Part shown: one piece after another, positions 1 through 64,000 of the stretch | How positions within the stretch are numbered: position 1 is the first letter of the stretch | How the letters are laid out: each line of letters opens with the position of its first letter | Assembly (NCBI RefSeq): GCF_019636075.1 | Contig: NZ_JAHBYG010000013.1 | Location: forward strand, 1 to 64,000 | Reading direction: 5' to 3' | DNA from: Ferrovibrio sp. | Lineage (GTDB): Bacteria > Pseudomonadota > Alphaproteobacteria > Ferrovibrionales > Ferrovibrionaceae | DNA: 64,000 bases | Made by a program: the position numbers and the translations under genes | Notes under the pieces: model-generated | What the model saw: the letters and a program-made list of their open reading frames with translations, nothing else | Told to the model about the DNA's origin: nothing | Databases searched by the model: none

Positions 1-3000
1 TGTTCCGATGGATCGGAATGGCGGAAAGCGGAAGCCGGAATCTGGAATGTTTCGGATTGCTGCTCGCCCAACACACGATCCTGCAAGGTGGCTGCAAGTT
101 CCACCGGATTGATCGGCAGGCTGAAGAAGCTCTGCACGAAAGACGATACGGTGAGCGGCGCACCGCCCAATTGAGAATCGCCGGTGGCGTAGGTGCTGGA
201 TGTACCGCTGGAATTGCCGGTGTTGTTGTTGGAAACCGCATTGGGCTGATTGAGCGCCGTGTTGGTCAACTCCACCGGCGGCAAAGTGGGCGGCGGCGTA
301 ACCACCACGACCGGCGGCGGTGTGGGCGTGGTGGTGCTGGGCGGCGGCGTATCCAGGGATGGCACGCTGAATTGCACCAGAGCGGTGGTGCTGAGCGGAC
401 CGCCTGCCCCGGTATTGCCCAGATCGTTGGAAACGATGGTGAGCAGGCTGGTGCCGCCGGCGGGTTTGGTGATGGTATAGCTCAAACCCGCAAGGGCCGT
501 GTTGATTTGACTCAGCGTACCGGTGAGCACGATATTGTTGGTGTTATTGCCGCCGCTGGTGATCAACGCCGGATCGGTGAGCATCAAGCTGCCTTCGGTA
601 ACCGACAGCGACAGCGTCATGTTGCCGGAGCCGACATCCACATCGCTTACCGAAATTGCTGTCGTCCCGGTAAACAACTGCACACCGCCGGAATTGAGCG
701 TGAGCGCGGAGGGTGCGGTGATTACCGGCGCATCGTCGATCGGGTTGATCGTGATGGCCACCGTGGCAGTGCTTTCTTCATCGCTCGCCCCGCCGCTGAT
801 ACCCGGATCGGCGCCGGTATTGCCCTGATCGTTGAACACAACAGTCAGCGTGTCGCTGCCGTTGTAATTGGCCGTGGGCGTATAGACCATGCCGGCTATC
901 GCCGCATTCAGATCGGCCTTGGTGCCGGTCAGGGTCATGCTGCCGCTATTGTTGCCGCCGGCCGTGAAGGTAAGCCCGGTTGTGCTGCCAAGCGACAACG
1001 TGCCGTGATCGACACTCAGAACCAGGCGCAGAACCCCGCCTTCGTCATCTATATCCGCCAGGGTTATCAGCGTGCCGCCGGTAAAGGTCAGTGTGCTGTC
1101 TTCATCAATGGTCTGCGCACCGGGTGCGGTGATGGTCGGCTGATCGTTGATCGGCCCCATATTGATGCTTACCGTGGCGGTGCGTTCTTCATCGCTCGCG
1201 CCGCCGCTGGTGCCCGGATCGGCGCCGGTATTGCCCTGGTCGTTGAACACGATGGTCAGCGTGTCCGCGCCGTTGTAGCTGGTGGTGGGTGTGTAGGCCA
1301 GGCCATTGATCGCCGCATTCAGATCGGCCTTGGTGCCGGTCAGGGTCATCGTGCCGCTATTGTTGGCACCCGCTGTCACCGTTACACCCGTGGTGCCGGC
1401 CAAGGCCAGCGTGCCGTGATCCACGCTCAGGGTAACCCGCACGATGCCGCCCGCATCATCCACATCCGCAAGCGTGATCAGCTTAGCCCCAGAGAAAGTC
1501 AGCGTGGAATTCTCGCCGATATTCTGCACGCCGGGCACCGTAATGGTCGGCCGGTCGTTGATCGGATTGACCGTGATGGCCACCGTGGACGTGCGTTCTT
1601 CATCGCTCGCGCCGCCGCTGGTGCCCGGATCGGCGCCGGTATTGCCCTGGTCGTTGAACACAACAGTCAGCGTGTCGCTGCCGTTGTAATTCGCGGTCGG
1701 CGTATAGACCAAGCCGTTGATGGCGGCATTCAGATCGGCCTTGGTGCCGGTCAGGGTCATCGTGCCGCTATTGTTGGCACCCGCCGTCACCGTTACACCC
1801 GTGGTACTGGCCAAGGCCAGCGTGCCATGATCCACGCTCAGGGTAACCCGCACGATGCCGCCGGCATCATCCACATCCGCAAGTGTGATCAGCGTACCGC
1901 CTGAGAAGGTCAGCGTGGTGTCTTCATCAATGGTCTGCGCTGTCGGAACCGTAATGGTCGGCCGGTCGTTGATCGGGCTCACCGTGATGGCGACGGTCTT
2001 GCTGTCCTGTTCATAGACCGCCGTGCCGGTGAGGCCCGGATCGATGCCGGTATTGCCATCGTCGCGCAACACCACGGTCAACGTATCGTTGCCGTTGTAA
2101 TTGGCGGTCGGCGTATAGACCAGGCTGGTGATCGCCGCATTCAGCGCCGCCTTGGTGCCGATCAGGGTGATGGTGCTGCTGTCACTGGCACCGGCCGCAA
2201 TGGTCAAGCCGGTAAGGCTGGAGAGGTTAAGGGTGCCATGGCTGACCGACAGAATCACGGTCATCGAATTAGTGCCACCGGACTCGCCGTCATCCACATC
2301 GGCAAAGCTGATCAGCTTGGTGGCATCGAAAGCAATCGGCGTGTCTTCGTTGGTGGTTTGCGCCGACGGCACGGTCACGGTCGGCGTGTCGTTCACCGGA
2401 TGCACCGTGATGGCGACGGTATCGGTGGTCTGTTGCGCGCCGCCGGCCCCGCTATTGCCGTTATCGTTCACCGTGATGGAAAGCGTATCGGCGCCGTTGT
2501 AGTTCAGGTTGCCGCGATAGATCAGGCCCTGCAATGCATTGTTGATCGCGGTCTTGGAACCGGTGAATGTCATGCTTGCATCGGCGGTGCCGTCGCCTGT
2601 GCCGAAAGTGAGGCCGGTCAGGCCGCTGAGCGTGAGCGTGCCATGACTGACCGACAACGTCACAGTCAGGCTGCCGCCGAAATCGTCGCTATCGGTCACC
2701 ACCACGGCATTGCCGTTGCCGGTGGAGAAAGTCAGGTTGGTATCTTCGTTCACTTCCTGCGGCGCCGGCTTGGTAACGCCCGGGGCATCGTTGGATTCCG
2801 ACAGGATCACGGTGATATTCTTGGTATCGGTCAACGCGCCGGTGCCGCCATTGGCCAGGTCGTCGATGGTGGCAGCAATATTCACCGTGGCATCGGGATT
2901 GCCGCCTGGCGGAGCATAGGACAACGTCTGCAACGCGGCATTCAGATCGGCCAGCGTGCCCTCTACCACAATGGTGCTGGAACCATTGCTGGTGCTGCTT

Positions 3001-6000
3001 ACGAACGTGACGCCCGTTACGCTGCCCAGCGTGAGCGTACCGAATGCGGCATTGCCAACCGTATTCGTTGCGACGAGGGTAAGCCGGTAGGTTTCTGTGC
3101 TCAGTTCGTAGGGCGTATCCTTGGCATCGGAGAAGCTGATCGCATTGCCGTTGCCGGTGTTGAATTCCAGCGCCTGCGCAGTGAGGATATATTGCGTGGC
3201 GCCCGGCACCGTGATGGTGGGCGCATCATTCACCGGTGTTACGGTGATATTCACGGTCTTACTATCGGTCTGGGCACCGCCGGTGCCGGTATTGCCGTTA
3301 TCGTTCACCGTCACCGTAAGGGTATCGACGGCCTGCGAATTGAATGCGCCCGCGCCGGTGGCGTTGAAATCGGCACTGGCCGTGTAGCTGAGGCTGGCTA
3401 GCGCGGCGTTCAACGCGGTGCGATTGCCGGTGATGGTCATCGTGGCGGATTCATTGGCGCCGGCACTGATGGTGATATTGCTGGTGGTGCCGAGCTTCAG
3501 CGTACCATGATTGACGCTGAGCGTGACCGAAAGGCTGCTGCCGAAGGAATCCGCGTCGGCAATGGAAATCAGATAGCCGTTATCGGCATTCAGTTCGAGG
3601 GCGGTATCTTCCACAGCGGTTACCGTGGCGGGCGCGGTCAGCGCCGGGGCGTCATTCACATTGGACGCGTTGATGTTGATCGTCTTGGTGACGAAATTAT
3701 AGCCTGCATCCGCACTGGCCGGATCGTCGCCGCCATTATTCACATTCGGCCCGGTGCTGATCTGGTCGTTCACCGTCACCACAAGCTGCAGCGTCCGGTC
3801 TTCATCGGTCGGCACCTGTAATTGCAACCCATCCAATGCAGTGCGTACATCGGCGCGCGTGCCGGAAAACGTGACCGTGGCGGTGCCGTTACCGGTGACC
3901 GCAAGCCCGGATGTGGATGCCAGGGTGAGCGTAGCCGCGGCATAAGTGGCGCCGGAAACCTGCAGATCAAGCGTAACGCTGAGATAATCGTCGGCCGAAC
4001 CCAGCACGAATCCGGGATCGTTGTAATCGGGATCATCCACCACGATGGCATTGTTGTTTGCCGCCGAGAATACCAGCGGCGTGGTGGTGGCAAAGGTTTG
4101 CGTGCCCGGCACGGTAAGCGTGGGAGCGTCGTTCACCTTGGTGATGGTGATATCGTAGGAGCCATCGACCGAGCCCCCTGCGCCATCGCGTACTGTGAAG
4201 TTGAATGTATCGGCGAAATTCTCACTGCCGTTATGGGTGTAGGTAACACGGTTATTATCCAGATCATCCTGGGTAAAGACCGAGCCCAGACCCAATGTCG
4301 CGCCATTCAGCTTCAGCGTGCCATAAGCCACATTGGTGGTGATCAGGTATTGCCGCTGGATGGTGGTGCTGTCGGGATCCTCATAGACCAACCGGAAATC
4401 ATCGCCGGCTGTGCCGTTGCTGCCCTTGATGGTGCCGGTGCCGCCTTCGATCAGCACCATATCCTTGCGCTCGACCGCTACCGGCGGATCGTTCAGCGGC
4501 GCGGCCTTCACATTCACGGTGTAGGGATCGGACAGGCTGTTGCCCTGGCCCTTGTTGTCGTCCACCTGGATCTGGAAGCTGTCGGTGAAGTTTTCGCTGC
4601 CGTCATGCACATAGCGCAGATTGCCGGCATCGAGCTGAGCCTTGGTAATCACCGTGCTGGTGGTAACCGTGGTCTCGAAGCTGCCGTTATTGTCGGCATC
4701 CAGCATCAACGTGCCGTGGCTGGGCAAGGCCACCACTTTGAAGGTCAGATTATTGGCGGTGGAGAAAGTTTCGGTACCGGCCTTGTCGCCGCTGCCATCC
4801 ACATCGGCCAGCGTGAGCACACTGTTGTCGATCAGCGTGTTGCCGCCTTCATTCACCACCGGAACCTTCAGCACCGTGGCCGTGGGCTGGTCGTTCACCG
4901 GCGTGATGTCGAAATCCATGTTGACCAGCGAACTGACATTCTTGCCGTCGCTGACCGTGAACTGCACGCGATTGGAGGTGGTGACGAAATTCTCGCTGCC
5001 GTTATGCTCGTAAGTAATCAGGCCGTTATTCACATCAGCTTGGGTAAAGCTGTCAAACAGCCCCAAAGCCACGCCATTGCGATACAATGTGCCATTGGAG
5101 GATACGTTCTCGATACGATAGACCAGTTGCTCCGGCGTGGAATCCGCGTCGATGGTGATCAGATCGGTATTCGTGATGGTAACCGTGGCGCCTTCATCCA
5201 GCGTGACGGTATTGGCGGTGATCGAAGACGGCGCCTGATTGGCGGCCACGAAATCCAACGCTCCGCCCCCGGGCCCGCCGGCACGGAAAGGCACATCGAT
5301 CTGGAAGGTGATGACGGTGAGCGGCGCCGATTGGCTGGCATCATCATAGATGCCGCCATTGCGGGTATCCGGCCAGGCGCGGATGCCGCCATCCTTCACC
5401 GTGAATTGGAAACTTTCGGTGCGGGCGGTGGAACCGGTGTCGAAAAAACGCACGAGATTGTTGTTGATATCATCCTGGGTAAAGGTACCGCCCACCACCA
5501 GGTATTTCCAATCGGAGCCATCGAAAATCTGCACCTGGCCGCCAGAGGGCACGGTTACCAGGGTGAAGGTGATGTTTTCATCGCCGGAATCGACATCGGT
5601 CACCCTCAGCAGGGTATTGGTGATCAGCAGTTCGCGTCCCGCGCCGTCGTCGATCACGGCATGCTGGTTGGTTTGCAGCACCGGATCGTCGTTGTTGAGC
5701 AGGATTTTGAGCGTGATGGTGGCATCCACGCTCAGCTTGGCGCCCGCCCCTTCGCCGCCGCCATTGTCGGTCACCCGCACATCGAAGGTCTTGGGGCCGG
5801 TCGGCTCGTCCTCGCTGGCATCATAGGTCAGCAGCGAAAGCTGATCAGACATGATGATCTGTCCGATCGTTACCGCCACGCCGTTGTATTTCAGCACGCC
5901 CTCTGTGGGCAGGCTGAGAATCTCGATGCTGTGCGGCCCGTCGCCGATATCCACATCGCCGATGGTGATGGTAACCGCCTTGCCGGTCTCGCCCTCGTAA

Positions 6001-7610
6001 ACATCGGTGGAGCCCTCCACCGTGGGAGCCTGGTTGAGCGGCGTGATGGTGATATTGATCGGGATCGGCGTGCTGGGCGTGCCGCCGGCCTTGCCCAATA
6101 TGCCGCCCGCGCCATCCTCGATACTGACGCTGAAGCTATCCACGATATCGCTCGGCACCTGGCTGCCGTCATGGATGTATTTCAACTGGCCGATCTTGGT
6201 CTGATCGAACACAGTACCCACAACCACCGGATTGCCATTCAAGGTCAGCGTGCCATGGGTTGGCAGCACCTCAACCTTGTAGATGATCTGTACGGCCTGG
6301 TTATCGGGATCGACCGTGGTGAAATTGGCCGTGCTGAACGTCAGTTCGCCGCCTTCCTGCACCGTGGCGCCGTTATTCACCAGCACCGGCACGTCGTTCA
6401 CCGGCGTGATATTCACATTGATGGTCTTGCTGCTGTTGCCATTGGCATCGGCAGCCTGCACCGTGATGGTGGCGGCGCCGGTATAATCGTCGGTGGCGCC
6501 GGAGCCTTCGGTGCCTTTGTATTTCATGCCGTTCAGCGCGGCATTCACATCGGCCACCGAACCGCTGAACGTAACGCTGCCGGTGCCGTTGCCGGTCAGG
6601 CCGCTCAGGCCGCTGGTGGTGGCCAGGCTGATCGTGCCATTGGTGGCAGTTACGGTGATGTTCACCGAGGTTGAATCGGAATCGCTGACAGTGAATTGTG
6701 TCACGGTCAGTTCGGTTGCCTCATTGATGATGAATATCTGGCCAGCCGTGGCCGAGGAATTCACCGTGGGCGGGTTTTCATCGGCCAGCAGGCCATTGAA
6801 GGTCGTCAAAGCTTCATCACTGAACGGCACCGATGCCTCGATGCTGCCGGTGCTGTATTCCAGCACCCAGTCGCCGCCGCGCAGGGCCGCGCCGGTATCG
6901 TTGGTGGATGCTGCCACATCGGCTCCGGTCAGCCGGGCCAGTTCCTGCACGAATGCGGTGCCATCGGGGCTGGCCGCCACCGAGCAGCCGTAGAGCAGCA
7001 GATCGCCGCCAGCCGCCAGCGCCTGCCCCCATTGCGTAACCATATCGGCAGTCGATTGCTGCAGCGCTGCCAGATTGAGCACGGCGCTGCCCAATGCAAT
7101 GGCGCCATCATCGCCATGGCCGAGGATATGCACGGCCCGCACATTCTGCAGCCCGGCCAGCGTATCGGTGATCGCCTGAATGCCATCCTCATCGGCGCCG
7201 ATGAAACGCACCAGCACGGATGGCCCGAGATCGGCGGCCAGGGCCTGAGCGCCTTCCACCTTGGCATCGATGAACACAACGGTCTTCGGGCTATTCTCGA
7301 TGGCCTCCAGCGCGGTTTGCGGCGGCGCTACCAGCTCGCCGGTTTCCGCAGCGGAAGCCTGTTGCGCTTCGCCAACCGCATCTTCGTTCTGGGTGAGTGA
7401 CGCAATCAGCGCTGCTACTTCGGCTTGCTGCTGATCCTGGCTTTGCTGTGCCGGTTCATTCTGCGATTGATTTTGCGTTGCATCCGTCACCGCAGCCGGC
7501 GCGGCGGCATCGAACAGGATGCGAGGCTCAAGCGCACGCAGAGTGAGTGGCTGATATACAGCCTCAAGATGATGCCTTTTGCTCGAATTTTTCTTCGGCC
7601 GCAAAAACAT
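1..7610 (-). CDS. Giant cadherin/VCBS-like repeat adhesin, N-terminal 2,536 residues (3' end outside window)
   Basis: An uninterrupted minus-strand frame starts at ATG 7608-7610 behind a GAGGAAA ribosome site and runs off the left edge with no stop. The N-terminus carries LEPRILFDAAA (about residues 29-39), the LEPR-type signature of very large surface proteins. A DUF4347 domain (about 105-270) follows, with a LGHG motif at His165 and LYGC at Cys209. From about residue 280 on there are cadherin/VCBS-like modules ending in 'NDxPT' and carrying 'D/NxG(A/S)DTLT(I/V)VxNDxGNTG'. At least three adjacent modules near residues 1880-2290 are nearly identical 137-residue (411 bp) repeats. A Pro/Thr-rich linker lies near residues 2415-2450. 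Such proteins are usually exported by type I secretion and mediate adhesion or biofilm formation. That role is inferred, since the C-terminal secretion signal is not visible and no transporter genes are in view. Confidence 0.9.
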   Translation of the reverse strand, partial: MFLRPKKNSSKRHHLEAVYQPLTLRALEPRILFDAAAPAAVTDATQNQSQNEPAQQSQDQQQAEVAALIASLTQNEDAVGEAQQASAAETGELVAPPQTALEAIENSPKTVVFIDAKVEGAQALAADLGPSVLVRFIGADEDGIQAITDTLAGLQNVRAVHILGHGDDGAIALGSAVLNLAALQQSTADMVTQWGQALAAGGDLLLYGCSVAASPDGTAFVQELARLTGADVAASTNDTGAALRGGDWVLEYSTGSIEASVPFSDEALTTFNGLLADENPPTVNSSATAGQIFIINEATELTVTQFTVSDSDSTSVNITVTATNGTISLATTSGLSGLTGNGTGSVTFSGSVADVNAALNGMKYKGTEGSGATDDYTGAATITVQAADANGNSSKTINVNITPVNDVPVLVNNGATVQEGGELTFSTANFTTVDPDNQAVQIIYKVEVLPTHGTLTLNGNPVVVGTVFDQTKIGQLKYIHDGSQVPSDIVDSFSVSIEDGAGGILGKAGGTPSTPIPINITITPLNQAPTVEGSTDVYEGETGKAVTITIGDVDIGDGPHSIEILSLPTEGVLKYNGVAVTIGQIIMSDQLSLLTYDASEDEPTGPKTFDVRVTDNGGGEGAGAKLSVDATITLKILLNNDDPVLQTNQHAVIDDGAGRELLITNTLLRVTDVDSGDENITFTLVTVPSGGQVQIFDGSDWKYLVVGGTFTQDDINNNLVRFFDTGSTARTESFQFTVKDGGIRAWPDTRNGGIYDDASQSAPLTVITFQIDVPFRAGGPGGGALDFVAANQAPSSITANTVTLDEGATVTITNTDLITIDADSTPEQLVYRIENVSSNGTLYRNGVALGLFDSFTQADVNNGLITYEHNGSENFVTTSNRVQFTVSDGKNVSSLVNMDFDITPVNDQPTATVLKVPVVNEGGNTLIDNSVLTLADVDGSGDKAGTETFSTANNLTFKVVALPSHGTLMLDADNNGSFETTVTTSTVITKAQLDAGNLRYVHDGSENFTDSFQIQVDDNKGQGNSLSDPYTVNVKAAPLNDPPVAVERKDMVLIEGGTGTIKGSNGTAGDDFRLVYEDPDSTTIQRQYLITTNVAYGTLKLNGATLGLGSVFTQDDLDNNRVTYTHNGSENFADTFNFTVRDGAGGSVDGSYDITITKVNDAPTLTVPGTQTFATTTPLVFSAANNNAIVVDDPDYNDPGFVLGSADDYLSVTLDLQVSGATYAAATLTLASTSGLAVTGNGTATVTFSGTRADVRTALDGLQLQVPTDEDRTLQLVVTVNDQISTGPNVNNGGDDPASADAGYNFVTKTININASNVNDAPALTAPATVTAVEDTALELNADNGYLISIADADSFGSSLSVTLSVNHGTLKLGTTSNITISAGANESATMTITGNRTALNAALASLSYTASADFNATGAGAFNSQAVDTLTVTVNDNGNTGTGGAQTDSKTVNITVTPVNDAPTITVPGATQYILTAQALEFNTGNGNAISFSDAKDTPYELSTETYRLTLVATNTVGNAAFGTLTLGSVTGVTFVSSTSNGSSTIVVEGTLADLNAALQTLSYAPPGGNPDATVNIAATIDDLANGGTGALTDTKNITVILSESNDAPGVTKPAPQEVNEDTNLTFSTGNGNAVVVTDSDDFGGSLTVTLSVSHGTLTLSGLTGLTFGTGDGTADASMTFTGSKTAINNALQGLIYRGNLNYNGADTLSITVNDNGNSGAGGAQQTTDTVAITVHPVNDTPTVTVPSAQTTNEDTPIAFDATKLISFADVDDGESGGTNSMTVILSVSHGTLNLSSLTGLTIAAGASDSSTITLIGTKAALNAAITSLVYTPTANYNGNDTLTVVLRDDGNTGIDPGLTGTAVYEQDSKTVAITVSPINDRPTITVPTAQTIDEDTTLTFSGGTLITLADVDDAGGIVRVTLSVDHGTLALASTTGVTVTAGANNSGTMTLTGTKADLNAAINGLVYTPTANYNGSDTLTVVFNDQGNTGADPGTSGGASDEERTSTVAITVNPINDRPTITVPGVQNIGENSTLTFSGAKLITLADVDDAGGIVRVTLSVDHGTLALAGTTGVTVTAGANNSGTMTLTGTKADLNAAINGLAYTPTTSYNGADTLTIVFNDQGNTGADPGTSGGASDEERTATVSINMGPINDQPTITAPGAQTIDEDSTLTFTGGTLITLADIDDEGGVLRLVLSVDHGTLSLGSTTGLTFTAGGNNSGSMTLTGTKADLNAAIAGMVYTPTANYNGSDTLTVVFNDQGNTGADPGISGGASDEESTATVAITINPIDDAPVITAPSALTLNSGGVQLFTGTTAISVSDVDVGSGNMTLSLSVTEGSLMLTDPALITSGGNNTNNIVLTGTLSQINTALAGLSYTITKPAGGTSLLTIVSNDLGNTGAGGPLSTTALVQFSVPSLDTPPPSTTTPTPPPVVVVTPPPTLPPVELTNTALNQPNAVSNNNTGNSSGTSSTYATGDSQLGGAPLTVSSFVQSFFSLPINPVELAATLQDRVLGEQQSETFQIPASAFRHSDPSE
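777..2010 (-). repeat. 411-bp tandem repeats inside the adhesin gene
   Basis: The sequence ttcatcgctcgc recurs at 777, 1188 and 1599, exactly 411 bp apart, within long near-identical blocks. A more diverged copy follows toward 2010. The period is 137 codons, so copies can be gained or lost by recombination without breaking the frame. Confidence 0.85.
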
Positions 7611-7722
7611 TGGTTTCCTCATTCGATATCACAGCGAGTACCGACCGCTGATCGCCATCTAATGTATTGCAGTCTAGGCTTGTATATTATGAGCTTAAAA
7701 AACGCCTTCTGGATTAGAGAAT

Positions 7723-7736
7723 TACCCAGGCGGGTA
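7723..7736. promoter_or_regulatory. Candidate operator upstream of the adhesin
   Basis: TACCC-AGGC-GGGTA is a 5-bp-arm inverted repeat about 115 bases upstream of the adhesin start. Its size and position fit a site for a dimeric regulator. No regulator can be assigned. Confidence 0.3.
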
Positions 7737-7830
7737 TAAGAGATCAAGGATTCATCGTAATTTTCGATTGCAGATTGGTGATTTTCTCAATTGCAAAAAG
7801 CCAACCGGCCAACCGATGCAGCCAGGGATA

Positions 7831-7878
7831 CTCTGCATATAAAATCTTCTTAAGGTTGTTTTTTTTAGTTATGCAGAG
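7831..7878. repeat. Inverted repeat CTCTGCATA ... TATGCAGAG
   Basis: Two perfect 9-base arms (7831-7839 and 7870-7878) flank a 30-base AT-rich loop in the gap upstream of the adhesin. It could be a split protein site or a hairpin. Neither arm has a T-run typical of a terminator on the adhesin strand. Confidence 0.35.
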
Positions 7879-8165
7879 CCAAATATAGAAAATGGCCCGA
7901 AGCCATTTAAGCGCAAGAAACACTTCTATAAGTGGAAAAATGCATCTTTAAAGATTAGTTCTTTAGTATAAATCGAATGCGCACCCCCTCAAAGCAATCA
8001 TACCGGGTTACCATACGCGGTTGCTCCGACTCCCTATTAAGTAGTGGTAAAAAAGGCATTGCTGATGTGTAGAGGCTGTTTTGCGCAGCCGCCCGCCAAA
8101 GCGCATAATCCGGCTGGTTGGGCGCCGGCAGCTTTCATGGTCGGCCCCCTTAGCTTGAGGATGCG

Positions 8166-8621
8166 ATGCCCCGCCCGATTCCCCTTATTGCTTTCATCCT
8201 GCTTGTTGTGGGCGGCGGCCTGCTGATCGGCTCGCAAACCCTGCCCGGCCCTTGGTATGCCGAATTGCAAAAGCCGGTTTTCAATCCGCCGAACTGGTTA
8301 TTCGGCCCGGTCTGGACCCTGCTCTATCTGCTGATCGCCATCGCCGGATGGCAATGTTGGAGATACATCCGCAGCAGCCTGGCCATGCGGCTCTGGTGGC
8401 TGCAACTGGCGCTGAATTTCATCTGGTCGCCGGTTTTCTTCGGCATGCAATCCATCGGCTGCGCGCTGATCATTGTGCTGCTGCTGCTGCTTGCCGTTGC
8501 CGCTTTCATCATGGCCGCATGGCGGCCGCATAGGCCGGCGGCGCTGCTTTTCCTGCCCTATCTTGCCTGGGTGGCTTTCGCAGCGTTGCTCAATGGCAGC
8601 CTGTTCCTGCTCAATCCTTAA
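8166..8621 (+). CDS. tspO: TspO/MBR family membrane protein
   Basis: A 151-residue integral membrane protein with the TspO signature KPVFNPPNWLFGPVWTLLY near residues 37-55 and five hydrophobic segments, the normal length for the family. TspO proteins bind porphyrins and related ligands. In alphaproteobacteria they affect tetrapyrrole handling and oxygen-dependent gene expression. The ATG at 8166 has a GAGG five bases upstream. Its last four bases overlap the 3' end of the convergent GAF gene. It stands alone, so no pathway partner is indicated by its neighbours, although an oxygen-regulated respiratory cluster lies about 13 kb away. Confidence 0.92.
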   Translation: MPRPIPLIAFILLVVGGGLLIGSQTLPGPWYAELQKPVFNPPNWLFGPVWTLLYLLIAIAGWQCWRYIRSSLAMRLWWLQLALNFIWSPVFFGMQSIGCALIIVLLLLLAVAAFIMAAWRPHRPAALLFLPYLAWVAFAALLNGSLFLLNP

Positions 8622-9430
8622 CGGCCCGCCTGCACCAGTACGAAACCCTGGGCATCGCGCCACACGCTCAGCGCCGGTCGTGTGCCAGCCATGGGTATGG
8701 TGGCTTCATAATTGCCGGCAGCCAGCATGACGGCGGGCGACCAGATCGCAGCGTCGACATCCAGCAGAGCGGCAACATCCTCGCCTTCCTCCGCCGGCCG
8801 CGAACAGAACTGCGCAAAGGCTTCGTTGGCCAGAATCAGCCGTCCGGCAGGATCGGCCAATGCCACCGGCTGCGGCAAGGCCATTGCCACCAGGCGCAAT
8901 CGATCGGCTTCGGCTTGCGCCTGATCCAGATTGTCGCGCAACGCCCGCATACCAATTGCCGCCAGGGCCAGCGCGGCAAGATCCTGCAGCAGTTTGCGCT
9001 CTGCCGGCGCCATGCCTGTGCGCGGCTCAGGCCCGAACACACATACCGTGCCGATGCTATAGCCATTCGGCAGGCGGATCGGCGCCCCGGCATAAAAGCG
9101 GATGAAAGGCGCCCCGGTTACCAGCGGATTGTCGTGAAAACGCTCATCCTGGCTGGCATCGGCCACCACGAATACATCGTCCTGCAAAATGGCATGGCCG
9201 CAGAACGAAACGTCGCGATGGGTTTCCGGCGCATCCAGGCCTACCCGCGCCTTGAACCATTGCCGGTGCTTATCAACCAGGGTAACCGTGCAGGTGGGCA
9301 GATTGAACAAAGCCTGTCCGATACGCACCACGGCATCGAAATCGGCTTCCGGCGCGGTGTCGAGCAACGGCAGCGCATGCAGCGCGGCAAGCCGGAATAT
9401 TTCATTCCCTGGAATTTCCGGCGCCTTCAT
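8618..9430 (-). CDS. GAF domain sensory protein with PAS-like C-terminus
   Basis: A 270-residue soluble protein. Residues about 20-165 form a GAF domain with the VSFCGHAIL and RFYAGAPI motifs seen in sensor kinases and cyclases. Residues about 190-270 look like a truncated PAS domain (PVALADPAGRLILANEAFAQF). No kinase, cyclase or HTH output domain is present, so it may act through a partner. A TTG at 9448 could extend the frame, but the ATG at 9428-9430 has AAAAAGG at proper spacing. It also overlaps the stop of the upstream PAS_5 gene as ATGA, pointing to translational coupling. Confidence 0.8.
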   Translation of the reverse strand: MKAPEIPGNEIFRLAALHALPLLDTAPEADFDAVVRIGQALFNLPTCTVTLVDKHRQWFKARVGLDAPETHRDVSFCGHAILQDDVFVVADASQDERFHDNPLVTGAPFIRFYAGAPIRLPNGYSIGTVCVFGPEPRTGMAPAERKLLQDLAALALAAIGMRALRDNLDQAQAEADRLRLVAMALPQPVALADPAGRLILANEAFAQFCSRPAEEGEDVAALLDVDAAIWSPAVMLAAGNYEATIPMAGTRPALSVWRDAQGFVLVQAGR

Positions 9431-9903
9431 AGGAATGCCTTTTTCCAATTGATCCCGCTGAGATCATACACCGCATGAACCACGCAAACACGCAGCTTGC
9501 GATCGGCAAAGGGCAGCAAAAGGATTTCGCAATCATGCTTCACTTCGATGGCCGAACTGCGCTGCAGGCGCCGCGTTTCCGGCTGACGGCTACGCGCGAT
9601 GCGCATGAAAGGTCCAATCACCGCCGCGCGGCTGATCGGCGAGCGCATGGCGCCAAAACTCATGCCGCTGCGGCAATCCGGCAACAGATCCAACAGCAAA
9701 CCGCCCACATGCTTGAAAATCGGATCGCCCTGCATCGGCAGCATCACCGTTGCCGATGCAGCCTCGATGGCCATCACCTCGGGCGCATTGGCGAATGTGT
9801 TGAAGTCCTGCACATCGGGCATCATGAAGTTGCCACGAAACAGCAGCCAGTCGTTATGCAACTTGCGCAAACTTGGCGATAGAACGTCGATCCAGCCGCT
9901 CAC
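9427..9903 (-). CDS. PAS_5 family protein
   Basis: A 158-residue protein with the layout of alphaproteobacterial PAS_5 proteins: an N-terminal 'LSPSLRKLHNDWLLFRGNFMMPDVQDF' segment, then a short sensor fold. It starts with GTG (9901-9903) after GAGG. Its TGA stop overlaps the ATG of the GAF gene, so the two are probably co-translated and may act in one sensory pathway. The ligand is unknown. A second PAS_5 gene sits at 19153-19668. Confidence 0.7.
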   Translation of the reverse strand: MSGWIDVLSPSLRKLHNDWLLFRGNFMMPDVQDFNTFANAPEVMAIEAASATVMLPMQGDPIFKHVGGLLLDLLPDCRSGMSFGAMRSPISRAAVIGPFMRIARSRQPETRRLQRSSAIEVKHDCEILLLPFADRKLRVCVVHAVYDLSGINWKKAFL

Positions 9904-9932
9904 GACACCTCAATAAAGAACCATGCAACACC

Positions 9933-10709
9933 TTAGCTGTTGCGTAGAATATTTCGGGCCATATTCGGCCATAAGCGATGCACCCATCGCAGCAGCCGGG
10001 TCTTGCCCACCCAAATCTCAGTAGACCCCCGCAACATGCCAGCCACCACCTCGGCGGCGGCATCCGCGGCTGCCATTTTGACGCCACCGCGCCCCCGCGT
10101 CAAAGCGGTATCGACATACGCCATCACCGCATCAATGACGCGAATATTAGGCGCTGCATCCGCGCACCGATAGCGCAAAGCCGTGGAAAAGACCCGTAAG
10201 CCGGCCTTGGTGGCGCAGTAAACCGGCGCGCTGCGTTTGGGCGCCAGGGCCAGGCCGGAGGATATATTCACAATAGCGGCCGCAGGCTGGCGCGCCAGCA
10301 GCGGCATCAGGCCCAGGCTCAGCGCAATCGGCGCCATCAGATTGAGTTCCACCTCACTGCGCAGGGCTGCCATGCAGCCGTCATCACCGATCCCGACAGA
10401 TGCCATATTCACCTGCATCCCGGCATTGTTCACCAGGATGGCCAGGTCAGGCCAGCGCTGTTCGATCTCGGCAATCGCCCGTGCCTGGGCGGCCGGCTGG
10501 CTCAGATCGGCCACCAGATATTCGCCTGGCAGGCTGCCTGCTGATCGCGGCAGATTGGCAGCCGCCGCCTCGGTGCGCGCCGCATCGCGCCCCAGGATCA
10601 CCACACGCGCACCCAACTCGGCCAACCGGCGGGCAATCTCCAAGCCAATACCGGCGGTGCCGCCGGTCACCAACACGACTTTTCCTGCGACACGTTCGGC
10701 GCTGTTCAT
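9933..10709 (-). CDS. SDR family oxidoreductase (DltE-like)
   Basis: A 258-residue classical short-chain dehydrogenase/reductase. The NAD(P)-binding motif TGGTAGIG lies near residues 15-22, NNAG near 92, a catalytic Ser in 'NISSG', and YCATK near residue 160. The substrate is unknown. It is transcribed divergently from a TetR gene across an 80-base gap holding a TGAGTA-N2-TACTCA inverted repeat. It is therefore probably the repressor's target. A similar but unlinked SDR gene is at 52783-53541. Confidence 0.88.
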   Translation of the reverse strand: MNSAERVAGKVVLVTGGTAGIGLEIARRLAELGARVVILGRDAARTEAAAANLPRSAGSLPGEYLVADLSQPAAQARAIAEIEQRWPDLAILVNNAGMQVNMASVGIGDDGCMAALRSEVELNLMAPIALSLGLMPLLARQPAAAIVNISSGLALAPKRSAPVYCATKAGLRVFSTALRYRCADAAPNIRVIDAVMAYVDTALTRGRGGVKMAAADAAAEVVAGMLRGSTEIWVGKTRLLRWVHRLWPNMARNILRNS

Positions 10710-10750
10710 GGCGATTTCTCTTGCTTTTGTTTCACATTCCCCGCAATTTA

Positions 10751-10764
10751 TGAGTAAATACTCA
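10751..10764. promoter_or_regulatory. Probable TetR operator TGAGTA-N2-TACTCA
   Basis: Perfect 6-bp arms with an AA centre, lying in the gap between the divergent SDR and TetR genes. Many TetR repressors bind this class of operator, often named after its TGAGTA half-site, so autoregulation plus control of the SDR is likely. Confidence 0.6.
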
Positions 10765-10789
10765 CATATGCTACTCGCCTTGCCAGACC

Positions 10790-11413
10790 ATGCCGAAACC
10801 CGCCATCAATCCACGTAAAAGGCCACGCCAGACGCGCTCGGCGGCCACGTTCGATCTGGTGCTTGAGGCGGCTGCTCGCATTCTGGAGCGCGGCGGATTG
10901 GCCGCATTCAACACCAATGCCATCGCTGAAAGGGCCGGCATCAGCATCGGCAGCCTGTATCAATATTTTCCCACCAAGGAAGCGATCCTCGCGGAACTGA
11001 TCCGCCGCAAGCGCAATATCCTGCTAGGCCATATGCAGACGGCAGCCCAGCAAGGCCAGAGCGCACGCCTGGCACCGGCCATAGATGCCCTGATCGATGC
11101 CGGCATTGCGCATCAACTCAGCCGCCCCAATCTGGCTCGCAGCCTGGAATACGCCGAAAGCCTGCTGCCCATCACGACCGAAACCGAAACCCTGAAGCAG
11201 CAGATCGTGCATGCCATCGCCTCGGTGCTGGCCGCCCATGGCATTGCCGATCCGGCCCTGGCGGCGCGCGATCTGGCCGCCCTCACCCGTGGCATGATCG
11301 ATTCCGCCGGGCTGTTCGGTGAAACCGATGCGGCTTCTTTGCGCAATCGCGTGCGACGGGCGGTGTTCGGTTATCTCGGCATACCGCAGGGCAAACGCCG
11401 GCAAGCCGTTTGA
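10790..11413 (+). CDS. TetR/AcrR family regulator
   Basis: A 207-residue protein with a basic start (RKRPRQTR) and an N-terminal helix-turn-helix ending in 'AGISIGSLYQYFPTKEAILAEL' near residues 48-70, diagnostic of TetR. The C-terminal ligand domain is variable, so the inducer is not predictable. Divergence from the SDR gene and the palindrome between them suggest it represses that gene and itself. No strong ribosome site precedes the ATG. Confidence 0.9.
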   Translation: MPKPAINPRKRPRQTRSAATFDLVLEAAARILERGGLAAFNTNAIAERAGISIGSLYQYFPTKEAILAELIRRKRNILLGHMQTAAQQGQSARLAPAIDALIDAGIAHQLSRPNLARSLEYAESLLPITTETETLKQQIVHAIASVLAAHGIADPALAARDLAALTRGMIDSAGLFGETDAASLRNRVRRAVFGYLGIPQGKRRQAV

Positions 11414-11441
11414 TTTTTTTTGCGCCCCCGTTTGACTTGGC

Positions 11442-11729
11442 TCAGCCGCGCAGGAAGGCCAGCCGTTCGTCGCTGCGGCCGGGTGCGATCTCGTAAATCT
11501 CCGGCGTCACCACCTGCTGCGCTACGAAAGGATCTTCCGCCACAAAGGCTTCAAGCGCCGCACGCGCAATGCCATGAGCCAGGATGCCGCCGCCCAGGCC
11601 CGGCCCCAGGCTGCCGGCAAGCAGGAACACACCGGTATCGAAACCGCGCTTGATCCAGGCATTATGCCCATCCATGAAATGCGGCGCCTGCGCCTTGTTG
11701 GCCGCGAATTTCAAAAACACCACAAACAT
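11442..11729 (-). CDS. YciI family protein
   Basis: A 95-residue protein with the ferredoxin-like YciI fold. The conserved His and Asp are visible in 'HNAWIKRG' and 'EDPFV', and the segment around 'GILAHGIARAALEAFVAEDPF' is typical. Biochemical roles in the family are mixed (muconolactone-isomerase-like, dehalogenase-like). It follows a TetR gene by 23 bases on the same strand, so both are probably transcribed from the operator-containing promoter near 12.35 kb. Confidence 0.8.
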   Translation of the reverse strand: MFVVFLKFAANKAQAPHFMDGHNAWIKRGFDTGVFLLAGSLGPGLGGGILAHGIARAALEAFVAEDPFVAQQVVTPEIYEIAPGRSDERLAFLRG

Positions 11730-11752
11730 TCTGCCACTCCCTTTTTGTTTGC

Positions 11753-12343
11753 CTAGCGCGAGGCCTTACGGATTTTCGGTTTCGACAATCCATCCAGCCA
11801 GGCATTTATCTGCGCCACTTCGCGGCGGATGAACGCCTCGTCGCGGAAAGCATTGGCCAGGGTAGCCACGCCCTGGCTGTGCATCAGCACATGCATGGCC
11901 AGGTGATCGGCCTGCGCCTTATGGCCCAGTTCAGTGAATTGCCGGGCCAGCCAGGTGCGGAACAGCGTGAAAATGCTGTTGGCACGGCCCTGGGCCACAT
12001 GTTCCAGCTTTGCCAGTTCATTGCACAGCGTGCCAACCGGGCAGCCGAAACGCATGATCTTGGCGCGGTTCATCAGCAGAATATCTATGAAGCTGCGAAT
12101 GCGGTCGGCCGGATTGGTGGTTTCCGCCGCCCAGTCTTCCAGCATACGTGCGGTATTCTCCAGCCGCAGCGCAATCACCGCATCCAGAATCTCGTCCTTG
12201 CTCTTGAAATGGTAATAGAAATTGCCGCGCGAAAGCTGTACGGCCGCCGCGATATCGGCAAACGAGGTATGCTCGAAACCGTTTTGATAAAACAACGCAT
12301 CGGCCGCTTGCACGATCTGCCGGCGTGTCGTTTCAGCGCGCAT
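11753..12343 (-). CDS. TetR/AcrR family regulator
   Basis: A 196-residue regulator. The N-terminal HTH reads 'TSFADIAAAVQLSRGNFYYHFKSKDEIL' at about residues 26-53, a clear TetR signature. The C-terminal domain contains 'FGCPVGTLCNELAK', as in NemR/YxaF-like repressors whose Cys residues can sense electrophiles. That sensing role is inferred. Two 16-bp TAGG-N8-CCTA sites lie immediately upstream, consistent with autoregulation. A YciI gene follows. Confidence 0.88.
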   Translation of the reverse strand: MRAETTRRQIVQAADALFYQNGFEHTSFADIAAAVQLSRGNFYYHFKSKDEILDAVIALRLENTARMLEDWAAETTNPADRIRSFIDILLMNRAKIMRFGCPVGTLCNELAKLEHVAQGRANSIFTLFRTWLARQFTELGHKAQADHLAMHVLMHSQGVATLANAFRDEAFIRREVAQINAWLDGLSKPKIRKASR

Positions 12344-12352
12344 ATCACCCTC

Positions 12353-12393
12353 TAGGACATTTGACCTAAAAACAGATTAGGACAAACGACCTA
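12353..12393. promoter_or_regulatory. Paired TAGGWC...GACCTA operators
   Basis: Two 16-base imperfect palindromes, taggacatttgaccta (12353-12368) and taggacaaacgaccta (12378-12393), start 25 bp apart just upstream of the TetR start codon. This is about 2.4 helical turns, so the dimers would lie on different helix faces. The best candidate ligand is the TetR protein encoded next door. Confidence 0.6.
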
Positions 12394-12411
12394 GAAACGT
12401 CAAGTCTCGGC

Positions 12412-12939
12412 TCAGTCGCCCCAGGCAACCGCCTCGGCATGGGCGCGAATATCCGCCGGCCAGGCAGCCGCATGCCGGTGAAACGCCGCACGGTTATCGG
12501 CAAACAGCGCACGGCTGGCCTCCTCGAAGCCCGGCAGGTCGCCTGCTATGCCAGCCATGAAGCGATAAGCCGCTTCACGCGCCTGGCGTGCCGCGCTGAT
12601 CCCGCCATCGGCCCGGCGTGCGGCATCCACCAGCCGGCGCAAAGCCTGCGAGGCGCCGCCGGGTTGTGCGGCTAGCCAATCCCAATGGCGTTGCAGCAAG
12701 GTCACCTCGCGGGCAATCACCCCCAGCTTTGGGCGCCCTCGCCCGCGCGGAACGGGCATTTGTTCCGCCAGGCCGCGTGGATCGAGGTCCACCACCGCGC
12801 CTGTCGTATCGTCGAATACCAGAAGGGTTTGCTGCGGATCGGCTTTCTCGGCAGCGCGCACTGCCGCCGACACAGTAGGCAAACCGCCCTGAGCGATCTT
12901 CTTGAAGCCTTGAAAGGCGCTGTAGCTATTCTCTGTCAT
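12412..12939 (-). CDS. DUF2239 family protein
   Basis: A 175-residue soluble protein matching DUF2239: 'FQGFKKIAQGGLPTV' at the start, 'LLVFDDTTGAVVDLDPRG' near residues 39-56, and 'RGRGRPKLGVIAREVTLLQRHWDWLAAQPGGASQALRRLV' near 65-104. The biochemical role is unknown. It is divergent from a GIY-YIG gene, with a pair of 17-base direct repeats between them, so the two are likely co-regulated. Confidence 0.85.
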   Translation of the reverse strand: MTENSYSAFQGFKKIAQGGLPTVSAAVRAAEKADPQQTLLVFDDTTGAVVDLDPRGLAEQMPVPRGRGRPKLGVIAREVTLLQRHWDWLAAQPGGASQALRRLVDAARRADGGISAARQAREAAYRFMAGIAGDLPGFEEASRALFADNRAAFHRHAAAWPADIRAHAEAVAWGD

Positions 12940-12947
12940 CGGATTAA

Positions 12948-12993
12948 TTTACCCGGATAATATTTCTTGTCAATATTTTACCCGGGTGATATT
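12948..12993. promoter_or_regulatory. Direct repeats TTTACCCGGRTRATATT in a divergent promoter
   Basis: Two 17-base direct repeats (12948-12964 and 12977-12993) differ at two positions and start 29 bp apart. They fill the gap between the divergent DUF2239 and GIY-YIG genes. The core ACCCGGGT of the second copy is itself palindromic. Position and spacing suggest a shared operator; the regulator is unknown. Confidence 0.55.
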
Positions 12994-13022
12994 AGCGCGG
13001 CAGACAAACTGGAGCCAAAACC

Positions 13023-13358
13023 ATGACCAATATGCAGCGCAAAGCCGCGATTGCCGCCTATAAGGAGCGCAAAAGCCAAGCCGGCATCTATGCCATCCGC
13101 TGTCAGACCAGCGGACAATGCTGGGTAGGCCGCAGCCTGGACCTCGACAAGATTGAGAACCGGCTATGGTTCACCCTGCGCCAGGGCGGCAATCCGCATC
13201 GCAACCTGCAACAGGCCTGGCAGCAGCATGGCGCCGAAAGCTTCACGCTGCAGCGCATGGAAATCCTGGATGAGGAAGAACTGGATTATATCCGCGACGC
13301 CAAGTTGAAAGACCGCCTGACCCATTGGTGCAAAAAGCTCAAAGCCGAGGCGATATGA
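13023..13358 (+). CDS. GIY-YIG nuclease family protein
   Basis: A 111-residue protein. 'AGIYAIRCQTSGQCWVGRSLDL' near residues 20-41 matches the GIY-YIG motif, here IYAI ... WVG, followed by an Arg and the small domain fold, with a late Glu in 'DEEELDYI'. The motif is relaxed, so nuclease activity is not assured. GGAG precedes the ATG. It diverges from DUF2239 and shares the repeat-containing promoter region with it. Confidence 0.75.
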   Translation: MTNMQRKAAIAAYKERKSQAGIYAIRCQTSGQCWVGRSLDLDKIENRLWFTLRQGGNPHRNLQQAWQQHGAESFTLQRMEILDEEELDYIRDAKLKDRLTHWCKKLKAEAI

Positions 13359-13364
13359 ATGATC

Positions 13365-13421
13365 GAAATCAAGGAGGCGAATGCCGGCTCAGGCTACTGA
13401 ATCGAACGCCGCCTTGATTTC
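13365..13421 (+). promoter_or_regulatory. Inverted repeat sequestering a ribosome site ahead of xfp
   Basis: The arm GAAATCAAGGAGGCG (13365-13379) pairs with CGCCGCCTTGATTTC (13407-13421), with one mismatch in 15. The left arm holds a strong AAGGAGG, which would be masked when the hairpin forms. No T-run follows, so a simple terminator is unlikely. The structure overlaps a 21-codon open frame that ends on the phosphoketolase start. Confidence 0.5.
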
Positions 13422-13446
13422 AAAACATTACGGGAGACAATCGTGA
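13381..13446 (+). CDS. Possible 21-residue leader peptide upstream of phosphoketolase
   Basis: AAGGAGG lies three bases before ATG 13381, and a 21-codon frame ends in TGA at 13444-13446. The TGA overlaps the GTG start of xfp as GTGA, an arrangement typical of translational coupling. The peptide begins [15 protein letters not shown] and has no recognised family. The ribosome site lies in the arm of an inverted repeat. It may be a regulatory leader or a chance frame. Confidence 0.35.
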
Positions 13447-15827
13447 GCCAGGCCAGCGAAGATTTTACCGCCTTAGACCTTTACTGGCGCGCCGCCAATT
13501 ACCTCTCCATCGGGCAGATTTATCTGTTGCGCAATCCGCTGCTGCGCCAGCCACTCACTGCAAACGATATCAAGCCACGCCCGCTGGGCCATTGGGGCAC
13601 CGCGCCGGGCTTGAATTTCATCACCGCCCATCTCAACCGCATCATCCGCCGCACCGATCGCCGCATCCTGCAAATTGTCGGCCCCGGCCATGGCGCTCCG
13701 GCCGTGGTTGCCGGCGCCTATCTGGAAGGCGTGTATTCCGAACTGTTTCCCGATGTGGGCCAGAATGCCGAAGGCATGGCCAAACTGTTCCGGCAATTCT
13801 CCTTCCCCCATGGCGTGCCCAGCCATGCCTCGCCGCAAACCCCAGGCTCGATCCATGAAGGCGGCGAACTGGGCTATGCGCTGTCGCATGCCTATGGCGC
13901 AGCCTTCGACAATCCCGATCTGCTTGTTGCCTGCATCATCGGCGATGGCGAGGCGGAAACCGGCCCGCTGGCCGCTGCCTGGCATTCCAACAAATTCCTG
14001 AATCCAGCGCGCGATGGGGCGGTGCTGCCGATCCTGCATCTGAACGGCTACAAGATCGCCAACCCCACCATCCTGTCTCGCTTGCCGGAAGCCGAATTGC
14101 TCGATCTGATGCATGGCTATGGCTACAAGCCGTATGTGGTTGCCGGCGACGACCACGCCGCCATGCATCGCCAGATGGCCGCTGCGATGGATGCCATCTT
14201 CGCTCGCATCGATGCCATCCAGCAGGCCGCGCGCCGGCCGGATGCCATTGCCGGCCAACGGCCACTCTGGCCGATGCTGATCCTGCGCAGCCCCAAGGGC
14301 TGGACCGGGCCGGCTGAGGTGGATGGCTTGCCCAATACCGGCACCTGGCGCGCCCATCAGGTGCCGATCCCCAATCTGCGCGGCAACGAAAACCACCGCG
14401 CGCAATTCCAGCAATGGCTGCTCAGCTACAAACCGGACGAATTGTTCGACGCCGAAGGCGCGCCGCGCGCATGGATCGAACAGGCTCTGCCCCGGCCTGA
14501 GCGACGCATGAGCGGCCTGCCGGAGGGCAATGGCGGATTATTGCTGCGGGATCTGCACCTGCCGGATTTCCGGGCCCATGCGCTGGATCTGCCAAAGCCC
14601 GGCCGCAGCATGGGCGAGGCCACCCGTCAACTCGGGCTTTATCTGCGCGATGTGCTGACCGCCAATGCGCAAGCGCAAAACATCCGGCTCTTTTCGCCGG
14701 ATGAAGCCGCCTCGAACCATCTGGATGCCGTCTTCCAGGTGACCGATCGCGGCTGGATGGCCGACCGCCTGGCTACCGACGACCATCTTGCTGCCGATGG
14801 GCGGGTGATGGAAATCCTTAGCGAGCATACCTGCCAGGGCTGGCTGGAAGGCTATCTGCTCACCGGTCGGCATGGCCTGTTCGCCACTTACGAGGCCTTC
14901 GTGCATGTGGTCGATTCCATGTTCAATCAACATGCCAAATGGTTGCAGGTATGCAACGAAGTGCCATGGCGCAAACCGGTGGCCTCGCTCAACTATCTGC
15001 TCAGTTCGCATGTCTGGCGCCAGGACCATAACGGCTTCAGCCATCAGGATCCCGGCTTCCTGGATCTGGTGGCCAACAAGAATGCCGATGTGATCCGCAT
15101 CTATCTGCCGCCCGATGCCAACACATTGCTGGCCGTGGGCGACCATTGCCTGCGCAGCCGCAACCGTATCAATGTTGTGGTGGCGGGCAAGCATCCGCAA
15201 TTGCAATGGCTGGATATGCCCTCGGCCATCGAACATTGTGCGCAAGGCATCGGCGCCTGGGCCTGGGCCGGCCATCCCGATGCGGCTACCGGGCCTGCAG
15301 GAACAAGCTCTGCCGCCGATGCCGTTCTGGCCTGTGCCGGCGATGTGCCCACAATCGAAACCATGGCCGCCGCCGCCCTGCTGCGCCAGCATTTGCCAGA
15401 CCTGCGCCTGCGCGTGGTGAATGTGGTGGACCTGATGCGCCTGCAGCCCGCCGATCTGCATCCCCATGGCATGACGGATGCCGCTTTCGATGCGCTGTTC
15501 ACCATCGACAAGCCAGTGATTTTCGCCTTCCATGGCTATGCCGCTCTGGTGCACAGGCTGGTCTATCGCCGCCGCAATCACGCCAACTTCCATGTGCACG
15601 GCTATCGTGAACAGGGCACCACCACCACGCCCTTCGACATGACGGTGATCAACCAGCTTGATCGCTATCATCTGGTACTGGCGCTGCTCAAGCGCCTGCC
15701 CGATATGGGCGCGGCCGGAACCAAACTGCGCAACCTGGCGGAAGACAGGCTGGCCGCCCATCATGCCTATATCGGCGAACATGGCGAGGATATGCCCGAG
15801 ATTTCCAGTTGGGCCTGGCCTTACTGA
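13443..15827 (+). CDS. xfp: Phosphoketolase (xylulose-5-phosphate/fructose-6-phosphate)
   Basis: A full-length 794-residue ThDP enzyme that cleaves xylulose 5-phosphate or fructose 6-phosphate with phosphate to acetyl phosphate plus glyceraldehyde 3-phosphate or erythrose 4-phosphate. Visible motifs are GPGHGAP near residue 80, the ThDP site [19 protein letters not shown] near 162-180, '[35 protein letters not shown]' near 459-493, and '[15 protein letters not shown]'. The start is GTG at 13443 after CGGGAG. Its TGA overlaps the ATG of acetate kinase, so acetyl phosphate is converted to acetate and ATP by the next gene. This gives a carbon-sparing bypass. Confidence 0.95.
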
Positions 15828-17017
15828 TGCCGCGCATCTTGCTCACCTTCAACCCCGGCTCGGCCAGCATAAAGCTGGGGCTTTATGCATTGGAGGCGGC
15901 GCAGCCGAGACGGATCGGGCGCGGCATGATCGATCTGCACCAGCACCCCTTGCGCCTGCATCTGACACAAGGCGCACAGGATATCGCTGTGCCTTTGCAG
16001 GCGCCTGCCAACGACGATATGGCGCCGCTGCTGGAAGAAACCTTCAACTGGCTGGCGCGGCATTACGGCACCGAAGCGATAGCCGCCATCGGCCATCGCG
16101 TGGTGCATGGTGGTGATCGTTTCGATGGGCCTGTATGTATCGACGATACCGCGCTGGCCGCAATCGCCGAACTGGTGCCGCTTGCCCCGCTGCACCAACC
16201 GCAAAGCTTGCGGCTGATCCGCGCGCTGCGCTGCCTGCTGCCCGATCTGCCGCAGATCGCCTGTTTCGACACGGCCTTTCATCATCGCCAGGCCGACCTT
16301 GTGCGCCGCTTCGCCCTACCCCGCTCATTGCATGATGCGGGCATCAAGCGCTATGGCTTTCACGGCCTGTCCTACAACTCTATCGCCAACCAACTGGCAG
16401 CGGATTTTCCGGCCCTGCATGCCGGCCGGGTGATCGTGGCGCATCTGGGCAGCGGCGCCAGCCTTTGCGCGCTGCATCAGGGCCGCAGCATCGAAACCAG
16501 CATGGGATTTTCCACTTTGGACGGCATCCCGATGGCCACACGGCCCGGCACGCTGGATGCCGGCGTGCTGCTGCATCTGCTGCAACGCGGCGGCCATACG
16601 CCCGACAGCCTGGAAGACCTGCTCTATCACCGCTCCGGCCTGTTAGGTCTGTCTGGCATCAGTGCCGATAGCCGCCTGTTGCTGGAAAGCCCGGCACCTG
16701 AAGCGCGGCAGGCGCTGGAACATTTCAGCTTCCGCACCGCGCGTGAAATCCTGGCGCTCACCGCCGGACTGGGTGGACTGGATGGCATCGTGTTCACCGC
16801 CGGCATCGGCGAACATCAACCCGCCATCCGCCAGGCAATCTGCAAGTATATCCGCTGGCTGGGATTGCAGCTCGATCCCGAGGCCAATGCCGCCAATGCG
16901 CAAACGATCAGCACGCAAACCAGCCGCATCCATGCCCTGGTGATTCCCACCGACGAAGAACAGATCATCGCCGAAGAAACGGCCCGTTTGCTGGGCCGAC
17001 AGGCCGCTTCAGGCTAG
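15827..17017 (+). CDS. ackA: Acetate kinase
   Basis: A 396-residue ASKHA-fold kinase catalysing acetyl phosphate + ADP to acetate + ATP. Motifs visible: the N-terminal 'FNPGSASIKLG', 'FHGLSYNSI', 'ETSMGFSTLDGIPMATRPGTLD', and 'VFTAGIGEH' near residue 325. Together with xfp it forms a two-gene pathway. The ATG at 15827 shares its A with the xfp stop (TGATG). An upstream TTG at 15809 is less likely because of this coupling. Its 3' end overlaps the convergent SRAP gene by nine bases. Confidence 0.94.
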   Translation: MPRILLTFNPGSASIKLGLYALEAAQPRRIGRGMIDLHQHPLRLHLTQGAQDIAVPLQAPANDDMAPLLEETFNWLARHYGTEAIAAIGHRVVHGGDRFDGPVCIDDTALAAIAELVPLAPLHQPQSLRLIRALRCLLPDLPQIACFDTAFHHRQADLVRRFALPRSLHDAGIKRYGFHGLSYNSIANQLAADFPALHAGRVIVAHLGSGASLCALHQGRSIETSMGFSTLDGIPMATRPGTLDAGVLLHLLQRGGHTPDSLEDLLYHRSGLLGLSGISADSRLLLESPAPEARQALEHFSFRTAREILALTAGLGGLDGIVFTAGIGEHQPAIRQAICKYIRWLGLQLDPEANAANAQTISTQTSRIHALVIPTDEEQIIAEETARLLGRQAASG

Positions 17018-17692
17018 CAGCCGCTGTTCATCCAGCAGGGCTGCATCGTCGTTAGCCACATTGCCGACGGCGACATCCACTGGATAGGCATGCATCAAGT
17101 CTGCCGGGTAGCTACGGATCAGGCCCTGTGGATCGCCCGGCTGCTCGCCCAACCAGAGCGGCCAGGATTCGGCCGGCAGTATCACCGGCATGCGTTCATG
17201 CAACGGCGCAAGCAGGCTGTTGGCGGCGGTGGTAACGATGGCGAAGCTGCGATGGATTTCGCGCGTGGCCGGATCGCGCCAACGGTCCCAGATGCCGGCA
17301 AAGGCAAACAGACCATCCGGCGCACATGGCCGCACGGCATAGGGCTGCTTGCCGCGCCCCTCGCCCTTCCATTCGTAGAAGGCATCGGCAGGAATCAAAC
17401 AGCGGCGTTCGGCAAAAGCTTCGCGGAAGGTCGGCTTTTCATGCAGGCTTTCGCCGCGCGCATTCATCATCGCGGCGGCGCGGGTTTTATCCTTGGCCCA
17501 GAGCGGCACCAGACCGAAGCTGAGCGGATCGATCTGCCGCCGGCCGGTTTGCGGATTGAAACGCACAACCAGCGCGGCTTGCGTGGGAGCGATATTATAG
17601 CGCGCCGGCATGTTGGGCCGCTGGCCACCATCGATGCCGAACATCGCAACCAGCACTTCGAGATTGGCCTTCTGCACAAACCGCCCGCACAT
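17009..17692 (-). CDS. SOS response-associated peptidase (SRAP, YedK/HMCES type)
   Basis: A 227-residue SRAP protein. Cys2 follows the initiator Met (MCGRFV) and is the residue that crosslinks to abasic sites in single-stranded DNA. 'YNIAPTQ' supplies the conserved Asn, 'FYEWK' the Glu and 'LHERMPVIL' the His. The family protects abasic sites by forming a thiazolidine adduct. No LexA box was noticed upstream. It is convergent with ackA and overlaps it by nine bases. Confidence 0.93.
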   Translation of the reverse strand: MCGRFVQKANLEVLVAMFGIDGGQRPNMPARYNIAPTQAALVVRFNPQTGRRQIDPLSFGLVPLWAKDKTRAAAMMNARGESLHEKPTFREAFAERRCLIPADAFYEWKGEGRGKQPYAVRPCAPDGLFAFAGIWDRWRDPATREIHRSFAIVTTAANSLLAPLHERMPVILPAESWPLWLGEQPGDPQGLIRSYPADLMHAYPVDVAVGNVANDDAALLDEQRLLA

Positions 17693-17748
17693 ACCCGCTC
17701 CTTCCGGCCCGAATCGAGCCGATAGCGGGAATCCTAACCAAAGTGGCG

Positions 17749-19032
17749 TCAGGAAAACAGATTGAGCAAGTAGCTGTTGCCGCCACTGGAGGAGGAGGAG
17801 GAATCCTTCAGCACCAAATAGCGCGAAACCAGCTTTTCCACTGCATCGGGATCGCTTTTCAAATCGTCCAGATCCACCTTGCGTTCCAGGGCGGTAACCT
17901 GGGCCTCGGTTTCCTGATAAGCGATTTCCTTCGGGATGGCATTGGCAACCGTCACCACTTCGCGCAACACGCTATCGGCCAGCAGGCTCACCGTGGAGGT
18001 GGCATCCTGGATACGGCGACCGAATTCGATGGCGGCACGCACGCCGGGCGCCTGCTCATCGAGATGGCGTTCGTATTCCAGCCGCTGGTATTTCTCCACC
18101 AGGCTGCTCACCATGCTGTCGCCGGTCAAGGTGGAAACCCCATCCTCGGCGATGTTCAGCGACTGCGCCATTTTCAGGAAGCGGGTATCCGAGAACCGGT
18201 TGGCCAGCGAATTTTCGTCGCTCAGATCACTTTCCAGTATCTTGCGTACCTTGCCCTTGTTGGTCGCTTCGCTTTCCAGATCGAAGGCGCTGAGCACGAA
18301 AGTCAGCAACCGGGAATCGCCGAACAGATCGTCCAGCGATTTCACGTTGCCGATATTTTCCTTGAAATAGCTGATATCGCGCTGCACATCGCTGCGCTTG
18401 ATGAATATCTGATATTCATCGCTGTCGTATTCGTAGGCTTCATCGGCCTCGCTGGTGCTGGGCTCGGCGATTTCCTCCAGCAGGGCCTTGGTCTTGATGC
18501 TGCTGTAGGTCGAAGCTTCGGAAGCCGCCAGGCTGCTGCTGATACCATCGTTGCCGCCGGCGCCGAGATTGAATTTCTTCGCCAGTTCGAGTTCATGCAC
18601 GCTACCCTGGCGCGCCGCCGAATTTGTGTCGTTCAGATCGCTGCCCAGTATCTCCTTCAGCCGGTCCTTGTTGGCACGATACAGATCGCCCATACCGTTG
18701 GCTTCGGCCGCGATACGCAGAAAGCGGTCATCGTTCAATAGTTCATCGGCAGTGGCGCCCGATGAAGCCAACGACTTCATGTATTGCGCATCGGACTGCA
18801 CCTGTTCGTTATCGCGGGTATATACCTTGTTGCGCACTGCGATGGCAGCATTCTGCATCTCGCGGATTTGCGTATCCAGCACGGAAGATGCGCTGCTATC
18901 GTCGGATTTCGCTTCGTTTTCGTCGGCGGTCTTTTGCAGGCGCTTATACACCGCCACGGCGGATTGCGTGTTGCCGGTGGTGCTGCTGCTTGAAGAGCTG
19001 CTGTATAGAACGCTCAGATCGATGCCGGCCAT
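17749..19032 (-). CDS. DUF1217 (flagellum-associated) protein
   Basis: A 427-residue protein rich in Ser near both ends. It contains repeated helical modules of the pattern 'I.S.DDLL.DDRFLRIAAEANGM...LKEILGSDLNDTNSAAR', visible around residues 85-140, 230-290 and 300-330. This matches DUF1217, a family found in flagellar clusters of alphaproteobacteria. The ATG at 19030-19032 has GGGAG upstream; a GTG at 19050 is possible. No flagellar structural operon is adjacent, but a FliN gene (45 kb) and a chemoreceptor (57 kb) are in the window. Its precise role is unknown. Confidence 0.8.
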   Translation of the reverse strand: MAGIDLSVLYSSSSSSSTTGNTQSAVAVYKRLQKTADENEAKSDDSSASSVLDTQIREMQNAAIAVRNKVYTRDNEQVQSDAQYMKSLASSGATADELLNDDRFLRIAAEANGMGDLYRANKDRLKEILGSDLNDTNSAARQGSVHELELAKKFNLGAGGNDGISSSLAASEASTYSSIKTKALLEEIAEPSTSEADEAYEYDSDEYQIFIKRSDVQRDISYFKENIGNVKSLDDLFGDSRLLTFVLSAFDLESEATNKGKVRKILESDLSDENSLANRFSDTRFLKMAQSLNIAEDGVSTLTGDSMVSSLVEKYQRLEYERHLDEQAPGVRAAIEFGRRIQDATSTVSLLADSVLREVVTVANAIPKEIAYQETEAQVTALERKVDLDDLKSDPDAVEKLVSRYLVLKDSSSSSSGGNSYLLNLFS

Positions 19033-19152
19033 GGCTGGGTTCTCCCGCACGGATGGAATTTTCTATCCGCACTATCCCCCAGGCAGCACCAAGCCTGAAC
19101 CCAAAAGCCACGACTGCAATCTTCTGTTACCAAATTACATGGTTTACGGCCA

Positions 19153-19668
19153 TTAACCCTGCCAGCGCTTTGCGCTCGCCGGCGTTTCTACCGGCACGCC
19201 GCAGCCAAACACCATATCCACCACCTGGCCATCGCCAGATAACGGCAGCAGCAAGGCCTGGAAGCGCTGCACGCCCTCGGCGATAGTATAATCATAGGTC
19301 AGGCTACGCATGACCCCCTCTTCCGCCACCGCCGTATAAAGCCGCAGCAATTCCTCGCGGAAGCCCGGCAAGCCGATCTCATCCAACCAGCGGCCGGTCT
19401 GATCCGCGCCGTGGTAATGCACGAACTCGGTTCCGAACAAACGATAGCGGAAGCGCGGCGGCCTATCCGCCTGGCGCACAACATCCACCAGCAGGATATG
19501 GCCGAGCAGATGGCGCAGTTCCAGCGGATTGATATCGGCACGTGAGAGAAAACGACGCTGGCCGCGCTTGGCGGCCCAGAAATCCAACAGCCCGCGCAAC
19601 CGCTGATCCAGATCGGCTTCGGCGAGCGGAATGCAGTAACGCCACTGTTTGGTGCTGTCGATATCCAT
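19153..19668 (-). CDS. PAS_5 family protein
   Basis: A 171-residue single-domain sensor of the PAS_5 family: 'LRGLLDFWAAKRGQRRFLSRADINPLELRHLLGHILLVDVV' near residues 24-64, then 'FRYRLFGTEFVHYHGADQTGRWLDEI'. These proteins lack output domains and their partners are unknown. The ribosome site GGGAAG lies inside an 8-bp inverted repeat (19675-19710), which could make translation structure-dependent. It lies between the DUF1217 gene and the porin gene on the same strand. Confidence 0.8.
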   Translation of the reverse strand: MDIDSTKQWRYCIPLAEADLDQRLRGLLDFWAAKRGQRRFLSRADINPLELRHLLGHILLVDVVRQADRPPRFRYRLFGTEFVHYHGADQTGRWLDEIGLPGFREELLRLYTAVAEEGVMRSLTYDYTIAEGVQRFQALLLPLSGDGQVVDMVFGCGVPVETPASAKRWQG

Positions 19669-19674
19669 AAAATC

Positions 19675-19710
19675 TTCCCGGCGGCCCTGTGGATCGGACC
19701 TTGCCGGGAA
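19675..19710 (-). promoter_or_regulatory. Inverted repeat covering the PAS_5 ribosome site
   Basis: TTCCCGGC (19675-19682) and GCCGGGAA (19703-19710) are perfect 8-base arms. Read on the minus strand, the second arm contains GGGAA, the ribosome site of the PAS_5 gene starting at 19668. The same hairpin could also attenuate read-through from the upstream porin gene. Confidence 0.4.
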
Positions 19711-19738
19711 GTTTAAAGATTAGGCGGTGGCTTGGGAA

Positions 19739-21016
19739 CTAGAAATCCACCCGCATGCCGAGAAGGCCGAAATTGACCTTGGAATCGTTGTTCACGGCGG
19801 CAGTGGGCGCCACTGCGTCTTCGTATTCATAACGGCCCAAACCGGCAAAGCCCAAAACGCCCGGCCCAAGCTGGTAGGTGGCGCCCGCCGATACCCAGGT
19901 GTAACTGTCGCGCCCCGCAACAACCACGCCGGCCGCATTGCCCTGGTCGGTCTTGGTGCGGGCATAATCCACGCCGAGGCTGTAGGAACCGGTGCGCGTG
20001 CCGTCGCTGATATAACGAGCGCCGGCGGTGTAAACATCGCGCTGATCGCCGCCTAGCCCGGTTGCCGGATTTTTCGAGCCGGTCTCTTCATTCTTGTAAA
20101 GGCCGCCCACCTGCACGGCAGAGCCGCCTTGGATATTGTAGGTCAGCATGCCGCCGAAGGCGTAACCCTGCAGGCCATTCTGCTTGAAGATGGTGGCTCC
20201 GCCCGATGTGGTGTTGGCCTCGATGGAATAGCGCACATAGCCGGCATACAGGCCGATATCCAGGCTGCCGAAGCTCTCTACGTAATTGGCGCCGACCGTG
20301 TAGACGTTGGAAAATTGCCCGGCATTCACCGTGCTGCCGAAGCCGCCGCCGCAAGAGCGGCCGGAGCCGGCCGTGACATTGGCTGCCGCCGTGCCGGTGG
20401 CTTGGCTGAAATCCTCGCAGCCATCGGGCACGTAGGATAAACCGAGCATCAGGCCCTTGCCGGCCTTGGAGCCGAAATACCGATCCGCCGCTGTGTAGAG
20501 ATTGATGCCCTCGGCATCATCGCCGACGAATTTGCTGTAATTGCCCGCCGTGCGCGCGCCGGTGGGCGCGAGGGTGATGGCAATCGGTCCGCTGGGATCA
20601 ACCGTGCCATAGCCCGGTATGGCAATCGGCGCGCCATAAACCATTTTCGAAGTGGCGCGATCGGTGGAGCCCAATTCGACACGGCCGAGGTCGCTACGTT
20701 CCAGGATCAGGTAGCGTTCGTCGATCTGGTCGGCCTCGGTGGAAGCCTCCAGTTCCACGCGGCCGCCGATCACCAGGCCATTATCCAGCACCGAACGCAG
20801 GTTGAACCAGATTTCCGCATCCGCCGAAAGCGCCGTGCTGTTGCGGTCCACTTGCGTGGGATTGTTGGGCCGATCCTGAACCTTGAACACTTCGGCGAGA
20901 TAACCGCCCACGGTGATCTTCGGGGCCTCGGCCTTCACCTGCGCGAAAGACGCATCGGCAATGGCAAGCGCGGATAATCCGACGAGGGCTGAATAAAGAC
21001 GCAAATGCTGCTGCAT
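19739..21016 (-). CDS. Outer-membrane porin (alphaproteobacterial porin_4/OmpC-like)
   Basis: A 425-residue protein with a signal peptide (MQQHLRLYSALVGLSALAIADASFAQ, cleavage after Ala25). The body is rich in aromatic/Gly beta strands and ends in Phe (GLLGMRVDF), the usual signal for outer-membrane assembly. The opening 'ITVGGYLAEVFKVQD' and 'LGSTDRATSKMVYGAP' match trimeric general porins. It should allow diffusion of small hydrophilic solutes. AGGAG six bases upstream supports ATG 21014-21016. Confidence 0.88.
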   Translation of the reverse strand: MQQHLRLYSALVGLSALAIADASFAQVKAEAPKITVGGYLAEVFKVQDRPNNPTQVDRNSTALSADAEIWFNLRSVLDNGLVIGGRVELEASTEADQIDERYLILERSDLGRVELGSTDRATSKMVYGAPIAIPGYGTVDPSGPIAITLAPTGARTAGNYSKFVGDDAEGINLYTAADRYFGSKAGKGLMLGLSYVPDGCEDFSQATGTAAANVTAGSGRSCGGGFGSTVNAGQFSNVYTVGANYVESFGSLDIGLYAGYVRYSIEANTTSGGATIFKQNGLQGYAFGGMLTYNIQGGSAVQVGGLYKNEETGSKNPATGLGGDQRDVYTAGARYISDGTRTGSYSLGVDYARTKTDQGNAAGVVVAGRDSYTWVSAGATYQLGPGVLGFAGLGRYEYEDAVAPTAAVNNDSKVNFGLLGMRVDF

Positions 21017-21127
21017 GGCCAACTCCTGCAAACTTGGCGGCGAACCTGACGCCAGACATGGCGCAGCTGCAGCCGGAGAGCAAGCGCTGGAAATGTGAGC
21101 GCCGTCACACCCGCCAGCAACGTGATC

Positions 21128-21307
21128 TTACGCCTTATTCGCGTCGTAATACAGCACGGCCCAGTAATTGTAGATTACCGCGAAAACCGCCAGACCCAAG
21201 CCGAAGAAAGTGGCGCCGAAATCATGTGCGCGGGCGGCAATCACCACGCCAACGATGCCGAGCAGCACGGTCAGCACGCTCATCACCCAGAATCCGATGA
21301 TATTCAT
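21128..21307 (-). CDS. Small two-helix membrane protein at the end of the cco operon
   Basis: A 59-residue hydrophobic protein (MNIIGFWVMSVLTVLLGIVG at the start, then two predicted transmembrane helices) with AGGAGG upstream. Its ATG overlaps the ccoS stop as ATGA, so it is translationally coupled to the oxidase assembly genes. I do not recognise a family. The position suggests a small subunit or assembly factor of the cbb3 oxidase. Confidence 0.7.
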   Translation of the reverse strand: MNIIGFWVMSVLTVLLGIVGVVIAARAHDFGATFFGLGLAVFAVIYNYWAVLYYDANKA

Positions 21308-21477
21308 TGTTTCGGCCTCCTTAGCCGCTGTTGTGCATCGGCGTCGTCGAACAGTACGCGCTGTCCCTCGCCTTCCAGATCGTCGAATTGCCCGGAGCGC
21401 AAGGCCCACAGAAAGCCCACCATGCCGAGCAGGCCGAGGCCGAGTGCAGCGGGAATCAGATAGAGCAGAATGGTCAT
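21304..21477 (-). CDS. ccoS: cbb3 oxidase maturation protein CcoS
   Basis: A 57-residue protein: one N-terminal transmembrane helix (ILLYLIPAALGLGLLGMVGF), then 'LWALRSGQFDDLEGEGQRVLFDD', the CcoS signature. CcoS is needed for insertion of haem and copper cofactors into the oxidase. It follows ccoI with an ATGA overlap and overlaps the next small gene in the same way. Confidence 0.9.
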   Translation of the reverse strand: MTILLYLIPAALGLGLLGMVGFLWALRSGQFDDLEGEGQRVLFDDADAQQRLRRPKQ

Positions 21478-23903
21478 GCTTGGCTCTCCTGTTTGCGCGT
21501 CTCTTGTCCACGTGGCAGGCGCAGCGCATTCAGCACTACTACGAGCGAGGATGACGACATCGCCACCGCCGCTACCAGCGGCGTGACAAAGCCGGCAATC
21601 GCCAGCGGCACGGCAAACAGATTATACACCAGCGCCAGCCCAAGATTTTCCACCGTCAACCGGCGGCTGGCGTTGGCCAGCTTGAGGAAATCCGCCACCG
21701 CCATCAAACGTCCGCCGCGAAACACCGCATCGGCGGCATTCTGCGCCACATCCAGCGCACTGGTTGGCGACAGCGAGGCATCGGCCGCCGCCAAGGCCAC
21801 GGCATCGTTCAGTCCATCGCCCACCATCAGCACACGATGGCCCTGGCGCTGCAGATCGGCGATGCAGGCCGCCTTGCCCAGCGGATCGGTTTCGGCGCGC
21901 CACTCGGCTATGCCCAATTGCCCGGCGATTTCGCGCACCACCGGCATGCGGTCACCGGAAAGCAGCAGCATGCGATAGCCGCGCCCGCGCAACGTTGCGA
22001 TGGTTTCGGCGGCATCGCTGCGCAAGGCATCCTGAAATCGGAAACGCAGCGGCGCGGCGCCTGGCCGCGTAAAACAGATTTCGCTGCCCGGCATGGCATC
22101 GTCGCTGGGCGGCAGGCCGCAGAAACGCGCATTGCCCAGGCGCATCTCGCCATCCGGAGTGGCGCGCCGCAGGCCACCGCCGCTCACCTCCTCCACGCCC
22201 TCGGCCGGCCAAGCATCGGGGCAGGCCGCCAGCAGCGCACGACAAAGCGGATGCCGGCTGCGTGCGGCAAGTTCAGCCGCCGCTCGCAGATCCTCGGGCC
22301 GCAATGCCGGATCGACCAGCAGGCGCGGTTCGCCCATGGTGAGCGTGCCGGTCTTGTCGAATACGATGGTATCTATCCCGGCCGAACGCTCCAGCGCCGA
22401 CGCGGATTTCAACAGGATGCCGGCGGCCATCAGGCGGCTGCTGGCCACCACCTGCACCACCGGCACCGCCAGCGCCAGCGCACAGGGGCACGTGATGATC
22501 AGCACGGCGGCGGCAATCAGGATGGCACTGCGGATATCGGCATCGCCGATGAACACCCAGCCCAGAAAACTGAGCAAGGCCGTGAGATGCACCACCGGGG
22601 CATAATAGCGCGCCACCTTGTCGGCGAGTTGCACGAAACGGCCCTTGCCCTGCTCGGCGGCTTCCATCAGGCGCGCGATCTCGCCCAGCAGCGTATCGCG
22701 CCCCACGGCGGTAACATCCAGTTGCAGCGGCGCATCCAGGTTGATCATGCCGGCGAACACCTTGCCGCCCGGCGCAATGGGGCGCGGCATGGTTTCGCCA
22801 TCGATCAGGCTGGCATCCAGCGCCGACACGCCCTCGCGCACCACGCCATCCACGGCAATGCGTTCGCCGCTGGCCGCCAGCACGCGGTCGCCCAATTGCA
22901 CGCGGGCGGCAGGCCGTTGACGCGGGCCCTCGGCGGTCAACACGGTTACCGGCCGCGCGGTGAAAGCGATCAACCGTTCGGCGCCGCGCCGGGCCACGCC
23001 GCGCGCGCGGCGATCCAGATAGCGCCCCACCAGCAGGAAAAACAACAGCGTCACGGCCGCATCGAAATAGGCATGCGGGCCCGAGCGAACCAACTCGGCC
23101 ACGCTCACCGCCGCCGCCAGGGTCACGCCGATGGAGATCGGCACATCCATGTTGCTGCGGCCCTGGCGCAATGCCGCATAGGCCGAACGGAAGAATGGCT
23201 GGCCGGCATACAGAATGGTGGGAATGGCGATCAGGCCGGATAGCAGATGAAACAAATCGCGCGTGGCCGGCCCCATCGAACCGAGATGCCCCGACCAGAC
23301 CGAAACGCTGAGCAGCATGATATTGGCGGCGGCAAAGCCGGCCACCGCCATGGCGCGCAGCAACGCCTTCTCTTCCGCCTGGCCGGCACGCTCCAGACCC
23401 TCCGCCGTGTATGGCAGGCAGCGATAGCCCAGGCTCTGCACGATGGCACCCAGCGCATTCACGCGCTCGGGCTTGCCTTTCCATTCCAGATGCAGCCGCC
23501 GCGTGGTGGCCGAAACCCGCGCAACGGTCACATCGGGCTGGGCATGCAGGGCCTGTTCGATCAGCCACAGGCAGGCCGCGCAATGCAGGCCTTCCACCAG
23601 CAATTCGATACGATAACCGGCGGCCTTATCATCGGCGAGCGGCACGACGAAATCGTTCCAGTCGATACCGTCGGTCGCTGTTTCAGGCCGCTCGCCCAAC
23701 GCAGCATTACCGCGCAGGGTATAATACTGCTCCAGCCCAAGGCCTTTGATGATGGCATAAGCGCCGGAGCAGCCCCGGCAGCAGAAACGGCCATCGATAG
23801 GTGCTGCGCCGATCTCGCCGCCGCAATGCACGCAGGCGGTTGCCGCCGAGGCCGCTGGCCCGGCAACATCGCCCCGCGTCAATTGCAGCAGCGCAGCATT
23901 CAT
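21474..23903 (-). CDS. ccoI: Copper-exporting P1B-type ATPase CcoI/FixI
   Basis: An 809-residue heavy-metal P-type ATPase. The N-terminus has a Cys-rich segment (CVHC ... CCRGC) and an HMA domain with GLHCAAC near residue 113. The membrane metal site is CPC in 'ITCPCALALAVP', the phosphorylation site is DKTGTLT, and the hinge is 'GDGLNDAVALAAAD'. CcoI moves copper across the inner membrane for CuB assembly in cbb3 oxidase rather than for detoxification, and the operon position supports this. Start and stop both overlap neighbours as ATGA. Confidence 0.95.
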   Translation of the reverse strand: MNAALLQLTRGDVAGPAASAATACVHCGGEIGAAPIDGRFCCRGCSGAYAIIKGLGLEQYYTLRGNAALGERPETATDGIDWNDFVVPLADDKAAGYRIELLVEGLHCAACLWLIEQALHAQPDVTVARVSATTRRLHLEWKGKPERVNALGAIVQSLGYRCLPYTAEGLERAGQAEEKALLRAMAVAGFAAANIMLLSVSVWSGHLGSMGPATRDLFHLLSGLIAIPTILYAGQPFFRSAYAALRQGRSNMDVPISIGVTLAAAVSVAELVRSGPHAYFDAAVTLLFFLLVGRYLDRRARGVARRGAERLIAFTARPVTVLTAEGPRQRPAARVQLGDRVLAASGERIAVDGVVREGVSALDASLIDGETMPRPIAPGGKVFAGMINLDAPLQLDVTAVGRDTLLGEIARLMEAAEQGKGRFVQLADKVARYYAPVVHLTALLSFLGWVFIGDADIRSAILIAAAVLIITCPCALALAVPVVQVVASSRLMAAGILLKSASALERSAGIDTIVFDKTGTLTMGEPRLLVDPALRPEDLRAAAELAARSRHPLCRALLAACPDAWPAEGVEEVSGGGLRRATPDGEMRLGNARFCGLPPSDDAMPGSEICFTRPGAAPLRFRFQDALRSDAAETIATLRGRGYRMLLLSGDRMPVVREIAGQLGIAEWRAETDPLGKAACIADLQRQGHRVLMVGDGLNDAVALAAADASLSPTSALDVAQNAADAVFRGGRLMAVADFLKLANASRRLTVENLGLALVYNLFAVPLAIAGFVTPLVAAVAMSSSSLVVVLNALRLPRGQETRKQESQA

Positions 23904-24415
23904 CGCACGAACAGCCTCTCCGCGCCCTCATATTGCCGCTCGCCGATACTGGCTGTGTAATGCAAATCCCATTGACCATGCTTGGGCGGCAGCAATTCGG
24001 CGCGATAGCGGCCGGCACCATCGGGCCGGAAGCCCAGTTCCAAAGCCGCGAGATTTTCCACCGGCCGCTGCAATTCCGCCGCGATGGACAGATTGTCCAG
24101 CGGCTTGCCATCGGCATCCCGGAAGGCGAGTTGCAGCACGATGGTGCCATCGGCTTTTTCCTCGCGGTTCAGCGTCACCTGCCAACCCATGGCGGCCTGT
24201 TCGGCCAGGCGCGCCTTGGTGCGGTCGAATTCCTGCCCCTTCTGATAGGGATGCTGCACAACCAGCCCGCTGAAGGTATCGGTGGCGAACATGATCAGCG
24301 TGGCATTCACGCCGATCACCACCAGAAAGCCGGCCACGAACAGCCAGGGAATCCAGCGCCCCCGCGATTGCATCGCTTTGGATTGCATTGCTGTGGATCT
24401 GATTGCTGCAGCCAT
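23900..24415 (-). CDS. ccoH: FixH/CcoH family protein
   Basis: A 171-residue protein with one transmembrane helix (about residues 21-43, WIPWLFVAGFLVVIGVNATLI) and a periplasmic Ig-like domain ending 'YRAELLPPKHGQWDLHYTASIGERQYE', as in FixH. CcoH assists late assembly or stability of the cbb3 oxidase. AGGAGG lies six bases before the ATG. It sits between ccoG and ccoI, the standard order. Confidence 0.92.
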   Translation of the reverse strand: MAAAIRSTAMQSKAMQSRGRWIPWLFVAGFLVVIGVNATLIMFATDTFSGLVVQHPYQKGQEFDRTKARLAEQAAMGWQVTLNREEKADGTIVLQLAFRDADGKPLDNLSIAAELQRPVENLAALELGFRPDGAGRYRAELLPPKHGQWDLHYTASIGERQYEGAERLFVR

Positions 24416-24439
24416 AGCACCCCTCCTGTAACGTGAATG

Positions 24440-25951
24440 TCAGTTCGGGCCGTTGAACTTGGTGTCGTAGCTTGTCGCCTTGCGGCCGGTGGCTGCATCG
24501 CGCAACACAAGCTCCACATCCATGCTGGCGCCCTTGATGGCTTCGCGCGGCATGCGCACAAACAGCCGGAACTCGCCCACGCTGTCGGGCTCCACATCCA
24601 GCACCAGTTCCTTCTGCAAACCGGCATCGCGCTCGCCGCCCAGGAACAGGCCCGCCATGGGCTGACCATCCAGGCTGAGGCGATATTGCACGGTCTCGCG
24701 GCGCTTGTTCAGCACCTTCACGGTATAGCCGTTGCGCAACGAACCATCCGACAGGGTGACGAATAGCGGCGCACGATCATGCAGCACATTCAGCTCCACA
24801 TCGCTGCGCAACAGCAGCGCGGCGGCCATCACCGCAGCCACCACCACCAGCATCACCGAATAGATCACCGTGCGGCTGCGGATCAGTTTGACGATCTGCG
24901 GCTGTTTCTTCGGCCGACGCTCCAGATTCTCCATCGAGACGAAATCGATCAGCCGCAGCGGCCGGTCCACCTTCGCCATGATGTCGTCGCAGGCATCGAT
25001 GCACAGGCCGCAGCCGATGCATTCCAACTGCTGGCCATCGCGGATATCGATACCGGTGGGGCACACATTCACGCAGGCGCGGCAATCCACGCAATCGCCC
25101 CGGCCTTCCCAGCTCTGGCCCGCCTTGTGGCTGCCACGGGTTTCGCCGCGCCAACCCTGATAGGTCACGGCCAGGGTATGCTCATCCTGCATCGCGGCCT
25201 GAAAGCGCGGCCAGGGGCACATATAGGTGCAAACCTGCTCACGCGCCCAGCCGGCCAGCAGGTAGGTAGTGCCGGTGAACAGGCCGAAGAAGAAATACGT
25301 GCCCATGCCGGCCTGGCCGGTGAGCATTTCCCGCGTCACCGTGGGCGCATCCTGGAAATACATGATCCAGGCGCCGCCGGTGGCCGCAGCGATCAGCAGC
25401 CACACCGTATGCTTGGCAATCTTGCGCCAGGCCTTGGCAAGGCTCAGCGGCTGCTTGTCCAGCTTCATGCGGGCATTGCGGTCGCCCTCGATCCAGCGCT
25501 CCACAAGCATGAACAGATCGGTCCACACGGTTTGCGGACAGGTATAGCCGCACCAGATGCGGCCGAACAAAGCGGTGGCCAGGAACAGCGCCACCGCGCC
25601 CAGGATCAGCAACCCGGTGATGTAATAGATTTCCTGCGGCCAGATTTCGATCCAGAAGAAATAGCCGCGCCGGCCTTCCATATCCAGCAGCAAGGCCTGA
25701 TCGGGCGCATTCGGCCCGCGATCCCAGCGGATCCACGGGCCGATATAATACAGCGCCAGGCAGAGGATCAGCACACCCCACTTGATGTTGCGGAAATAGC
25801 CCGACACCGCGCGCGGATACACCTTCACATGGTCGGCATAAAGCGAGGGGGCGAACATGCCCAGGACTGCATCCGAATGGGCAGCCTCGGCATGGCTTTC
25901 CGCTTCGGGCTTGAGGCCCGACTTGCTGGGTATCTGGTTCACGTCTGCCAC
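24440..25951 (-). CDS. ccoG: cbb3 oxidase accessory protein CcoG (FixG/RdxA)
   Basis: A 503-residue membrane ferredoxin-like protein. It has several transmembrane segments, 'CGYTCPQTVWTDLF' near residue 135, two 4Fe-4S motifs (CVDCRACVNVCP and CIGCGLCIDACD, about 280-325) and a C-terminal Ig-like periplasmic domain. CcoG reduces Cu(II) to Cu(I) for delivery to the oxidase. The GTG start at 25951 has GGAG upstream. It lies directly downstream of ccoP. Confidence 0.94.
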   Translation of the reverse strand: MADVNQIPSKSGLKPEAESHAEAAHSDAVLGMFAPSLYADHVKVYPRAVSGYFRNIKWGVLILCLALYYIGPWIRWDRGPNAPDQALLLDMEGRRGYFFWIEIWPQEIYYITGLLILGAVALFLATALFGRIWCGYTCPQTVWTDLFMLVERWIEGDRNARMKLDKQPLSLAKAWRKIAKHTVWLLIAAATGGAWIMYFQDAPTVTREMLTGQAGMGTYFFFGLFTGTTYLLAGWAREQVCTYMCPWPRFQAAMQDEHTLAVTYQGWRGETRGSHKAGQSWEGRGDCVDCRACVNVCPTGIDIRDGQQLECIGCGLCIDACDDIMAKVDRPLRLIDFVSMENLERRPKKQPQIVKLIRSRTVIYSVMLVVVAAVMAAALLLRSDVELNVLHDRAPLFVTLSDGSLRNGYTVKVLNKRRETVQYRLSLDGQPMAGLFLGGERDAGLQKELVLDVEPDSVGEFRLFVRMPREAIKGASMDVELVLRDAATGRKATSYDTKFNGPN

Positions 25952-25995
25952 CCCAGGCTCCGTTCACATAGCCGGTCTGTTCAGTCTCGCGCCGA

Positions 25996-26871
25996 TCATT
26001 CGCCGCCGCCCAGCGCATGCACATACAATGCAAGCATCTTGATGGTGGCAGGATCCAGGCGGCCGCTCCAGGCCGGCATCACGCCATTGCGGCTCTGTGC
26101 GATGGTCTGCACGACCGAGGCCTTGTCCGAGCCATAAAGCCAGATCTTGTCGGTCAGGTTGGGGGCGCCGAGTTCACGGTTGCCCTTGCCCTGCTCGCCA
26201 TGGCAAGCCACGCATTGTTCGGCGAAGATCTTGGCGCCTTCCGCCACCGTGGGCAGATTGGCCGGGCCGAGGCCAGACAGCGACAGCACGTAATCGGCCA
26301 CGGCATTCACCTGCGGCGCAGTGAGCATGCCATCGGCCAGGAAGCGCGGCATCTGCGAAAGCCGCGTATCGTCGTTGCCCGGCCAGCGGATGCCGTTGCG
26401 CAGGGTCTGGTGGATCGCCTCGATGCTGCCGCCCCAGAGCCAATCGTCGTCGGCCAGGTTGGGATAGCCCTTGGCGCCCACGCCGCCGGATTGATGGCAT
26501 GGCGCGCAATTCTCGGCGAACAGCACGCGACCGCCCGACAGCGCGAAGCGGGTCAGTTCAGGATCGTTGCGGATCGCCGCAAAATCCAGATTGGCCAGCT
26601 TGTCGCGATACTGTGCCTGCGAGGCTGCGGCGGCGCTCAGCTTCTCTTCCACATCCTTGCGCTGATGGCTGCCGGTGATGCCGGCAAAATAGCTGCGGAT
26701 GCCCGGCACCGACGGATACAGCACGCTCCACACCACGGAGAACAGCACGCAGGCATAGAAGGTGTAGAGCCACCATTTCGGCAGCGGATTGTTCAGCTCC
26801 TTGATGCCGTCCCATTCATGGCCGGTGGTCTCGGTGCCGGTGAGGCTGTCTTTTTCAATCTTTGTGGGCAT
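25996..26871 (-). CDS. ccoP: cbb3 cytochrome c oxidase subunit III (dihaem cytochrome c)
   Basis: A 291-residue subunit with an N-terminal membrane anchor ('PLPKWWLYTFYACVLFSVVWSVLYPSVP', about residues 29-56) and two periplasmic cytochrome c domains. These have CAPCH near residue 120 and CVACH near residue 220, with axial-ligand Met residues downstream. It passes electrons from soluble cytochrome c to CcoO and CcoN. It sits five bases after ccoQ. Confidence 0.96.
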   Translation of the reverse strand: MPTKIEKDSLTGTETTGHEWDGIKELNNPLPKWWLYTFYACVLFSVVWSVLYPSVPGIRSYFAGITGSHQRKDVEEKLSAAAASQAQYRDKLANLDFAAIRNDPELTRFALSGGRVLFAENCAPCHQSGGVGAKGYPNLADDDWLWGGSIEAIHQTLRNGIRWPGNDDTRLSQMPRFLADGMLTAPQVNAVADYVLSLSGLGPANLPTVAEGAKIFAEQCVACHGEQGKGNRELGAPNLTDKIWLYGSDKASVVQTIAQSRNGVMPAWSGRLDPATIKMLALYVHALGGGE

Positions 26872-26876
26872 GGCGT

Positions 26877-27056
26877 TCAGTTCCTATGACGCATCTGGGG
26901 CTGTGCATCGTCTTCCTGCAGCGGGATCCGTCCGAGTTTGTCCCAGGCCGAACGGCGGCCCGGCCACATCACCCATACGATGATCCCGACGAACAACAGG
27001 AAAAACCACAGCGTCCACAACGAACGGAGCCAGGGATAGGCTTCGACGAGGCTCAT
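26877..27056 (-). CDS. ccoQ: cbb3 oxidase subunit CcoQ/FixQ
   Basis: A 59-residue protein with a single transmembrane helix (LWTLWFFLLFVGIIVWVMWP) followed by a short basic cytoplasmic tail (GRRSAWDKLGRIPLQED), typical for CcoQ. It stabilises the oxidase and couples it to redox signalling in other bacteria. It is sandwiched between ccoO and ccoP in the canonical order. Confidence 0.92.
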   Translation of the reverse strand: MSLVEAYPWLRSLWTLWFFLLFVGIIVWVMWPGRRSAWDKLGRIPLQEDDAQPQMRHRN

Positions 27057-27070
27057 GGTGCCCTCCTCTC

Positions 27071-27796
27071 CTATTGCCGCAGGCTGCCGGGCTGCACCTT
27101 GTCGAATTCGACAAGGGTGCCAAGCATCTGCAGATAGGCGATCAATGCATCCAGTTCGGTCAGCCGCGCCGGGTTGCCGTCGAAATCGCCGGTCTTGGCC
27201 TTCGGGTAACGCTTCAGCAGGCCGTCGGTATCGGCATCCGGATCGGCCTGGGCAGCCAGATCGGCCTTGGCCTGGGCCACCATCTCGTCGCTGTAAGGCA
27301 CGCCCACAACACGCAGGGCCTTCAGATGATCGGCCACATCGGCCATCTGCAACGGCCGCTCCGCCATGAAGGCATAGCCCGGCATGATCGATTCCGGCAC
27401 CACCGAGCGCGGATCGATCAGATGCGCGGCATGCCATTCGTTGGAATACTTGCCGCCCACGCGCGCCAGATCGGGGCCGGTGCGCTTCGAGCCCCACTGA
27501 AACGGATGGTCATACATACTTTCGGCGGCCAGGCTGTAATGGCCATAACGCTCCACCTCATCGCGCAGGGGGCGGATCTGCTGGCTATGGCAGACATAAC
27601 AGCCCTCGCGGATGTAGATGTTGCGGCCGGCCAGTTCCAGCGGCGAATAGGGCCGCATGCCCTGCACCTTCTCGATGGTGGTTTCGATGGTGAACAGCGG
27701 CACGATTTCCACCAGGCCGCCAATGGCAACCGTGATCAGGGTGAGCACCCCCATCAGGATGGCGTTGCGTTCGATGATGCTATGCTTGATGAACAT
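27071..27796 (-). CDS. ccoO: cbb3 cytochrome c oxidase subunit II (monohaem cytochrome c)
   Basis: A 241-residue subunit with an N-terminal transmembrane anchor and a single CxxCH motif ([11 protein letters not shown] near residue 67). '[22 protein letters not shown]' and '[10 protein letters not shown]' supply the conserved Met ligand region. The length matches the FixO family. It accepts electrons from CcoP and passes them to haem b in CcoN. It is 12 bases downstream of ccoN. Confidence 0.96.
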
Positions 27797-27808
27797 GGAA
27801 CGCTCTCC

Positions 27809-29308
27809 TTACGCCGCGGCCGTGGAGGGTGCGCTGGCACCCCGCGTTCCGCCATAGGGCGCCTCGTCGCGCACATCGCCGCGCGCGGTCCGCCACAGAT
27901 TGTAGACCATGATGAGCGCACCGGTGAGGAAGCACAGGCCGCCCAGCGCACGGATGATGTAGAACGGATGCATGGCCTGCACGGTTTCCACGAAGCTGTA
28001 TTGCAGGAAACCGAGCTGATCGTAGGCGCGCCACATCAGGCCCTGCATGATGCCAGACACCCACATCGAGGTGATATAGAGCAGGATACCGATGGTAGCG
28101 GTCCAGAAATGCCACGATACCAGGCGGATCGAATACAGCCGCTCGCGCTTCCACAAGGCCGGCACCAGATAGTAGAGCATGCCGAAGGTGATGAAGGCGT
28201 TCCAGCCCAGCGCACCGGAATGCACATGGCCGATGGTCCAGTCGGTGTAATGGCTCAAGGCATTCACCTGGCGGATCGACATCACCGGGCCCTCGAAAGT
28301 AGCCATGCCGTAGAAAGCCACGGCGGTGACCGAGAAACGCAGCCCCGGATCGGTGCGCAGCTTGTCCCAGGCACCAGACAGGGTCATCAGGCCGTTGATC
28401 ATGCCGCCCCAGGAAGGCATCCACAGCATCACCGAAAACACCATGCCCAGCGTGGAAGCCCAATCGGGCAGCGAGGTGTAATGCAGATGGTGCGGACCGG
28501 CCCAGATATAGAGGAAGATCAGCGACCAGAAATGCACGATCGACAGGCGATAGCTGTAAACCGGGCGTTTGGCCTGCTTGGGAATGAAGTAATACATCAT
28601 GCCCAGGAAGCCGGCGGTGAGGAAGAAGCCCACCGCGTTATGGCCATACCACCATTGCGTCAGCGCATCCTGCACGCCGGAGAACAGCGAATAGCTCTTG
28701 GTGGAGAACGGCGAAACCGGTATCGCCAGATTGTTGACGATATGCAGCATCGCCACGGTGATGATGAAGGCGAGGTAGAACCAGTTGGCCACATAGATAT
28801 GCGGCTCCTCGCGCTTGATCAGGGTGCCCACGAAGATCACCAGGTAAACCACCCAGACCAGCGTGAGCCAGAGATCCACATACCATTCCGGCTCGGCGTA
28901 TTCCTTGCTCTGGGTGATGCCCAGCATGTAGCCCAGTGCGGCGAGCACGATGAAGAACTGATAGCCGAAGAACACGAACCAGGCCGGGGCTGCACCGCCG
29001 AACAGGCTGGCCCGGCAGGTGCGCTGCACCACGTAGAACGAGGATCCCAGCAGCGCATTGCCGCCGAAGGCGAAAATCGCCGCCGAGGTATGCAACGGGC
29101 GCAGACGGCCGAAGCTGGTCCATTCCAGCCCCAGGTTCAGGGCCGGAAAGGCGAGTTGCAAGGCGATGTATACGCCCGCCGCGAAAGCCGCCACACCCCA
29201 GAAGATGGTGGCGATCACGAAGGCGCGAACCACATCCTCATGGTAGGCGTCCGCCGGGTTGGCGCCGATAGGGCTGGCGCCAGTGAGGCTGGCTGTGGTG
29301 GAGCTCAT
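27809..29308 (-). CDS. ccoN: cbb3 cytochrome c oxidase catalytic subunit I
   Basis: A 499-residue haem-copper oxidase subunit of the C family, with about 12 transmembrane helices. Ligand histidines are visible in '[14 protein letters not shown]', '[11 protein letters not shown]', '[13 protein letters not shown]' and '[14 protein letters not shown]'. It reduces oxygen to water with high affinity and pumps protons. GAGG precedes the ATG, and a perfect FNR box lies 58-71 bases upstream, indicating induction at low oxygen. It is the first gene of ccoNOQP-ccoGHIS. Confidence 0.97.
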
Positions 29309-29365
29309 GGATTCCTCATTGCTGAATAGGCGAGGCTACTTTGGGGTTTGCTTCTGCGGCGGGCA

Positions 29366-29379
29366 TTGATACAAATCAA
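29366..29379. promoter_or_regulatory. FNR/FixK box upstream of ccoN
   Basis: TTGAT-ACAA-ATCAA is a perfect match to the FNR/Anr/FixK consensus TTGAT-N4-ATCAA, centred about 64 bases before the ccoN start. An FnrN-type regulator gene lies 2.5 kb away. The distance fits a class II activator site at about -41 with a 5' leader of some 20 bases. Confidence 0.85.
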
Positions 29380-29560
29380 TCTGCCAGAAGTGATATTGGC
29401 CTAAATGACGCAGGGGCGCGACGGCGTGTCGCACTCTTAACCGGCGGGAACCGGTCGACGTAGTAGAATTGCCGGCAGCAGATACGGCAAGTGCGAAAAT
29501 TGCTCGATTAAACATCGAAGTTTTTTTGATGAGAATCGGTCGCAGTTTGGGAGGATGGGA

Positions 29561-30340
29561 ATGAGCCTGAACAATACCGATGCGAGTCCCATGGCCGTCA
29601 TGCCCACCGGCCTGGTGCGCCGCGTGCCCGACGACCGCCCCTGGTATTGGCTGATCCTTGGCTGGCGCGACATCACGCGCGCTCCCCAGGTCAGCCTGGC
29701 CTATGGCGCAGGTCTGGTCGGATTTAGTTTCCTCCTGGTCTTCGGCCTGTCGCGCTACGACATGCTGTATCTCTTCCTTCCCATGGCGGGAGGCTTTTTC
29801 CTGATCGCTCCGCTGGCTGCCGTCGGGCTGTATGAAACCAGCCGCCGCCTGTCTGCCGGGCTGCCGGTGGATCTTTATTCCATCCTCACCGAATGGCGCC
29901 GGCCGATGCAGGTGGCCTTGTTCGGCCTGGTGCTGCTGTTGCTGCATTTCGCCTGGGTGCGCGTGGCGCTGCTGTGGTTCGCACTGTATTTCAATGGCAC
30001 CACGCCGCCGCTGGATGCCCTGCCCTTCCATCTGCTGGAACCGGCCAATCTGCCCTTCCTGGTGATTGGCGGCCTGCTCGGCGGCATCTTCGCCCTGCTC
30101 GCTTTCGCCATTTCGGCGGTTTCGCTGCCCATGCTGGTAGACCGCGATGTAGACCCGGTCACCGCCATCGTCACCAGCGTGAATGCCGTGCGGCGCAATC
30201 CCAAGGCGATGCTGCTCTGGGCCGGGCTGATCGTATTGTTCACCGCGATGGGAATCGCCACCTTCTTTGTCGGACTGGGGCTGCTGTTTCCGCTGGTGGC
30301 ACATGCCACCTGGCATGCCTACAAGGATCTGGTGGTGTGA
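29561..30340 (+). CDS. DUF2189 membrane protein
   Basis: A 259-residue integral membrane protein with about six hydrophobic segments, starting 'VRRVPDDRPWYWLILGWRDITRAPQVSLAYG', the hallmark of DUF2189. The function is unknown. The family often neighbours respiratory genes. GGAGG sits at correct spacing for ATG 29561 rather than the ATG at 29555, which touches the ribosome site. It is divergent from ccoN; a degenerate FNR-like site (29526-29539, TTGAT-N4-ATCGG) lies 22 bases upstream. Its stop abuts that of the convergent transporter gene. Confidence 0.85.
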   Translation: MSLNNTDASPMAVMPTGLVRRVPDDRPWYWLILGWRDITRAPQVSLAYGAGLVGFSFLLVFGLSRYDMLYLFLPMAGGFFLIAPLAAVGLYETSRRLSAGLPVDLYSILTEWRRPMQVALFGLVLLLLHFAWVRVALLWFALYFNGTTPPLDALPFHLLEPANLPFLVIGGLLGGIFALLAFAISAVSLPMLVDRDVDPVTAIVTSVNAVRRNPKAMLLWAGLIVLFTAMGIATFFVGLGLLFPLVAHATWHAYKDLVV

Positions 30341-31144
30341 TCAGAGCTTGCCGAGCCAGCGCAGCGCCATGGCGCCGGCAGCCAGCGCATTGATCACCAG
30401 CACAACCGGCAGCCACCAGCGCATGGCCGCGCCGAAACGCCGGCCGGCATAGCTGCCAAGCGCTGCCACGATCAGCAAAGCCGGCAATGTGCCCAGCGTG
30501 AAGGCCGCCATGGCCAGCGCACCGCTGAGCGCCGAACCGCTGGCGCCAGCGGCCAGCAAAGCCGTGTAGAGCAGCCCGCACGGCAAAAAGCCCAGCCCCA
30601 GACCAAGCACGAATCCCCCCAGTCCGGTTGGGTTGTTGAATAACGGCGCCAACGGCCGCGTTATGCGTTCGGCAAAGCCTGCCCCGATATCGAAATGCCA
30701 GTTCAGCACGAAGCCCAGCCCCAGGCGCGGCGCCAGTTGCACAAAGGCCTGCAGCAGAAACAGCGCGGCCATCAGCAGCAATGCATAGCCCGGCAAGGCA
30801 CCATGGCCCAGCAGCAGACCGGTGCCGCCGAGCAACCCGCCGGCCGCAGCCCCCAGCACGGTATAGATGCTGCCGCGCCCCAGATGATAAGGCAGCAACG
30901 CAATGCCGGTCAGCCGCGTCAGCAGCAGGCCGGATGCGCTGCCATCCAGCGGCTGCGCAGCCAGGCGGCGCCCGGTTTGCGACAGCACGAACGGTCCGCA
31001 CATGCCGGCGCAATGGCTGAATCCGCCCACCAGGCCGAGCAGAAACAGACTGGCCGGCAGGCCGAGCTGCGGCAAAGCCAGGCCGATCTCGCCCGCCATC
31101 AGCGAGCGGCAGGCATTCAGAAACGAACTCCAATCGGCAAACAT
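30341..31144 (-). CDS. TauE/SafE (UreH-like) membrane transporter
   Basis: A 267-residue protein with about six transmembrane helices. Metal-binding-looking motifs are HCAGMCG (about residues 44-50) and LPCGLLYTAL (about 185-194), typical of the UreH-like TauE/SafE branch found beside cbb3 and copper genes. A role in metal or sulfur-compound transport for oxidase biogenesis is inferred. ATG 31142-31144 has GGAG seven bases upstream; a GTG at 31162 is less likely. It shares a promoter region and FNR box with the divergent hemerythrin gene. Confidence 0.82.
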   Translation of the reverse strand: MFADWSSFLNACRSLMAGEIGLALPQLGLPASLFLLGLVGGFSHCAGMCGPFVLSQTGRRLAAQPLDGSASGLLLTRLTGIALLPYHLGRGSIYTVLGAAAGGLLGGTGLLLGHGALPGYALLLMAALFLLQAFVQLAPRLGLGFVLNWHFDIGAGFAERITRPLAPLFNNPTGLGGFVLGLGLGFLPCGLLYTALLAAGASGSALSGALAMAAFTLGTLPALLIVAALGSYAGRRFGAAMRWWLPVVLVINALAAGAMALRWLGKL

Positions 31145-31203
31145 GCGAAACTCCGGGGACACGGCCAGCGCATATCACTATCGCAAACCGGCAAAACGCA
31201 AGC

Positions 31204-31217
31204 TTGATCTACGTCAA
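31204..31217. promoter_or_regulatory. FNR/FixK box between the transporter and hemerythrin genes
   Basis: TTGAT-CTAC-GTCAA matches the FNR/FixK consensus with one substitution in the right half, a variant common in alphaproteobacterial sites. It lies about 34 bases before the hemerythrin start and 60 bases before the TauE/SafE start. It could control either or both. Confidence 0.75.
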
Positions 31218-31250
31218 TGCGCTTTTCCGCCGCAGCCCTAGCCTGCCATC

Positions 31251-31838
31251 ATGTCCAGCAACAGCGACCTTCCCTATCCCCAGCCGGCAACGCTTTCGCC
31301 GGGATTGCGGCGGATTCATTCCGCACTCACGCAATCGTCGGATGCCGAGGCGTCGCCGTTTGAAACGATGCTCAACCAGCGCATGGCGCTGCTCAGCATC
31401 TGCGCCATGATCGACCGGCTGCCGCTTTCCGGCCCCGACACGCTCAGCCAACTGGGGCCGGCGCTGGCTGCCTATCTGCGCCAGGATTTTCCCGCCATCG
31501 TGGCGGAAGAAGAAGAAGGCCTGCTGCCGCTGCTGCGCCAGCGCCTGCTGCTGGGCGACGACCTTGAACCCGCGATCCGCCAGCTCAGCGACGAACATCG
31601 CCGCGACACCCAGCGCGCGCTCAGCCTCGCCGCCGAATGCGATGCCCTGGCCGAGGGGCTGGACCCAGAGGATGTGGCCGGCATCCTGGTAAGCTTGGCC
31701 GCTTTCGCCGAACAGCAGCGCCGCCATCTTGCCTGGGAGGAAGCCATCATCCTGCCAGTGGCCAGGGCACGACTGACCGAACAGGATTTACGCAGCTGGA
31801 ATCGCGCTATGCGCGCGCGAAAACGATTGTTGAGTTGA
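31251..31838 (+). CDS. Hemerythrin domain protein
   Basis: A 195-residue soluble four-helix bundle. Iron-ligand candidates are His22 in 'RRIHSAL', the acidic 'AEEEEGLLPLL' segment, 'SDEHRRD' and 'RRHLAWEEAIILP'. The usual HxxxE on helix 2 reads DFPAIVAEEEE, so the di-iron site may be atypical. Such proteins sense or store oxygen or nitric oxide. The FNR box just upstream and the FnrN gene downstream point to a role under low oxygen. The gene continues co-directionally to the regulator after 49 bases. Confidence 0.8.
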   Translation: MSSNSDLPYPQPATLSPGLRRIHSALTQSSDAEASPFETMLNQRMALLSICAMIDRLPLSGPDTLSQLGPALAAYLRQDFPAIVAEEEEGLLPLLRQRLLLGDDLEPAIRQLSDEHRRDTQRALSLAAECDALAEGLDPEDVAGILVSLAAFAEQQRRHLAWEEAIILPVARARLTEQDLRSWNRAMRARKRLLS

Positions 31839-31887
31839 GCGATTCGCGGTAAGGTGGAGCCGTCTCTATATTTTTGATCGGACCCGT

Positions 31888-32775
31888 ATGCCAAGTCTCG
31901 CATCGGCCGGCACCAACGCTCCCGCCACGGAAGCCACCGGCACAGCATCGGCAACCAGATCGAAATCCGGCGCCCAATCCCACGGCGCCCGGTCCCCTCG
32001 GGCCGGCGCAGCGGCGCATGCCGGTATCGCCGCCCATGCTCAAACCGATGCCGATGCTTCGCTTGCCGGCCACCATGCCAGCACCTGCCAGGCCTTCGCC
32101 TGCCAGGCCTGCACGGTTCGCGGCCTGACGATCTGCGGCGCATTGGAGCCAGACGATCAGACTCTGCTGGCCGGCCTGGTGCAACATCTCAGCCTTCAGC
32201 CGCATCAATCCATCTTCCAGGAAGGCGATGCGGCGGATTATGTCTACACCATCACTGCCGGCTGCGTGGCGATGTCTAAATCGCTGGCCGATGGCCGCCG
32301 GCAGATCACCGGTTTCATGGGCCCCGGGGATTTCCTCGGCCTGGCGGTGGAGGACGAGAATCACTACAGCGCCGAGGCGCTCAGCCCCACGCATCTCTGC
32401 CGTTATCCGCGCCAGCGCTTCCGCGCCGTGATGCAATCGGTGCCCGCACTGGAACAGCGGCTTTATGCCCTGGCCGCCGACGAACTTGCGCTGGCGCAGG
32501 AACAGATTTTGCTGCTCGGCCGCAAGACTGCGCTGGAACGCCTGGCCACGTTTTTGCTGATGATGCGCCGCCGCGCCCAGCAGCGCGGCCTGCCCACAAA
32601 TCCGCTGCGGCTTTCCATGGCGCGTGCCGATGTGGCGGATTATCTGGGCCTGACGGTTGAAACCGTAAGCCGCGGTTTCAGCAAGCTGCGCGCCATGGGC
32701 GCCATCACGCTGGACAGCGCCGAACTGGTGCGACTGGCCAAGCCCGCCCTGCTGCAGGAATTGAGCGGCACCTGA
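31888..32775 (+). CDS. fnrN: FnrN/FixK-type Crp-Fnr regulator with four candidate Fe-S cysteines
   Basis: A 295-residue regulator. Cys67, Cys72, Cys75 and Cys83 lie before the cyclic-nucleotide-like domain; CxxC-x7-C matches FnrN spacing. Cys171 (THLCRYPR) aligns with Cys122 of E. coli FNR. The HTH 'RADVADYLGLTVETVSRGFSKL' near residue 247 is of FNR type and contains the E-xx-SR contacts for TTGAT. It should bind DNA when oxygen is low and activate ccoN. The first 60 residues are an unusual Ala/His/Thr-rich tail, and the ribosome site is weak. No in-frame downstream ATG precedes the cysteines, so a shorter start would need GTG or TTG. Confidence 0.9.
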   Translation: MPSLASAGTNAPATEATGTASATRSKSGAQSHGARSPRAGAAAHAGIAAHAQTDADASLAGHHASTCQAFACQACTVRGLTICGALEPDDQTLLAGLVQHLSLQPHQSIFQEGDAADYVYTITAGCVAMSKSLADGRRQITGFMGPGDFLGLAVEDENHYSAEALSPTHLCRYPRQRFRAVMQSVPALEQRLYALAADELALAQEQILLLGRKTALERLATFLLMMRRRAQQRGLPTNPLRLSMARADVADYLGLTVETVSRGFSKLRAMGAITLDSAELVRLAKPALLQELSGT

Positions 32776-32782
32776 GCGCCAT

Positions 32783-33745
32783 TCAGCGGCGCAGTTGCTG
32801 CCATTGCATCATCACGATGCCGCCCAGGATCACCGCCCCGCCGAACAATTGCTGCAACGACAGGCTGGCACCGAACATCATCGTGGCGATGGCCACCGAA
32901 AATACCGGCGCCAGGTTGCCATAGATCGAAGCGACAGGCACGCCCACGCGGCTGACGCCGTAATTCCACAGCGCCATCGCTATGCCGGCCGCGCCCACAC
33001 CCATCCACAGGATCATCAGCACCGTGCCGCCATCGGGCCAGCTTTGCGGCAGCCGGCCGGGCGATACCGGCTCCATGACGGCAAGCACCGCCAGCATCAC
33101 CAGACAGCCGGTGAACGTGGTGAGCAGGCTGATGCGCAACTGGCTCATGCGGCGCGGCACCAGCCATTGCTGCGCTTTCAGGGAATACCAGACCCAGACC
33201 AGATTGGCGGTGATCAGCATCATCTCGCCCAGATACGGAACCGGCGGCCCGCCAGCAGCCGCGCGGCGCGGCCCCGCCGCATCCAGCGCCACCATCGCAC
33301 CGCCGATGATGGCGGCTACCAATGCCGGCCAGAATCCCCGCACCAGCGGCGTGCGATACATCGCCTTGGCCAGAATGGTGGCCAGCAACGGATTGCTGCT
33401 CATCACGATGGCCGCCCGCACCGGTTCCGACAACAGCACGCCATAGGCAAACAGCAGCGAAAAAATCGCCATCGAGAGGCCCAGCCACAGCAATTGCGGC
33501 CATGGCAGATCGCGGCTGAACGGCCAGCGTCGCTCGAATGCCAGGCACATCGCCAGCAGCACCGGCAGCGGCGCGATGTAGCGCAGGGTGGCCAGGAAAA
33601 CCGGATTGTAAACTTGATGCACCAGGGAATGGGAGATCGGAATCATACCGCCCCAAAGCAGCGCGGTGACACACAGCCCCAGCGGTGCCAGCAGCGCCGC
33701 ATTGCCGCCCGTCTCCCACCCTGCCTTGGGCACAGTTCCGGACAC
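32783..33745 (-). CDS. EamA family (DMT) transporter
   Basis: A 320-residue inner-membrane protein with ten hydrophobic segments arranged as two EamA repeats (about residues 20-150 and 170-315). The end of each repeat has the typical 'APVFSVAIATMMFG' and 'GAVILGGIVMM' segments. The family exports amino acids, metabolites or drugs; the substrate cannot be read from sequence. It is convergent with fnrN and followed by four bases before the isomerase gene on the same strand. Confidence 0.85.
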   Translation of the reverse strand: MSGTVPKAGWETGGNAALLAPLGLCVTALLWGGMIPISHSLVHQVYNPVFLATLRYIAPLPVLLAMCLAFERRWPFSRDLPWPQLLWLGLSMAIFSLLFAYGVLLSEPVRAAIVMSSNPLLATILAKAMYRTPLVRGFWPALVAAIIGGAMVALDAAGPRRAAAGGPPVPYLGEMMLITANLVWVWYSLKAQQWLVPRRMSQLRISLLTTFTGCLVMLAVLAVMEPVSPGRLPQSWPDGGTVLMILWMGVGAAGIAMALWNYGVSRVGVPVASIYGNLAPVFSVAIATMMFGASLSLQQLFGGAVILGGIVMMQWQQLRR

Positions 33746-33749
33746 CGGG

Positions 33750-34367
33750 TTACCAACCGCCGCGCTTGAGCCAGCGCTCGATCATCTCGAACCTGTCGGC
33801 GCCCCAGAAGGGTTCGCCGTCCACGAACACGAATGGTGCACCGAACACGCCGCGCTGATGCACGGCCTCGTCGGTCTGCGCCCGCAAGGCATCCTTGATC
33901 GCCGGATCCTCGATTCCGGCGGCCAGCGCCGCACGATCTATGCCCAGGCCTTCCGCCACATCCAGCACCGCGTCGGGCGACGAGATATCGGTGTCGTTCA
34001 CAAACAAAGCGGTATAGGCCGCCTTGGCAAACGGCACCGCCCTATTCGCGGCACCGGCCTGATCATGCTGTTTCAGCCACAGCACCGCGCGCGCCGCCGC
34101 CTGGGTGGGGATCGGAAACCGCGTGGGCATCTTGAAGGGAATGCCGTATTCGCGGGCCGAACGCGCAAAATCACGGGTGGAATACTGGCCCTTCAACGGA
34201 TAGCCGGTGAGCGGCTGGCTGCCGGTGGCTTTCAGCGCCACGCCCAGCAGCATCGGACGCCAATCCACACTGCGGCCATGGCGGGCCGCCAGTTCGTCGA
34301 TCCGCATCGCGCCGATATAGGCATAGGGGGAAGAGAAATCGAAATAGAATTCCAACGGTGCCGTCAT
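33750..34367 (-). CDS. 2-Hydroxychromene-2-carboxylate isomerase family (DsbA/kappa-GST fold)
   Basis: A 205-residue protein with a thioredoxin fold and helical insertion. The N-terminal 'FYFDFSSPYAYIGAMRI' carries the Ser typical of HCCA isomerases, and the C-terminus 'RGVFGAPFVFVDGEPFWGADRFEMIERWL' is diagnostic. Family members isomerise a naphthalene-catabolic intermediate with glutathione, but relatives have other substrates and no aromatic-degradation genes are nearby. The ATG at 34365-34367 follows AGGAGG. A longer frame to 34487 overlaps the antiporter gene and is rejected. Confidence 0.87.
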   Translation of the reverse strand: MTAPLEFYFDFSSPYAYIGAMRIDELAARHGRSVDWRPMLLGVALKATGSQPLTGYPLKGQYSTRDFARSAREYGIPFKMPTRFPIPTQAAARAVLWLKQHDQAGAANRAVPFAKAAYTALFVNDTDISSPDAVLDVAEGLGIDRAALAAGIEDPAIKDALRAQTDEAVHQRGVFGAPFVFVDGEPFWGADRFEMIERWLKRGGW

Positions 34368-34395
34368 GATTTCCTCCTGGTTTATGTTTTTCTGA

Positions 34396-36171
34396 TCACG
34401 CCTTGAAGCCGAAGGCGCGGCGCATCCGGCGCAGCAGCGGATGCTCTTCCGGCTCCAGCTCCAGGCCCACCATCGCGATGCGATCATGCTTGATCTCGCG
34501 CACCACCAGCTCCACCGGCCCCACCCGCACGCGGTCGCCTACCACGGCGCCGCGGCGCAATCGCTTGCGGATATAGGCTCCGGCCGGATCGGCACGGAAT
34601 TTCTCCTCCACCGGAAAGCCATACATCTCGCCCAACACACCCACCGGGGTATCGCCCTGCACGGCGAATTCGCCGAACACCTCCTCGCCGGTGCTGCGGC
34701 CCTTGCGCTGCTTTTCCTGGTTGGTGAACAGCCGGTCCAGCGAATAGAGCTGCTCGGGCGGCGCCAGCACCAGCAGGTAATCGGAAGGCTGCAGGCTTTC
34801 CAGCTTGGCGCGATCCATCACCGTGCCCTCGCGGATCACCGCGATGATGCGGCAGCGTCGCGGCATGGGCAATTCGGCATAAACATAGCCCAGGGCAGGT
34901 GCGCCGGGCTGCACCTGATAGCTGGCGATATCGCGGTCTGCGGTGTTGCCCAGATCGATCTCGGCACGGCTGGCGGAATCTTTCTGCGGCGGCAATTCCA
35001 GGCCGAATAGCCGCGCCGCCAGGCCGATGGTCCAGCCTTGCAGGGTGAGCGACAACAACACGCAGAAGAATGCCACCGATACATAGATACTGGCATGCTG
35101 CAAACCGGCCAGAACCGGAATCGTGGCCAGAAAAATCGGCACTGCCCCGCGCAAACCCACCCACGAGATGAAGCCGATTTCCGCCCAGCTATAGCGGAAC
35201 GGTAGCAAGCAGAGCGTGACCGCCACCGGCCGGGCCAGCACGATCAGCACGGCGGCAATCAACAGGCCGGGCAATATGTCTGGCTCCAACTGGCTCGGCG
35301 TCATCAGCAGGCCGAGCAGCAGAAACATCACGATCTGGCCCAGCCAGCTCAGCCCATCGTAGAAACGCAGGATCACCTGGGCGCCGCGATGGCGTCGGTT
35401 ACCCAGCATCAGGCCCGCCACATACACCGCCACATAACCCGAGGCATGGGCGAAATGCGCGCCCGAGAAGATCAGCAAGGTGGCTGCCATCGCCACGATG
35501 GGATAAAGCCCGCCGGCCACCTGCACGCGGTTGAACAACAACACCAGCAGCAGACCGCCGGCCACGCCGATGGCCACGCCGCCCAGCATCTGAACCAGGA
35601 AATTCAACAGCAGAAGCCAGCTATCCGGCGGCTGGCCCAGGCGCAGCAATTCCACGCAGACCAGGGTAAGGAAGATCGCCATCGGATCGTTGATGCCGGA
35701 TTCCACTTCCAGCGTGCCGGTGACGCGCTTTTGCAGCGCCATGCCCTTCACGTTGAGCAGGAAGAACACCGCCGCCGCGTCGGTAGAGCCCACGATCGCG
35801 CCGATCAGGAAGGATTGCAGCAGGCCGAAGCCGAGGATGTAATGCCCCACCGCGCCCACGATGCCTGCGGTGGCCAGCACGCCGACGGTGGACAGCACAA
35901 GCGAGGGTCCGGCCACCAGGCGCACGATGCTCATCTTGGTGCGCAGGCCGCCATCGAACAGGATGATCGCCAGCGCCGCCGAGCCGACGGTATAGGTGAG
36001 CTGATAGTCGCTGAATTCTATGCCGCCGGGGCCATCCACCCCGGCCAGCATGCCAAGGCCCAGAAAGACCAGCAGGAAAGGCACGCCGAAGCGGCTGGAA
36101 GCAGAACCGGCAAGAATGCTGATCAGAACCAACAGTGAAGCAACAAACAAAATCTCGTTGGCCTGACCCAA
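34396..36171 (-). CDS. K+/H+ (CPA1, NhaP2/CvrA-like) antiporter with RCK_C and CorC domains
   Basis: A 591-residue protein. About 12 transmembrane helices fill residues 5-390, with 'IVGSTDAAAVFF' and the ion-binding 'ESGINDPMAIF'. A cytoplasmic RCK_C segment (about 400-475) and a CorC/HlyC-like domain (about 500-575) follow, the layout of NhaP2-type antiporters that export potassium. It probably starts at TTG 36171 (MGQANEILF), since no internal ATG leaves a full transporter. GAGG lies nearby. A TrkH importer gene lies at the right end of the window. Confidence 0.88.
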   Translation of the reverse strand: MGQANEILFVASLLVLISILAGSASSRFGVPFLLVFLGLGMLAGVDGPGGIEFSDYQLTYTVGSAALAIILFDGGLRTKMSIVRLVAGPSLVLSTVGVLATAGIVGAVGHYILGFGLLQSFLIGAIVGSTDAAAVFFLLNVKGMALQKRVTGTLEVESGINDPMAIFLTLVCVELLRLGQPPDSWLLLLNFLVQMLGGVAIGVAGGLLLVLLFNRVQVAGGLYPIVAMAATLLIFSGAHFAHASGYVAVYVAGLMLGNRRHRGAQVILRFYDGLSWLGQIVMFLLLGLLMTPSQLEPDILPGLLIAAVLIVLARPVAVTLCLLPFRYSWAEIGFISWVGLRGAVPIFLATIPVLAGLQHASIYVSVAFFCVLLSLTLQGWTIGLAARLFGLELPPQKDSASRAEIDLGNTADRDIASYQVQPGAPALGYVYAELPMPRRCRIIAVIREGTVMDRAKLESLQPSDYLLVLAPPEQLYSLDRLFTNQEKQRKGRSTGEEVFGEFAVQGDTPVGVLGEMYGFPVEEKFRADPAGAYIRKRLRRGAVVGDRVRVGPVELVVREIKHDRIAMVGLELEPEEHPLLRRMRRAFGFKA

Positions 36172-36243
36172 AATACCCGCCTCGCTATGGCAACACCAAG
36201 ATGTGGTCCAGCATCCGGTGGCGGTTACTTATCCCGCAGCTTT

Positions 36244-37377
36244 TTATCCTGCTGCAAGGGAACGGCTGATCACCAGGCGCTGCACGTCGCTGGTGCCTTC
36301 ATAGATCTGGCACACGCGTACGTCGCGGTAGATGCGTTCAACCGGGAAGTCGGCCAGGTAGCCGTAGCCGCCGTGAATCTGGATCGCATCAGAGCATACC
36401 TGTTCCGCCATTTCAGACGCAAACAATTTGGCCATGCTGGCTTCTTTCAGGCAGGGCTGGCCGGCATCCTTCAACCGGGCGGCGTTATGCACCATCAGCC
36501 GCGCCGCCTCGATGCGGGTAGCCATGTCGGCCAGCCGGAAGCCCACCGCCTGGTGGTTGATGATGGCGGTTCCGAAGGCCTGGCGCTCACCGGCATAGGC
36601 AAGTGCCGCCTCGAAGGCAGCCCGGGCCATGCCTACGGATTGGGCAGCGATGCCGATCCGGCCGGATTCCAGGTTGGCCAGGGCGATGCGATAGCCCTCG
36701 CCCTGGGCCCCCAACAGGGCCTCGTCGCCCACCGTGAGGCCCTCCAGCACGATCTGGCAGGTATCCGAGCATTTCTGCCCCAGCTTGCGCTCCACGCTGG
36801 CCACCTTGTAGCCGGGGGTATCGGTGCGCACCAGGAAACAGGATATGCCGCGCTTGCCCTGCTCAGGATCGGTCACGGCAAAGATCAGCGCCGCCTTGGC
36901 AATGCCGCCCGAGGTGATGAACTGCTTCACGCCGTCGATCACCCATTTGCCATCCACGCGGCGGGCGCGGGTTTTCAGCGCGGCGGCATCCGAGCCGGCC
37001 TGCGGCTCGGTGAGGCAGAAGGCACCGATCCATTCGCCGCGCGCCAGCGGCTTGAGAAAGGCTTCCTTCTGGGCCTCGTTGCCATAGCGCAGGATCGCCG
37101 CGCATACCGGGCTGTTATTCACAGACATGATCGTGCTGACCGCGCCATCGGCCGCGGCGATTTCTTCCAGCGCCAGCACATAGGACAGGAAATCCGCCCC
37201 CGCGCCACCCCATTCCTCGGGCACGCCCATGCCGAGCAGGCCAAGCCCACCCATTTCATGCAGCAGGTCCAGCGGCGGCTCGCCCACCCGGTCGCGTTCG
37301 GCGGCACCAGGCGCCAGCCGCTCGCGGGCGAAATCGCGGGCCATGTCGCGGATCATGCTCTGGTCCTGGCTCAGCAT
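36244..37377 (-). CDS. Acyl-CoA dehydrogenase
   Basis: A 377-residue FAD enzyme of normal length. Motifs: 'FCLTEPQAGSDAAALKT' (about residues 119-135), 'ITSGGIAKAALIF', and a C-terminal 'IHGGYGYLADFPVERIYRDVRVCQIYEGTSDVQRLVISRSL'. The catalytic Glu is probably the one in 'IYEGTSD'. It sits in a run with ridA and an isovaleryl-CoA dehydrogenase, suggesting short or branched acyl-CoA oxidation. Substrate chain length cannot be fixed from sequence. Confidence 0.92.
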   Translation of the reverse strand: MLSQDQSMIRDMARDFARERLAPGAAERDRVGEPPLDLLHEMGGLGLLGMGVPEEWGGAGADFLSYVLALEEIAAADGAVSTIMSVNNSPVCAAILRYGNEAQKEAFLKPLARGEWIGAFCLTEPQAGSDAAALKTRARRVDGKWVIDGVKQFITSGGIAKAALIFAVTDPEQGKRGISCFLVRTDTPGYKVASVERKLGQKCSDTCQIVLEGLTVGDEALLGAQGEGYRIALANLESGRIGIAAQSVGMARAAFEAALAYAGERQAFGTAIINHQAVGFRLADMATRIEAARLMVHNAARLKDAGQPCLKEASMAKLFASEMAEQVCSDAIQIHGGYGYLADFPVERIYRDVRVCQIYEGTSDVQRLVISRSLAAG

Positions 37378-37391
37378 CGGCTGTCTCCTGC

Positions 37392-37808
37392 CTATTCGGT
37401 GGATTGCTGCACGCTCGGCACGCTCTCGCCGCGCGGCAACCGCGCCGTCACCTCGATTTCAATCTTCATGCGCGGATCGATCAGGCCGATGATCAGTGCG
37501 GTGGCAGCCGGCAAGGCCTTGGCGAAATGCCGGCCGCAGATCGGCGCGATACGCTCGAAATCCGCCGCATCGGTGAGGTAGTAATGCACCCGCACCACAT
37601 CATCCAGGCTGCAGCCGGCCTCGCCCAGCGCCTTGGCGAGATTGCGGAAAATCTGCTCGGTCTGCGCCACCACGTCATCCTTGATGGTCATGGTGGCGTA
37701 ATCGAAACCGGTGGTGCCGGATACGAAGACATAGTCGCCATCCACCACGGCGCGCGAATAACCCATCACTTTTTCAAATGTGGAGCCCGAGGAGATATGC
37801 CGCACCAT
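37392..37808 (-). CDS. RidA family protein
   Basis: A 138-residue member of the YjgF/YER057c/UK114 family. The conserved C-terminal Arg is in 'IDPRMKIEIEVTA', the position that activates water for hydrolysis of reactive enamines/imines in true RidA. The first part (SGSTFEKVMGYSRAVVDGDYVFVSG) marks a RidA subgroup often next to acyl-CoA genes. It begins two bases after isovaleryl-CoA dehydrogenase and ends 14 before the acyl-CoA dehydrogenase. Confidence 0.88.
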   Translation of the reverse strand: MVRHISSGSTFEKVMGYSRAVVDGDYVFVSGTTGFDYATMTIKDDVVAQTEQIFRNLAKALGEAGCSLDDVVRVHYYLTDAADFERIAPICGRHFAKALPAATALIIGLIDPRMKIEIEVTARLPRGESVPSVQQSTE

Positions 37809-37810
37809 GC

Positions 37811-38983
37811 TTATTTGCTTTCCTCGAACAATTCGCGGCCGATCAGCATGCGCCGGATTTCCGACGTGCCGGCGCCGATCTCGTACAGCTTGGCATCGCG
37901 CAACAGGCGGCCGGTGGGATTGTCGTTGATATAGCCGTTGCCGCCCAGGATCTGGATCGCATCCAGTGCCAGCTTGGTGGCCTTCTCGGCCGAGAACAGG
38001 ATCGCGCCAGCGGCATCCTTGCGGGTGGTGCGCCCTTTGTCGCAGGCTTTCGCCACGGCATAAACATAGGCGCGCGCCGCATTCATCTCGGTATACATGT
38101 CGGCGATCTTGCCCTGAATGAGCTGAAACGTACCGATCGGCTGGCCGAATTGCTGGCGCTCATGCACATAGGGAATCACGATATCCATCGCCGCCTGCAT
38201 GATGCCCAGCGGGCCGCCGGAAAGCACCGCGCGCTCGTAATCCAGGCCGCTCATCAGCACGTTCACGCCGCGCCCCACCTGGCCCAGCACATTCTCCTCC
38301 GGCACTTCGCAATCCTGGAACACCAGTTCGCCGGTTTCCGAACCGCGCATGCCTAACTTGTCCAGCTTCTGCGCAATGGAAAACCCCTTGAAGCCCTTTT
38401 CGATCAGAAACGCCGTGATGCCGCGCGGGCCGGCGGCCGGGTCGGTCTTGGCATAAACCACCAGCACATCGGCCGAGGGGCCGTTGGTGATCCACATCTT
38501 GCTGCCGTTCAGGATATAGCGGTCGCCCTTCTTGTCGGCGCGCAGGCGCATCGACACGACATCCGATCCGGCATTGGGTTCGCTCATCGCCAGGGCGCCC
38601 AGATGTTCGCCGGAAATCAGCTTGGGCAGATAGCGTTTCTTCTGCGCGTCGTTGCCGTTGCGGTTGATCTGATTGACGCAGAGATTGGAATGCGCGCCAT
38701 AGGACAGGCCCACGGAAGCCGAGCCGCGGCTTACTTCCTCCATCGCCACCACATGCTCCAGATAGCCCAGGCCGGCGCCGCCATATTCCTCGGCCGCCGT
38801 GATGCCATGCAGGCCGAGATCGCCGAACTTGGTCCACAGATCGCGGGGGAATTCATCCTTGCGGTCGATCTCGTCGGCACGCGGCGCCAGTTCGGCATCC
38901 ACGAAACCGCGCACGCTCTGGCGCAGCATGTCGGCGGTTTCGCCGAGATCGAAATCCAGCGTCGGATAGGTGTTGCTGATCAT
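37811..38983 (-). CDS. ivd: Isovaleryl-CoA dehydrogenase
   Basis: A 390-residue flavoenzyme oxidising isovaleryl-CoA to 3-methylcrotonyl-CoA in leucine breakdown. Family-diagnostic stretches: '[40 protein letters not shown]' (about 68-107), '[15 protein letters not shown]', and '[43 protein letters not shown]' at the C-terminus. In IVD the catalytic Glu sits on an earlier helix (the '[12 protein letters not shown]' segment), and that motif is present. Methylcrotonyl-CoA carboxylase genes are not in the window. Confidence 0.94.
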
Positions 38984-39042
38984 TATGGCGTCTCCTCGTA
39001 CTTTTGTTCAGTGTAGCGGAAAGGCTGGTTCGGCAGCCAGTG

Positions 39043-39522
39043 TCAGCGGCCCGTATCCGGCCGCCCCTGAATGCAGATCAGGGTGGCGATGCCGGTGGCG
39101 CAATGCACCTCGCGGCCAGCCTTGATGCCGATCACATCCATGGCCACCACGGTGAGCGTGCGGCCCGAGCGCGTTACCTGGCCACGGGCGCGCAATTCAT
39201 CCACATCGGCCGGCGCCATCAAGTTCAGCTTGTATTCCACCGTCAACACCGTGCTGTCGGCAGGAAACAGGCTATAGGCGGCATAGCCGGCGGCGCTGTC
39301 GGCGATCATGCCCAGCACGCCGCCATGCACGAAACCATGCTGCTGGGTCACCTCGAGGCGATGCGGCAGCCGCACCTCGCAAAAGCCGGGCCGCAGGGCG
39401 GCGATGCTGGCGCCGATCAGGTGCATGGCCGGCTGGCGGCTGAAGCTGTCGCGGCAGCGGGCTTCGAAACCGGGGTCCGGCGCGGTGAAGCTGGCTGGGG
39501 CCGCTTGCTCTGGGCTGGCCAT
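39043..39522 (-). CDS. PaaI-type hotdog thioesterase
   Basis: A 159-residue hotdog-fold protein. 'QQHGFVHGGVLGMIADSAAGYAA' near residues 65-87 carries the HGG and Asp typical of PaaI thioesterases, followed by 'TVEYKLNLMAPA'. It likely hydrolyses acyl-CoA intermediates. The ATG at 39520-39522 follows AGGAGG by five bases. It is first in a same-strand run with ivd, ridA and an acyl-CoA dehydrogenase. Confidence 0.88.
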   Translation of the reverse strand: MASPEQAAPASFTAPDPGFEARCRDSFSRQPAMHLIGASIAALRPGFCEVRLPHRLEVTQQHGFVHGGVLGMIADSAAGYAAYSLFPADSTVLTVEYKLNLMAPADVDELRARGQVTRSGRTLTVVAMDVIGIKAGREVHCATGIATLICIQGRPDTGR

Positions 39523-39716
39523 GGTTTCCTCCTGCAATGCTCCCCTTCCTTCAAACCGGACGGGATTCGACTGGCGGAAAACCTAGCCAAACCGCAGCAA
39601 TAGATGAAATCAATTCTTTCAATCCCAGGTATTGCATATTTCTATCAGCAGCCATGCAACCAAATGCCCGCCGAGGCGTTTTAGATGGAGCTAAAGCCAT
39701 CTCAGGAGGTTGCATC

Positions 39717-39998
39717 ATGCCCAATGCATTTGAACGTGCCCTGCAGGATACCGAACGGCACTTCGCCAGCCCGAACGATATCCTCGACAATCACGAATTC
39801 AGCCGCGAGCAGAAGATCAAGCTGCTGAAGAACTGGGATTACACCCTGCGGCTCAAACTGGTTGCCTCGGAAGAGAGCATGACCGGCCCGGAACCCGAAG
39901 GCAGCACAAGCGAAAAGCTGCGGCGGGTCGGCAACGCGCTGGAGCAGTTGGGTTATAGCGACGACCAACCCGATGGCCCCAGCAAGACCGGTGCATAA
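39717..39998 (+). CDS. Conserved hypothetical, probable stress-related protein
   Basis: A 93-residue soluble helical protein. AGGAGG lies seven bases before ATG 39717. The segment 'FASPNDILDNHEFSREQKIKLLKNWDYTLRLKLVASEESM' resembles a small alphaproteobacterial family of unknown function that often lies near general-stress genes. It is followed by an EcfG-type promoter and the DUF3309 gene. An upstream in-frame extension to 39537 has no ribosome site and is rejected. Confidence 0.7.
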   Translation: MPNAFERALQDTERHFASPNDILDNHEFSREQKIKLLKNWDYTLRLKLVASEESMTGPEPEGSTSEKLRRVGNALEQLGYSDDQPDGPSKTGA

Positions 39999-40014
39999 TT
40001 TTCGTCGGAAGGCT

Positions 40015-40040
40015 GGAACTTTTGCCGCCACTGCGGCGTT
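40015..40040 (+). promoter_or_regulatory. EcfG (general stress) promoter for the DUF3309 gene
   Basis: GGAAC (40015-40019), a 17-base spacer and CGTT (40037-40040) match the alphaproteobacterial sigma-EcfG promoter GGAAC-N16/17-CGTT. It lies 40 bases before the DUF3309 start. Two more such promoters are within 1.4 kb. Confidence 0.85.
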
Positions 40041-40079
40041 TCATCGATACCTCAACAAAAAAGAAAAGGCAGCCAAATC

Positions 40080-40235
40080 ATGTTGTCTACCATTCTTCTC
40101 GTCATTCTGATCCTGATGTTGCTCGGCGCCTTGCCGGCTTGGCCCTATAGCCGCAATTGGGGCTATGGCCCCAGCGGCATATTCACCGTCGTGGTGATCG
40201 TTCTGCTGATCCTGCTACTCACCGGACGCATATAG
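40080..40235 (+). CDS. DUF3309 small membrane protein
   Basis: A 51-residue protein, MLSTILLVILILMLLGALPAWPYS onward, with two transmembrane helices and the signature 'LPAWPYSRNWGYGPSG' of DUF3309. Its function is unknown, but the family is widespread in alphaproteobacteria and often stress-induced. The EcfG-type promoter just upstream supports this. A strong terminator follows. Confidence 0.9.
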   Translation: MLSTILLVILILMLLGALPAWPYSRNWGYGPSGIFTVVVIVLLILLLTGRI

Positions 40236-40254
40236 CGTCCGTGCCATCGCCCAC

Positions 40255-40292
40255 AAAAAACCCCGCCGGCAAAACCGGCGGGGTTTCTTTTC
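40255..40292. terminator. Bidirectional intrinsic terminator
   Basis: CCCCGCCGG (40261-40269), loop caaaa, CCGGCGGGG (40275-40283), preceded by six A and followed by a T-rich run. It sits between the convergent DUF3309 gene and the Pro/Gln-rich gene, serving both. Confidence 0.92.
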
Positions 40293-40305
40293 GCAGCCAG
40301 GTTGT

Positions 40306-40497
40306 TTAACCGCGCTGCGGATGCGGCGTTTGCGGAGCCTTCTGTTTGTCCTGCTTCTGGCTCGGATCCTGATACAGGTTGCCCAGGCCGCGATCATGGC
40401 CCTGCTGCTGGGGCTTGTGCTGCGCCTGATCCTGCTGCTTCTGCGGCACCTGCGGTTTGGGCGATTGCGGCTTCGGATTCTGCTGATGGGTGCTCAT
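40306..40497 (-). CDS. Small Pro/Gln/Lys-rich hypothetical protein
   Basis: A 63-residue hydrophilic, probably disordered protein (MSTHQQNPKPQSPKPQVPQK at the start). AGGAGG precedes the ATG by five bases, and an EcfG-type promoter lies about 100 bases upstream. No family is recognised. The composition suggests a stress-protective or hydrophilin-like protein, which is inference. Confidence 0.75.
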   Translation of the reverse strand: MSTHQQNPKPQSPKPQVPQKQQDQAQHKPQQQGHDRGLGNLYQDPSQKQDKQKAPQTPHPQRG

Positions 40498-40510
40498 GCT
40501 GTCCTCCTAA

Positions 40511-40541
40511 AATTATAATGCGGCTACAATTATAATGCGGC
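40511..40541 (-). repeat. Short direct repeats in a stress-gene leader
   Basis: AATTATAATGCGGC occurs at 40511-40524 and 40528-40541, 17 bp apart, in the leader of the Pro/Gln-rich gene immediately before its ribosome site. Its role is unknown. Confidence 0.5.
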
Positions 40542-40599
40542 CCTCCGGCCACGGGTTTGCGTGGTCACGGGTTTACGTTGTCAGCGACCACGGAAGCAA

Positions 40600-40624
40600 A
40601 ACGCGCCAACCGGCCCATGGTTCC
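40600..40624 (-). promoter_or_regulatory. EcfG promoter for the Pro/Gln-rich gene
   Basis: On the minus strand GGAAC (40624-40620), 16-base spacer, CGTT (40603-40600). It lies between the sigma-factor gene's 3' end and the small gene, giving a leader of about 95 bases. Confidence 0.8.
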
Positions 40625-40645
40625 CTGCATGCGATTAAAGCGGCG

Positions 40646-41197
40646 TCATTCCACCGCCATCGCTTCCTGCAGCCGGCCGCGCGCGCGGTTTACCCGGCTT
40701 TTCATGGTGCCAAGCGCACAGCCGCTGATCTCGGCGGCCTGCTCGTAAGACAAGCCCGACAACACCACCAGGCGCAAAGCCTGATTCTGATTCTTGGGCA
40801 GGCTGCGCAGCACTGCGCCCAATTCATGCATCTCCACGATGCCTTCCTGGGATGGCCGCACCGCAAGCTGCGCGATGCTGTCGTCATCGCCATACAGCAC
40901 TTCGCGGCGATGCTTGCGCTGATTGGAGCAGAATGTGTTGCGCATGATGGTGAACAACCAGGCCGACATGTTGCTGCCCACCGTGAAGCGGTCGAAATTG
41001 CTCAGCGCCTTCACCATGGTGTCTTGCACTAGGTCGTCGGCATTGGCGCTGTTGCGCGTGAGGCTGTGGGCAAAGGCCCGCAGCGGACGCAGGAATTTCA
41101 GCATTTCCTGCTCCAGCCTGTTTCGCTCCAGGATGGAAGTATGCTGGGGCGAAACATCCGCAGAAGCAGTATTAAAACAGATTCCGTTCCATTCCAT
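40646..41197 (-). CDS. ECF15-like (EcfG family) sigma factor
   Basis: A 183-residue sigma factor with region 2 ('LRAFAHSLTRNSANADDLVQDTMVKALSNFDRF ... NMSAWLFTIMRNTF', about residues 38-90) and region 4 ('LPKNQNQALRLVVLSGLSYEQAAEISGCALGTMKSRVNRARGRL', about 133-176). It resembles EcfG, the general-stress sigma factor released when PhyR binds NepR. No phyR or nepR gene is adjacent, so it may be a secondary EcfG paralogue. The three surrounding promoters fit its expected specificity. AGGAG precedes ATG. Confidence 0.87.
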   Translation of the reverse strand: MEWNGICFNTASADVSPQHTSILERNRLEQEMLKFLRPLRAFAHSLTRNSANADDLVQDTMVKALSNFDRFTVGSNMSAWLFTIMRNTFCSNQRKHRREVLYGDDDSIAQLAVRPSQEGIVEMHELGAVLRSLPKNQNQALRLVVLSGLSYEQAAEISGCALGTMKSRVNRARGRLQEAMAVE

Positions 41198-41377
41198 AAC
41201 AATACTCCTATTAAATAACGGCGGAGAAACCGCGCCGATTACAATTATTCAAGGGCACCCAAATCATTGGGTTTCTATTGATTTATGAGTTTGAGGGGAA
41301 TTCGGGCGATTATTGGGCCGGGACAAGGTTTTTACTTGTTCTAGCGCAGCGGTATTATGATCCGCCTCTACGCTTAT

Positions 41378-41402
41378 GGAACTTTTTGTATCATTTGGCG
41401 TT
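41378..41402 (+). promoter_or_regulatory. EcfG promoter for the BON lipoprotein
   Basis: GGAAC (41378-41382), 16-base spacer, CGTT (41399-41402), about 63 bases before the BON gene. This is the third stress promoter around the sigma-factor gene. Confidence 0.85.
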
Positions 41403-41464
41403 TGCAGTTCACCGGCAGATTTCTGCCGACCTGCAACACCAAACGATCCTGAAAGGACAAAGCC

Positions 41465-41788
41465 ATGACCCCCGCCAAGCCGTTTCGCATGCTGCTCGCC
41501 GCCCTTGCCCTTACGGCTGCCACCGCCACTCTGGCCGCATGCTCCTCAGCGCCGAGCCGTGAATCGACCGGCGAATTCGTCGATTCCTCGGTCATCACCA
41601 CCAAGGTGAAAACCGCCCTGCTCAACGAGCCCGGCCTGAAGTCGATGCAGATCAGCGTCGAAACCTTCAAGGACATGGTGCAACTCAGCGGCTTCGTCGA
41701 CAGCAGCGCCGCCAAAGCCAAAGCCGGCCAGCTCGCTGCCTCGGTGGAAGGCGTGCGCTCGGTGAAAAACGACCTTGTGGTAAAATAG
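41465..41788 (+). CDS. BON domain lipoprotein
   Basis: A 107-residue exported lipoprotein. The signal peptide ends in the lipobox LAAC (Cys26). One BON domain follows: 'VITTKVKTALLNEPGLKSMQISVETFKDMVQLSGFVDS ... VEGVRSVKNDLVVK'. BON proteins such as OsmY bind membranes and are induced by osmotic or general stress. The EcfG promoter upstream fits that pattern. AAGGA precedes ATG. Confidence 0.9.
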   Translation: MTPAKPFRMLLAALALTAATATLAACSSAPSRESTGEFVDSSVITTKVKTALLNEPGLKSMQISVETFKDMVQLSGFVDSSAAKAKAGQLAASVEGVRSVKNDLVVK

Positions 41789-41833
41789 CAATCGTCTATC
41801 TGTCAGCGAGCCAGCCATAGCGGCTTGCTATTT

Positions 41834-41866
41834 TCGATCCTGGCCGGAATAGTCGGCCAGGATCGA
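41834..41866 (+). promoter_or_regulatory. Perfect 13-bp hairpin abutting the LysR ribosome site
   Basis: TCGATCCTGGCCG (41834-41846), loop gaatagt, CGGCCAGGATCGA (41854-41866). AGAAGG, the ribosome site of the LysR gene, starts at the last base of the stem. There is no T-run, so a terminator for the BON gene is less likely than a transcript or operator element. Confidence 0.55.
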
Positions 41867-41877
41867 GAAGGCGGCCG

Positions 41878-42771
41878 ATGAACATCTCGCAGATACGCTA
41901 TTTCCTGGCGGTGGTAGAGACCGGCAGCTTCACCAAGGCGGCCGAGCGCGTCAATGTGAGCCAGCCTACCCTGTCGGCCGGCATCAAACGGCTGGAGGAG
42001 GATTTGGGTGCCGTGCTGCTGGATCGCGGCGGTCGCGGCGCGCTGCTTACGCCGGCCGGTGCCCGCTTTCTGCCGCGCGCCCGGGTGCTGATGAGCGAAT
42101 GGACCGCGGCACGGCGCGAATTGCGCCTGCCCAAACCGGCGCGTCAAAGGCTGCGTCTGGGCCATATGCTGGGGTTGCCGCCCCGAGGCCTGAGCGGCTT
42201 GCTCGGCGGCTTCATGGCCGCGCATCCCGATGTGGCAATCGAAACCCTGGAAGCCCCCGCCCCCACCCTGCGCCGCAGACTGGAGCTTGGCCGCATCGAT
42301 GCCGCGCTCACTTTGCTGGATGGCGGCCAGAGCGATCAGCAAAGCCTGGCCCTGTTGCGCCAGCGCTATCGCCTGGCGCTGCCGCTGCAGCATCCTCTGG
42401 CCCATCGCGCCAGCGTGAAGCTGAACGAATTGCACGACCAGGCCTTCGTGATCCGCCCGCAGGCCGAGGTTATGCCGGCTTCGGAAAAGCTGTTCAACAG
42501 CAACGGCGTCAGGCCGCGCATCGTCGGCCGGGCGGAAAGCGATGCGGCTTTGCTGGCGCTGGTGGAAGCCGGTCTGGGGCTGGCGGTGCTGCCGAGCTGG
42601 CTGCTGGATGGCGCGCGCGAACGCGTGGCCAATCTGCCGCTGGCCGAATTGCGCGTCAGCCATTCCATCGGGCTGGCCTGGCGCGGCGAGGCCTCAGCTA
42701 CGCTGCAATTGCTGCTGAATTATGCCGAGGGTTATAGCTGGGACAAGCCCGGCCCGGTTATCGGACACTAG
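41878..42771 (+). CDS. LysR family transcriptional regulator
   Basis: A 297-residue LTTR. The N-terminal winged HTH reads 'ISQIRYFLAVVETGSFTKAAERVNVSQPTLSAGIKRLEEDLGAVLLDR' (about 3-50). The effector domain occupies about 90-290. It resembles CynR/OxyR-sized regulators, but the effector is unknown. No divergent target gene exists; the BON gene lies upstream on the same strand. A perfect hairpin ends at its ribosome site. It is convergent with maeB, with three bases between stops. Confidence 0.9.
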   Translation: MNISQIRYFLAVVETGSFTKAAERVNVSQPTLSAGIKRLEEDLGAVLLDRGGRGALLTPAGARFLPRARVLMSEWTAARRELRLPKPARQRLRLGHMLGLPPRGLSGLLGGFMAAHPDVAIETLEAPAPTLRRRLELGRIDAALTLLDGGQSDQQSLALLRQRYRLALPLQHPLAHRASVKLNELHDQAFVIRPQAEVMPASEKLFNSNGVRPRIVGRAESDAALLALVEAGLGLAVLPSWLLDGARERVANLPLAELRVSHSIGLAWRGEASATLQLLLNYAEGYSWDKPGPVIGH

Positions 42772-42774
42772 CCA

Positions 42775-45072
42775 TCATTCGCGGCGCCCCATCACGCCAT
42801 CGGCATGATCCTGCGCATCCACCACGGCCACGGCAGTCATGTTGACCAGGCCGCGCACCGTCACGTTACGCGAAACGATATGCGCAGACCGCGCCATGCC
42901 CATCAGGATCGGGCCGACATAGAATCCCTGCTCCATCTGGCGCACCAGATTGGCGGCGATGTTGGCGGCGTCCAGGTTGGGCATGATCAGCACATTGGCG
43001 CTGCCGGTAAGCTTGCTGCCCGGCATCATCTTCTGGCGGATGGCTTCCGAGATGGCGGCATCGGCCTTCATCTCGCCCTCGATCTCCAGGTCGGGGAATT
43101 CCGCCTGCAGGTCGCTCACCGCCTCGCGCATCTTGCGCGCCGCCGGCACAGCGGATGAACCGAAATTAGATGCCGAAAGCAACGCGATCTTCGGCACGAT
43201 GCCGAAACGCCGCACTTCCTCGGCCACCAGCCGGGCGATGCCGACGATATCCTGAGCCGACGGATCGAAATTCACATTGGTATCGGCAATGAACAGGATG
43301 CCCTGAGGCACCACCAGCAACTGCATGGCTGCCGGGCGTTCCACGCCGGTGCGCAGACCCACCACATCCATCAGATGCGGCAGATGCTGTTCATACTGGC
43401 CCACCGCGCCGCAGATCATCGCATCGGCCTCGCCGCGCAGCACGCTCATGGCGGCAATCACGGTGGTGTTGGTGCGGATCACGGTGCGGGCATCGTCGGG
43501 CGCCACGCCGCGGCGCGCCATCAGGGTATGATACTGCGTCCAGAAATCGGTGTAGCGGTCGTCGCGCTCGGGATCGACCAATTCCACATTCTCGCCGATC
43601 TTGAGGCGCAGGCCGAGGCGCTCGATACGCATCTCCACCACGGCCCGGCGGCCGATCAGGATCGGCTGGGCGATCTTGTCGTCGATCACGATCTGGGCGG
43701 CGCGCAGCACGCGCTCATCCTCGCCCTCGGCATAGATCAGGCGCATCGGGCGGCGCTTGGCGCGCTCGAAAAGCGGCCGCATGATGAAGCCGGTGCGATA
43801 GACGAAGCGTTCCAGGCTCTCGCGGTAGGCATCGAGATCCTCGATCGGCCGCGTGGCCACGCCGCTTTCCATCGCCGCCTTGGCCACCGCCGGCGCGATC
43901 TGCAGGATCAGGCGCGGATCGAACGGCTTGGGGATGATGTATTCCGGGCCGAAGGCGATGTCTTCATCGGCGCCATAGGCGCGCGACACGATCTCGCTCA
44001 TCTCGGCCATCGCCAGATCGGCAATGGCGCGCACGGCGGCCAGTTCCATCGCGGTGTTGATGGTGGTGGCGCCCACATCCAGCGCGCCCCGGAACAGGAA
44101 CGGGAAGCACAGAACGTTGTTCACCTGATTGGGATAATCCGACCGGCCGGTGGCGATCACCGCATCGGGGCGCACCGCCTTGGCCGCCTCGGGCAGGATT
44201 TCCGGCGTGGGATTGGCCAGCGCCATGATCAGCGGCTTGGGCCCCATCTTCTCGACCATTTCCGGCTTCAGCACATTGGCCGCCGAAAGGCCGAGGAATA
44301 CATCGGCGCCGGCAATCGCATCGCCCAGGGTGCGATTGTTGGTCTGGCGCGCATAGCGGGCCTTGAATTCGTCCATCTGCTCGGTGCGGCCCTCATAGAC
44401 CACGCCGACGATATCGGTGACGACGATATTCTCCTTGCGCAGGCCCAGTTCCACCAGCAGGTCGAGGCAGGCCAGCGCGGCGGCGCCGGCGCCCGAAGCC
44501 ACCAGGCGCACATCCTCGATCTTCTTGCCCACCACGCGCAGGCCGTTGAGGATCGCAGCCCCCACGGTGATGGCGGTGCCATGCTGGTCGTCGTGGAACA
44601 CCGGAATCTTCATGCGCTCGCGCAGGGCGCGCTCCACCACGAAGCATTCCGGGGCCTTGATGTCTTCCAGGTTGATGCCGCCGAAGGTGGGTTCCAGCGC
44701 GGCAACGATATCGATCAGCTTCTGCGGGTCGGTCTCGGCCACCTCGATGTCGAACACATCGATGCCGGCGAATTTCTTGAACAGGACGGCCTTGCCCTCC
44801 ATCACCGGCTTGGCGGCCAGCGGGCCGATATTGCCCAGGCCGAGCACGGCGGTGCCGTTGGAGATCACCCCCACCAGATTGCCGCGCGCGGTAAGCGAGG
44901 CGGCCTCGGCGGGATCGTCCACAATGGCATTGCAGGCGGCGGCCACGCCGGGGCTGTAAGCCAGGGCCAGATCGCGCTGGGTGGCCAGCGGCTTGGTCGG
45001 CGTGATTTCCAGTTTACCGGGTTTCGGCAGCCGGTGATATTCCAGCGCCATCCGATCGAGATCGCTCGTCAT
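42775..45072 (-). CDS. maeB: NADP-dependent malic enzyme with C-terminal phosphotransacetylase-like domain
   Basis: A 765-residue fusion typical of MaeB. The malic N domain starts '[24 protein letters not shown]'. Metal- and substrate-site motifs '[14 protein letters not shown]' and '[14 protein letters not shown]' lie near residues 131-170, and the NAD(P) domain '[17 protein letters not shown]' near 190. Residues about 440-760 are PTA_PTB-like and usually regulatory rather than catalytic, binding acetyl-CoA. It decarboxylates malate to pyruvate with NADPH formation. In view of xfp-ackA upstream, acetyl-phosphate and acetyl-CoA levels may regulate it; this is inference. Confidence 0.95.
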
Positions 45073-45115
45073 GATCCTGTCCCGGCCCGGCTGGCTTGGG
45101 GGAGCAATTGCTGCA

Positions 45116-45202
45116 TGGTGCGGTCGAAAAGACTCGAACTTTCACGGCCTTTCGGCCACAGCGACCTCAACGCTGCGCGTCTACCAATTCCGCCACGACC
45201 GC
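45116..45202 (-). tRNA. tRNA-Leu (GAG)
   Basis: On the minus strand the acceptor arm GCGGTCG pairs with CGACCGC, the D arm reads TGGCGGAATTGGTAGACGC, and the anticodon stem CAGCG/CGCTG encloses loop TTGAGGT with anticodon GAG. A long variable arm (TGGCC-GAAA-GGCC region) marks a class II tRNA, and TTCGAGTC gives the T loop. CCA is encoded (45116-45118). Confidence 0.96.
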
Positions 45203-45278
45203 AAACCGGGCGACGCGCGGACATAGCAAATCCCCGCCCCCGCTTCAAGAACCGTACAGCCTTAATTTTCAGTGGTTT

Positions 45279-45518
45279 CTAATCGTCAGACATGGTGTCG
45301 GTGATCGAGACCGCCACCTTCTCGCCGGAGATCACGATTTCGCCCCGGGCAATCAGCTTGTTATTGGCATAGATCCAGGCATGGTCGTCCACGCTGGCAT
45401 CCAGCTCGATCACGGCGCCACGGCCCACCTTCAGCACCTGATGAATCGGCATGGTGGCCTTGCCCAGTACCACCGATATCTCGACGGTAACGTCTTGAAC
45501 CGCACTGGGCGTTGCCAT
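45279..45518 (-). CDS. fliN: Short FliN (flagellar motor switch) protein
   Basis: A 79-residue protein comprising only the SpoA domain: '[54 protein letters not shown]', characteristic of FliN. FliN forms the lower C-ring of the flagellar switch with FliM. Standard FliN has an N-terminal extension, missing here. No flagellar operon is adjacent; it lies between a tRNA and the divergent lipB gene. It could be the sole fliN or an additional copy. Confidence 0.88.
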
Positions 45519-45584
45519 GATCCACCTTCCCTTACAGGAGCCAGCATACTACATAGCCTGCTATCGTTAGCAGAAGGTAAACCC

Positions 45585-46325
45585 GTGACCGTAATTCCCG
45601 CCCCCAGCCGCCAATTGGAAACCGCAGATGGGCCGGTGGATTGGGCGGTCAGCGATGGCTTGGTGCCCTATGCGGAGGCCCTGGCCGCCATGGAAGCGCG
45701 GGTGGCAGCCATCCGGGCAGGTACGGCGCCCGAGCTGATCTGGCTGCTACAGCACCCGCCGCTCTACACCGCCGGCACCTCGGCCAAACCGCAGGATCTG
45801 CTGGATGCCCGCTTCCCGGTCCATGCCACCGGCCGCGGAGGACAATATACCTATCATGGCCCCGGCCAGCGTATTGCCTATGTGATGCTGGACCTGGCCA
45901 AGCGCGGCCGCGACCTGCGCAACTTCGTCTGCCGGATGGAGGACTGGGTGATCGACAGCCTGGGCCAGTTCGGCATCCGCGCCGAGCGCCGGCCCGGCCG
46001 GGTGGGCGTATGGGTATCCCGGCCAGATAAGGGGCCAAGCCAGGGGGCCGCCGGGCGGGAGGACAAGATCGCCGCCATCGGCGTGCGGGTGCGCCATTGG
46101 GTGACCTATCATGGCCTGAGCCTGAATGTGGAACCCGATCTCAGGCATTACTCGGGCATCGTGCCCTGCGGTATCCACGACGACGCGGCGACGCCGTTCG
46201 GTGTCACCTCGCTGGTGGATTTGGGCCTGCCGGTCAGCCTGAATGATGTAGATACTATATTGTTTTCAATGCTTTCAGGGTCACTTCTAGAGCGCCTTGA
46301 TAATAATCGATGTAGCGTAGATTGA
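45585..46325 (+). CDS. lipB: Lipoyl(octanoyl) transferase LipB
   Basis: A 246-residue enzyme that moves octanoyl groups from acyl carrier protein to lipoyl domains of 2-oxoacid dehydrogenases. Visible: '[22 protein letters not shown]' (about 83-104), '[19 protein letters not shown]' with the catalytic Lys, and 'GIVPCGI' with the catalytic Cys. It starts with GTG after AAGG. It is divergent from fliN. Its 3' end is immediately followed by three parS sites. Confidence 0.94.
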
Positions 46326-46330
46326 GGCGG

Positions 46331-46346
46331 TGTTTCACGTGAAACA
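46331..46346. other. parS site 1
   Basis: TGTTTCACGTGAAACA, an exact match to the canonical bacterial chromosomal parS palindrome bound by ParB. It begins six bases after the lipB stop. Confidence 0.93.
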
Positions 46347-46364
46347 CCCGTATCGTTCGCCGAC

Positions 46365-46380
46365 TGTTTCACGTGAAACA
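46365..46380. other. parS site 2
   Basis: A second exact TGTTTCACGTGAAACA, 34 bp after the first. Flanking GAC/GTC extends the palindrome to 22 bp. Confidence 0.93.
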
Positions 46381-46398
46381 GTCGCGTCGTTCGCTGAG

Positions 46399-46414
46399 TG
46401 TTTCACGTGAAACA
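46399..46414. other. parS site 3
   Basis: A third exact TGTTTCACGTGAAACA, 34 bp after the second. Flanking GAG/CTC again extends the palindrome to 22 bp. Confidence 0.93.
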
Positions 46415-46473
46415 CTCTATATGGACTTAGCCTGCATTTCTTATTAATTACATTAGAAATATACGACAAACTA

Positions 46474-46740
46474 TTATTTTTTATTGTTTTTTCGTTCAAG
46501 ATCGCGGCGCTGCTGGCGCGTCATATTCGCTGGATCGGGCTGCTGGGCGGCGCGTTCCGCCTTGATATTCCGGCCCGAGATGTAAAACACAAAGAAAGCG
46601 GTAAAGGCCAGAATGGCGCCAAAACCCAGCCAGGTATTGTTGGTGCCATACCAGACCAGACCACCCAAGCTCAGCGAGCCGATATAGCAGGCGGCCCATT
46701 GCTTCCAATTCATCTTGGCGGGATTTTTCTTATTTTCCAT
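46474..46740 (-). CDS. Small membrane protein, hypothetical
   Basis: An 88-residue protein with a basic N-terminus, two transmembrane helices (about 16-34 and 37-55) and a charged C-terminal tail (MTRQQRRDLERKNNKK). No family recognised. It lies just beyond the parS array and just downstream of the acylphosphatase gene on the same strand. Confidence 0.7.
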   Translation of the reverse strand: MENKKNPAKMNWKQWAACYIGSLSLGGLVWYGTNNTWLGFGAILAFTAFFVFYISGRNIKAERAAQQPDPANMTRQQRRDLERKNNKK

Positions 46741-46771
46741 GGCTTAACCCGAATATTATAACCTGATACTA

Positions 46772-47086
46772 TTAATCTGCCGTGGCAACTTGCTCAAACC
46801 CGGCCAACGCGGCCAGACCGGATATTTCGGCAGCCGAAACCGGCCCGGTCTCCACCTTCAGAACCTTGGCGGCGGGTGGCCCGCCCCACAGGGCGGCCGC
46901 CAGGGCATCCAGGCTATCCTGGGTGCCGGCCGCCAGCAATTCCACAGAGCCATCTCGGCAATTACGGACCCAGCCGACCAGCCCCAGCTTGCGGGCGCGG
47001 CCTATGGTCCAGTAGCGGAAGCCCACACCCTGCACCCGCCCCTGTACGAAATACCGTCTCGCCTGTCTGGCACCCATCATCGTCAT
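46772..47086 (-). CDS. acyP: Acylphosphatase
   Basis: A 104-residue acylphosphatase. 'GRVQGVGFRYW' (about residues 16-26) holds the catalytic Arg, and 'VRNCRDGSVEL' the Asn. It hydrolyses carboxyl-phosphate bonds in small molecules such as acetyl phosphate or 1,3-bisphosphoglycerate. The fold is a compact ferredoxin-like domain and the length is normal. Confidence 0.93.
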   Translation of the reverse strand: MTMMGARQARRYFVQGRVQGVGFRYWTIGRARKLGLVGWVRNCRDGSVELLAAGTQDSLDALAAALWGGPPAAKVLKVETGPVSAAEISGLAALAGFEQVATAD

Positions 47087-47270
47087 GGCGGGCAGACTAG
47101 TCGGATTTTCCTGGCCCTGCCAGTTCCGGGAATTGGACTATAAAAAGAACAAAATATTCCCAAGCCCAGCCCCGTTTTGGCCGCATTCTACCTGTAGATT
47201 GCTTTGTAATGATCGTTACGGCGGGGCGGAGTCTGCCCTGCTACACTCGCTGTGCTAGGGAAGAAAGATT

Positions 47271-47879
47271 ATGGCCATCGCCACACGCGTAGCTTCGAGG
47301 CATTTCGCCATCCGGCCGGGTCGGCCCGAGGATGCCCCCGCCCTGGGCCAACTGCATGTGCGGGTCTGGCGCGAGGCCTATCGCGGCATCATGGCCGATG
47401 CCTATCTGGCCGGGCTTTCGGAAGCCAAGCGCGAAGCTTTCTGGCACCAGATCCTGTCCGAACCCCATCCCGACCGGCTGCAGGTCGTGCTGGCCTCGGA
47501 GCAGCCGGGCGGCATTGCCGGCTTCCTGCTGGCCGGGCCGCCGCGCGACCTGCCGCCGGGCGCCGGGGCAACATTCCGGGGCGAAATCTATGCCCTCAAC
47601 ATCGCTCCGGAATGGCAGGGCCATGGCCATGGCAGACGCCTGATGGTGCATGCCGCCAACTGGCTGGCGGAAAAGCGCATGGCGCCATTCTGCCTCTGGG
47701 TGCTGGCCGACAATACCAAGGCTCGGGATTTCTACGAATTGCTGGGCGGCGTGGCGATTGCCCAACGCAGCGAAACCATCGGCGGCGCCCGCCTGACCAA
47801 CATGGCCTACCAGTTCAATGATCCGGCCAGCATCGCCCGCCTGGCGCTCAAAGGCGGCCAGATGCGTGGCCGGCGGTAG
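47271..47879 (+). CDS. GNAT family N-acetyltransferase
   Basis: A 202-residue GNAT acetyltransferase. The acceptor-side N-terminus is 'FAIRPGRPEDAPALGQLHVRVWREAY', with the acetyl-CoA loop 'LNIAPEWQGHGHGRRLMVHAANWL' near residue 110 and the C-terminal 'DNTKARDFYELLGG'. The substrate is not predictable. It stands alone between divergent neighbours. Confidence 0.88.
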   Translation: MAIATRVASRHFAIRPGRPEDAPALGQLHVRVWREAYRGIMADAYLAGLSEAKREAFWHQILSEPHPDRLQVVLASEQPGGIAGFLLAGPPRDLPPGAGATFRGEIYALNIAPEWQGHGHGRRLMVHAANWLAEKRMAPFCLWVLADNTKARDFYELLGGVAIAQRSETIGGARLTNMAYQFNDPASIARLALKGGQMRGRR

Positions 47880-48125
47880 CGCCAATTGCCCCCCTGGCCA
47901 GGCCGTAACGGTGTTAGAATTGGCGGTTTTCAAGGCAGCGTGAGCCATGGGGCAGATTGAATTCAATTCAAGAGTCGAGATGGAAAGAAACCCTGGCTGA
48001 CCAAAGCTAAGCCGGAAAGTGCGGTGGTGACGCTAGAGATAGGCTTGCGAACCGCCGCAAACCGTCGCCCTCGGATTTAGTCCGAGGGTCGATGTCTGAT
48101 GCCGCTTTGATGCCGGAATGCTCGG
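47880..48125. other. Hairpin-rich gene-free stretch, possible small RNA
   Basis: No good coding frame is visible. Two strong structures stand out: GCGGTGGT ... ACCGCCGC (48021-48028 with 48050-48057) and CCCTCGGA-TTTAG-TCCGAGGG (48068-48088). Neither is followed by a T-run. The stretch lies between the convergent acetyltransferase and DUF502 genes, so it could be a structured RNA, a processed 3' end or a relic. Confidence 0.4.
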
Positions 48126-48914
48126 CTACGGCCCAGGTTTGGTTTCGGGTTTGATTTCTGGCTTGGTTTCTGGGCCGACTTCAATGCCAGGTGCACCGCT
48201 ATCGATCAGGCTGCCCACTTTGTCGGGCGGCAGGATCACGCCGCAGGAGATGATCAGCTTCATCGCCTGGTCCACGCTCATCGACAGGATGACGATGTCG
48301 TTGCGGTCGAAATAGGTCATGTAGCCGCCGGTGGGATTGGGCGTGGTGGGCACATAGCAGGTGACCAGATTGCGGCCCAGGCGGCGGCCCACCTCGCCGG
48401 CTTCGTCGTTGGTGACGAAAGCCACGGTCCATGACCCCTTGGACGGCCAGGGCACCAGGGCGACCTGACGGAAGCTCTGGCCCGATTGGCTGAACACGGT
48501 TTCGAAAATTTGCTTCAGGCCGGAATACAGCCCGCGCACGATCGGCATGCGGGCGACCAGTTGCTCGCTCAGGCCCAGCAGCGAACGGCCAAGGAAATTG
48601 GTGGCCAGGAAGCCGATCACCGTGAGCAGCACGATGGCTGCGATCACCCCCAGGCCGGGAATGCCCACCGGCAGGCTGGGCACCAGGGTTTCGAATTCAT
48701 AGCCATGGGGGATCAGGCTGCGCACATTGCGGTCGATCGCCTCAATGGTGATCACCACCAGATACACTGTCAGGCCGATCGGCGCGGTAACGATGATGCC
48801 GGCCAGGAACCAGTTGCGCAGCCGCGTCATCAGGCCGATACGCGGCTTAGGCAAAATGATGCCTGGCGCGCCGCCGTCTTCCGGCGCCGTCTTCCTGCCC
48901 TCACCGCCACTCAT
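48126..48914 (-). CDS. DUF502 membrane protein
   Basis: A 262-residue protein with two transmembrane segments (about 33-60 and 85-110), the motif 'LTVYLVVITIEAID' and 'PIVRGLYSGLKQIFETVFSQSGQSFRQVALVPWPSKGSWTVAFVTN', diagnostic of DUF502. The function is unknown. The C-terminus has a Glu/Lys/Pro repeat (ETKPEIKPETKP). The ATG at 48912-48914 has GGAGG upstream and overlaps the dehalogenase-like gene stop as ATGA. Confidence 0.88.
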   Translation of the reverse strand: MSGGEGRKTAPEDGGAPGIILPKPRIGLMTRLRNWFLAGIIVTAPIGLTVYLVVITIEAIDRNVRSLIPHGYEFETLVPSLPVGIPGLGVIAAIVLLTVIGFLATNFLGRSLLGLSEQLVARMPIVRGLYSGLKQIFETVFSQSGQSFRQVALVPWPSKGSWTVAFVTNDEAGEVGRRLGRNLVTCYVPTTPNPTGGYMTYFDRNDIVILSMSVDQAMKLIISCGVILPPDKVGSLIDSGAPGIEVGPETKPEIKPETKPGP

Positions 48915-49795
48915 ACCGCCGCCTCCCGCATGAAATCCAACACCGCACGCGCCGTATCCTCCGGCCGCTCCTCGGGCAGGAAATGCCCGCAGGGCAAGCC
49001 CAGGCCCTTCACGTTCACCGCCTTTTCGCGCCAGCAGCCCAGCACGTCGAAATGCCGAGATATCTGCCCCTGCGCACCCCACAGCACCAGCAAGGGGGCC
49101 TGGATGCGCTTATCCAGATCGGCCCGGTCATGCTCCAGGTCGATGCCGGCGCCGGCGCGATAATCCTCGCAGGTGGCATGGATGCAGGCCGGATCGCGGA
49201 AGCAGCGCTGATATTCCGCCACCGCCTCTGGCGTGAACACGCTGGCATCGGCCGCCCAGGCGCCCAGTTTGCTGGTGATATAGTAATCCGGGTCGGCGCC
49301 GATCATACGCTCGGGATGGCCGTTCGGCTGGATCAGGAACAGCCAATGGTAATAACCGCTGGCGATGGCCTGGTTCATCCGCCCGAACATGGTGAGCGTG
49401 GGCACGATATCAAGCAGCGCCAGCCGCTGCACCGCCTGCGGATGATCCAGGCTAAGGCGATGCGCCACCCGCGCGCCGCGATCATGCCCGGCAAGGCGAA
49501 ATTGCTTGAAGCCAAGTTGCGCCATAACCGCCACCATGTCGGCGGCCGTAGCGCGCTTGGAATAGACCAGATGGGCATCGTCGGATGGCGGCTTGCCTGA
49601 CTCGCCATAGCCGCGCAGATCAGGCAACACCAGGGTGAAATGCCGCGCCAGCATGGGCGCCACCTTGTGCCACATCACATGGGTTTGCGGGTAGCCATGC
49701 AGCAGCAGCAAAGGCGGCCCCGACCCGCCGATACGCAGATGGATGTCGGCTCCGGCTCCGGCAACGCGCCTGGTTTCGAACCCCGGAAAAAACAT
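48911..49795 (-). CDS. Alpha/beta hydrolase, fluoroacetate/haloacetate dehalogenase-like
   Basis: A 294-residue alpha/beta hydrolase. The nucleophile motif GHDRGAR (about residues 103-109) has Asp instead of Ser. 'LVLPDLRGYGESGKP', 'YYHWLFLIQPNG' (His-Trp pair) and 'EDYRAGAGID' match fluoroacetate dehalogenases, where Arg residues bind the carboxylate and His-Trp-Tyr hold the halide. The final 'GLPCGHFLPEE' supplies the His of the triad. Activity on haloacids is inferred. It is coupled to DUF502 by an ATGA overlap. Confidence 0.85.
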   Translation of the reverse strand: MFFPGFETRRVAGAGADIHLRIGGSGPPLLLLHGYPQTHVMWHKVAPMLARHFTLVLPDLRGYGESGKPPSDDAHLVYSKRATAADMVAVMAQLGFKQFRLAGHDRGARVAHRLSLDHPQAVQRLALLDIVPTLTMFGRMNQAIASGYYHWLFLIQPNGHPERMIGADPDYYITSKLGAWAADASVFTPEAVAEYQRCFRDPACIHATCEDYRAGAGIDLEHDRADLDKRIQAPLLVLWGAQGQISRHFDVLGCWREKAVNVKGLGLPCGHFLPEERPEDTARAVLDFMREAAV

Positions 49796-49912
49796 CCCAC
49801 CTCCCGCTGGATTTATGGTGCAGCGCCCCAGTTGCTACTCCCGCAGCTACTCAGGCTACGCCCTGGCTGTTATCCCGGCTCCGCCATGCGGTCGGGCAAA
49901 TAAAAAGCCGGA

Positions 49913-51541
49913 TCACTGCGGCGCGAAAAACTCGGGTTGCGCGGCCAATGCGGCTGCATCCCAGATCACCATGATCCTGCCCCGCTTGGGCTGGGCATAC
50001 AATGGCTTGGGGCCTTGCGCCAAGCGCTCCACACGATAACGGGCCACCATCCAGCCATTCGGATTGGCCGCGAACCACGCGGGAATATCGCGATATTCCA
50101 CCTCGGGCAGCGGCTTCTCCAACCTCCCGAGAAATTGATATTCGCCATGGTAATCGCCGGCGAAAGCCACCGGCCGGTCGGCATCCTGCGCCGATTTGAT
50201 CACCATCGCCGCCGGCTTCATGTCGTAAGCCGCGCGGCCCGGCGCGAAACCGATCAGATGCACCGACAGGAACAACGAAAGCGCCAGACACGACATGGCG
50301 ATCAATTGCCGGTCCACCCTGGCATCGCGCGACAGCCAGAAAGCCAGCGCGCAGCCGACGAGCAGGCTGGCAGCGATTTCCAGCGGCACCGCCATCGACC
50401 AATCGGGCAGATCGTCCAGCTTGTCCACCAATTGCGGCACGAAAGGCACCAAGGCGATCAGCACAGCCAGCACGGCCACCAGGCCGATGGCCGGCAGCAT
50501 GTCTACCGGCCGGGCCAGCACGCGGCCATTCTCCAGCGCCTGGGCCACCAGCAGCGCGAAAGGCGGAAACAGCGGCAGCAGGTAATGCGGCTGCTTGCCG
50601 CTGATGAAGCTGAACACCACCAGACCCACCAGGCCGGCCACCAGGCAGAAGCGCACATTGGCATCGCTCCAACCGACCCGGCCAAACCACATCGCGCGCC
50701 AGGCCGGCCGCCAGAACAGCCAGGGCAGCAGCAACAGCGGCAGCATCGGCAGATACCACCAGAGCGGCCGCTTATGGGCGAAGCTGTCTTTCACCCGGCC
50801 AGCGGTCTGGCCCCAAAGCAACGCCTGCTTGAAGGCCGCCCCGCCGGCTTCGGCGGCCGGCAGCGCCCAGGCCAGGCCGATGGCCGCGCCCAGCGCAATC
50901 GCCCCCAGCAGGCCGAGATACCAACGCAGCCAATTCTGCTTCACCTCAGCCCAGAGCGGCGCCAGCAAGGCCGGCGGCAGCGCGTAGACCAGGATGGCCG
51001 GGCCTTTCGACAGCACGCCAAGGCCGATGGCCAAGCCATACAGCGCCAGACCGCGCCAGAAATATCCGTAGCGCAAAGCCAGGGCCAGGCCGCACCAGCC
51101 CAGCAGGGCGAAGCAGGCCATCATCAGATCGAACATGGTGAGGGTGGAAAACAGTAGCCACCAGGCGCCGGTGAGCAGGATGGGCAAGGCCAGCGCGCCG
51201 ATGCGGCGGCCCTGCTCGCCCGGCCAGAGCAGGCGGGCCAGCCACAGCACCTGGCCCAGCGCGGCCAGGCCGAAAAGCGGCGCCACCAGACGCGGCCAGA
51301 GATCATTCACGCCGAAGATCATCCAGCCGATGCGGATGATCCAGAACAGCAGCGGCGGCTTGTGGTGATAGGGCTCGCCATTGAGTAGCGGCACCAGCCA
51401 GTGATCGGCCAGGTGCATCTCCCAGGCCACCGTTACATAGCGCGTCTCGTCGATCGGCATCAGCGGCCGCGCGATCATCGCCGCGGCCAGGGCCAGCAGC
51501 CAGATCAGCAGGCTGAAGCCGATCAGCGCGCGGCTGTTCAT
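49913..51541 (-). CDS. GT39/ArnT-like membrane glycosyltransferase
   Basis: A 542-residue enzyme with about 12 transmembrane helices and the family start 'MPIDETRYVTVAWEMHLADHWLVPLLNGEPYHHKPPLLFW' (DE motif, about 28-67). Such GT-C enzymes move a sugar from an undecaprenyl-phosphate carrier to lipid A or another periplasmic acceptor. The ATG at 51539-51541 overlaps the LAB_N gene stop as ATGA. A longer frame to 51754 has no ribosome site and is rejected. Paired with GT2 and LAB_N, it suggests lipid A or glycolipid modification. Confidence 0.9.
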   Translation of the reverse strand: MNSRALIGFSLLIWLLALAAAMIARPLMPIDETRYVTVAWEMHLADHWLVPLLNGEPYHHKPPLLFWIIRIGWMIFGVNDLWPRLVAPLFGLAALGQVLWLARLLWPGEQGRRIGALALPILLTGAWWLLFSTLTMFDLMMACFALLGWCGLALALRYGYFWRGLALYGLAIGLGVLSKGPAILVYALPPALLAPLWAEVKQNWLRWYLGLLGAIALGAAIGLAWALPAAEAGGAAFKQALLWGQTAGRVKDSFAHKRPLWWYLPMLPLLLLPWLFWRPAWRAMWFGRVGWSDANVRFCLVAGLVGLVVFSFISGKQPHYLLPLFPPFALLVAQALENGRVLARPVDMLPAIGLVAVLAVLIALVPFVPQLVDKLDDLPDWSMAVPLEIAASLLVGCALAFWLSRDARVDRQLIAMSCLALSLFLSVHLIGFAPGRAAYDMKPAAMVIKSAQDADRPVAFAGDYHGEYQFLGRLEKPLPEVEYRDIPAWFAANPNGWMVARYRVERLAQGPKPLYAQPKRGRIMVIWDAAALAAQPEFFAPQ

Positions 51542-51855
51542 CCGGCCGCCTTTTCGGTCGCCTGCTGGCGGCGCTCGCGGTAGATCAGATGCAGGTTGCG
51601 GGCATAGACGAACAGGCCGCTGCTCTGGCCCAGGATGAACACCAGGTTGGCGATATGGATCGAGTAGATCAGCAGGATCACGCCGCCGGCCACGCTGAGA
51701 TACCAGAAGAGCAACGGGATTTCGCTGCGCTTCACGCGCTCGGAATGAATCCATTGCACGATGAAGCGCGAGGCGAACACTGCCTGGCCGAAAAAGCCGA
51801 TGGCGGCCCAGATATTCAGGTTGTCGAGCAGGCGCTCGAGATATTCGGCGAACAT
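51538..51855 (-). CDS. LAB_N (lipid-A-disaccharide synthase N-terminal-like) membrane protein
   Basis: A 105-residue protein with three transmembrane helices and the LAB_N signature 'GQAVFASRFIVQWIHSERVKRSEIPLLFWYLSVAGGVILLIYSI' near residues 23-66. In many bacteria such small proteins lie between a GT2 carrier-sugar synthase and a GT39 transferase, and may help carrier-sugar transport. This gene lies exactly there: five bases after GT2 and overlapping GT39. Confidence 0.9.
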   Translation of the reverse strand: MFAEYLERLLDNLNIWAAIGFFGQAVFASRFIVQWIHSERVKRSEIPLLFWYLSVAGGVILLIYSIHIANLVFILGQSSGLFVYARNLHLIYRERRQQATEKAAG

Positions 51856-51860
51856 GATCG

Positions 51861-52643
51861 CTACTCCAAATCCTGGCCGCGCAGATCCTGGCTGCCGCCG
51901 CTATCGCGCCAACGGCGCTGCAGCCAGCTTACGCCGACCAGATCCACCAGGCCCACCTTCAGGCGGCCCCAGGTGCCATAATGAGAAACGCCGCCCTGGC
52001 GTGGACGGTGATTCACCGGCACCGACCTTACCTGCCCGCCCTGGCGCAATACCAGGGCCGGCAGAAAGCGGTGCATGTGATCGAAAGCCGGCAGCGACAG
52101 GAACAGCGCGCGCGACAGCATCTTCAGGCCGCAGCCGGTATCGGGCGTGGCATCCTTCAGCAAAGCCGAACGCACCCGGTTGGCGATGCGCGAGGAATAG
52201 CGCTTCACCCAGCTATCCTGCCGCCGGGTGCGATGGCCGGCGATCAGCAGGTTATGGCCGCCATCGGCCTCGGCGCGCAAAGCCTGCCACAAGGCCGGCA
52301 GATCGGCGGGGTCGTTCTGGCCATCGCCATCAAGGGTGGCGATGAAGGGCGCACGCGCCGCCTTCACCCCGCTCAGCACCGCCATAGACTGGCCGGCATT
52401 GCGGCGATGGCGGATCGGCCGCAATTCCGGCATCGCGGCTGCGGTCTGGCGCAGAATGGCGGGGGTGGCATCGGTGGAGCAATCGTCCACCGCCACGATC
52501 TCGAACGCCACCCGGCCGCGCAGGGCCGCGCAAATCTCCGCCAGCAGCGAGGCGATGTTCTCGGCCTCGTTATGCACGGGGATGACGACAGAAAGCTCTG
52601 GAGAAAGCTCTGGGGAGGATTCGGGTATGCCGGCTTGGGACAT
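51861..52643 (-). CDS. GT2 glycosyltransferase (dolichol-phosphate-mannose-synthase-like)
   Basis: A 260-residue GT2 enzyme. 'SVVIPVHNEAENIASLL' (about 18-34) and 'IATLDGDGQNDPADLPALW' (about 99-117) carry the nucleotide- and metal-binding Asp residues. 'DTGCGLKMLSRALFLSLP' and 'VNHRPRQGGVSHYG' are typical of polyprenyl-phosphate sugar synthases. It would load a sugar onto undecaprenyl phosphate for the GT39 enzyme two genes downstream. The ATG at 52641-52643 is preferred over an upstream in-frame codon. Its ribosome site is weak. Confidence 0.9.
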   Translation of the reverse strand: MSQAGIPESSPELSPELSVVIPVHNEAENIASLLAEICAALRGRVAFEIVAVDDCSTDATPAILRQTAAAMPELRPIRHRRNAGQSMAVLSGVKAARAPFIATLDGDGQNDPADLPALWQALRAEADGGHNLLIAGHRTRRQDSWVKRYSSRIANRVRSALLKDATPDTGCGLKMLSRALFLSLPAFDHMHRFLPALVLRQGGQVRSVPVNHRPRQGGVSHYGTWGRLKVGLVDLVGVSWLQRRWRDSGGSQDLRGQDLE

Positions 52644-52782
52644 GGCGGCTTGTTCTATAATCGTACAGGAACGGCAAGACAAGCTGCCCGGACCGGCTTT
52701 AACAGGGCTTTGCTGGACATTTCAAAGCCCCTCCCGCCGGGGTAGAGTGGTTTTGGAATCAGAATTATGGAGGGTTTCAGGG

Positions 52783-53541
52783 ATGCGTCTGGCCAGCAAG
52801 ATAGCCATTGTCACAGGCGGCGGCTCGGGTTTCGGCGAGGGCATCGCCAAGCGGTTTGCCGCCGAGGGTGCAGCCGTGACCATTGCCGACCTGAACCTGG
52901 CCGGCGCCGAACGGGTGGCCAGCGAGATCAATCAGGCCGGCGGCAAGGCCCTGGCGGTGACCGTGGATGTGAGCAACAACGCCGCCATGCAGGCCATGGT
53001 GGCGGCCTGCGTGGGCAAATTCGGCGGCCTCGATATCGTGGTGAACAATGCCGGCATGCCGCAGCGCAATGCCTCGATGCTGGATACCGACGAAGCCACC
53101 TTCGACCGCATCTTCGCGGTGAACGTAAAAAGCATCTATCTCTCCGCCCAGCATGCCATCCCGGAAATGCGCAAGCGCGGCGGCGGCTGCTTCATCAACA
53201 TCGCCTCCACCGGCGGCGTGCGGCCCCGCCCCGGCCTGGCCTGGTATAACGGCTCCAAGGGCGCGGTGATCACGCTCACCCGCGCCATGGCGGTGGAACT
53301 GGCGCCCGAACAGATCCGTGTGAATGCGCTGAACCCGGTGGCCGGCCTCACCCCGATGCTGAAGGAATTCATGGGCGGCCAGGAAACCGACGAGATGCGT
53401 GCGAAGTTCGTGGCCACGATTCCGATCGGCCGTTTCTCCACGCCGCAGGATATCGCCAATGCCGCGCTCTATCTCGCCTCCGATGAAGCCAACTTCATCA
53501 CCGGGGTCTGCATGGAAGTGGATGGCGGCCGATGTATCTGA
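52783..53541 (+). CDS. SDR family oxidoreductase
   Basis: A 252-residue classical SDR with TGGGSGFGEG (about residues 12-21), NNAG near 88 and YNGSK near 153. The C-terminal half has 'NPVAGLTPMLKEFMGG' and ends 'ITGVCMEVDGGRCI', typical of 3-oxoacyl-ACP reductase or glucose-dehydrogenase-like members. The Asp in 'IADLN' after beta-2 suggests NAD rather than NADP. GGAGGG precedes ATG 52783. Its 3' end overlaps the next gene by ten bases. Confidence 0.9.
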   Translation: MRLASKIAIVTGGGSGFGEGIAKRFAAEGAAVTIADLNLAGAERVASEINQAGGKALAVTVDVSNNAAMQAMVAACVGKFGGLDIVVNNAGMPQRNASMLDTDEATFDRIFAVNVKSIYLSAQHAIPEMRKRGGGCFINIASTGGVRPRPGLAWYNGSKGAVITLTRAMAVELAPEQIRVNALNPVAGLTPMLKEFMGGQETDEMRAKFVATIPIGRFSTPQDIANAALYLASDEANFITGVCMEVDGGRCI

Positions 53542-54056
53542 CGAAACACGTGTATCTCGGCAGGCTGATCTGCGCGCTGGCGCTGCTGGCCGGCGCAATG
53601 ACCGGCCATGTTGCCTGGGCGCAACAGGCCCCTGCTAATCAAGCACCGGCGAATCAAGCACCGGCGAATCAGGCCCCAGCCAATCAGGCCCTGCCGGAAA
53701 CCGCGGCGCCGCCAGCAGCCCAGACACCCGCCCCGGCTGCGCGCCAGGCACCCGCACGCCGCAACCAGCCGGCGCAGATCGGCCTGCCCGCTCCCACGCC
53801 GATTGCCGAGATTCCGCGCGGCAAGACCGTGCTGCTAGCCGGCACTCTGATGTCGCCGCAACAGCGCACCTTCGTGCTGAACGATGGCAATTCCTCCATC
53901 GTGATCCAGCTCGGCCCCTCCTGGCGCGACCTGACCAGGCTTTCGCCCGGCGCCCGCGTGCGCGTGCTGGGCCAGATGGACCCCTATGGCACGCCGACCT
54001 TCCGCGCCGGCAGCGTCATCCTCGACGATGGCCGCGTGATCGTGGTGCCGAATTAG
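53532..54056 (+). CDS. Exported OB-fold-like protein with Ala-Pro-Ala-Asn repeats
   Basis: A 174-residue protein with a signal peptide (about residues 1-30, ending AWAQ). A Pro/Ala linker has four tandem QAPAN repeats (about 31-52). The C-terminal domain (about 92-174, 'GKTVLLAGTLMSPQQRTFVLNDGNSSIVIQLGPSW') resembles an OB/BOF-like fold. The function is unknown; it probably lies in the periplasm. It overlaps the SDR stop by ten bases, so co-translation is likely. Confidence 0.75.
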   Translation: MYLTKHVYLGRLICALALLAGAMTGHVAWAQQAPANQAPANQAPANQAPANQALPETAAPPAAQTPAPAARQAPARRNQPAQIGLPAPTPIAEIPRGKTVLLAGTLMSPQQRTFVLNDGNSSIVIQLGPSWRDLTRLSPGARVRVLGQMDPYGTPTFRAGSVILDDGRVIVVPN

Positions 54057-54067
54057 CCTGAGCTTTT

Positions 54068-54544
54068 TTACAGCCGCGACAGATCCTCGATGGCATCCAG
54101 CACCAGGCCGGTGCCGACCGCGATGAGAAGGATATCGCCGGCCACCCGCACGAAGCGGGCATTCTGCGGCGATGACAGCCGGATCGAAAGCTCGCGCGGC
54201 AATTCGTGATAGATCACATCGCGCGGCAGCGGGCGGCCAAGCTGCCATTTCTTCGCCTGGCCCGGCGGCATGCAGCCATTGTTCTTCTTCGCCAGGCCCG
54301 GCGGGCAATGGCCGCCCTGCATGGCGCTGCGATAATAATCGCGGATGATGCCCTCGTTGCCGCTGCCGATATGAATGCTGATCGAGGTGCCGCCTGGCCC
54401 CCCGGGATTTCCAGGATTGCCCTTGCCATGCTGGCCCTGCTGCGGGCCGCCACGATCCGGCTTGTCTGCCCAGGCTTGATACGGGGCAACGCCGCCCATC
54501 AGCAAGGCGGCAATGACGGCGAGCGAAGTTAGGATGCGGGGCAT
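54068..54544 (-). CDS. RcnB-like periplasmic protein
   Basis: A 158-residue exported protein. The signal peptide ends about residue 25 (YQAWA). A Gly/Pro-rich spacer follows, then 'CPPGLAKKNNGCMPPGQAKKWQLGRPLPRDV' (about 80-110), the RcnB-type motif. A C-terminal hydrophobic strand-turn ends 'ILLIAVGTGLVLDAIEDL'. RcnB tunes nickel/cobalt efflux in E. coli; the role here is unproven. The ribosome site AGGAG is inside a perfect 10-bp inverted repeat, so translation may be controlled by RNA structure. Confidence 0.82.
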   Translation of the reverse strand: MPRILTSLAVIAALLMGGVAPYQAWADKPDRGGPQQGQHGKGNPGNPGGPGGTSISIHIGSGNEGIIRDYYRSAMQGGHCPPGLAKKNNGCMPPGQAKKWQLGRPLPRDVIYHELPRELSIRLSSPQNARFVRVAGDILLIAVGTGLVLDAIEDLSRL

Positions 54545-54549
54545 GGGGG

Positions 54550-54580
54550 CTCCTGTCTGCATCATGGCTACAGACAGGAG
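54550..54580 (-). promoter_or_regulatory. Perfect 10-bp hairpin masking the RcnB-like ribosome site
   Basis: CTCCTGTCTG (54550-54559), 11-base loop and CAGACAGGAG (54571-54580). On the minus strand the second arm includes AGGAG, which sits five bases before ATG 54544. On the plus strand the repeat is followed by tattttttc, so it could also be a plus-strand terminator-like element. Confidence 0.55.
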
Positions 54581-54655
54581 TATTTTTTCGGATTGCAGCG
54601 AAAAGATGGCGCCGTTAAGCCGCTTTCGTGTGCGTCGTCACACCCTTGCCAGTCC

Positions 54656-56329
54656 CTAGCCCTTCGCCTTGAGGCCGGCCTCGCGGATCTGGCTGAGCGT
54701 GGCGCGTGGCGAAAGCTGCTCTGGGTCGATGCGCAATTCGATGATGGCAGGTTTGCCGGAAGCCCGCGCGCGTTCGAAAGCGGCGGGGAATTCCTCGGTG
54801 CGTGCAACGGTTTCGCCATGGCCGCCATAGGCCCGCGCCAAGGCCGCGAAATCCGGGTTGAACAATTCGGTGCCGCTGATGCGGGTGGGATATTCGCGCT
54901 CCTGATGCATGCGGATGGTGCCGTAGATGCCGTTATTCACCACGATCACGATCACGGCGGCGCCGTATTGCATGGCGGTGGAGAATTCCTGCTGCGTCAT
55001 CTGGAAACAGCCATCGCCGGCAAAGGCAATAGTGACGCGGTCGGGATAAGCCAGCTTGGAAGCCACCGCGCCCGGCAGGCCGTAGCCCATCGAACCCGAG
55101 GTGGGCGCAAGCTGGGTGCCATGGCGACGATAGCGATAGAAGCGATGCAGCCAGGTGGCGTAATTGCCGGCGCCATTGGTGCAGACCGTGTCGGCCGGCG
55201 TGTTGGCACGCAGCCAGGCCACGACCTCCGACAATTGCAGATCGCCCGGCGATTTGGTGGGCTGCTGCCAGGCCTCGTAATCGGCCCGCATCTGCTTGGT
55301 GCGCGCGGCCCAGCGTGAACCGTCGATCCGCCCCAGCGCCAGCGCGGCGGCAATGAAAGCGCGGCTGGAGGCGTTGATCGCCAGGGTGGGCTGATAGACG
55401 CGGTTGAGTTCTTCCGCACCCGCATGGATGTGGATCATCTTCTGCTTCGGCACCGGCAGATCGAACAGGGTATAGCCGCCGGTGCTCATCTCGCCCATGC
55501 GAGTGCCGAGCAGGATCAGCAGATCGGCCTGCTTCACCTGCTCCGCCAGCTTCGGGTTGGGGCCGATGCCGAGTTCGCCGACATAATTGGGGAAATCGTT
55601 ATCGATATAATCCTGGCGGCGGAAACTGGGCGCCACCGGCAAATCGCAAGCCTGCGCAAACGCCTGGGTTTGCAGCCGCAACGCCTCGCTCCAACCGCCG
55701 CCGCCGATGATCAGCAGCGGACGCTCGGCAGCCTGCAGCATGGCTTTGAACTGCGCCATATCGTCTGGCCCCGGATGCGCCTCCGCCGGCTTGACCAGCG
55801 GCACATCGGCAACATCGGCGCTATCGGTGAGCATGTCTTCCGGCAATGCCAGCACCACCGGGCCGGGGCGGCCGGATTTCGCCACCGAGAAGGCACGGGC
55901 CATGTATTCCGGGATACGCGCCACATCGTCGATCTGCGCCACCCACTTGGCCATCTGGCCGAACATGCGGCGATAGTCGATCTCCTGGAACGCCTCGCGC
56001 TCGATCATGTCGCGGCCCACCTGGCCAATCAGCAGGATCATCGGCGTGGAATCCTGGAAGGCCACATGTACGCCGGCCGAGGCATTGGTGGCGCCGGGGC
56101 CGCGCGTGACCATGCAGATGCCCACCTTGCCGGTGGTCTTGGCATAGGCATCGGCCATCATCGCCGCGCCGCCTTCCTGGCGATTGCAGATGAAGCGGAT
56201 CGCATTGGCATGTTCATGCAGCGCATCCAGCACCGCCAGATAGCTTTCGCCCGGCACGCCGAACACCGTATCGACGCCTTGAATCCGCAATTGCTCGACC
56301 AAAATCCGGCCGCCGGTCCGCATACTCAT
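54656..56329 (-). CDS. Thiamine-diphosphate enzyme, acetolactate-synthase-like
   Basis: A 557-residue ThDP enzyme with three standard domains. The N-terminal 'VFGVPGESYLAVLDAL' and 'RQEGGAAMMADAYAKTTGKVG' hold the catalytic Glu. The ThDP-binding 'AGDGCFQMTQQEFSTAMQYGAAVIVIVVNN' lies near residues 434-463. It resembles acetolactate synthase large subunits, but no small subunit gene or ilvC is adjacent, so another decarboxylase or ligase role is possible. It is transcribed toward the RcnB-like gene. Confidence 0.87.
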   Translation of the reverse strand: MSMRTGGRILVEQLRIQGVDTVFGVPGESYLAVLDALHEHANAIRFICNRQEGGAAMMADAYAKTTGKVGICMVTRGPGATNASAGVHVAFQDSTPMILLIGQVGRDMIEREAFQEIDYRRMFGQMAKWVAQIDDVARIPEYMARAFSVAKSGRPGPVVLALPEDMLTDSADVADVPLVKPAEAHPGPDDMAQFKAMLQAAERPLLIIGGGGWSEALRLQTQAFAQACDLPVAPSFRRQDYIDNDFPNYVGELGIGPNPKLAEQVKQADLLILLGTRMGEMSTGGYTLFDLPVPKQKMIHIHAGAEELNRVYQPTLAINASSRAFIAAALALGRIDGSRWAARTKQMRADYEAWQQPTKSPGDLQLSEVVAWLRANTPADTVCTNGAGNYATWLHRFYRYRRHGTQLAPTSGSMGYGLPGAVASKLAYPDRVTIAFAGDGCFQMTQQEFSTAMQYGAAVIVIVVNNGIYGTIRMHQEREYPTRISGTELFNPDFAALARAYGGHGETVARTEEFPAAFERARASGKPAIIELRIDPEQLSPRATLSQIREAGLKAKG

Positions 56330-56430
56330 CCGCGAAGACTCCTGCTGAAAAAACCAGCGGCCAGATTAGGCAGGCCGGTCGCCCAACTCAAGGCGCGGCT
56401 CACCCTGCGGGACGGATATTGCGCGGGGTT

Positions 56431-56829
56431 TCAAACCCAATTCTCCACCTGCAAACCTGGCATACGGTCGAATTCGCGCGTGTTATTGGTCACTAGCACC
56501 AAACCCTCGCTGCGTGCATGGGCGCCAATCATCATGTCATGCACTCCGCAAGGCTGGCCGGCACGGCGCAAAACTGCACGCAGATCGCCATAATGCTCGG
56601 CAGCCTTGCCCGCAAAGGGCAGAATCTCCAGACGCGCGGCGAAATGCGCCAATGCTTCGGCATTCTGCGCTTGGCGGTCGGAATTGGCCACGCCGTAATG
56701 CAATTCCGCCAGCGTTATGCTGGAAATGCAAAGCTCTTCTGCCTGCAGACTGAACCGTTCGCCGAGCGATCTGGGCCGGTTCTTCATCACATAGATGCAG
56801 ATATTGGTATTCAGCATATAGCGCAGCAT
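56431..56829 (-). CDS. vapC: VapC family PIN-domain toxin with Asn at the first catalytic position
   Basis: A 132-residue PIN ribonuclease of the VapC type: 'YMLNTNICIYVMKNRP' at the start, Glu in 'ITLAELHYGVANS', 'CGVHDMMIGAHAR' with the central Asp, and 'LVTNNTREFDRMPGL'. The family normally has Asp where Asn7 stands (LDTN), a metal-binding residue, so the toxin may be weakened or inactive. Its ATG shares one base with the vapB stop (TGATG), the usual coupled layout. Confidence 0.88.
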   Translation of the reverse strand: MLRYMLNTNICIYVMKNRPRSLGERFSLQAEELCISSITLAELHYGVANSDRQAQNAEALAHFAARLEILPFAGKAAEHYGDLRAVLRRAGQPCGVHDMMIGAHARSEGLVLVTNNTREFDRMPGLQVENWV

Positions 56830-57074
56830 CAGAGCGGTTCCCGCTCCTCTGCCGGAGCATCGCTGCGCTCGTCATCGCGCTCGACCATGAAATCCGCGCT
56901 GGCGCGTGGCCCAGAGGCAAAAAAATCATCCCAGCGTTTGCCTACAGGGCTCAGCAGCAGGCTCTGCCCCAGCCGGATGATTTCCACCTGTTTGATCTCG
57001 GGCGGAAAAGCCAATGCCTTAGGCAGCCGAACAGCCTGGGTGCGGTTATTGGTGAAGAGGCTGGATCTGATCAT
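56829..57074 (-). CDS. vapB: VapB family antitoxin
   Basis: An 81-residue antitoxin with an N-terminal AbrB-like swapped-hairpin DNA-binding domain ('SSLFTNNRTQAVRLPKALAFPPEIKQVEIIRLGQSLLLSP', about 4-43) and an acidic C-terminal toxin-binding tail (WDDFFASG ... ERDDERSDAPAEEREPL). It neutralises VapC and represses the pair. A 17-bp-arm palindrome lies ten bases upstream, a clear operator candidate. Confidence 0.9.
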   Translation of the reverse strand: MIRSSLFTNNRTQAVRLPKALAFPPEIKQVEIIRLGQSLLLSPVGKRWDDFFASGPRASADFMVERDDERSDAPAEEREPL

Positions 57075-57083
57075 GGCACGTCA

Positions 57084-57120
57084 CCGCCTATGTATATTCC
57101 AATGGGATATACATAGGCGG
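57084..57120. promoter_or_regulatory. VapBC operator palindrome
   Basis: CCGCCTATGTATATTCC (57084-57100) and GGGATATACATAGGCGG (57104-57120) form 17-base arms with one mismatch around AAT. Its position just before vapB fits autorepression by the VapB-VapC complex. Confidence 0.75.
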
Positions 57121-57163
57121 CTTGGCCGGGAATTGCAAGATAGCCCCTAATTCTTTAAACGCC

Positions 57164-59086
57164 CTACCCCTTCAGCCGGAAGAAGCCGACCAATTGCGCC
57201 AGTTCGGTGGCCTGGCTGGCCAAAGATTGTGCGGCCGCAGTGGTTTCCTCCACCAGGGCCGCGTTGCGCTGGGTCATCTCGTCCATGCTGGAAACGGCGG
57301 TGTTGATCTGGTCCAGCCCGGTGGCCTGTTCGCGGCTGGCCGCCGCGATCTCGGCCACGATATCCGACACCTTCTTCACCGCCGCCACGATCTCCGACAG
57401 GCTGGCGCCGGTCTGGTTCACCAATGCCGCGCCATCCTTCACCTGGGCGTTGGATTCCGTGATCAGCGATTTGATCTCCTTGGAGGCATTGGCTGAACGC
57501 TGGGCCAGGGCACGCACTTCCTGCGCCACCACGGCAAAGCCCTTGCCGGCCTCGCCGGCGCGCGCGGCTTCCACGCTGGCATTCAAGGCCAGCAGATTGG
57601 TCTGGAAGGCGATCTCGTCGATCAGCGCCACGATATCGGAAATCTTGCGCGCACTGTCCTCGATACGGCTGACCGCCGCCACGGCCTGCTGGGTGACATT
57701 GCCGCCCTTCTCGGCGGTATCGCGCGCCGCACCGGCAAGCTGGTTGGCGGCCTGGGCGTTGTCGGCATTCTGCCGCACGGTGGTGGTGATCTCATGCATC
57801 GAGGCGGCAGTCTGTTCGATGCTGGCAGCCTGGCTTTCGGTGCGTTGCGCCAGATCCTGGCTGCCGGTGGAGATTTCGCCGGAAGCGCCGCGCACGGTTT
57901 CGGCGGTATGGCTGAGCCGGCCGGCAAAATCGCGTAGCCGTTCGGCCATGCTGTTTGCGCTGTCTTTCAACGTGCCGAACACGCCCTGATACTGCCCGCG
58001 CACCGCATGGGTGAGATCGCCCTGCGCCATGGCACCCATCACATTGGCGAGTTCGCCGGCCATGCCTTCCAGCGTATCGGTGAGGCTGTTGAGCTGCTGG
58101 CTGACGGCAAGATAAAAGCCTTCCTTGCCCTGCTGGCTGAGCCGTTCGGTGAAATCGCCCTCGGCGATCTTGCCGCACAACGTGGCGATTTCCTGCGCCG
58201 CCTGGCGGTCGCGCGCTTCGGTTTCGGCGCGCTTGCGTTCGGCCTCCTGGCGCTGGGCGGCAATCTCGGCCTCGGCGCGCTCGCGGGCAATCATGCTGTC
58301 CTTGAATACCTGCACTGCCTTGGCCATGGCGCCGATCTCGTCGCCGCGCTCGGCGCCATCCACCTGGGTGGTAAGCTCGCCAGCGGCAAGCCGCCCCATC
58401 ACGCCGGTGATGCGGCCGATCGGCCGGGTGATGGTAGCCACCACCACATAGATGCCAAGCAACAGCGCAACCAGCACGCCGGCCACCATGCCCATGATCA
58501 TCGCCGGTCTCTGCACCTCGTAGAATTGCGTCAACTCGTGATTGAGAGTGCTCACCTGCTCGAAATTGCGCTGGGCGGCCACTTCCAATTGCTGGTTCAG
58601 GGTCTGGCGGTTGCGGCGATTGGCATCGTTGTCGCCATATTCGCGGCCCTGGGCGGGGCTGACCTCGGTGCCAAGCCGCACCAGTTCGGTGCGGAAGCTG
58701 ACGAAATCCCCCACAGTCTTGAGAAAATCCTCGTAGCGCTGACGATCGGGTGCATCCACCATCGGCCCGATATCGTTGGCCGCCTTCTGCAGCCGCTTGA
58801 GATTCTCAAGCAGCGGATTGCCGAAGCGTTTGGCCTCGTCGAAATCCCGCGACATGTAGATGCCACGGGAATCCATCACCACGGCGTAGACCAGCTTGTC
58901 CACCCGCTCGAGCAGGTTGCCGGTTTGCGACAGCACCTCCATGCGGTTGGTCTGCGCTTCGTAGCGATCCAGCGCATTGATGCCGGTATAGCCGACGCCG
59001 GCCGCCACCAGCGACAGCAGGATCAGCACTGAAAACACTCTTGGGCCGATATTGATCCGCGACAGGTTAAGCATTCTTGCCCCCAT
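57164..59086 (-). CDS. Methyl-accepting chemotaxis protein
   Basis: A 640-residue chemoreceptor: transmembrane helix 1 (about 15-37), a periplasmic four-helix sensor (about 38-190), transmembrane helix 2 (about 195-217), a HAMP (about 217-270), a second HAMP-like stretch (about 305-390), and a signalling domain with the hairpin tip '[43 protein letters not shown]'. It controls CheA activity. ATG 59086 is used here; an ATG four codons later (59074) is possible. No che genes are adjacent. Confidence 0.93.
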
Positions 59087-59436
59087 TAGCTAAGGATCGG
59101 ACATGACACCGGTATGCAGAGGTGCGGAATGTAAGGGTTGGCGCGAGGGCGCTGGCCGGATGCGCGACCTGAATGCGCGGCGTGATGCGCGACCTGAATG
59201 CATGGGGAGAAAAGCACAATGGCAGACAGGCAATGCCATGCCGCAGGTACGGGCGCTGGTCTTGGCACCGGTACGGGTGTTGGTTCGCGCGGTTGCGCCA
59301 CAGGCAGGGCATGCCGGCAAACGCCTCTCTCCCCCCAAAGGAACGCTTTTTATTGGGGAAGAGCCTAGAATGCCGGCGCGACAAATTCCAGACCTAATTG
59401 GTGCACCTCACCCGCTATGCGAGTGACACCCCGTAC
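59087..59436. other. 350-base gap between the chemoreceptor and NIPSNAP genes
   Basis: No gene is evident. It must contain the chemoreceptor promoter (minus). It includes an 18-base direct repeat gatgcgcgacctgaatgc at 59159-59176 and 59184-59201 (25-bp period). The rest shows nothing I can assign. Confidence 0.5.
59159..59201. repeat. 18-bp direct repeat, 25-bp period
   Basis: gatgcgcgacctgaatgc occurs twice without mismatch, 25 bp apart, upstream of the chemoreceptor gene. It may be a duplicated regulator site or a slippage product. Confidence 0.55.
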
Positions 59437-59760
59437 TCACCGCTGTATCGGCGCAAAACTGGCCGGGGTCATCAGCTTGTTTTCCTGGTTCACCAGATAG
59501 CCCGCCTTGGCGCTTTCGGCCAGGTAGGCCTGCCATTCCGGATCGGCCATCATGGCGGCGCGCTTGGCCGCCCGGTCGCCGGCATCCGCATAGCACCAGA
59601 TATGCATATAGGTGTTGATCGGCCCGGTTTCGGTGATCAGAAAGGCCAGCGGCTTACCCAGATGGCGCTGCTGCGGCTTCAGGCCCAGGCGCTCATAAAT
59701 TTCCAATTGCAATTTGATGGTGCCGGGACGGCACGTATACGTACGAACATCGAGCAGCAT
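59437..59760 (-). CDS. NIPSNAP family protein
   Basis: A 107-residue dimeric alpha/beta-barrel-like protein: 'MLLDVRTYTCRPGTIKLQLEIYERLGLKPQQRHLGKPLAFLITETGPINTYMHIWCYADAGDRAAKRAAMMADPEWQAYL' is the NIPSNAP pattern over the first 80 residues. Function in bacteria is unknown. It lies divergent from the aminotransferase gene across 116 bases. Confidence 0.87.
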   Translation of the reverse strand: MLLDVRTYTCRPGTIKLQLEIYERLGLKPQQRHLGKPLAFLITETGPINTYMHIWCYADAGDRAAKRAAMMADPEWQAYLAESAKAGYLVNQENKLMTPASFAPIQR

Positions 59761-59876
59761 TGTTCCCCCCTGGTCTGCGGAAGAAGGTTAAGGGCCGGCT
59801 CTGGCCTTGTCGAGGCGCAGCTTTCCCGGCATAAGCAGCGCATCGCCTTGTTGGGGCGTTTTTCGGGAGGAAGACC

Positions 59877-61076
59877 ATGCAGATCGCCGCGCGCATGAGC
59901 CGTTTGGGCAGCGAGAGCGCTTTCGAGGTATTGGCCCGCGCCAAGGCCATCGACATGCAGGCCGCCAAAGACGGCAGCAAGAGCGTGATCAACCTTGGCA
60001 TCGGCCAGCCGGATTTCTCCACGCCCGAGCATGTGGTGGAAGCCGCCGTGAAGGCCCTGCGCGACGGCCATCATGGCTATACCCCGGCCAACGGAATCTT
60101 GCCGCTCCGCGAGGCCGTGGCGGCCGATATCGCGGCGCGGCGCGGCGTGAACGTGAGCCCGGACACCATCGTGATCGTACCCGGCGGCAAGGTGACCATG
60201 GCCACCGCGATCCAGATGTTCGGCGAGCCGGGTGGCGAGATCATGTATCCCGATCCCGGTTTCCCGATCTATGAATCCCTGGTGAAATTCACCGGCGCCG
60301 AAGCGCGCGGCTATCCGCTACTGGAAAAGGATGGCTTTGCCTTCCGCGCCGACGATCTGCTGGCCCGCATCACCCCGCGCACCAGGCTGCTGATCGTGAA
60401 TTCGCCGGCCAATCCCACCGGCGGCGTGGCGCCCGCCGAGGAAGTGGCCAAGCTGGCTGCCGGCCTGGCCAAGCATCCCCATGTGGCGCTGATGTCGGAC
60501 GAGATTTACTCCCGCCTCGTGCTGGACGACGACAAACCCTATGCCAGCTTCATCCCCTACACCCACCTGCACGACCGCCTGATCGTGCTGGATGGCTGGT
60601 CCAAGACCTATGCCATGACCGGCTGGCGCCTGGGCTGGGGCATGTGGCCCAGCCATCTGGCCGATCTGGCCACCAAGCTGGCGATCAACGTGCATTCCTG
60701 CGTGAATGCCGCCATCCAGTTTGCCGGCATCGCCGCGCTGCAGGGGCCGCAGGATGCGGTGGAAACCATGCGCCGGGCCTTCCAGCGCCGCCGTGAACTG
60801 ACCGTGGCCGGCCTGAACGCCCTGCCCGGCGTGAGCTGCATCCGCCCGGAAGGCGCCTTCTATGCCTTCCCCAACATCACCGGTACCGGCTTCAATGCCC
60901 GGCAATTGCAGGATGCCCTGCTGGAGCAGGCCAGGGTGGCCACCATTGCCGGCACCAGCTTCGGCCAGCATGGCGAAGGCTATCTGCGGCTCTCGTTTGC
61001 CGCCGACGATGCGGCCATCGCTGAGGCACTTCAACGGATAGGGACATGGCTCGGCGAAAATAAGCCTAAAAAATAA
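59877..61076 (+). CDS. Class I/II PLP-dependent aminotransferase
   Basis: A 399-residue aminotransferase of the aspartate-aminotransferase superfamily. 'INLGIGQPDFSTPEHV' (about 38-53), 'VNSPANPTGGV' with the substrate-site Asn, 'DEIYSRLV', the PLP-binding Lys in 'GWSKTYAMTGWRLGW' and the Arg in 'YLRLSFA' are visible. The donor and acceptor cannot be fixed from sequence. GGGAGG precedes ATG. It lies just upstream of glnB-glnA. Confidence 0.92.
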   Translation: MQIAARMSRLGSESAFEVLARAKAIDMQAAKDGSKSVINLGIGQPDFSTPEHVVEAAVKALRDGHHGYTPANGILPLREAVAADIAARRGVNVSPDTIVIVPGGKVTMATAIQMFGEPGGEIMYPDPGFPIYESLVKFTGAEARGYPLLEKDGFAFRADDLLARITPRTRLLIVNSPANPTGGVAPAEEVAKLAAGLAKHPHVALMSDEIYSRLVLDDDKPYASFIPYTHLHDRLIVLDGWSKTYAMTGWRLGWGMWPSHLADLATKLAINVHSCVNAAIQFAGIAALQGPQDAVETMRRAFQRRRELTVAGLNALPGVSCIRPEGAFYAFPNITGTGFNARQLQDALLEQARVATIAGTSFGQHGEGYLRLSFAADDAAIAEALQRIGTWLGENKPKK

Positions 61077-61176
61077 TCCACAATCTGCATATTTATTGTG
61101 CGGATGGTCTATAATATGGCCGATTGAACGAAATTTCAGCCACTTAGGCGGCGTCAATCTGCGTGAATCCAGGCCG

Positions 61177-61191
61177 TTAACAAGGTCTTAA
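61177..61191. promoter_or_regulatory. Candidate CtrA site
   Basis: TTAA-N7-TTAA (ttaa-caaggtc-ttaa), matching the alphaproteobacterial cell-cycle regulator CtrA motif. It lies four bases before a sigma-54 promoter upstream of glnB. A chance match is possible. Confidence 0.35.
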
Positions 61192-61194
61192 GTC

Positions 61195-61210
61195 TGGCAC
61201 GAGCCGTGCA
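61195..61210 (+). promoter_or_regulatory. Sigma-54 promoter for glnB-glnA
   Basis: TGGCACG-N4-GTGCA matches the -24/-12 consensus TGGCACG-N4-TTGCA except one base. GG (61196-61197) and GC (61208-61209) are separated by ten bases, the required spacing. It lies 52 bases before glnB, consistent with NtrC-dependent nitrogen control. Confidence 0.8.
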
Positions 61211-61252
61211 TACATGAACCCGTCCCGTCAACCGAGGCGTTATAAAGAATAG

Positions 61253-61600
<348 letters not shown>

Positions 61601-61683
61601 CGGCGATGCCGGGTCGCGCCCGGCACGTCAACATCCCCCAACAGTCAACCTGAATTCAGGCAAAGAGCAGCAGGAAAAACACC

Positions 61684-63093
61684 ATGGCCGATGCTAAATC
61701 CATTCTGAAGCAGATCAAGGACAAGGACGTGAAGTACGTGGACCTCCGGTTCACGGACCCGCGCGGCAAGTGGCAGCATCTGGCCATGGACGTGAGCGTG
61801 GTCGATGATGACCTTCTGAATGAAGGCACCATGTTCGACGGCTCCTCGATCGCCGGCTGGAAGGCGATCAACGAGTCCGACATGCTGCTGAAGCCGGACC
61901 TGAACACCGTCACCTACGATCCCTTCGCAGCCCAGACCATGATGGTCATCTTCTGCGACGTGCTGAATCCCGGCGACGGCTCGAGCTACAACCGCTGCCC
62001 GCGCTCGATCGCCAAGGCCGCCGAAGCCTATGTGAAGACCAGCAAGGTGGCCGACACCGCCTTCTTCGGCCCGGAAGCCGAGTTCTTCGTGTTCGACGAT
62101 GCGCGCTACAAGGTGTCGATGAACGAGACCTTCGTGTATCTCGACGATATCGAAGGCGCTTACAACAGCGGCAAGGTCTATGAAGGCGGCAATATGGGCC
62201 ACCGCGCTCCGATCAAGGGCGGCTACTTCCCGGTGGCACCGCTCGATCAGGGCAACGACCTGCGCGCCGAAATGCTGTCCACCATCGCCGCCATGGGCGT
62301 TGCGGTGGAAAAGCATCACCACGAAGTGGCCAACAGCCAGCATGAGCTGGGCGTGAAGTTCGCCAACCTGGTGAAGTGCGGCGACGCGATGCAGATCTAC
62401 AAGTATGCCGTCCACAATGTGGCGCATGCCTGGGGCAAGTCGGCCACCTTCATGCCGAAGCCGATCAAGGGCGATAACGGCTCGGGCATGCATGTGCACC
62501 AGTCGCTGTGGAAGGGCGGCAAGCCGCTGTTCGCCGGCAACAAGTATGCCGGCCTGTCGGATATGGCGCTGTACTACATCGGCGGCATCATCAAGCATGC
62601 CAAGGCGCTGAACGCCTTCACCAACCCGCTGACCAACAGCTACAAGCGCCTGATCCCCGGCTTCGAAGCCCCCGTGCTGCTGGCCTATTCGGCCCGCAAC
62701 CGCTCGGCTTCCTGCCGTATTCCGTTCGGCACCGGCGAAAAGGCCAAGCGCGTCGAGGTCCGCTTCCCCGATCCGGGCGCGAACCCCTACCTGGCCTACT
62801 CCGCCATGCTGATGGCCGGCCTGGATGGCATCAAGAACAAGATCCATCCTGGCGACCCGATGGACAAGAACCTGTACGACCTGCCGCCGGAAGAGCTGAA
62901 GCAGGTTCCGCAGGTTTGCGGTTCGCTGCGTGAAGCCCTCGAGAGCCTGGATGCCGACCGCGACTTCCTGAAGGCCGGCGGCGTGTTCAACGACGACTTC
63001 ATCGACGCCTACATGGAACTGAAGTGGGAAGAGGTGTACGCGTTCGAACACACCCCGCACCCGATCGAATTCCAGATGTATTACAGCGTCTGA
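61684..63093 (+). CDS. glnA: Glutamine synthetase type I
   Basis: A 469-residue GSI-beta enzyme making glutamine from glutamate, ammonia and ATP. Seen: '[20 protein letters not shown]', '[13 protein letters not shown]', '[12 protein letters not shown]', and the adenylylation loop '[10 protein letters not shown]' with Tyr398 (Tyr397 without Met). The length is normal for adenylylated dodecamers. It is second in the glnB-glnA operon and ends before a strong terminator. Confidence 0.98.
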
Positions 63094-63126
63094 TCCGGCT
63101 TCCCCTAACCGGGACCGAATACAGAA

Positions 63127-63154
63127 ACCCCGCCGGGCAACCGGCGGGGTTTTT
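63127..63154 (+). terminator. glnA intrinsic terminator
   Basis: CCCCGCCGG (63127-63135), loop gcaa, CCGGCGGGG (63140-63148), then six T. It lies 33 bases after the glnA stop. Confidence 0.95.
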
Positions 63155-63219
63155 TGTTGGCTTCACGCCGGCCATGGGTCTCTTGATTCCGGCGCCGGCC
63201 CCGACCACACTCCGGCGCC

Positions 63220-64000
63220 ATGAGCAGCAACGCGCAGAGTACTGGCCGGCAGGACCGGCCTTCCAAAGAGACCGGCATCAACCCGGCGCCGATTTTGTAT
63301 TTCGTCAGCGTGGTGAGCTGCGTGCTGGGCGGCTTCATGCTGCTGCCGGTGCTGGTGGACCTGGTGGACCGGCATGACGATTACCTGCCCCTCCTGGTCT
63401 GCGCCGCCGGCACCATCTTCGTGGGCAGCGGCGTGGCGATTGCCACCCATGGCCGCCATCTGCGCATCAGCCAGAACGAAACCCTGCTGCTGCTGCCGAT
63501 CACCTGGATGGTGGCCAGCCTGGTCTGTGCCCTGCCCTTCATGCTGGCGGAAACCAAACTGAGCCTGACCGATGCGGTTTTCGAGAGCGTGTCAGGCCTC
63601 ACCACCACCGGCTCCACCGTGATGTCGGGCCTCGATAATGCTCCGCGCGGACTGCTGATGTGGCGCTTTCTGACCCAGTGGATCGGCGGCTTCGGTGTGG
63701 TGACCATCGCCGTGCTGGCGCTGCCCTTCCTGCGTATCGGCGGCTTGCAGCTTTTCAGCCTGGATCTGTCGCCGAACTCGACCAAGTTCGTGCCCCGCAT
63801 GACCGAAGTGGTGGGCCAGATCGGCATGATCTATATCCTGCTGACCATTCTCTGCGCAGTATGTTTCTGGATCGCCGGCATGAATGCCTTCGATGCCATC
63901 GGCCATGCCATGACCGCGCTGGCCACCGGCGGCTATTCCTCCCATGATGCCTCTCTGGGCTTTTTCGACAGCGCCGCCATCGAATGGATCAGCGTGGTAT
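63220..64000 (+). CDS. trkH: TrkH family potassium transporter, N-terminal part
   Basis: A frame from ATG 63220 open to the right edge (260 residues seen). There are transmembrane segments near residues 25-50, 55-75 and 90-110. 'FESVSGLTTTGSTVMSGLD' (about 119-137) is the first selectivity-filter loop with the TTTGST motif, and 'RFLTQWIGGFGVVTIAVLALPFL' the following helix. It forms the pore of the Trk potassium uptake system with TrkA. The ribosome site is weak. No TrkA gene is in view. Confidence 0.92.
   Translation, partial: MSSNAQSTGRQDRPSKETGINPAPILYFVSVVSCVLGGFMLLPVLVDLVDRHDDYLPLLVCAAGTIFVGSGVAIATHGRHLRISQNETLLLLPITWMVASLVCALPFMLAETKLSLTDAVFESVSGLTTTGSTVMSGLDNAPRGLLMWRFLTQWIGGFGVVTIAVLALPFLRIGGLQLFSLDLSPNSTKFVPRMTEVVGQIGMIYILLTILCAVCFWIAGMNAFDAIGHAMTALATGGYSSHDASLGFFDSAAIEWISVV

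Follow-up and report, generated by a model that had tools for sequence, protein, structure and literature searches.

The parS array downstream of lipB in the Ferrovibrio sp. genome is probably a genuine ParB nucleation site of an origin-distal class, in which parS has two parts, the 16-bp palindrome and a TGTTC box. This reading is based on the sequences of the sites, the fixed offset of the box, the contrast between distal and parAB-cluster sites, the placement off the origin by synteny and the retention of site positions between congeners, all of which were shown by the analysis. The window, which is the whole stretch of 64,000 nucleotides that was analysed, belongs to contig C5 of the source genome (4.01 Mb in 85 contigs). 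The array and its borders comprise the following features.

45585-46325, + strand: lipB (lipoyl/octanoyl transferase; Pfam LplA-B_cat, E 1.2e-35), its stop codon 5 bp before the array
46331-46346, no strand: parS unit 1, a perfect 16-mer in a 20-bp palindrome (GG...CC), outer side without a box
46354-46360, + strand: CGTTCGC box before unit 2, its GTTC (46355-46358) starting 10 bp before parS unit 2
46365-46380, no strand: parS unit 2, a perfect 16-mer in a 22-bp palindrome (GAC...GTC)
46388-46394, + strand: CGTTCGC box before unit 3, its GTTC (46389-46392) starting 10 bp before parS unit 3
46399-46414, no strand: parS unit 3, a perfect 16-mer in a 22-bp palindrome (GAG...CTC)
46474-46740, - strand: small ORF of 88 aa, convergent with lipB, with coding-like codon composition

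The three mismatch-free parS 34 bp apart after lipB that were reported in the initial annotation were reproduced by the window search. TGTTTCACGTGAAACA is found at 46331, 46365 and 46399 with 0 mismatches each, and these are the only matches in the window at three or fewer mismatches; the shuffled expectation was 0.08 and no shuffle gave three matches. The 22-bp extended palindromes noticed at two of the units are those of units 2 and 3, and the cgttcgc said to be shared by the spacers is the box itself, both spacers containing TCGTTCGC. The composite pattern of box and parS matches at C5:46355-46380. The array occupies a convergent intergenic gap, with the 88-aa ORF, for which no Pfam match was found, and an acylphosphatase gene on the opposite strand. 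Because the spacers have drifted (identity 12/18) while the cores are unchanged (16/16), the array seems to have arisen by tandem duplication of a single box-parS unit, the core of which has been kept by selection.

It is very improbable that the palindromes are primarily RNA hairpins, acting as a lipB terminator or mRNA stabiliser, or a REP-like element, with a secondary likeness to parS. The extended palindromes have compensating flanks, the array strand folds very well (z -6.2) and the parS at mnmG in congeners sits in a terminator-like stem, but the cores are identical to parS at 16/16 positions at unrelated loci while the stems vary, and the fixed box is left unexplained. No terminator-like site (GC-rich stem and T-run) was found in 45900-46900. 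A terminator or hairpin function of the array was rejected because no T-run follows it and because unrelated parS sites often have extended palindromes as well. After mnmG, the congeners have a perfect parS inside a stem of the form AAAAGGGGA-parS-TCCCCTTTT (L166 5255-5300, G006 C1 about 1335271; also L132, L141 and L142), and since a perfect parS lies within a terminator-like stem there, the mnmG palindrome may have a double role, as parS and as the stem of a terminator.

The source genome contains 18 perfect parS 16-mers on 10 contigs, with a random expectation of about 0.001 for a perfect 16-mer, and two further sites with one mismatch, one in an array on C12 and one on C51. Six of the perfect sites surround mnmG-rsmG-parA-parB on C34 and the other twelve are spread over nine loci or contigs. 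Only one protein has the ParB_N, HTH_ParB and ParB_C domains, encoded at C34:61495 in a single canonical parAB; the array is therefore on another contig than its operon, as the absence of parA and parB from the window had indicated. The residues that set parS versus NBS specificity in ParB-family proteins have been described (PMC7383237). Aligned to Caulobacter ParB (6t1f), the protein has the R173, T179 and G201 equivalents, with Q at the variable position 184, and the contact residues G170, K171, S172, N178 and R204 are retained. Given 18 perfect copies and one ParB with the residues for parS specificity and contact, the 16-mers of the array are very probably readable by the genome's own ParB. 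The identification as canonical parS is thus upheld, both by the three perfect copies of the consensus and by a cognate ParB with the parS-reading residues (R173, T179 and G201 equivalents plus GKS/N/R). A second parS-reading ParB was considered and rejected, the extra ParB_N matches being a mobile-element pair on C19 and short ORFs without HTH_ParB matches. The C19 locus (L201) consists of a recombinase-like ORF with two ParB-like ORFs in tandem after it and looks like a mobile element; no equivalent of its ParB_N match was found in the congeners G003 or G006.

Because the source assembly is fragmented and not closed, the positions of the array and of the other distal loci rest on synteny with relatives. 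The congener G006 is available as one contig of 4.26 Mb, in which skew and KOPS orientation, sampled as 20 kb every 213 kb, switch near 1.2-1.5 Mb and again at 3.41-3.62 Mb, with parAB at 1.337 Mb. There lipB, at 3.133 Mb, is separated from parAB by 1.80 Mb, as against 1.79 Mb in G003. Taken together, lipB and the neighbouring maeB are 1.79-1.80 Mb from parAB in these two relatives, on the terminus side in the closed-looking G006. Transferred by synteny, the array would be about 1.8 Mb from parAB, at 84% of the arm length. The neighbours of all nine distal parS loci of the source genome map 0.95-1.89 Mb from parAB in G006 (maximum 2.13), although the C16 neighbour is matched at just 56% identity and may not be an orthologue; for all nine to lie that far out P is about 0.005 if positions are uniform. 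Synteny of the window is partly broken, as ccoN maps to another place; the genes that bracket the array, maeB, lipB and glnA, are terminus-side in both relatives.

By synteny with the congeners the array would be near the terminus and not on the origin side. The initial annotation had placed it near the origin, which is not supported by the distances of lipB and maeB or by the window itself, with its one-sided KOPS (6:0) and skew of -0.034. The corresponding explanation, a canonical origin-proximal centromere array, is extremely improbable: the 16-mers are as perfect as it would have them, but skew and KOPS put the region near the terminus, lipB and maeB are 1.8 Mb from parAB in two relatives and a separate 6-site cluster is found at parAB in the same genome.

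The nine congeners have 2-12 parS sites each at one mismatch or fewer. None of the nine has the array after lipB. The expectation that the triplet would recur after lipB in related genomes did not hold, and conservation of the array throughout the genus was ruled out; the class of site is nonetheless common to the genus. The C12 array (33-bp spacing) and a one-mismatch site in G003 share an ArsR/cation-efflux/transporter neighbourhood, a parS site at a NUDIX pair is common to the source genome and G003, and a 34-bp parS doublet adjoins lysC/ubiG in both G003 and G009. The eight genomes that represent other genera of the family each contain only one or two parS, the listed pairs being about 1.95 kb apart on one contig, which is the spacing seen around mnmG. 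With so few sites in the other genera, and with mnmG-like spacing, the distal parS appear to be an addition of this genus.

The box has the consensus (T/C)GTTC(C/G) and is one-sided at most sites, with TGTTC beginning outside the 16-mer at a distance of 10-11 bp. Across the genus, 74 distinct parS contexts were compared: the start of GTTC is offset by 10 bp in 30 flanks and by 9 bp in four, while all other offsets together give nine occurrences. After conservative merging to non-redundant loci, 11 of 18 distal loci carry the box (P about 3e-19), a fraction that understates the effect because contexts were merged permissively, so that a few distal sites were counted with the cluster group. The parAB-cluster sites of G000 (the source genome), G003, G004, G006 and G007 have no box. 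Among the distal loci of the source genome it is present at offset 10 on C5, C12, C16 and C25, is a near-miss on C51 (offset 9) and C15 (offset 12), and is absent on C22, C35 and C57. The C25 site (L009) is a perfect boxed parS (1501-1516) between alaS and a Cas9-like gene (Pfam Cas9_a, 3.8e-08; coordinates also 2-1243).

At 484 parS from 118 unrelated triplet loci the box is not above chance, with 2 matches at offset 10. The composite was found in 385 Alphaproteobacteria with 31 matches in 12 genomes at offset 10 and 5 matches in 5 genomes at offset 12, and the boxed arrangement is present in at least three other alphaproteobacterial families. In one such genome, G228, the box accompanies 8 of 10 dispersed parS versus 1 of 8 parAB-cluster sites. 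For G228, G054, G278, G354 and G282 together the figures are 15/18 distal versus 1/17 cluster sites, where the boxed distal fraction is biased upward because these five genomes were chosen for having composite matches; this selection matters less for the comparison with their own clusters and for the offset control. The skew of G228 places the origin at 1.88-2.02 Mb and the terminus at 0.37-0.51 Mb, and with these skew-placed limits, even read generously, nine of the ten dispersed parS are beyond the 20% origin domain. In G282 the boxed sites are just 0.16-0.33 Mb from the cluster. Viral contigs showed no excess at offset 10 (40, 27 and 37 contigs at offsets 10, 9 and 12), and a viral origin or decoy was rejected since composite counts there are independent of offset. 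One boxed distal parS of G228 (L309, C1 2629187; parS at 1488-1503) is about 0.8 kb from a lipB (2301-2999), which is probably a coincidence.

In the simplest mechanism proposed, the single canonical ParB would bind the 16-mer and load there. The box would provide a further contact one helical turn out from the inner GTTTC, probably on the same face of the DNA, made either by a second ParB dimer using the box as a partial half-site or by a partner protein. Through such a contact the distal sites could act on the terminus-side arms as local anchors or for SMC loading, and the box may let the cell keep distal ParB loading, in neither case with a second centromere. Extended beyond the genus, the chances are about even that some Alphaproteobacteria have a second, functionally distinct class of parS, with box and parS on the origin-distal arms and ParB plus a second contact or partner, by which the terminus half is organised or marked without a second centromere.

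Somewhat unlikely, yet a serious rival, is that an unrelated second protein reads the box beside ParB, for example as a roadblock limiting ParB sliding or as a regulator using parS-bound ParB; in that case the distal sites would have a regulatory or insulated role and not be for ParB only. TGTTC resembles the start of a half-site, but this rival has to be taken seriously because TGTTC(C/G) is without the inner CAC of the half-parS heptamers GTTCCAC and GTTTCAC bound by Pseudomonas ParB (PMC10419367). The box is also one-sided at most sites, and its orientation relative to the ori-ter axis is mixed in G228 when site positions are compared with skew, for which reason a polarity of the box along that axis was rejected. 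Against a separate reader, a contact made by ParB only would also be in keeping with the constant 11-bp distance to the inner GTTTC and the TGTT(T/C)C resemblance, and no candidate box-reading protein was found.

The P1 plasmid parS is a two-element centromere consisting of box A and box B. The boxed distal parS resemble it in that a ParB palindrome is accompanied, at a fixed spacing, by another short motif, but they are chromosomal, their box sequence is unrelated and no sign was found here of a second DNA-contact surface in ParB. The distribution of Noc sites is the reverse of the terminus-half placement of the distal parS in the source genome. The Noc binding sites (NBS) of Firmicutes are, like the sites here by prediction, dispersed palindromes read by a ParB-family protein, but the array has the sequence of parS, which differs from NBS at positions 1 and 6 (PMC7383237). 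A Noc system would combine NBS with the Noc-type residues Q173, K179, K184 and R201; in this genome the sites are parS and the sole HTH_ParB protein is of ParB type.

The half-parS of P. aeruginosa are likewise dispersed over the chromosome and involve GTTC/GTTTC (PMC10419367, PMC7022226). Unlike these, the distal sites are full perfect palindromes, each genome has few of them, and their box, at a constant distance, has no inner CAC; isolated GTTCCAC or GTTTCAC, by which half-parS are recognised, does not describe the array, with its full palindromes and box without CAC. With the origin-domain parS clusters of Caulobacter, B. subtilis and Streptomyces the array shares the identical 16-bp sequence, an encoded cognate canonical ParB, multiple sites and close arrays; unlike them it is terminus-side by synteny, GTTC-boxed and apart from the parAB cluster. 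In Caulobacter extra parS are tolerated up to about 500 kb from the native cluster and in a small ter zone but are disfavoured mid-arm (PMC5815017), and parS of P. aeruginosa functions only if oriC is no more than about 650 kb away (PMC5098823). Given these positional limits, natural mid-arm parS are unexpected.

parS is regarded as an origin mark, and Caulobacter and Pseudomonas are harmed when it is moved to the arms. With perfect, often boxed parS kept distally by nature, this genus raises the question of how cells separate centromeric from non-centromeric ParB loading, and the boxed sites that of whether there are still undescribed DNA contacts or partners of ParB. Being short, the composite lends itself to direct testing. 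The combination of distal position and fixed box is not described in the non-subscription literature searched, nor was a precedent found there for parS spread round the chromosome or with a flanking element.

The regular spacing of the array is a different matter. A scan for dense triplets gave at least 118 parS triplet loci from many phyla, and 41 of the 118 listed have at least one pair of equal successive gaps. Because dense triplets are widespread and many have equal gaps, a regular dense parS triplet alone is ordinary and common across phyla. The gaps in the 118 listed loci peak at 37-39 bp, 34 bp accounting for 6 of 296, with no strong 10-11 bp periodicity; the suggestion that 34-bp helical phasing is a preferred geometry was thus not borne out. 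Rows of parS with three or more strictly equal gaps were seen in many phyla (for example 49 x 5, 43 x 4 and 39 x 4; L055, L059, L103, L110 and others among L013-L130), and this strict regularity merits a survey of its own.

Elsewhere in the window, positions 56431-57074 encode a PIN-domain toxin and a MazE-type antitoxin (a VapBC-like pair), and positions 3-7622 a cadherin/Ig-repeat protein of 2540 aa with DUF4347, probably a large surface or secreted protein.
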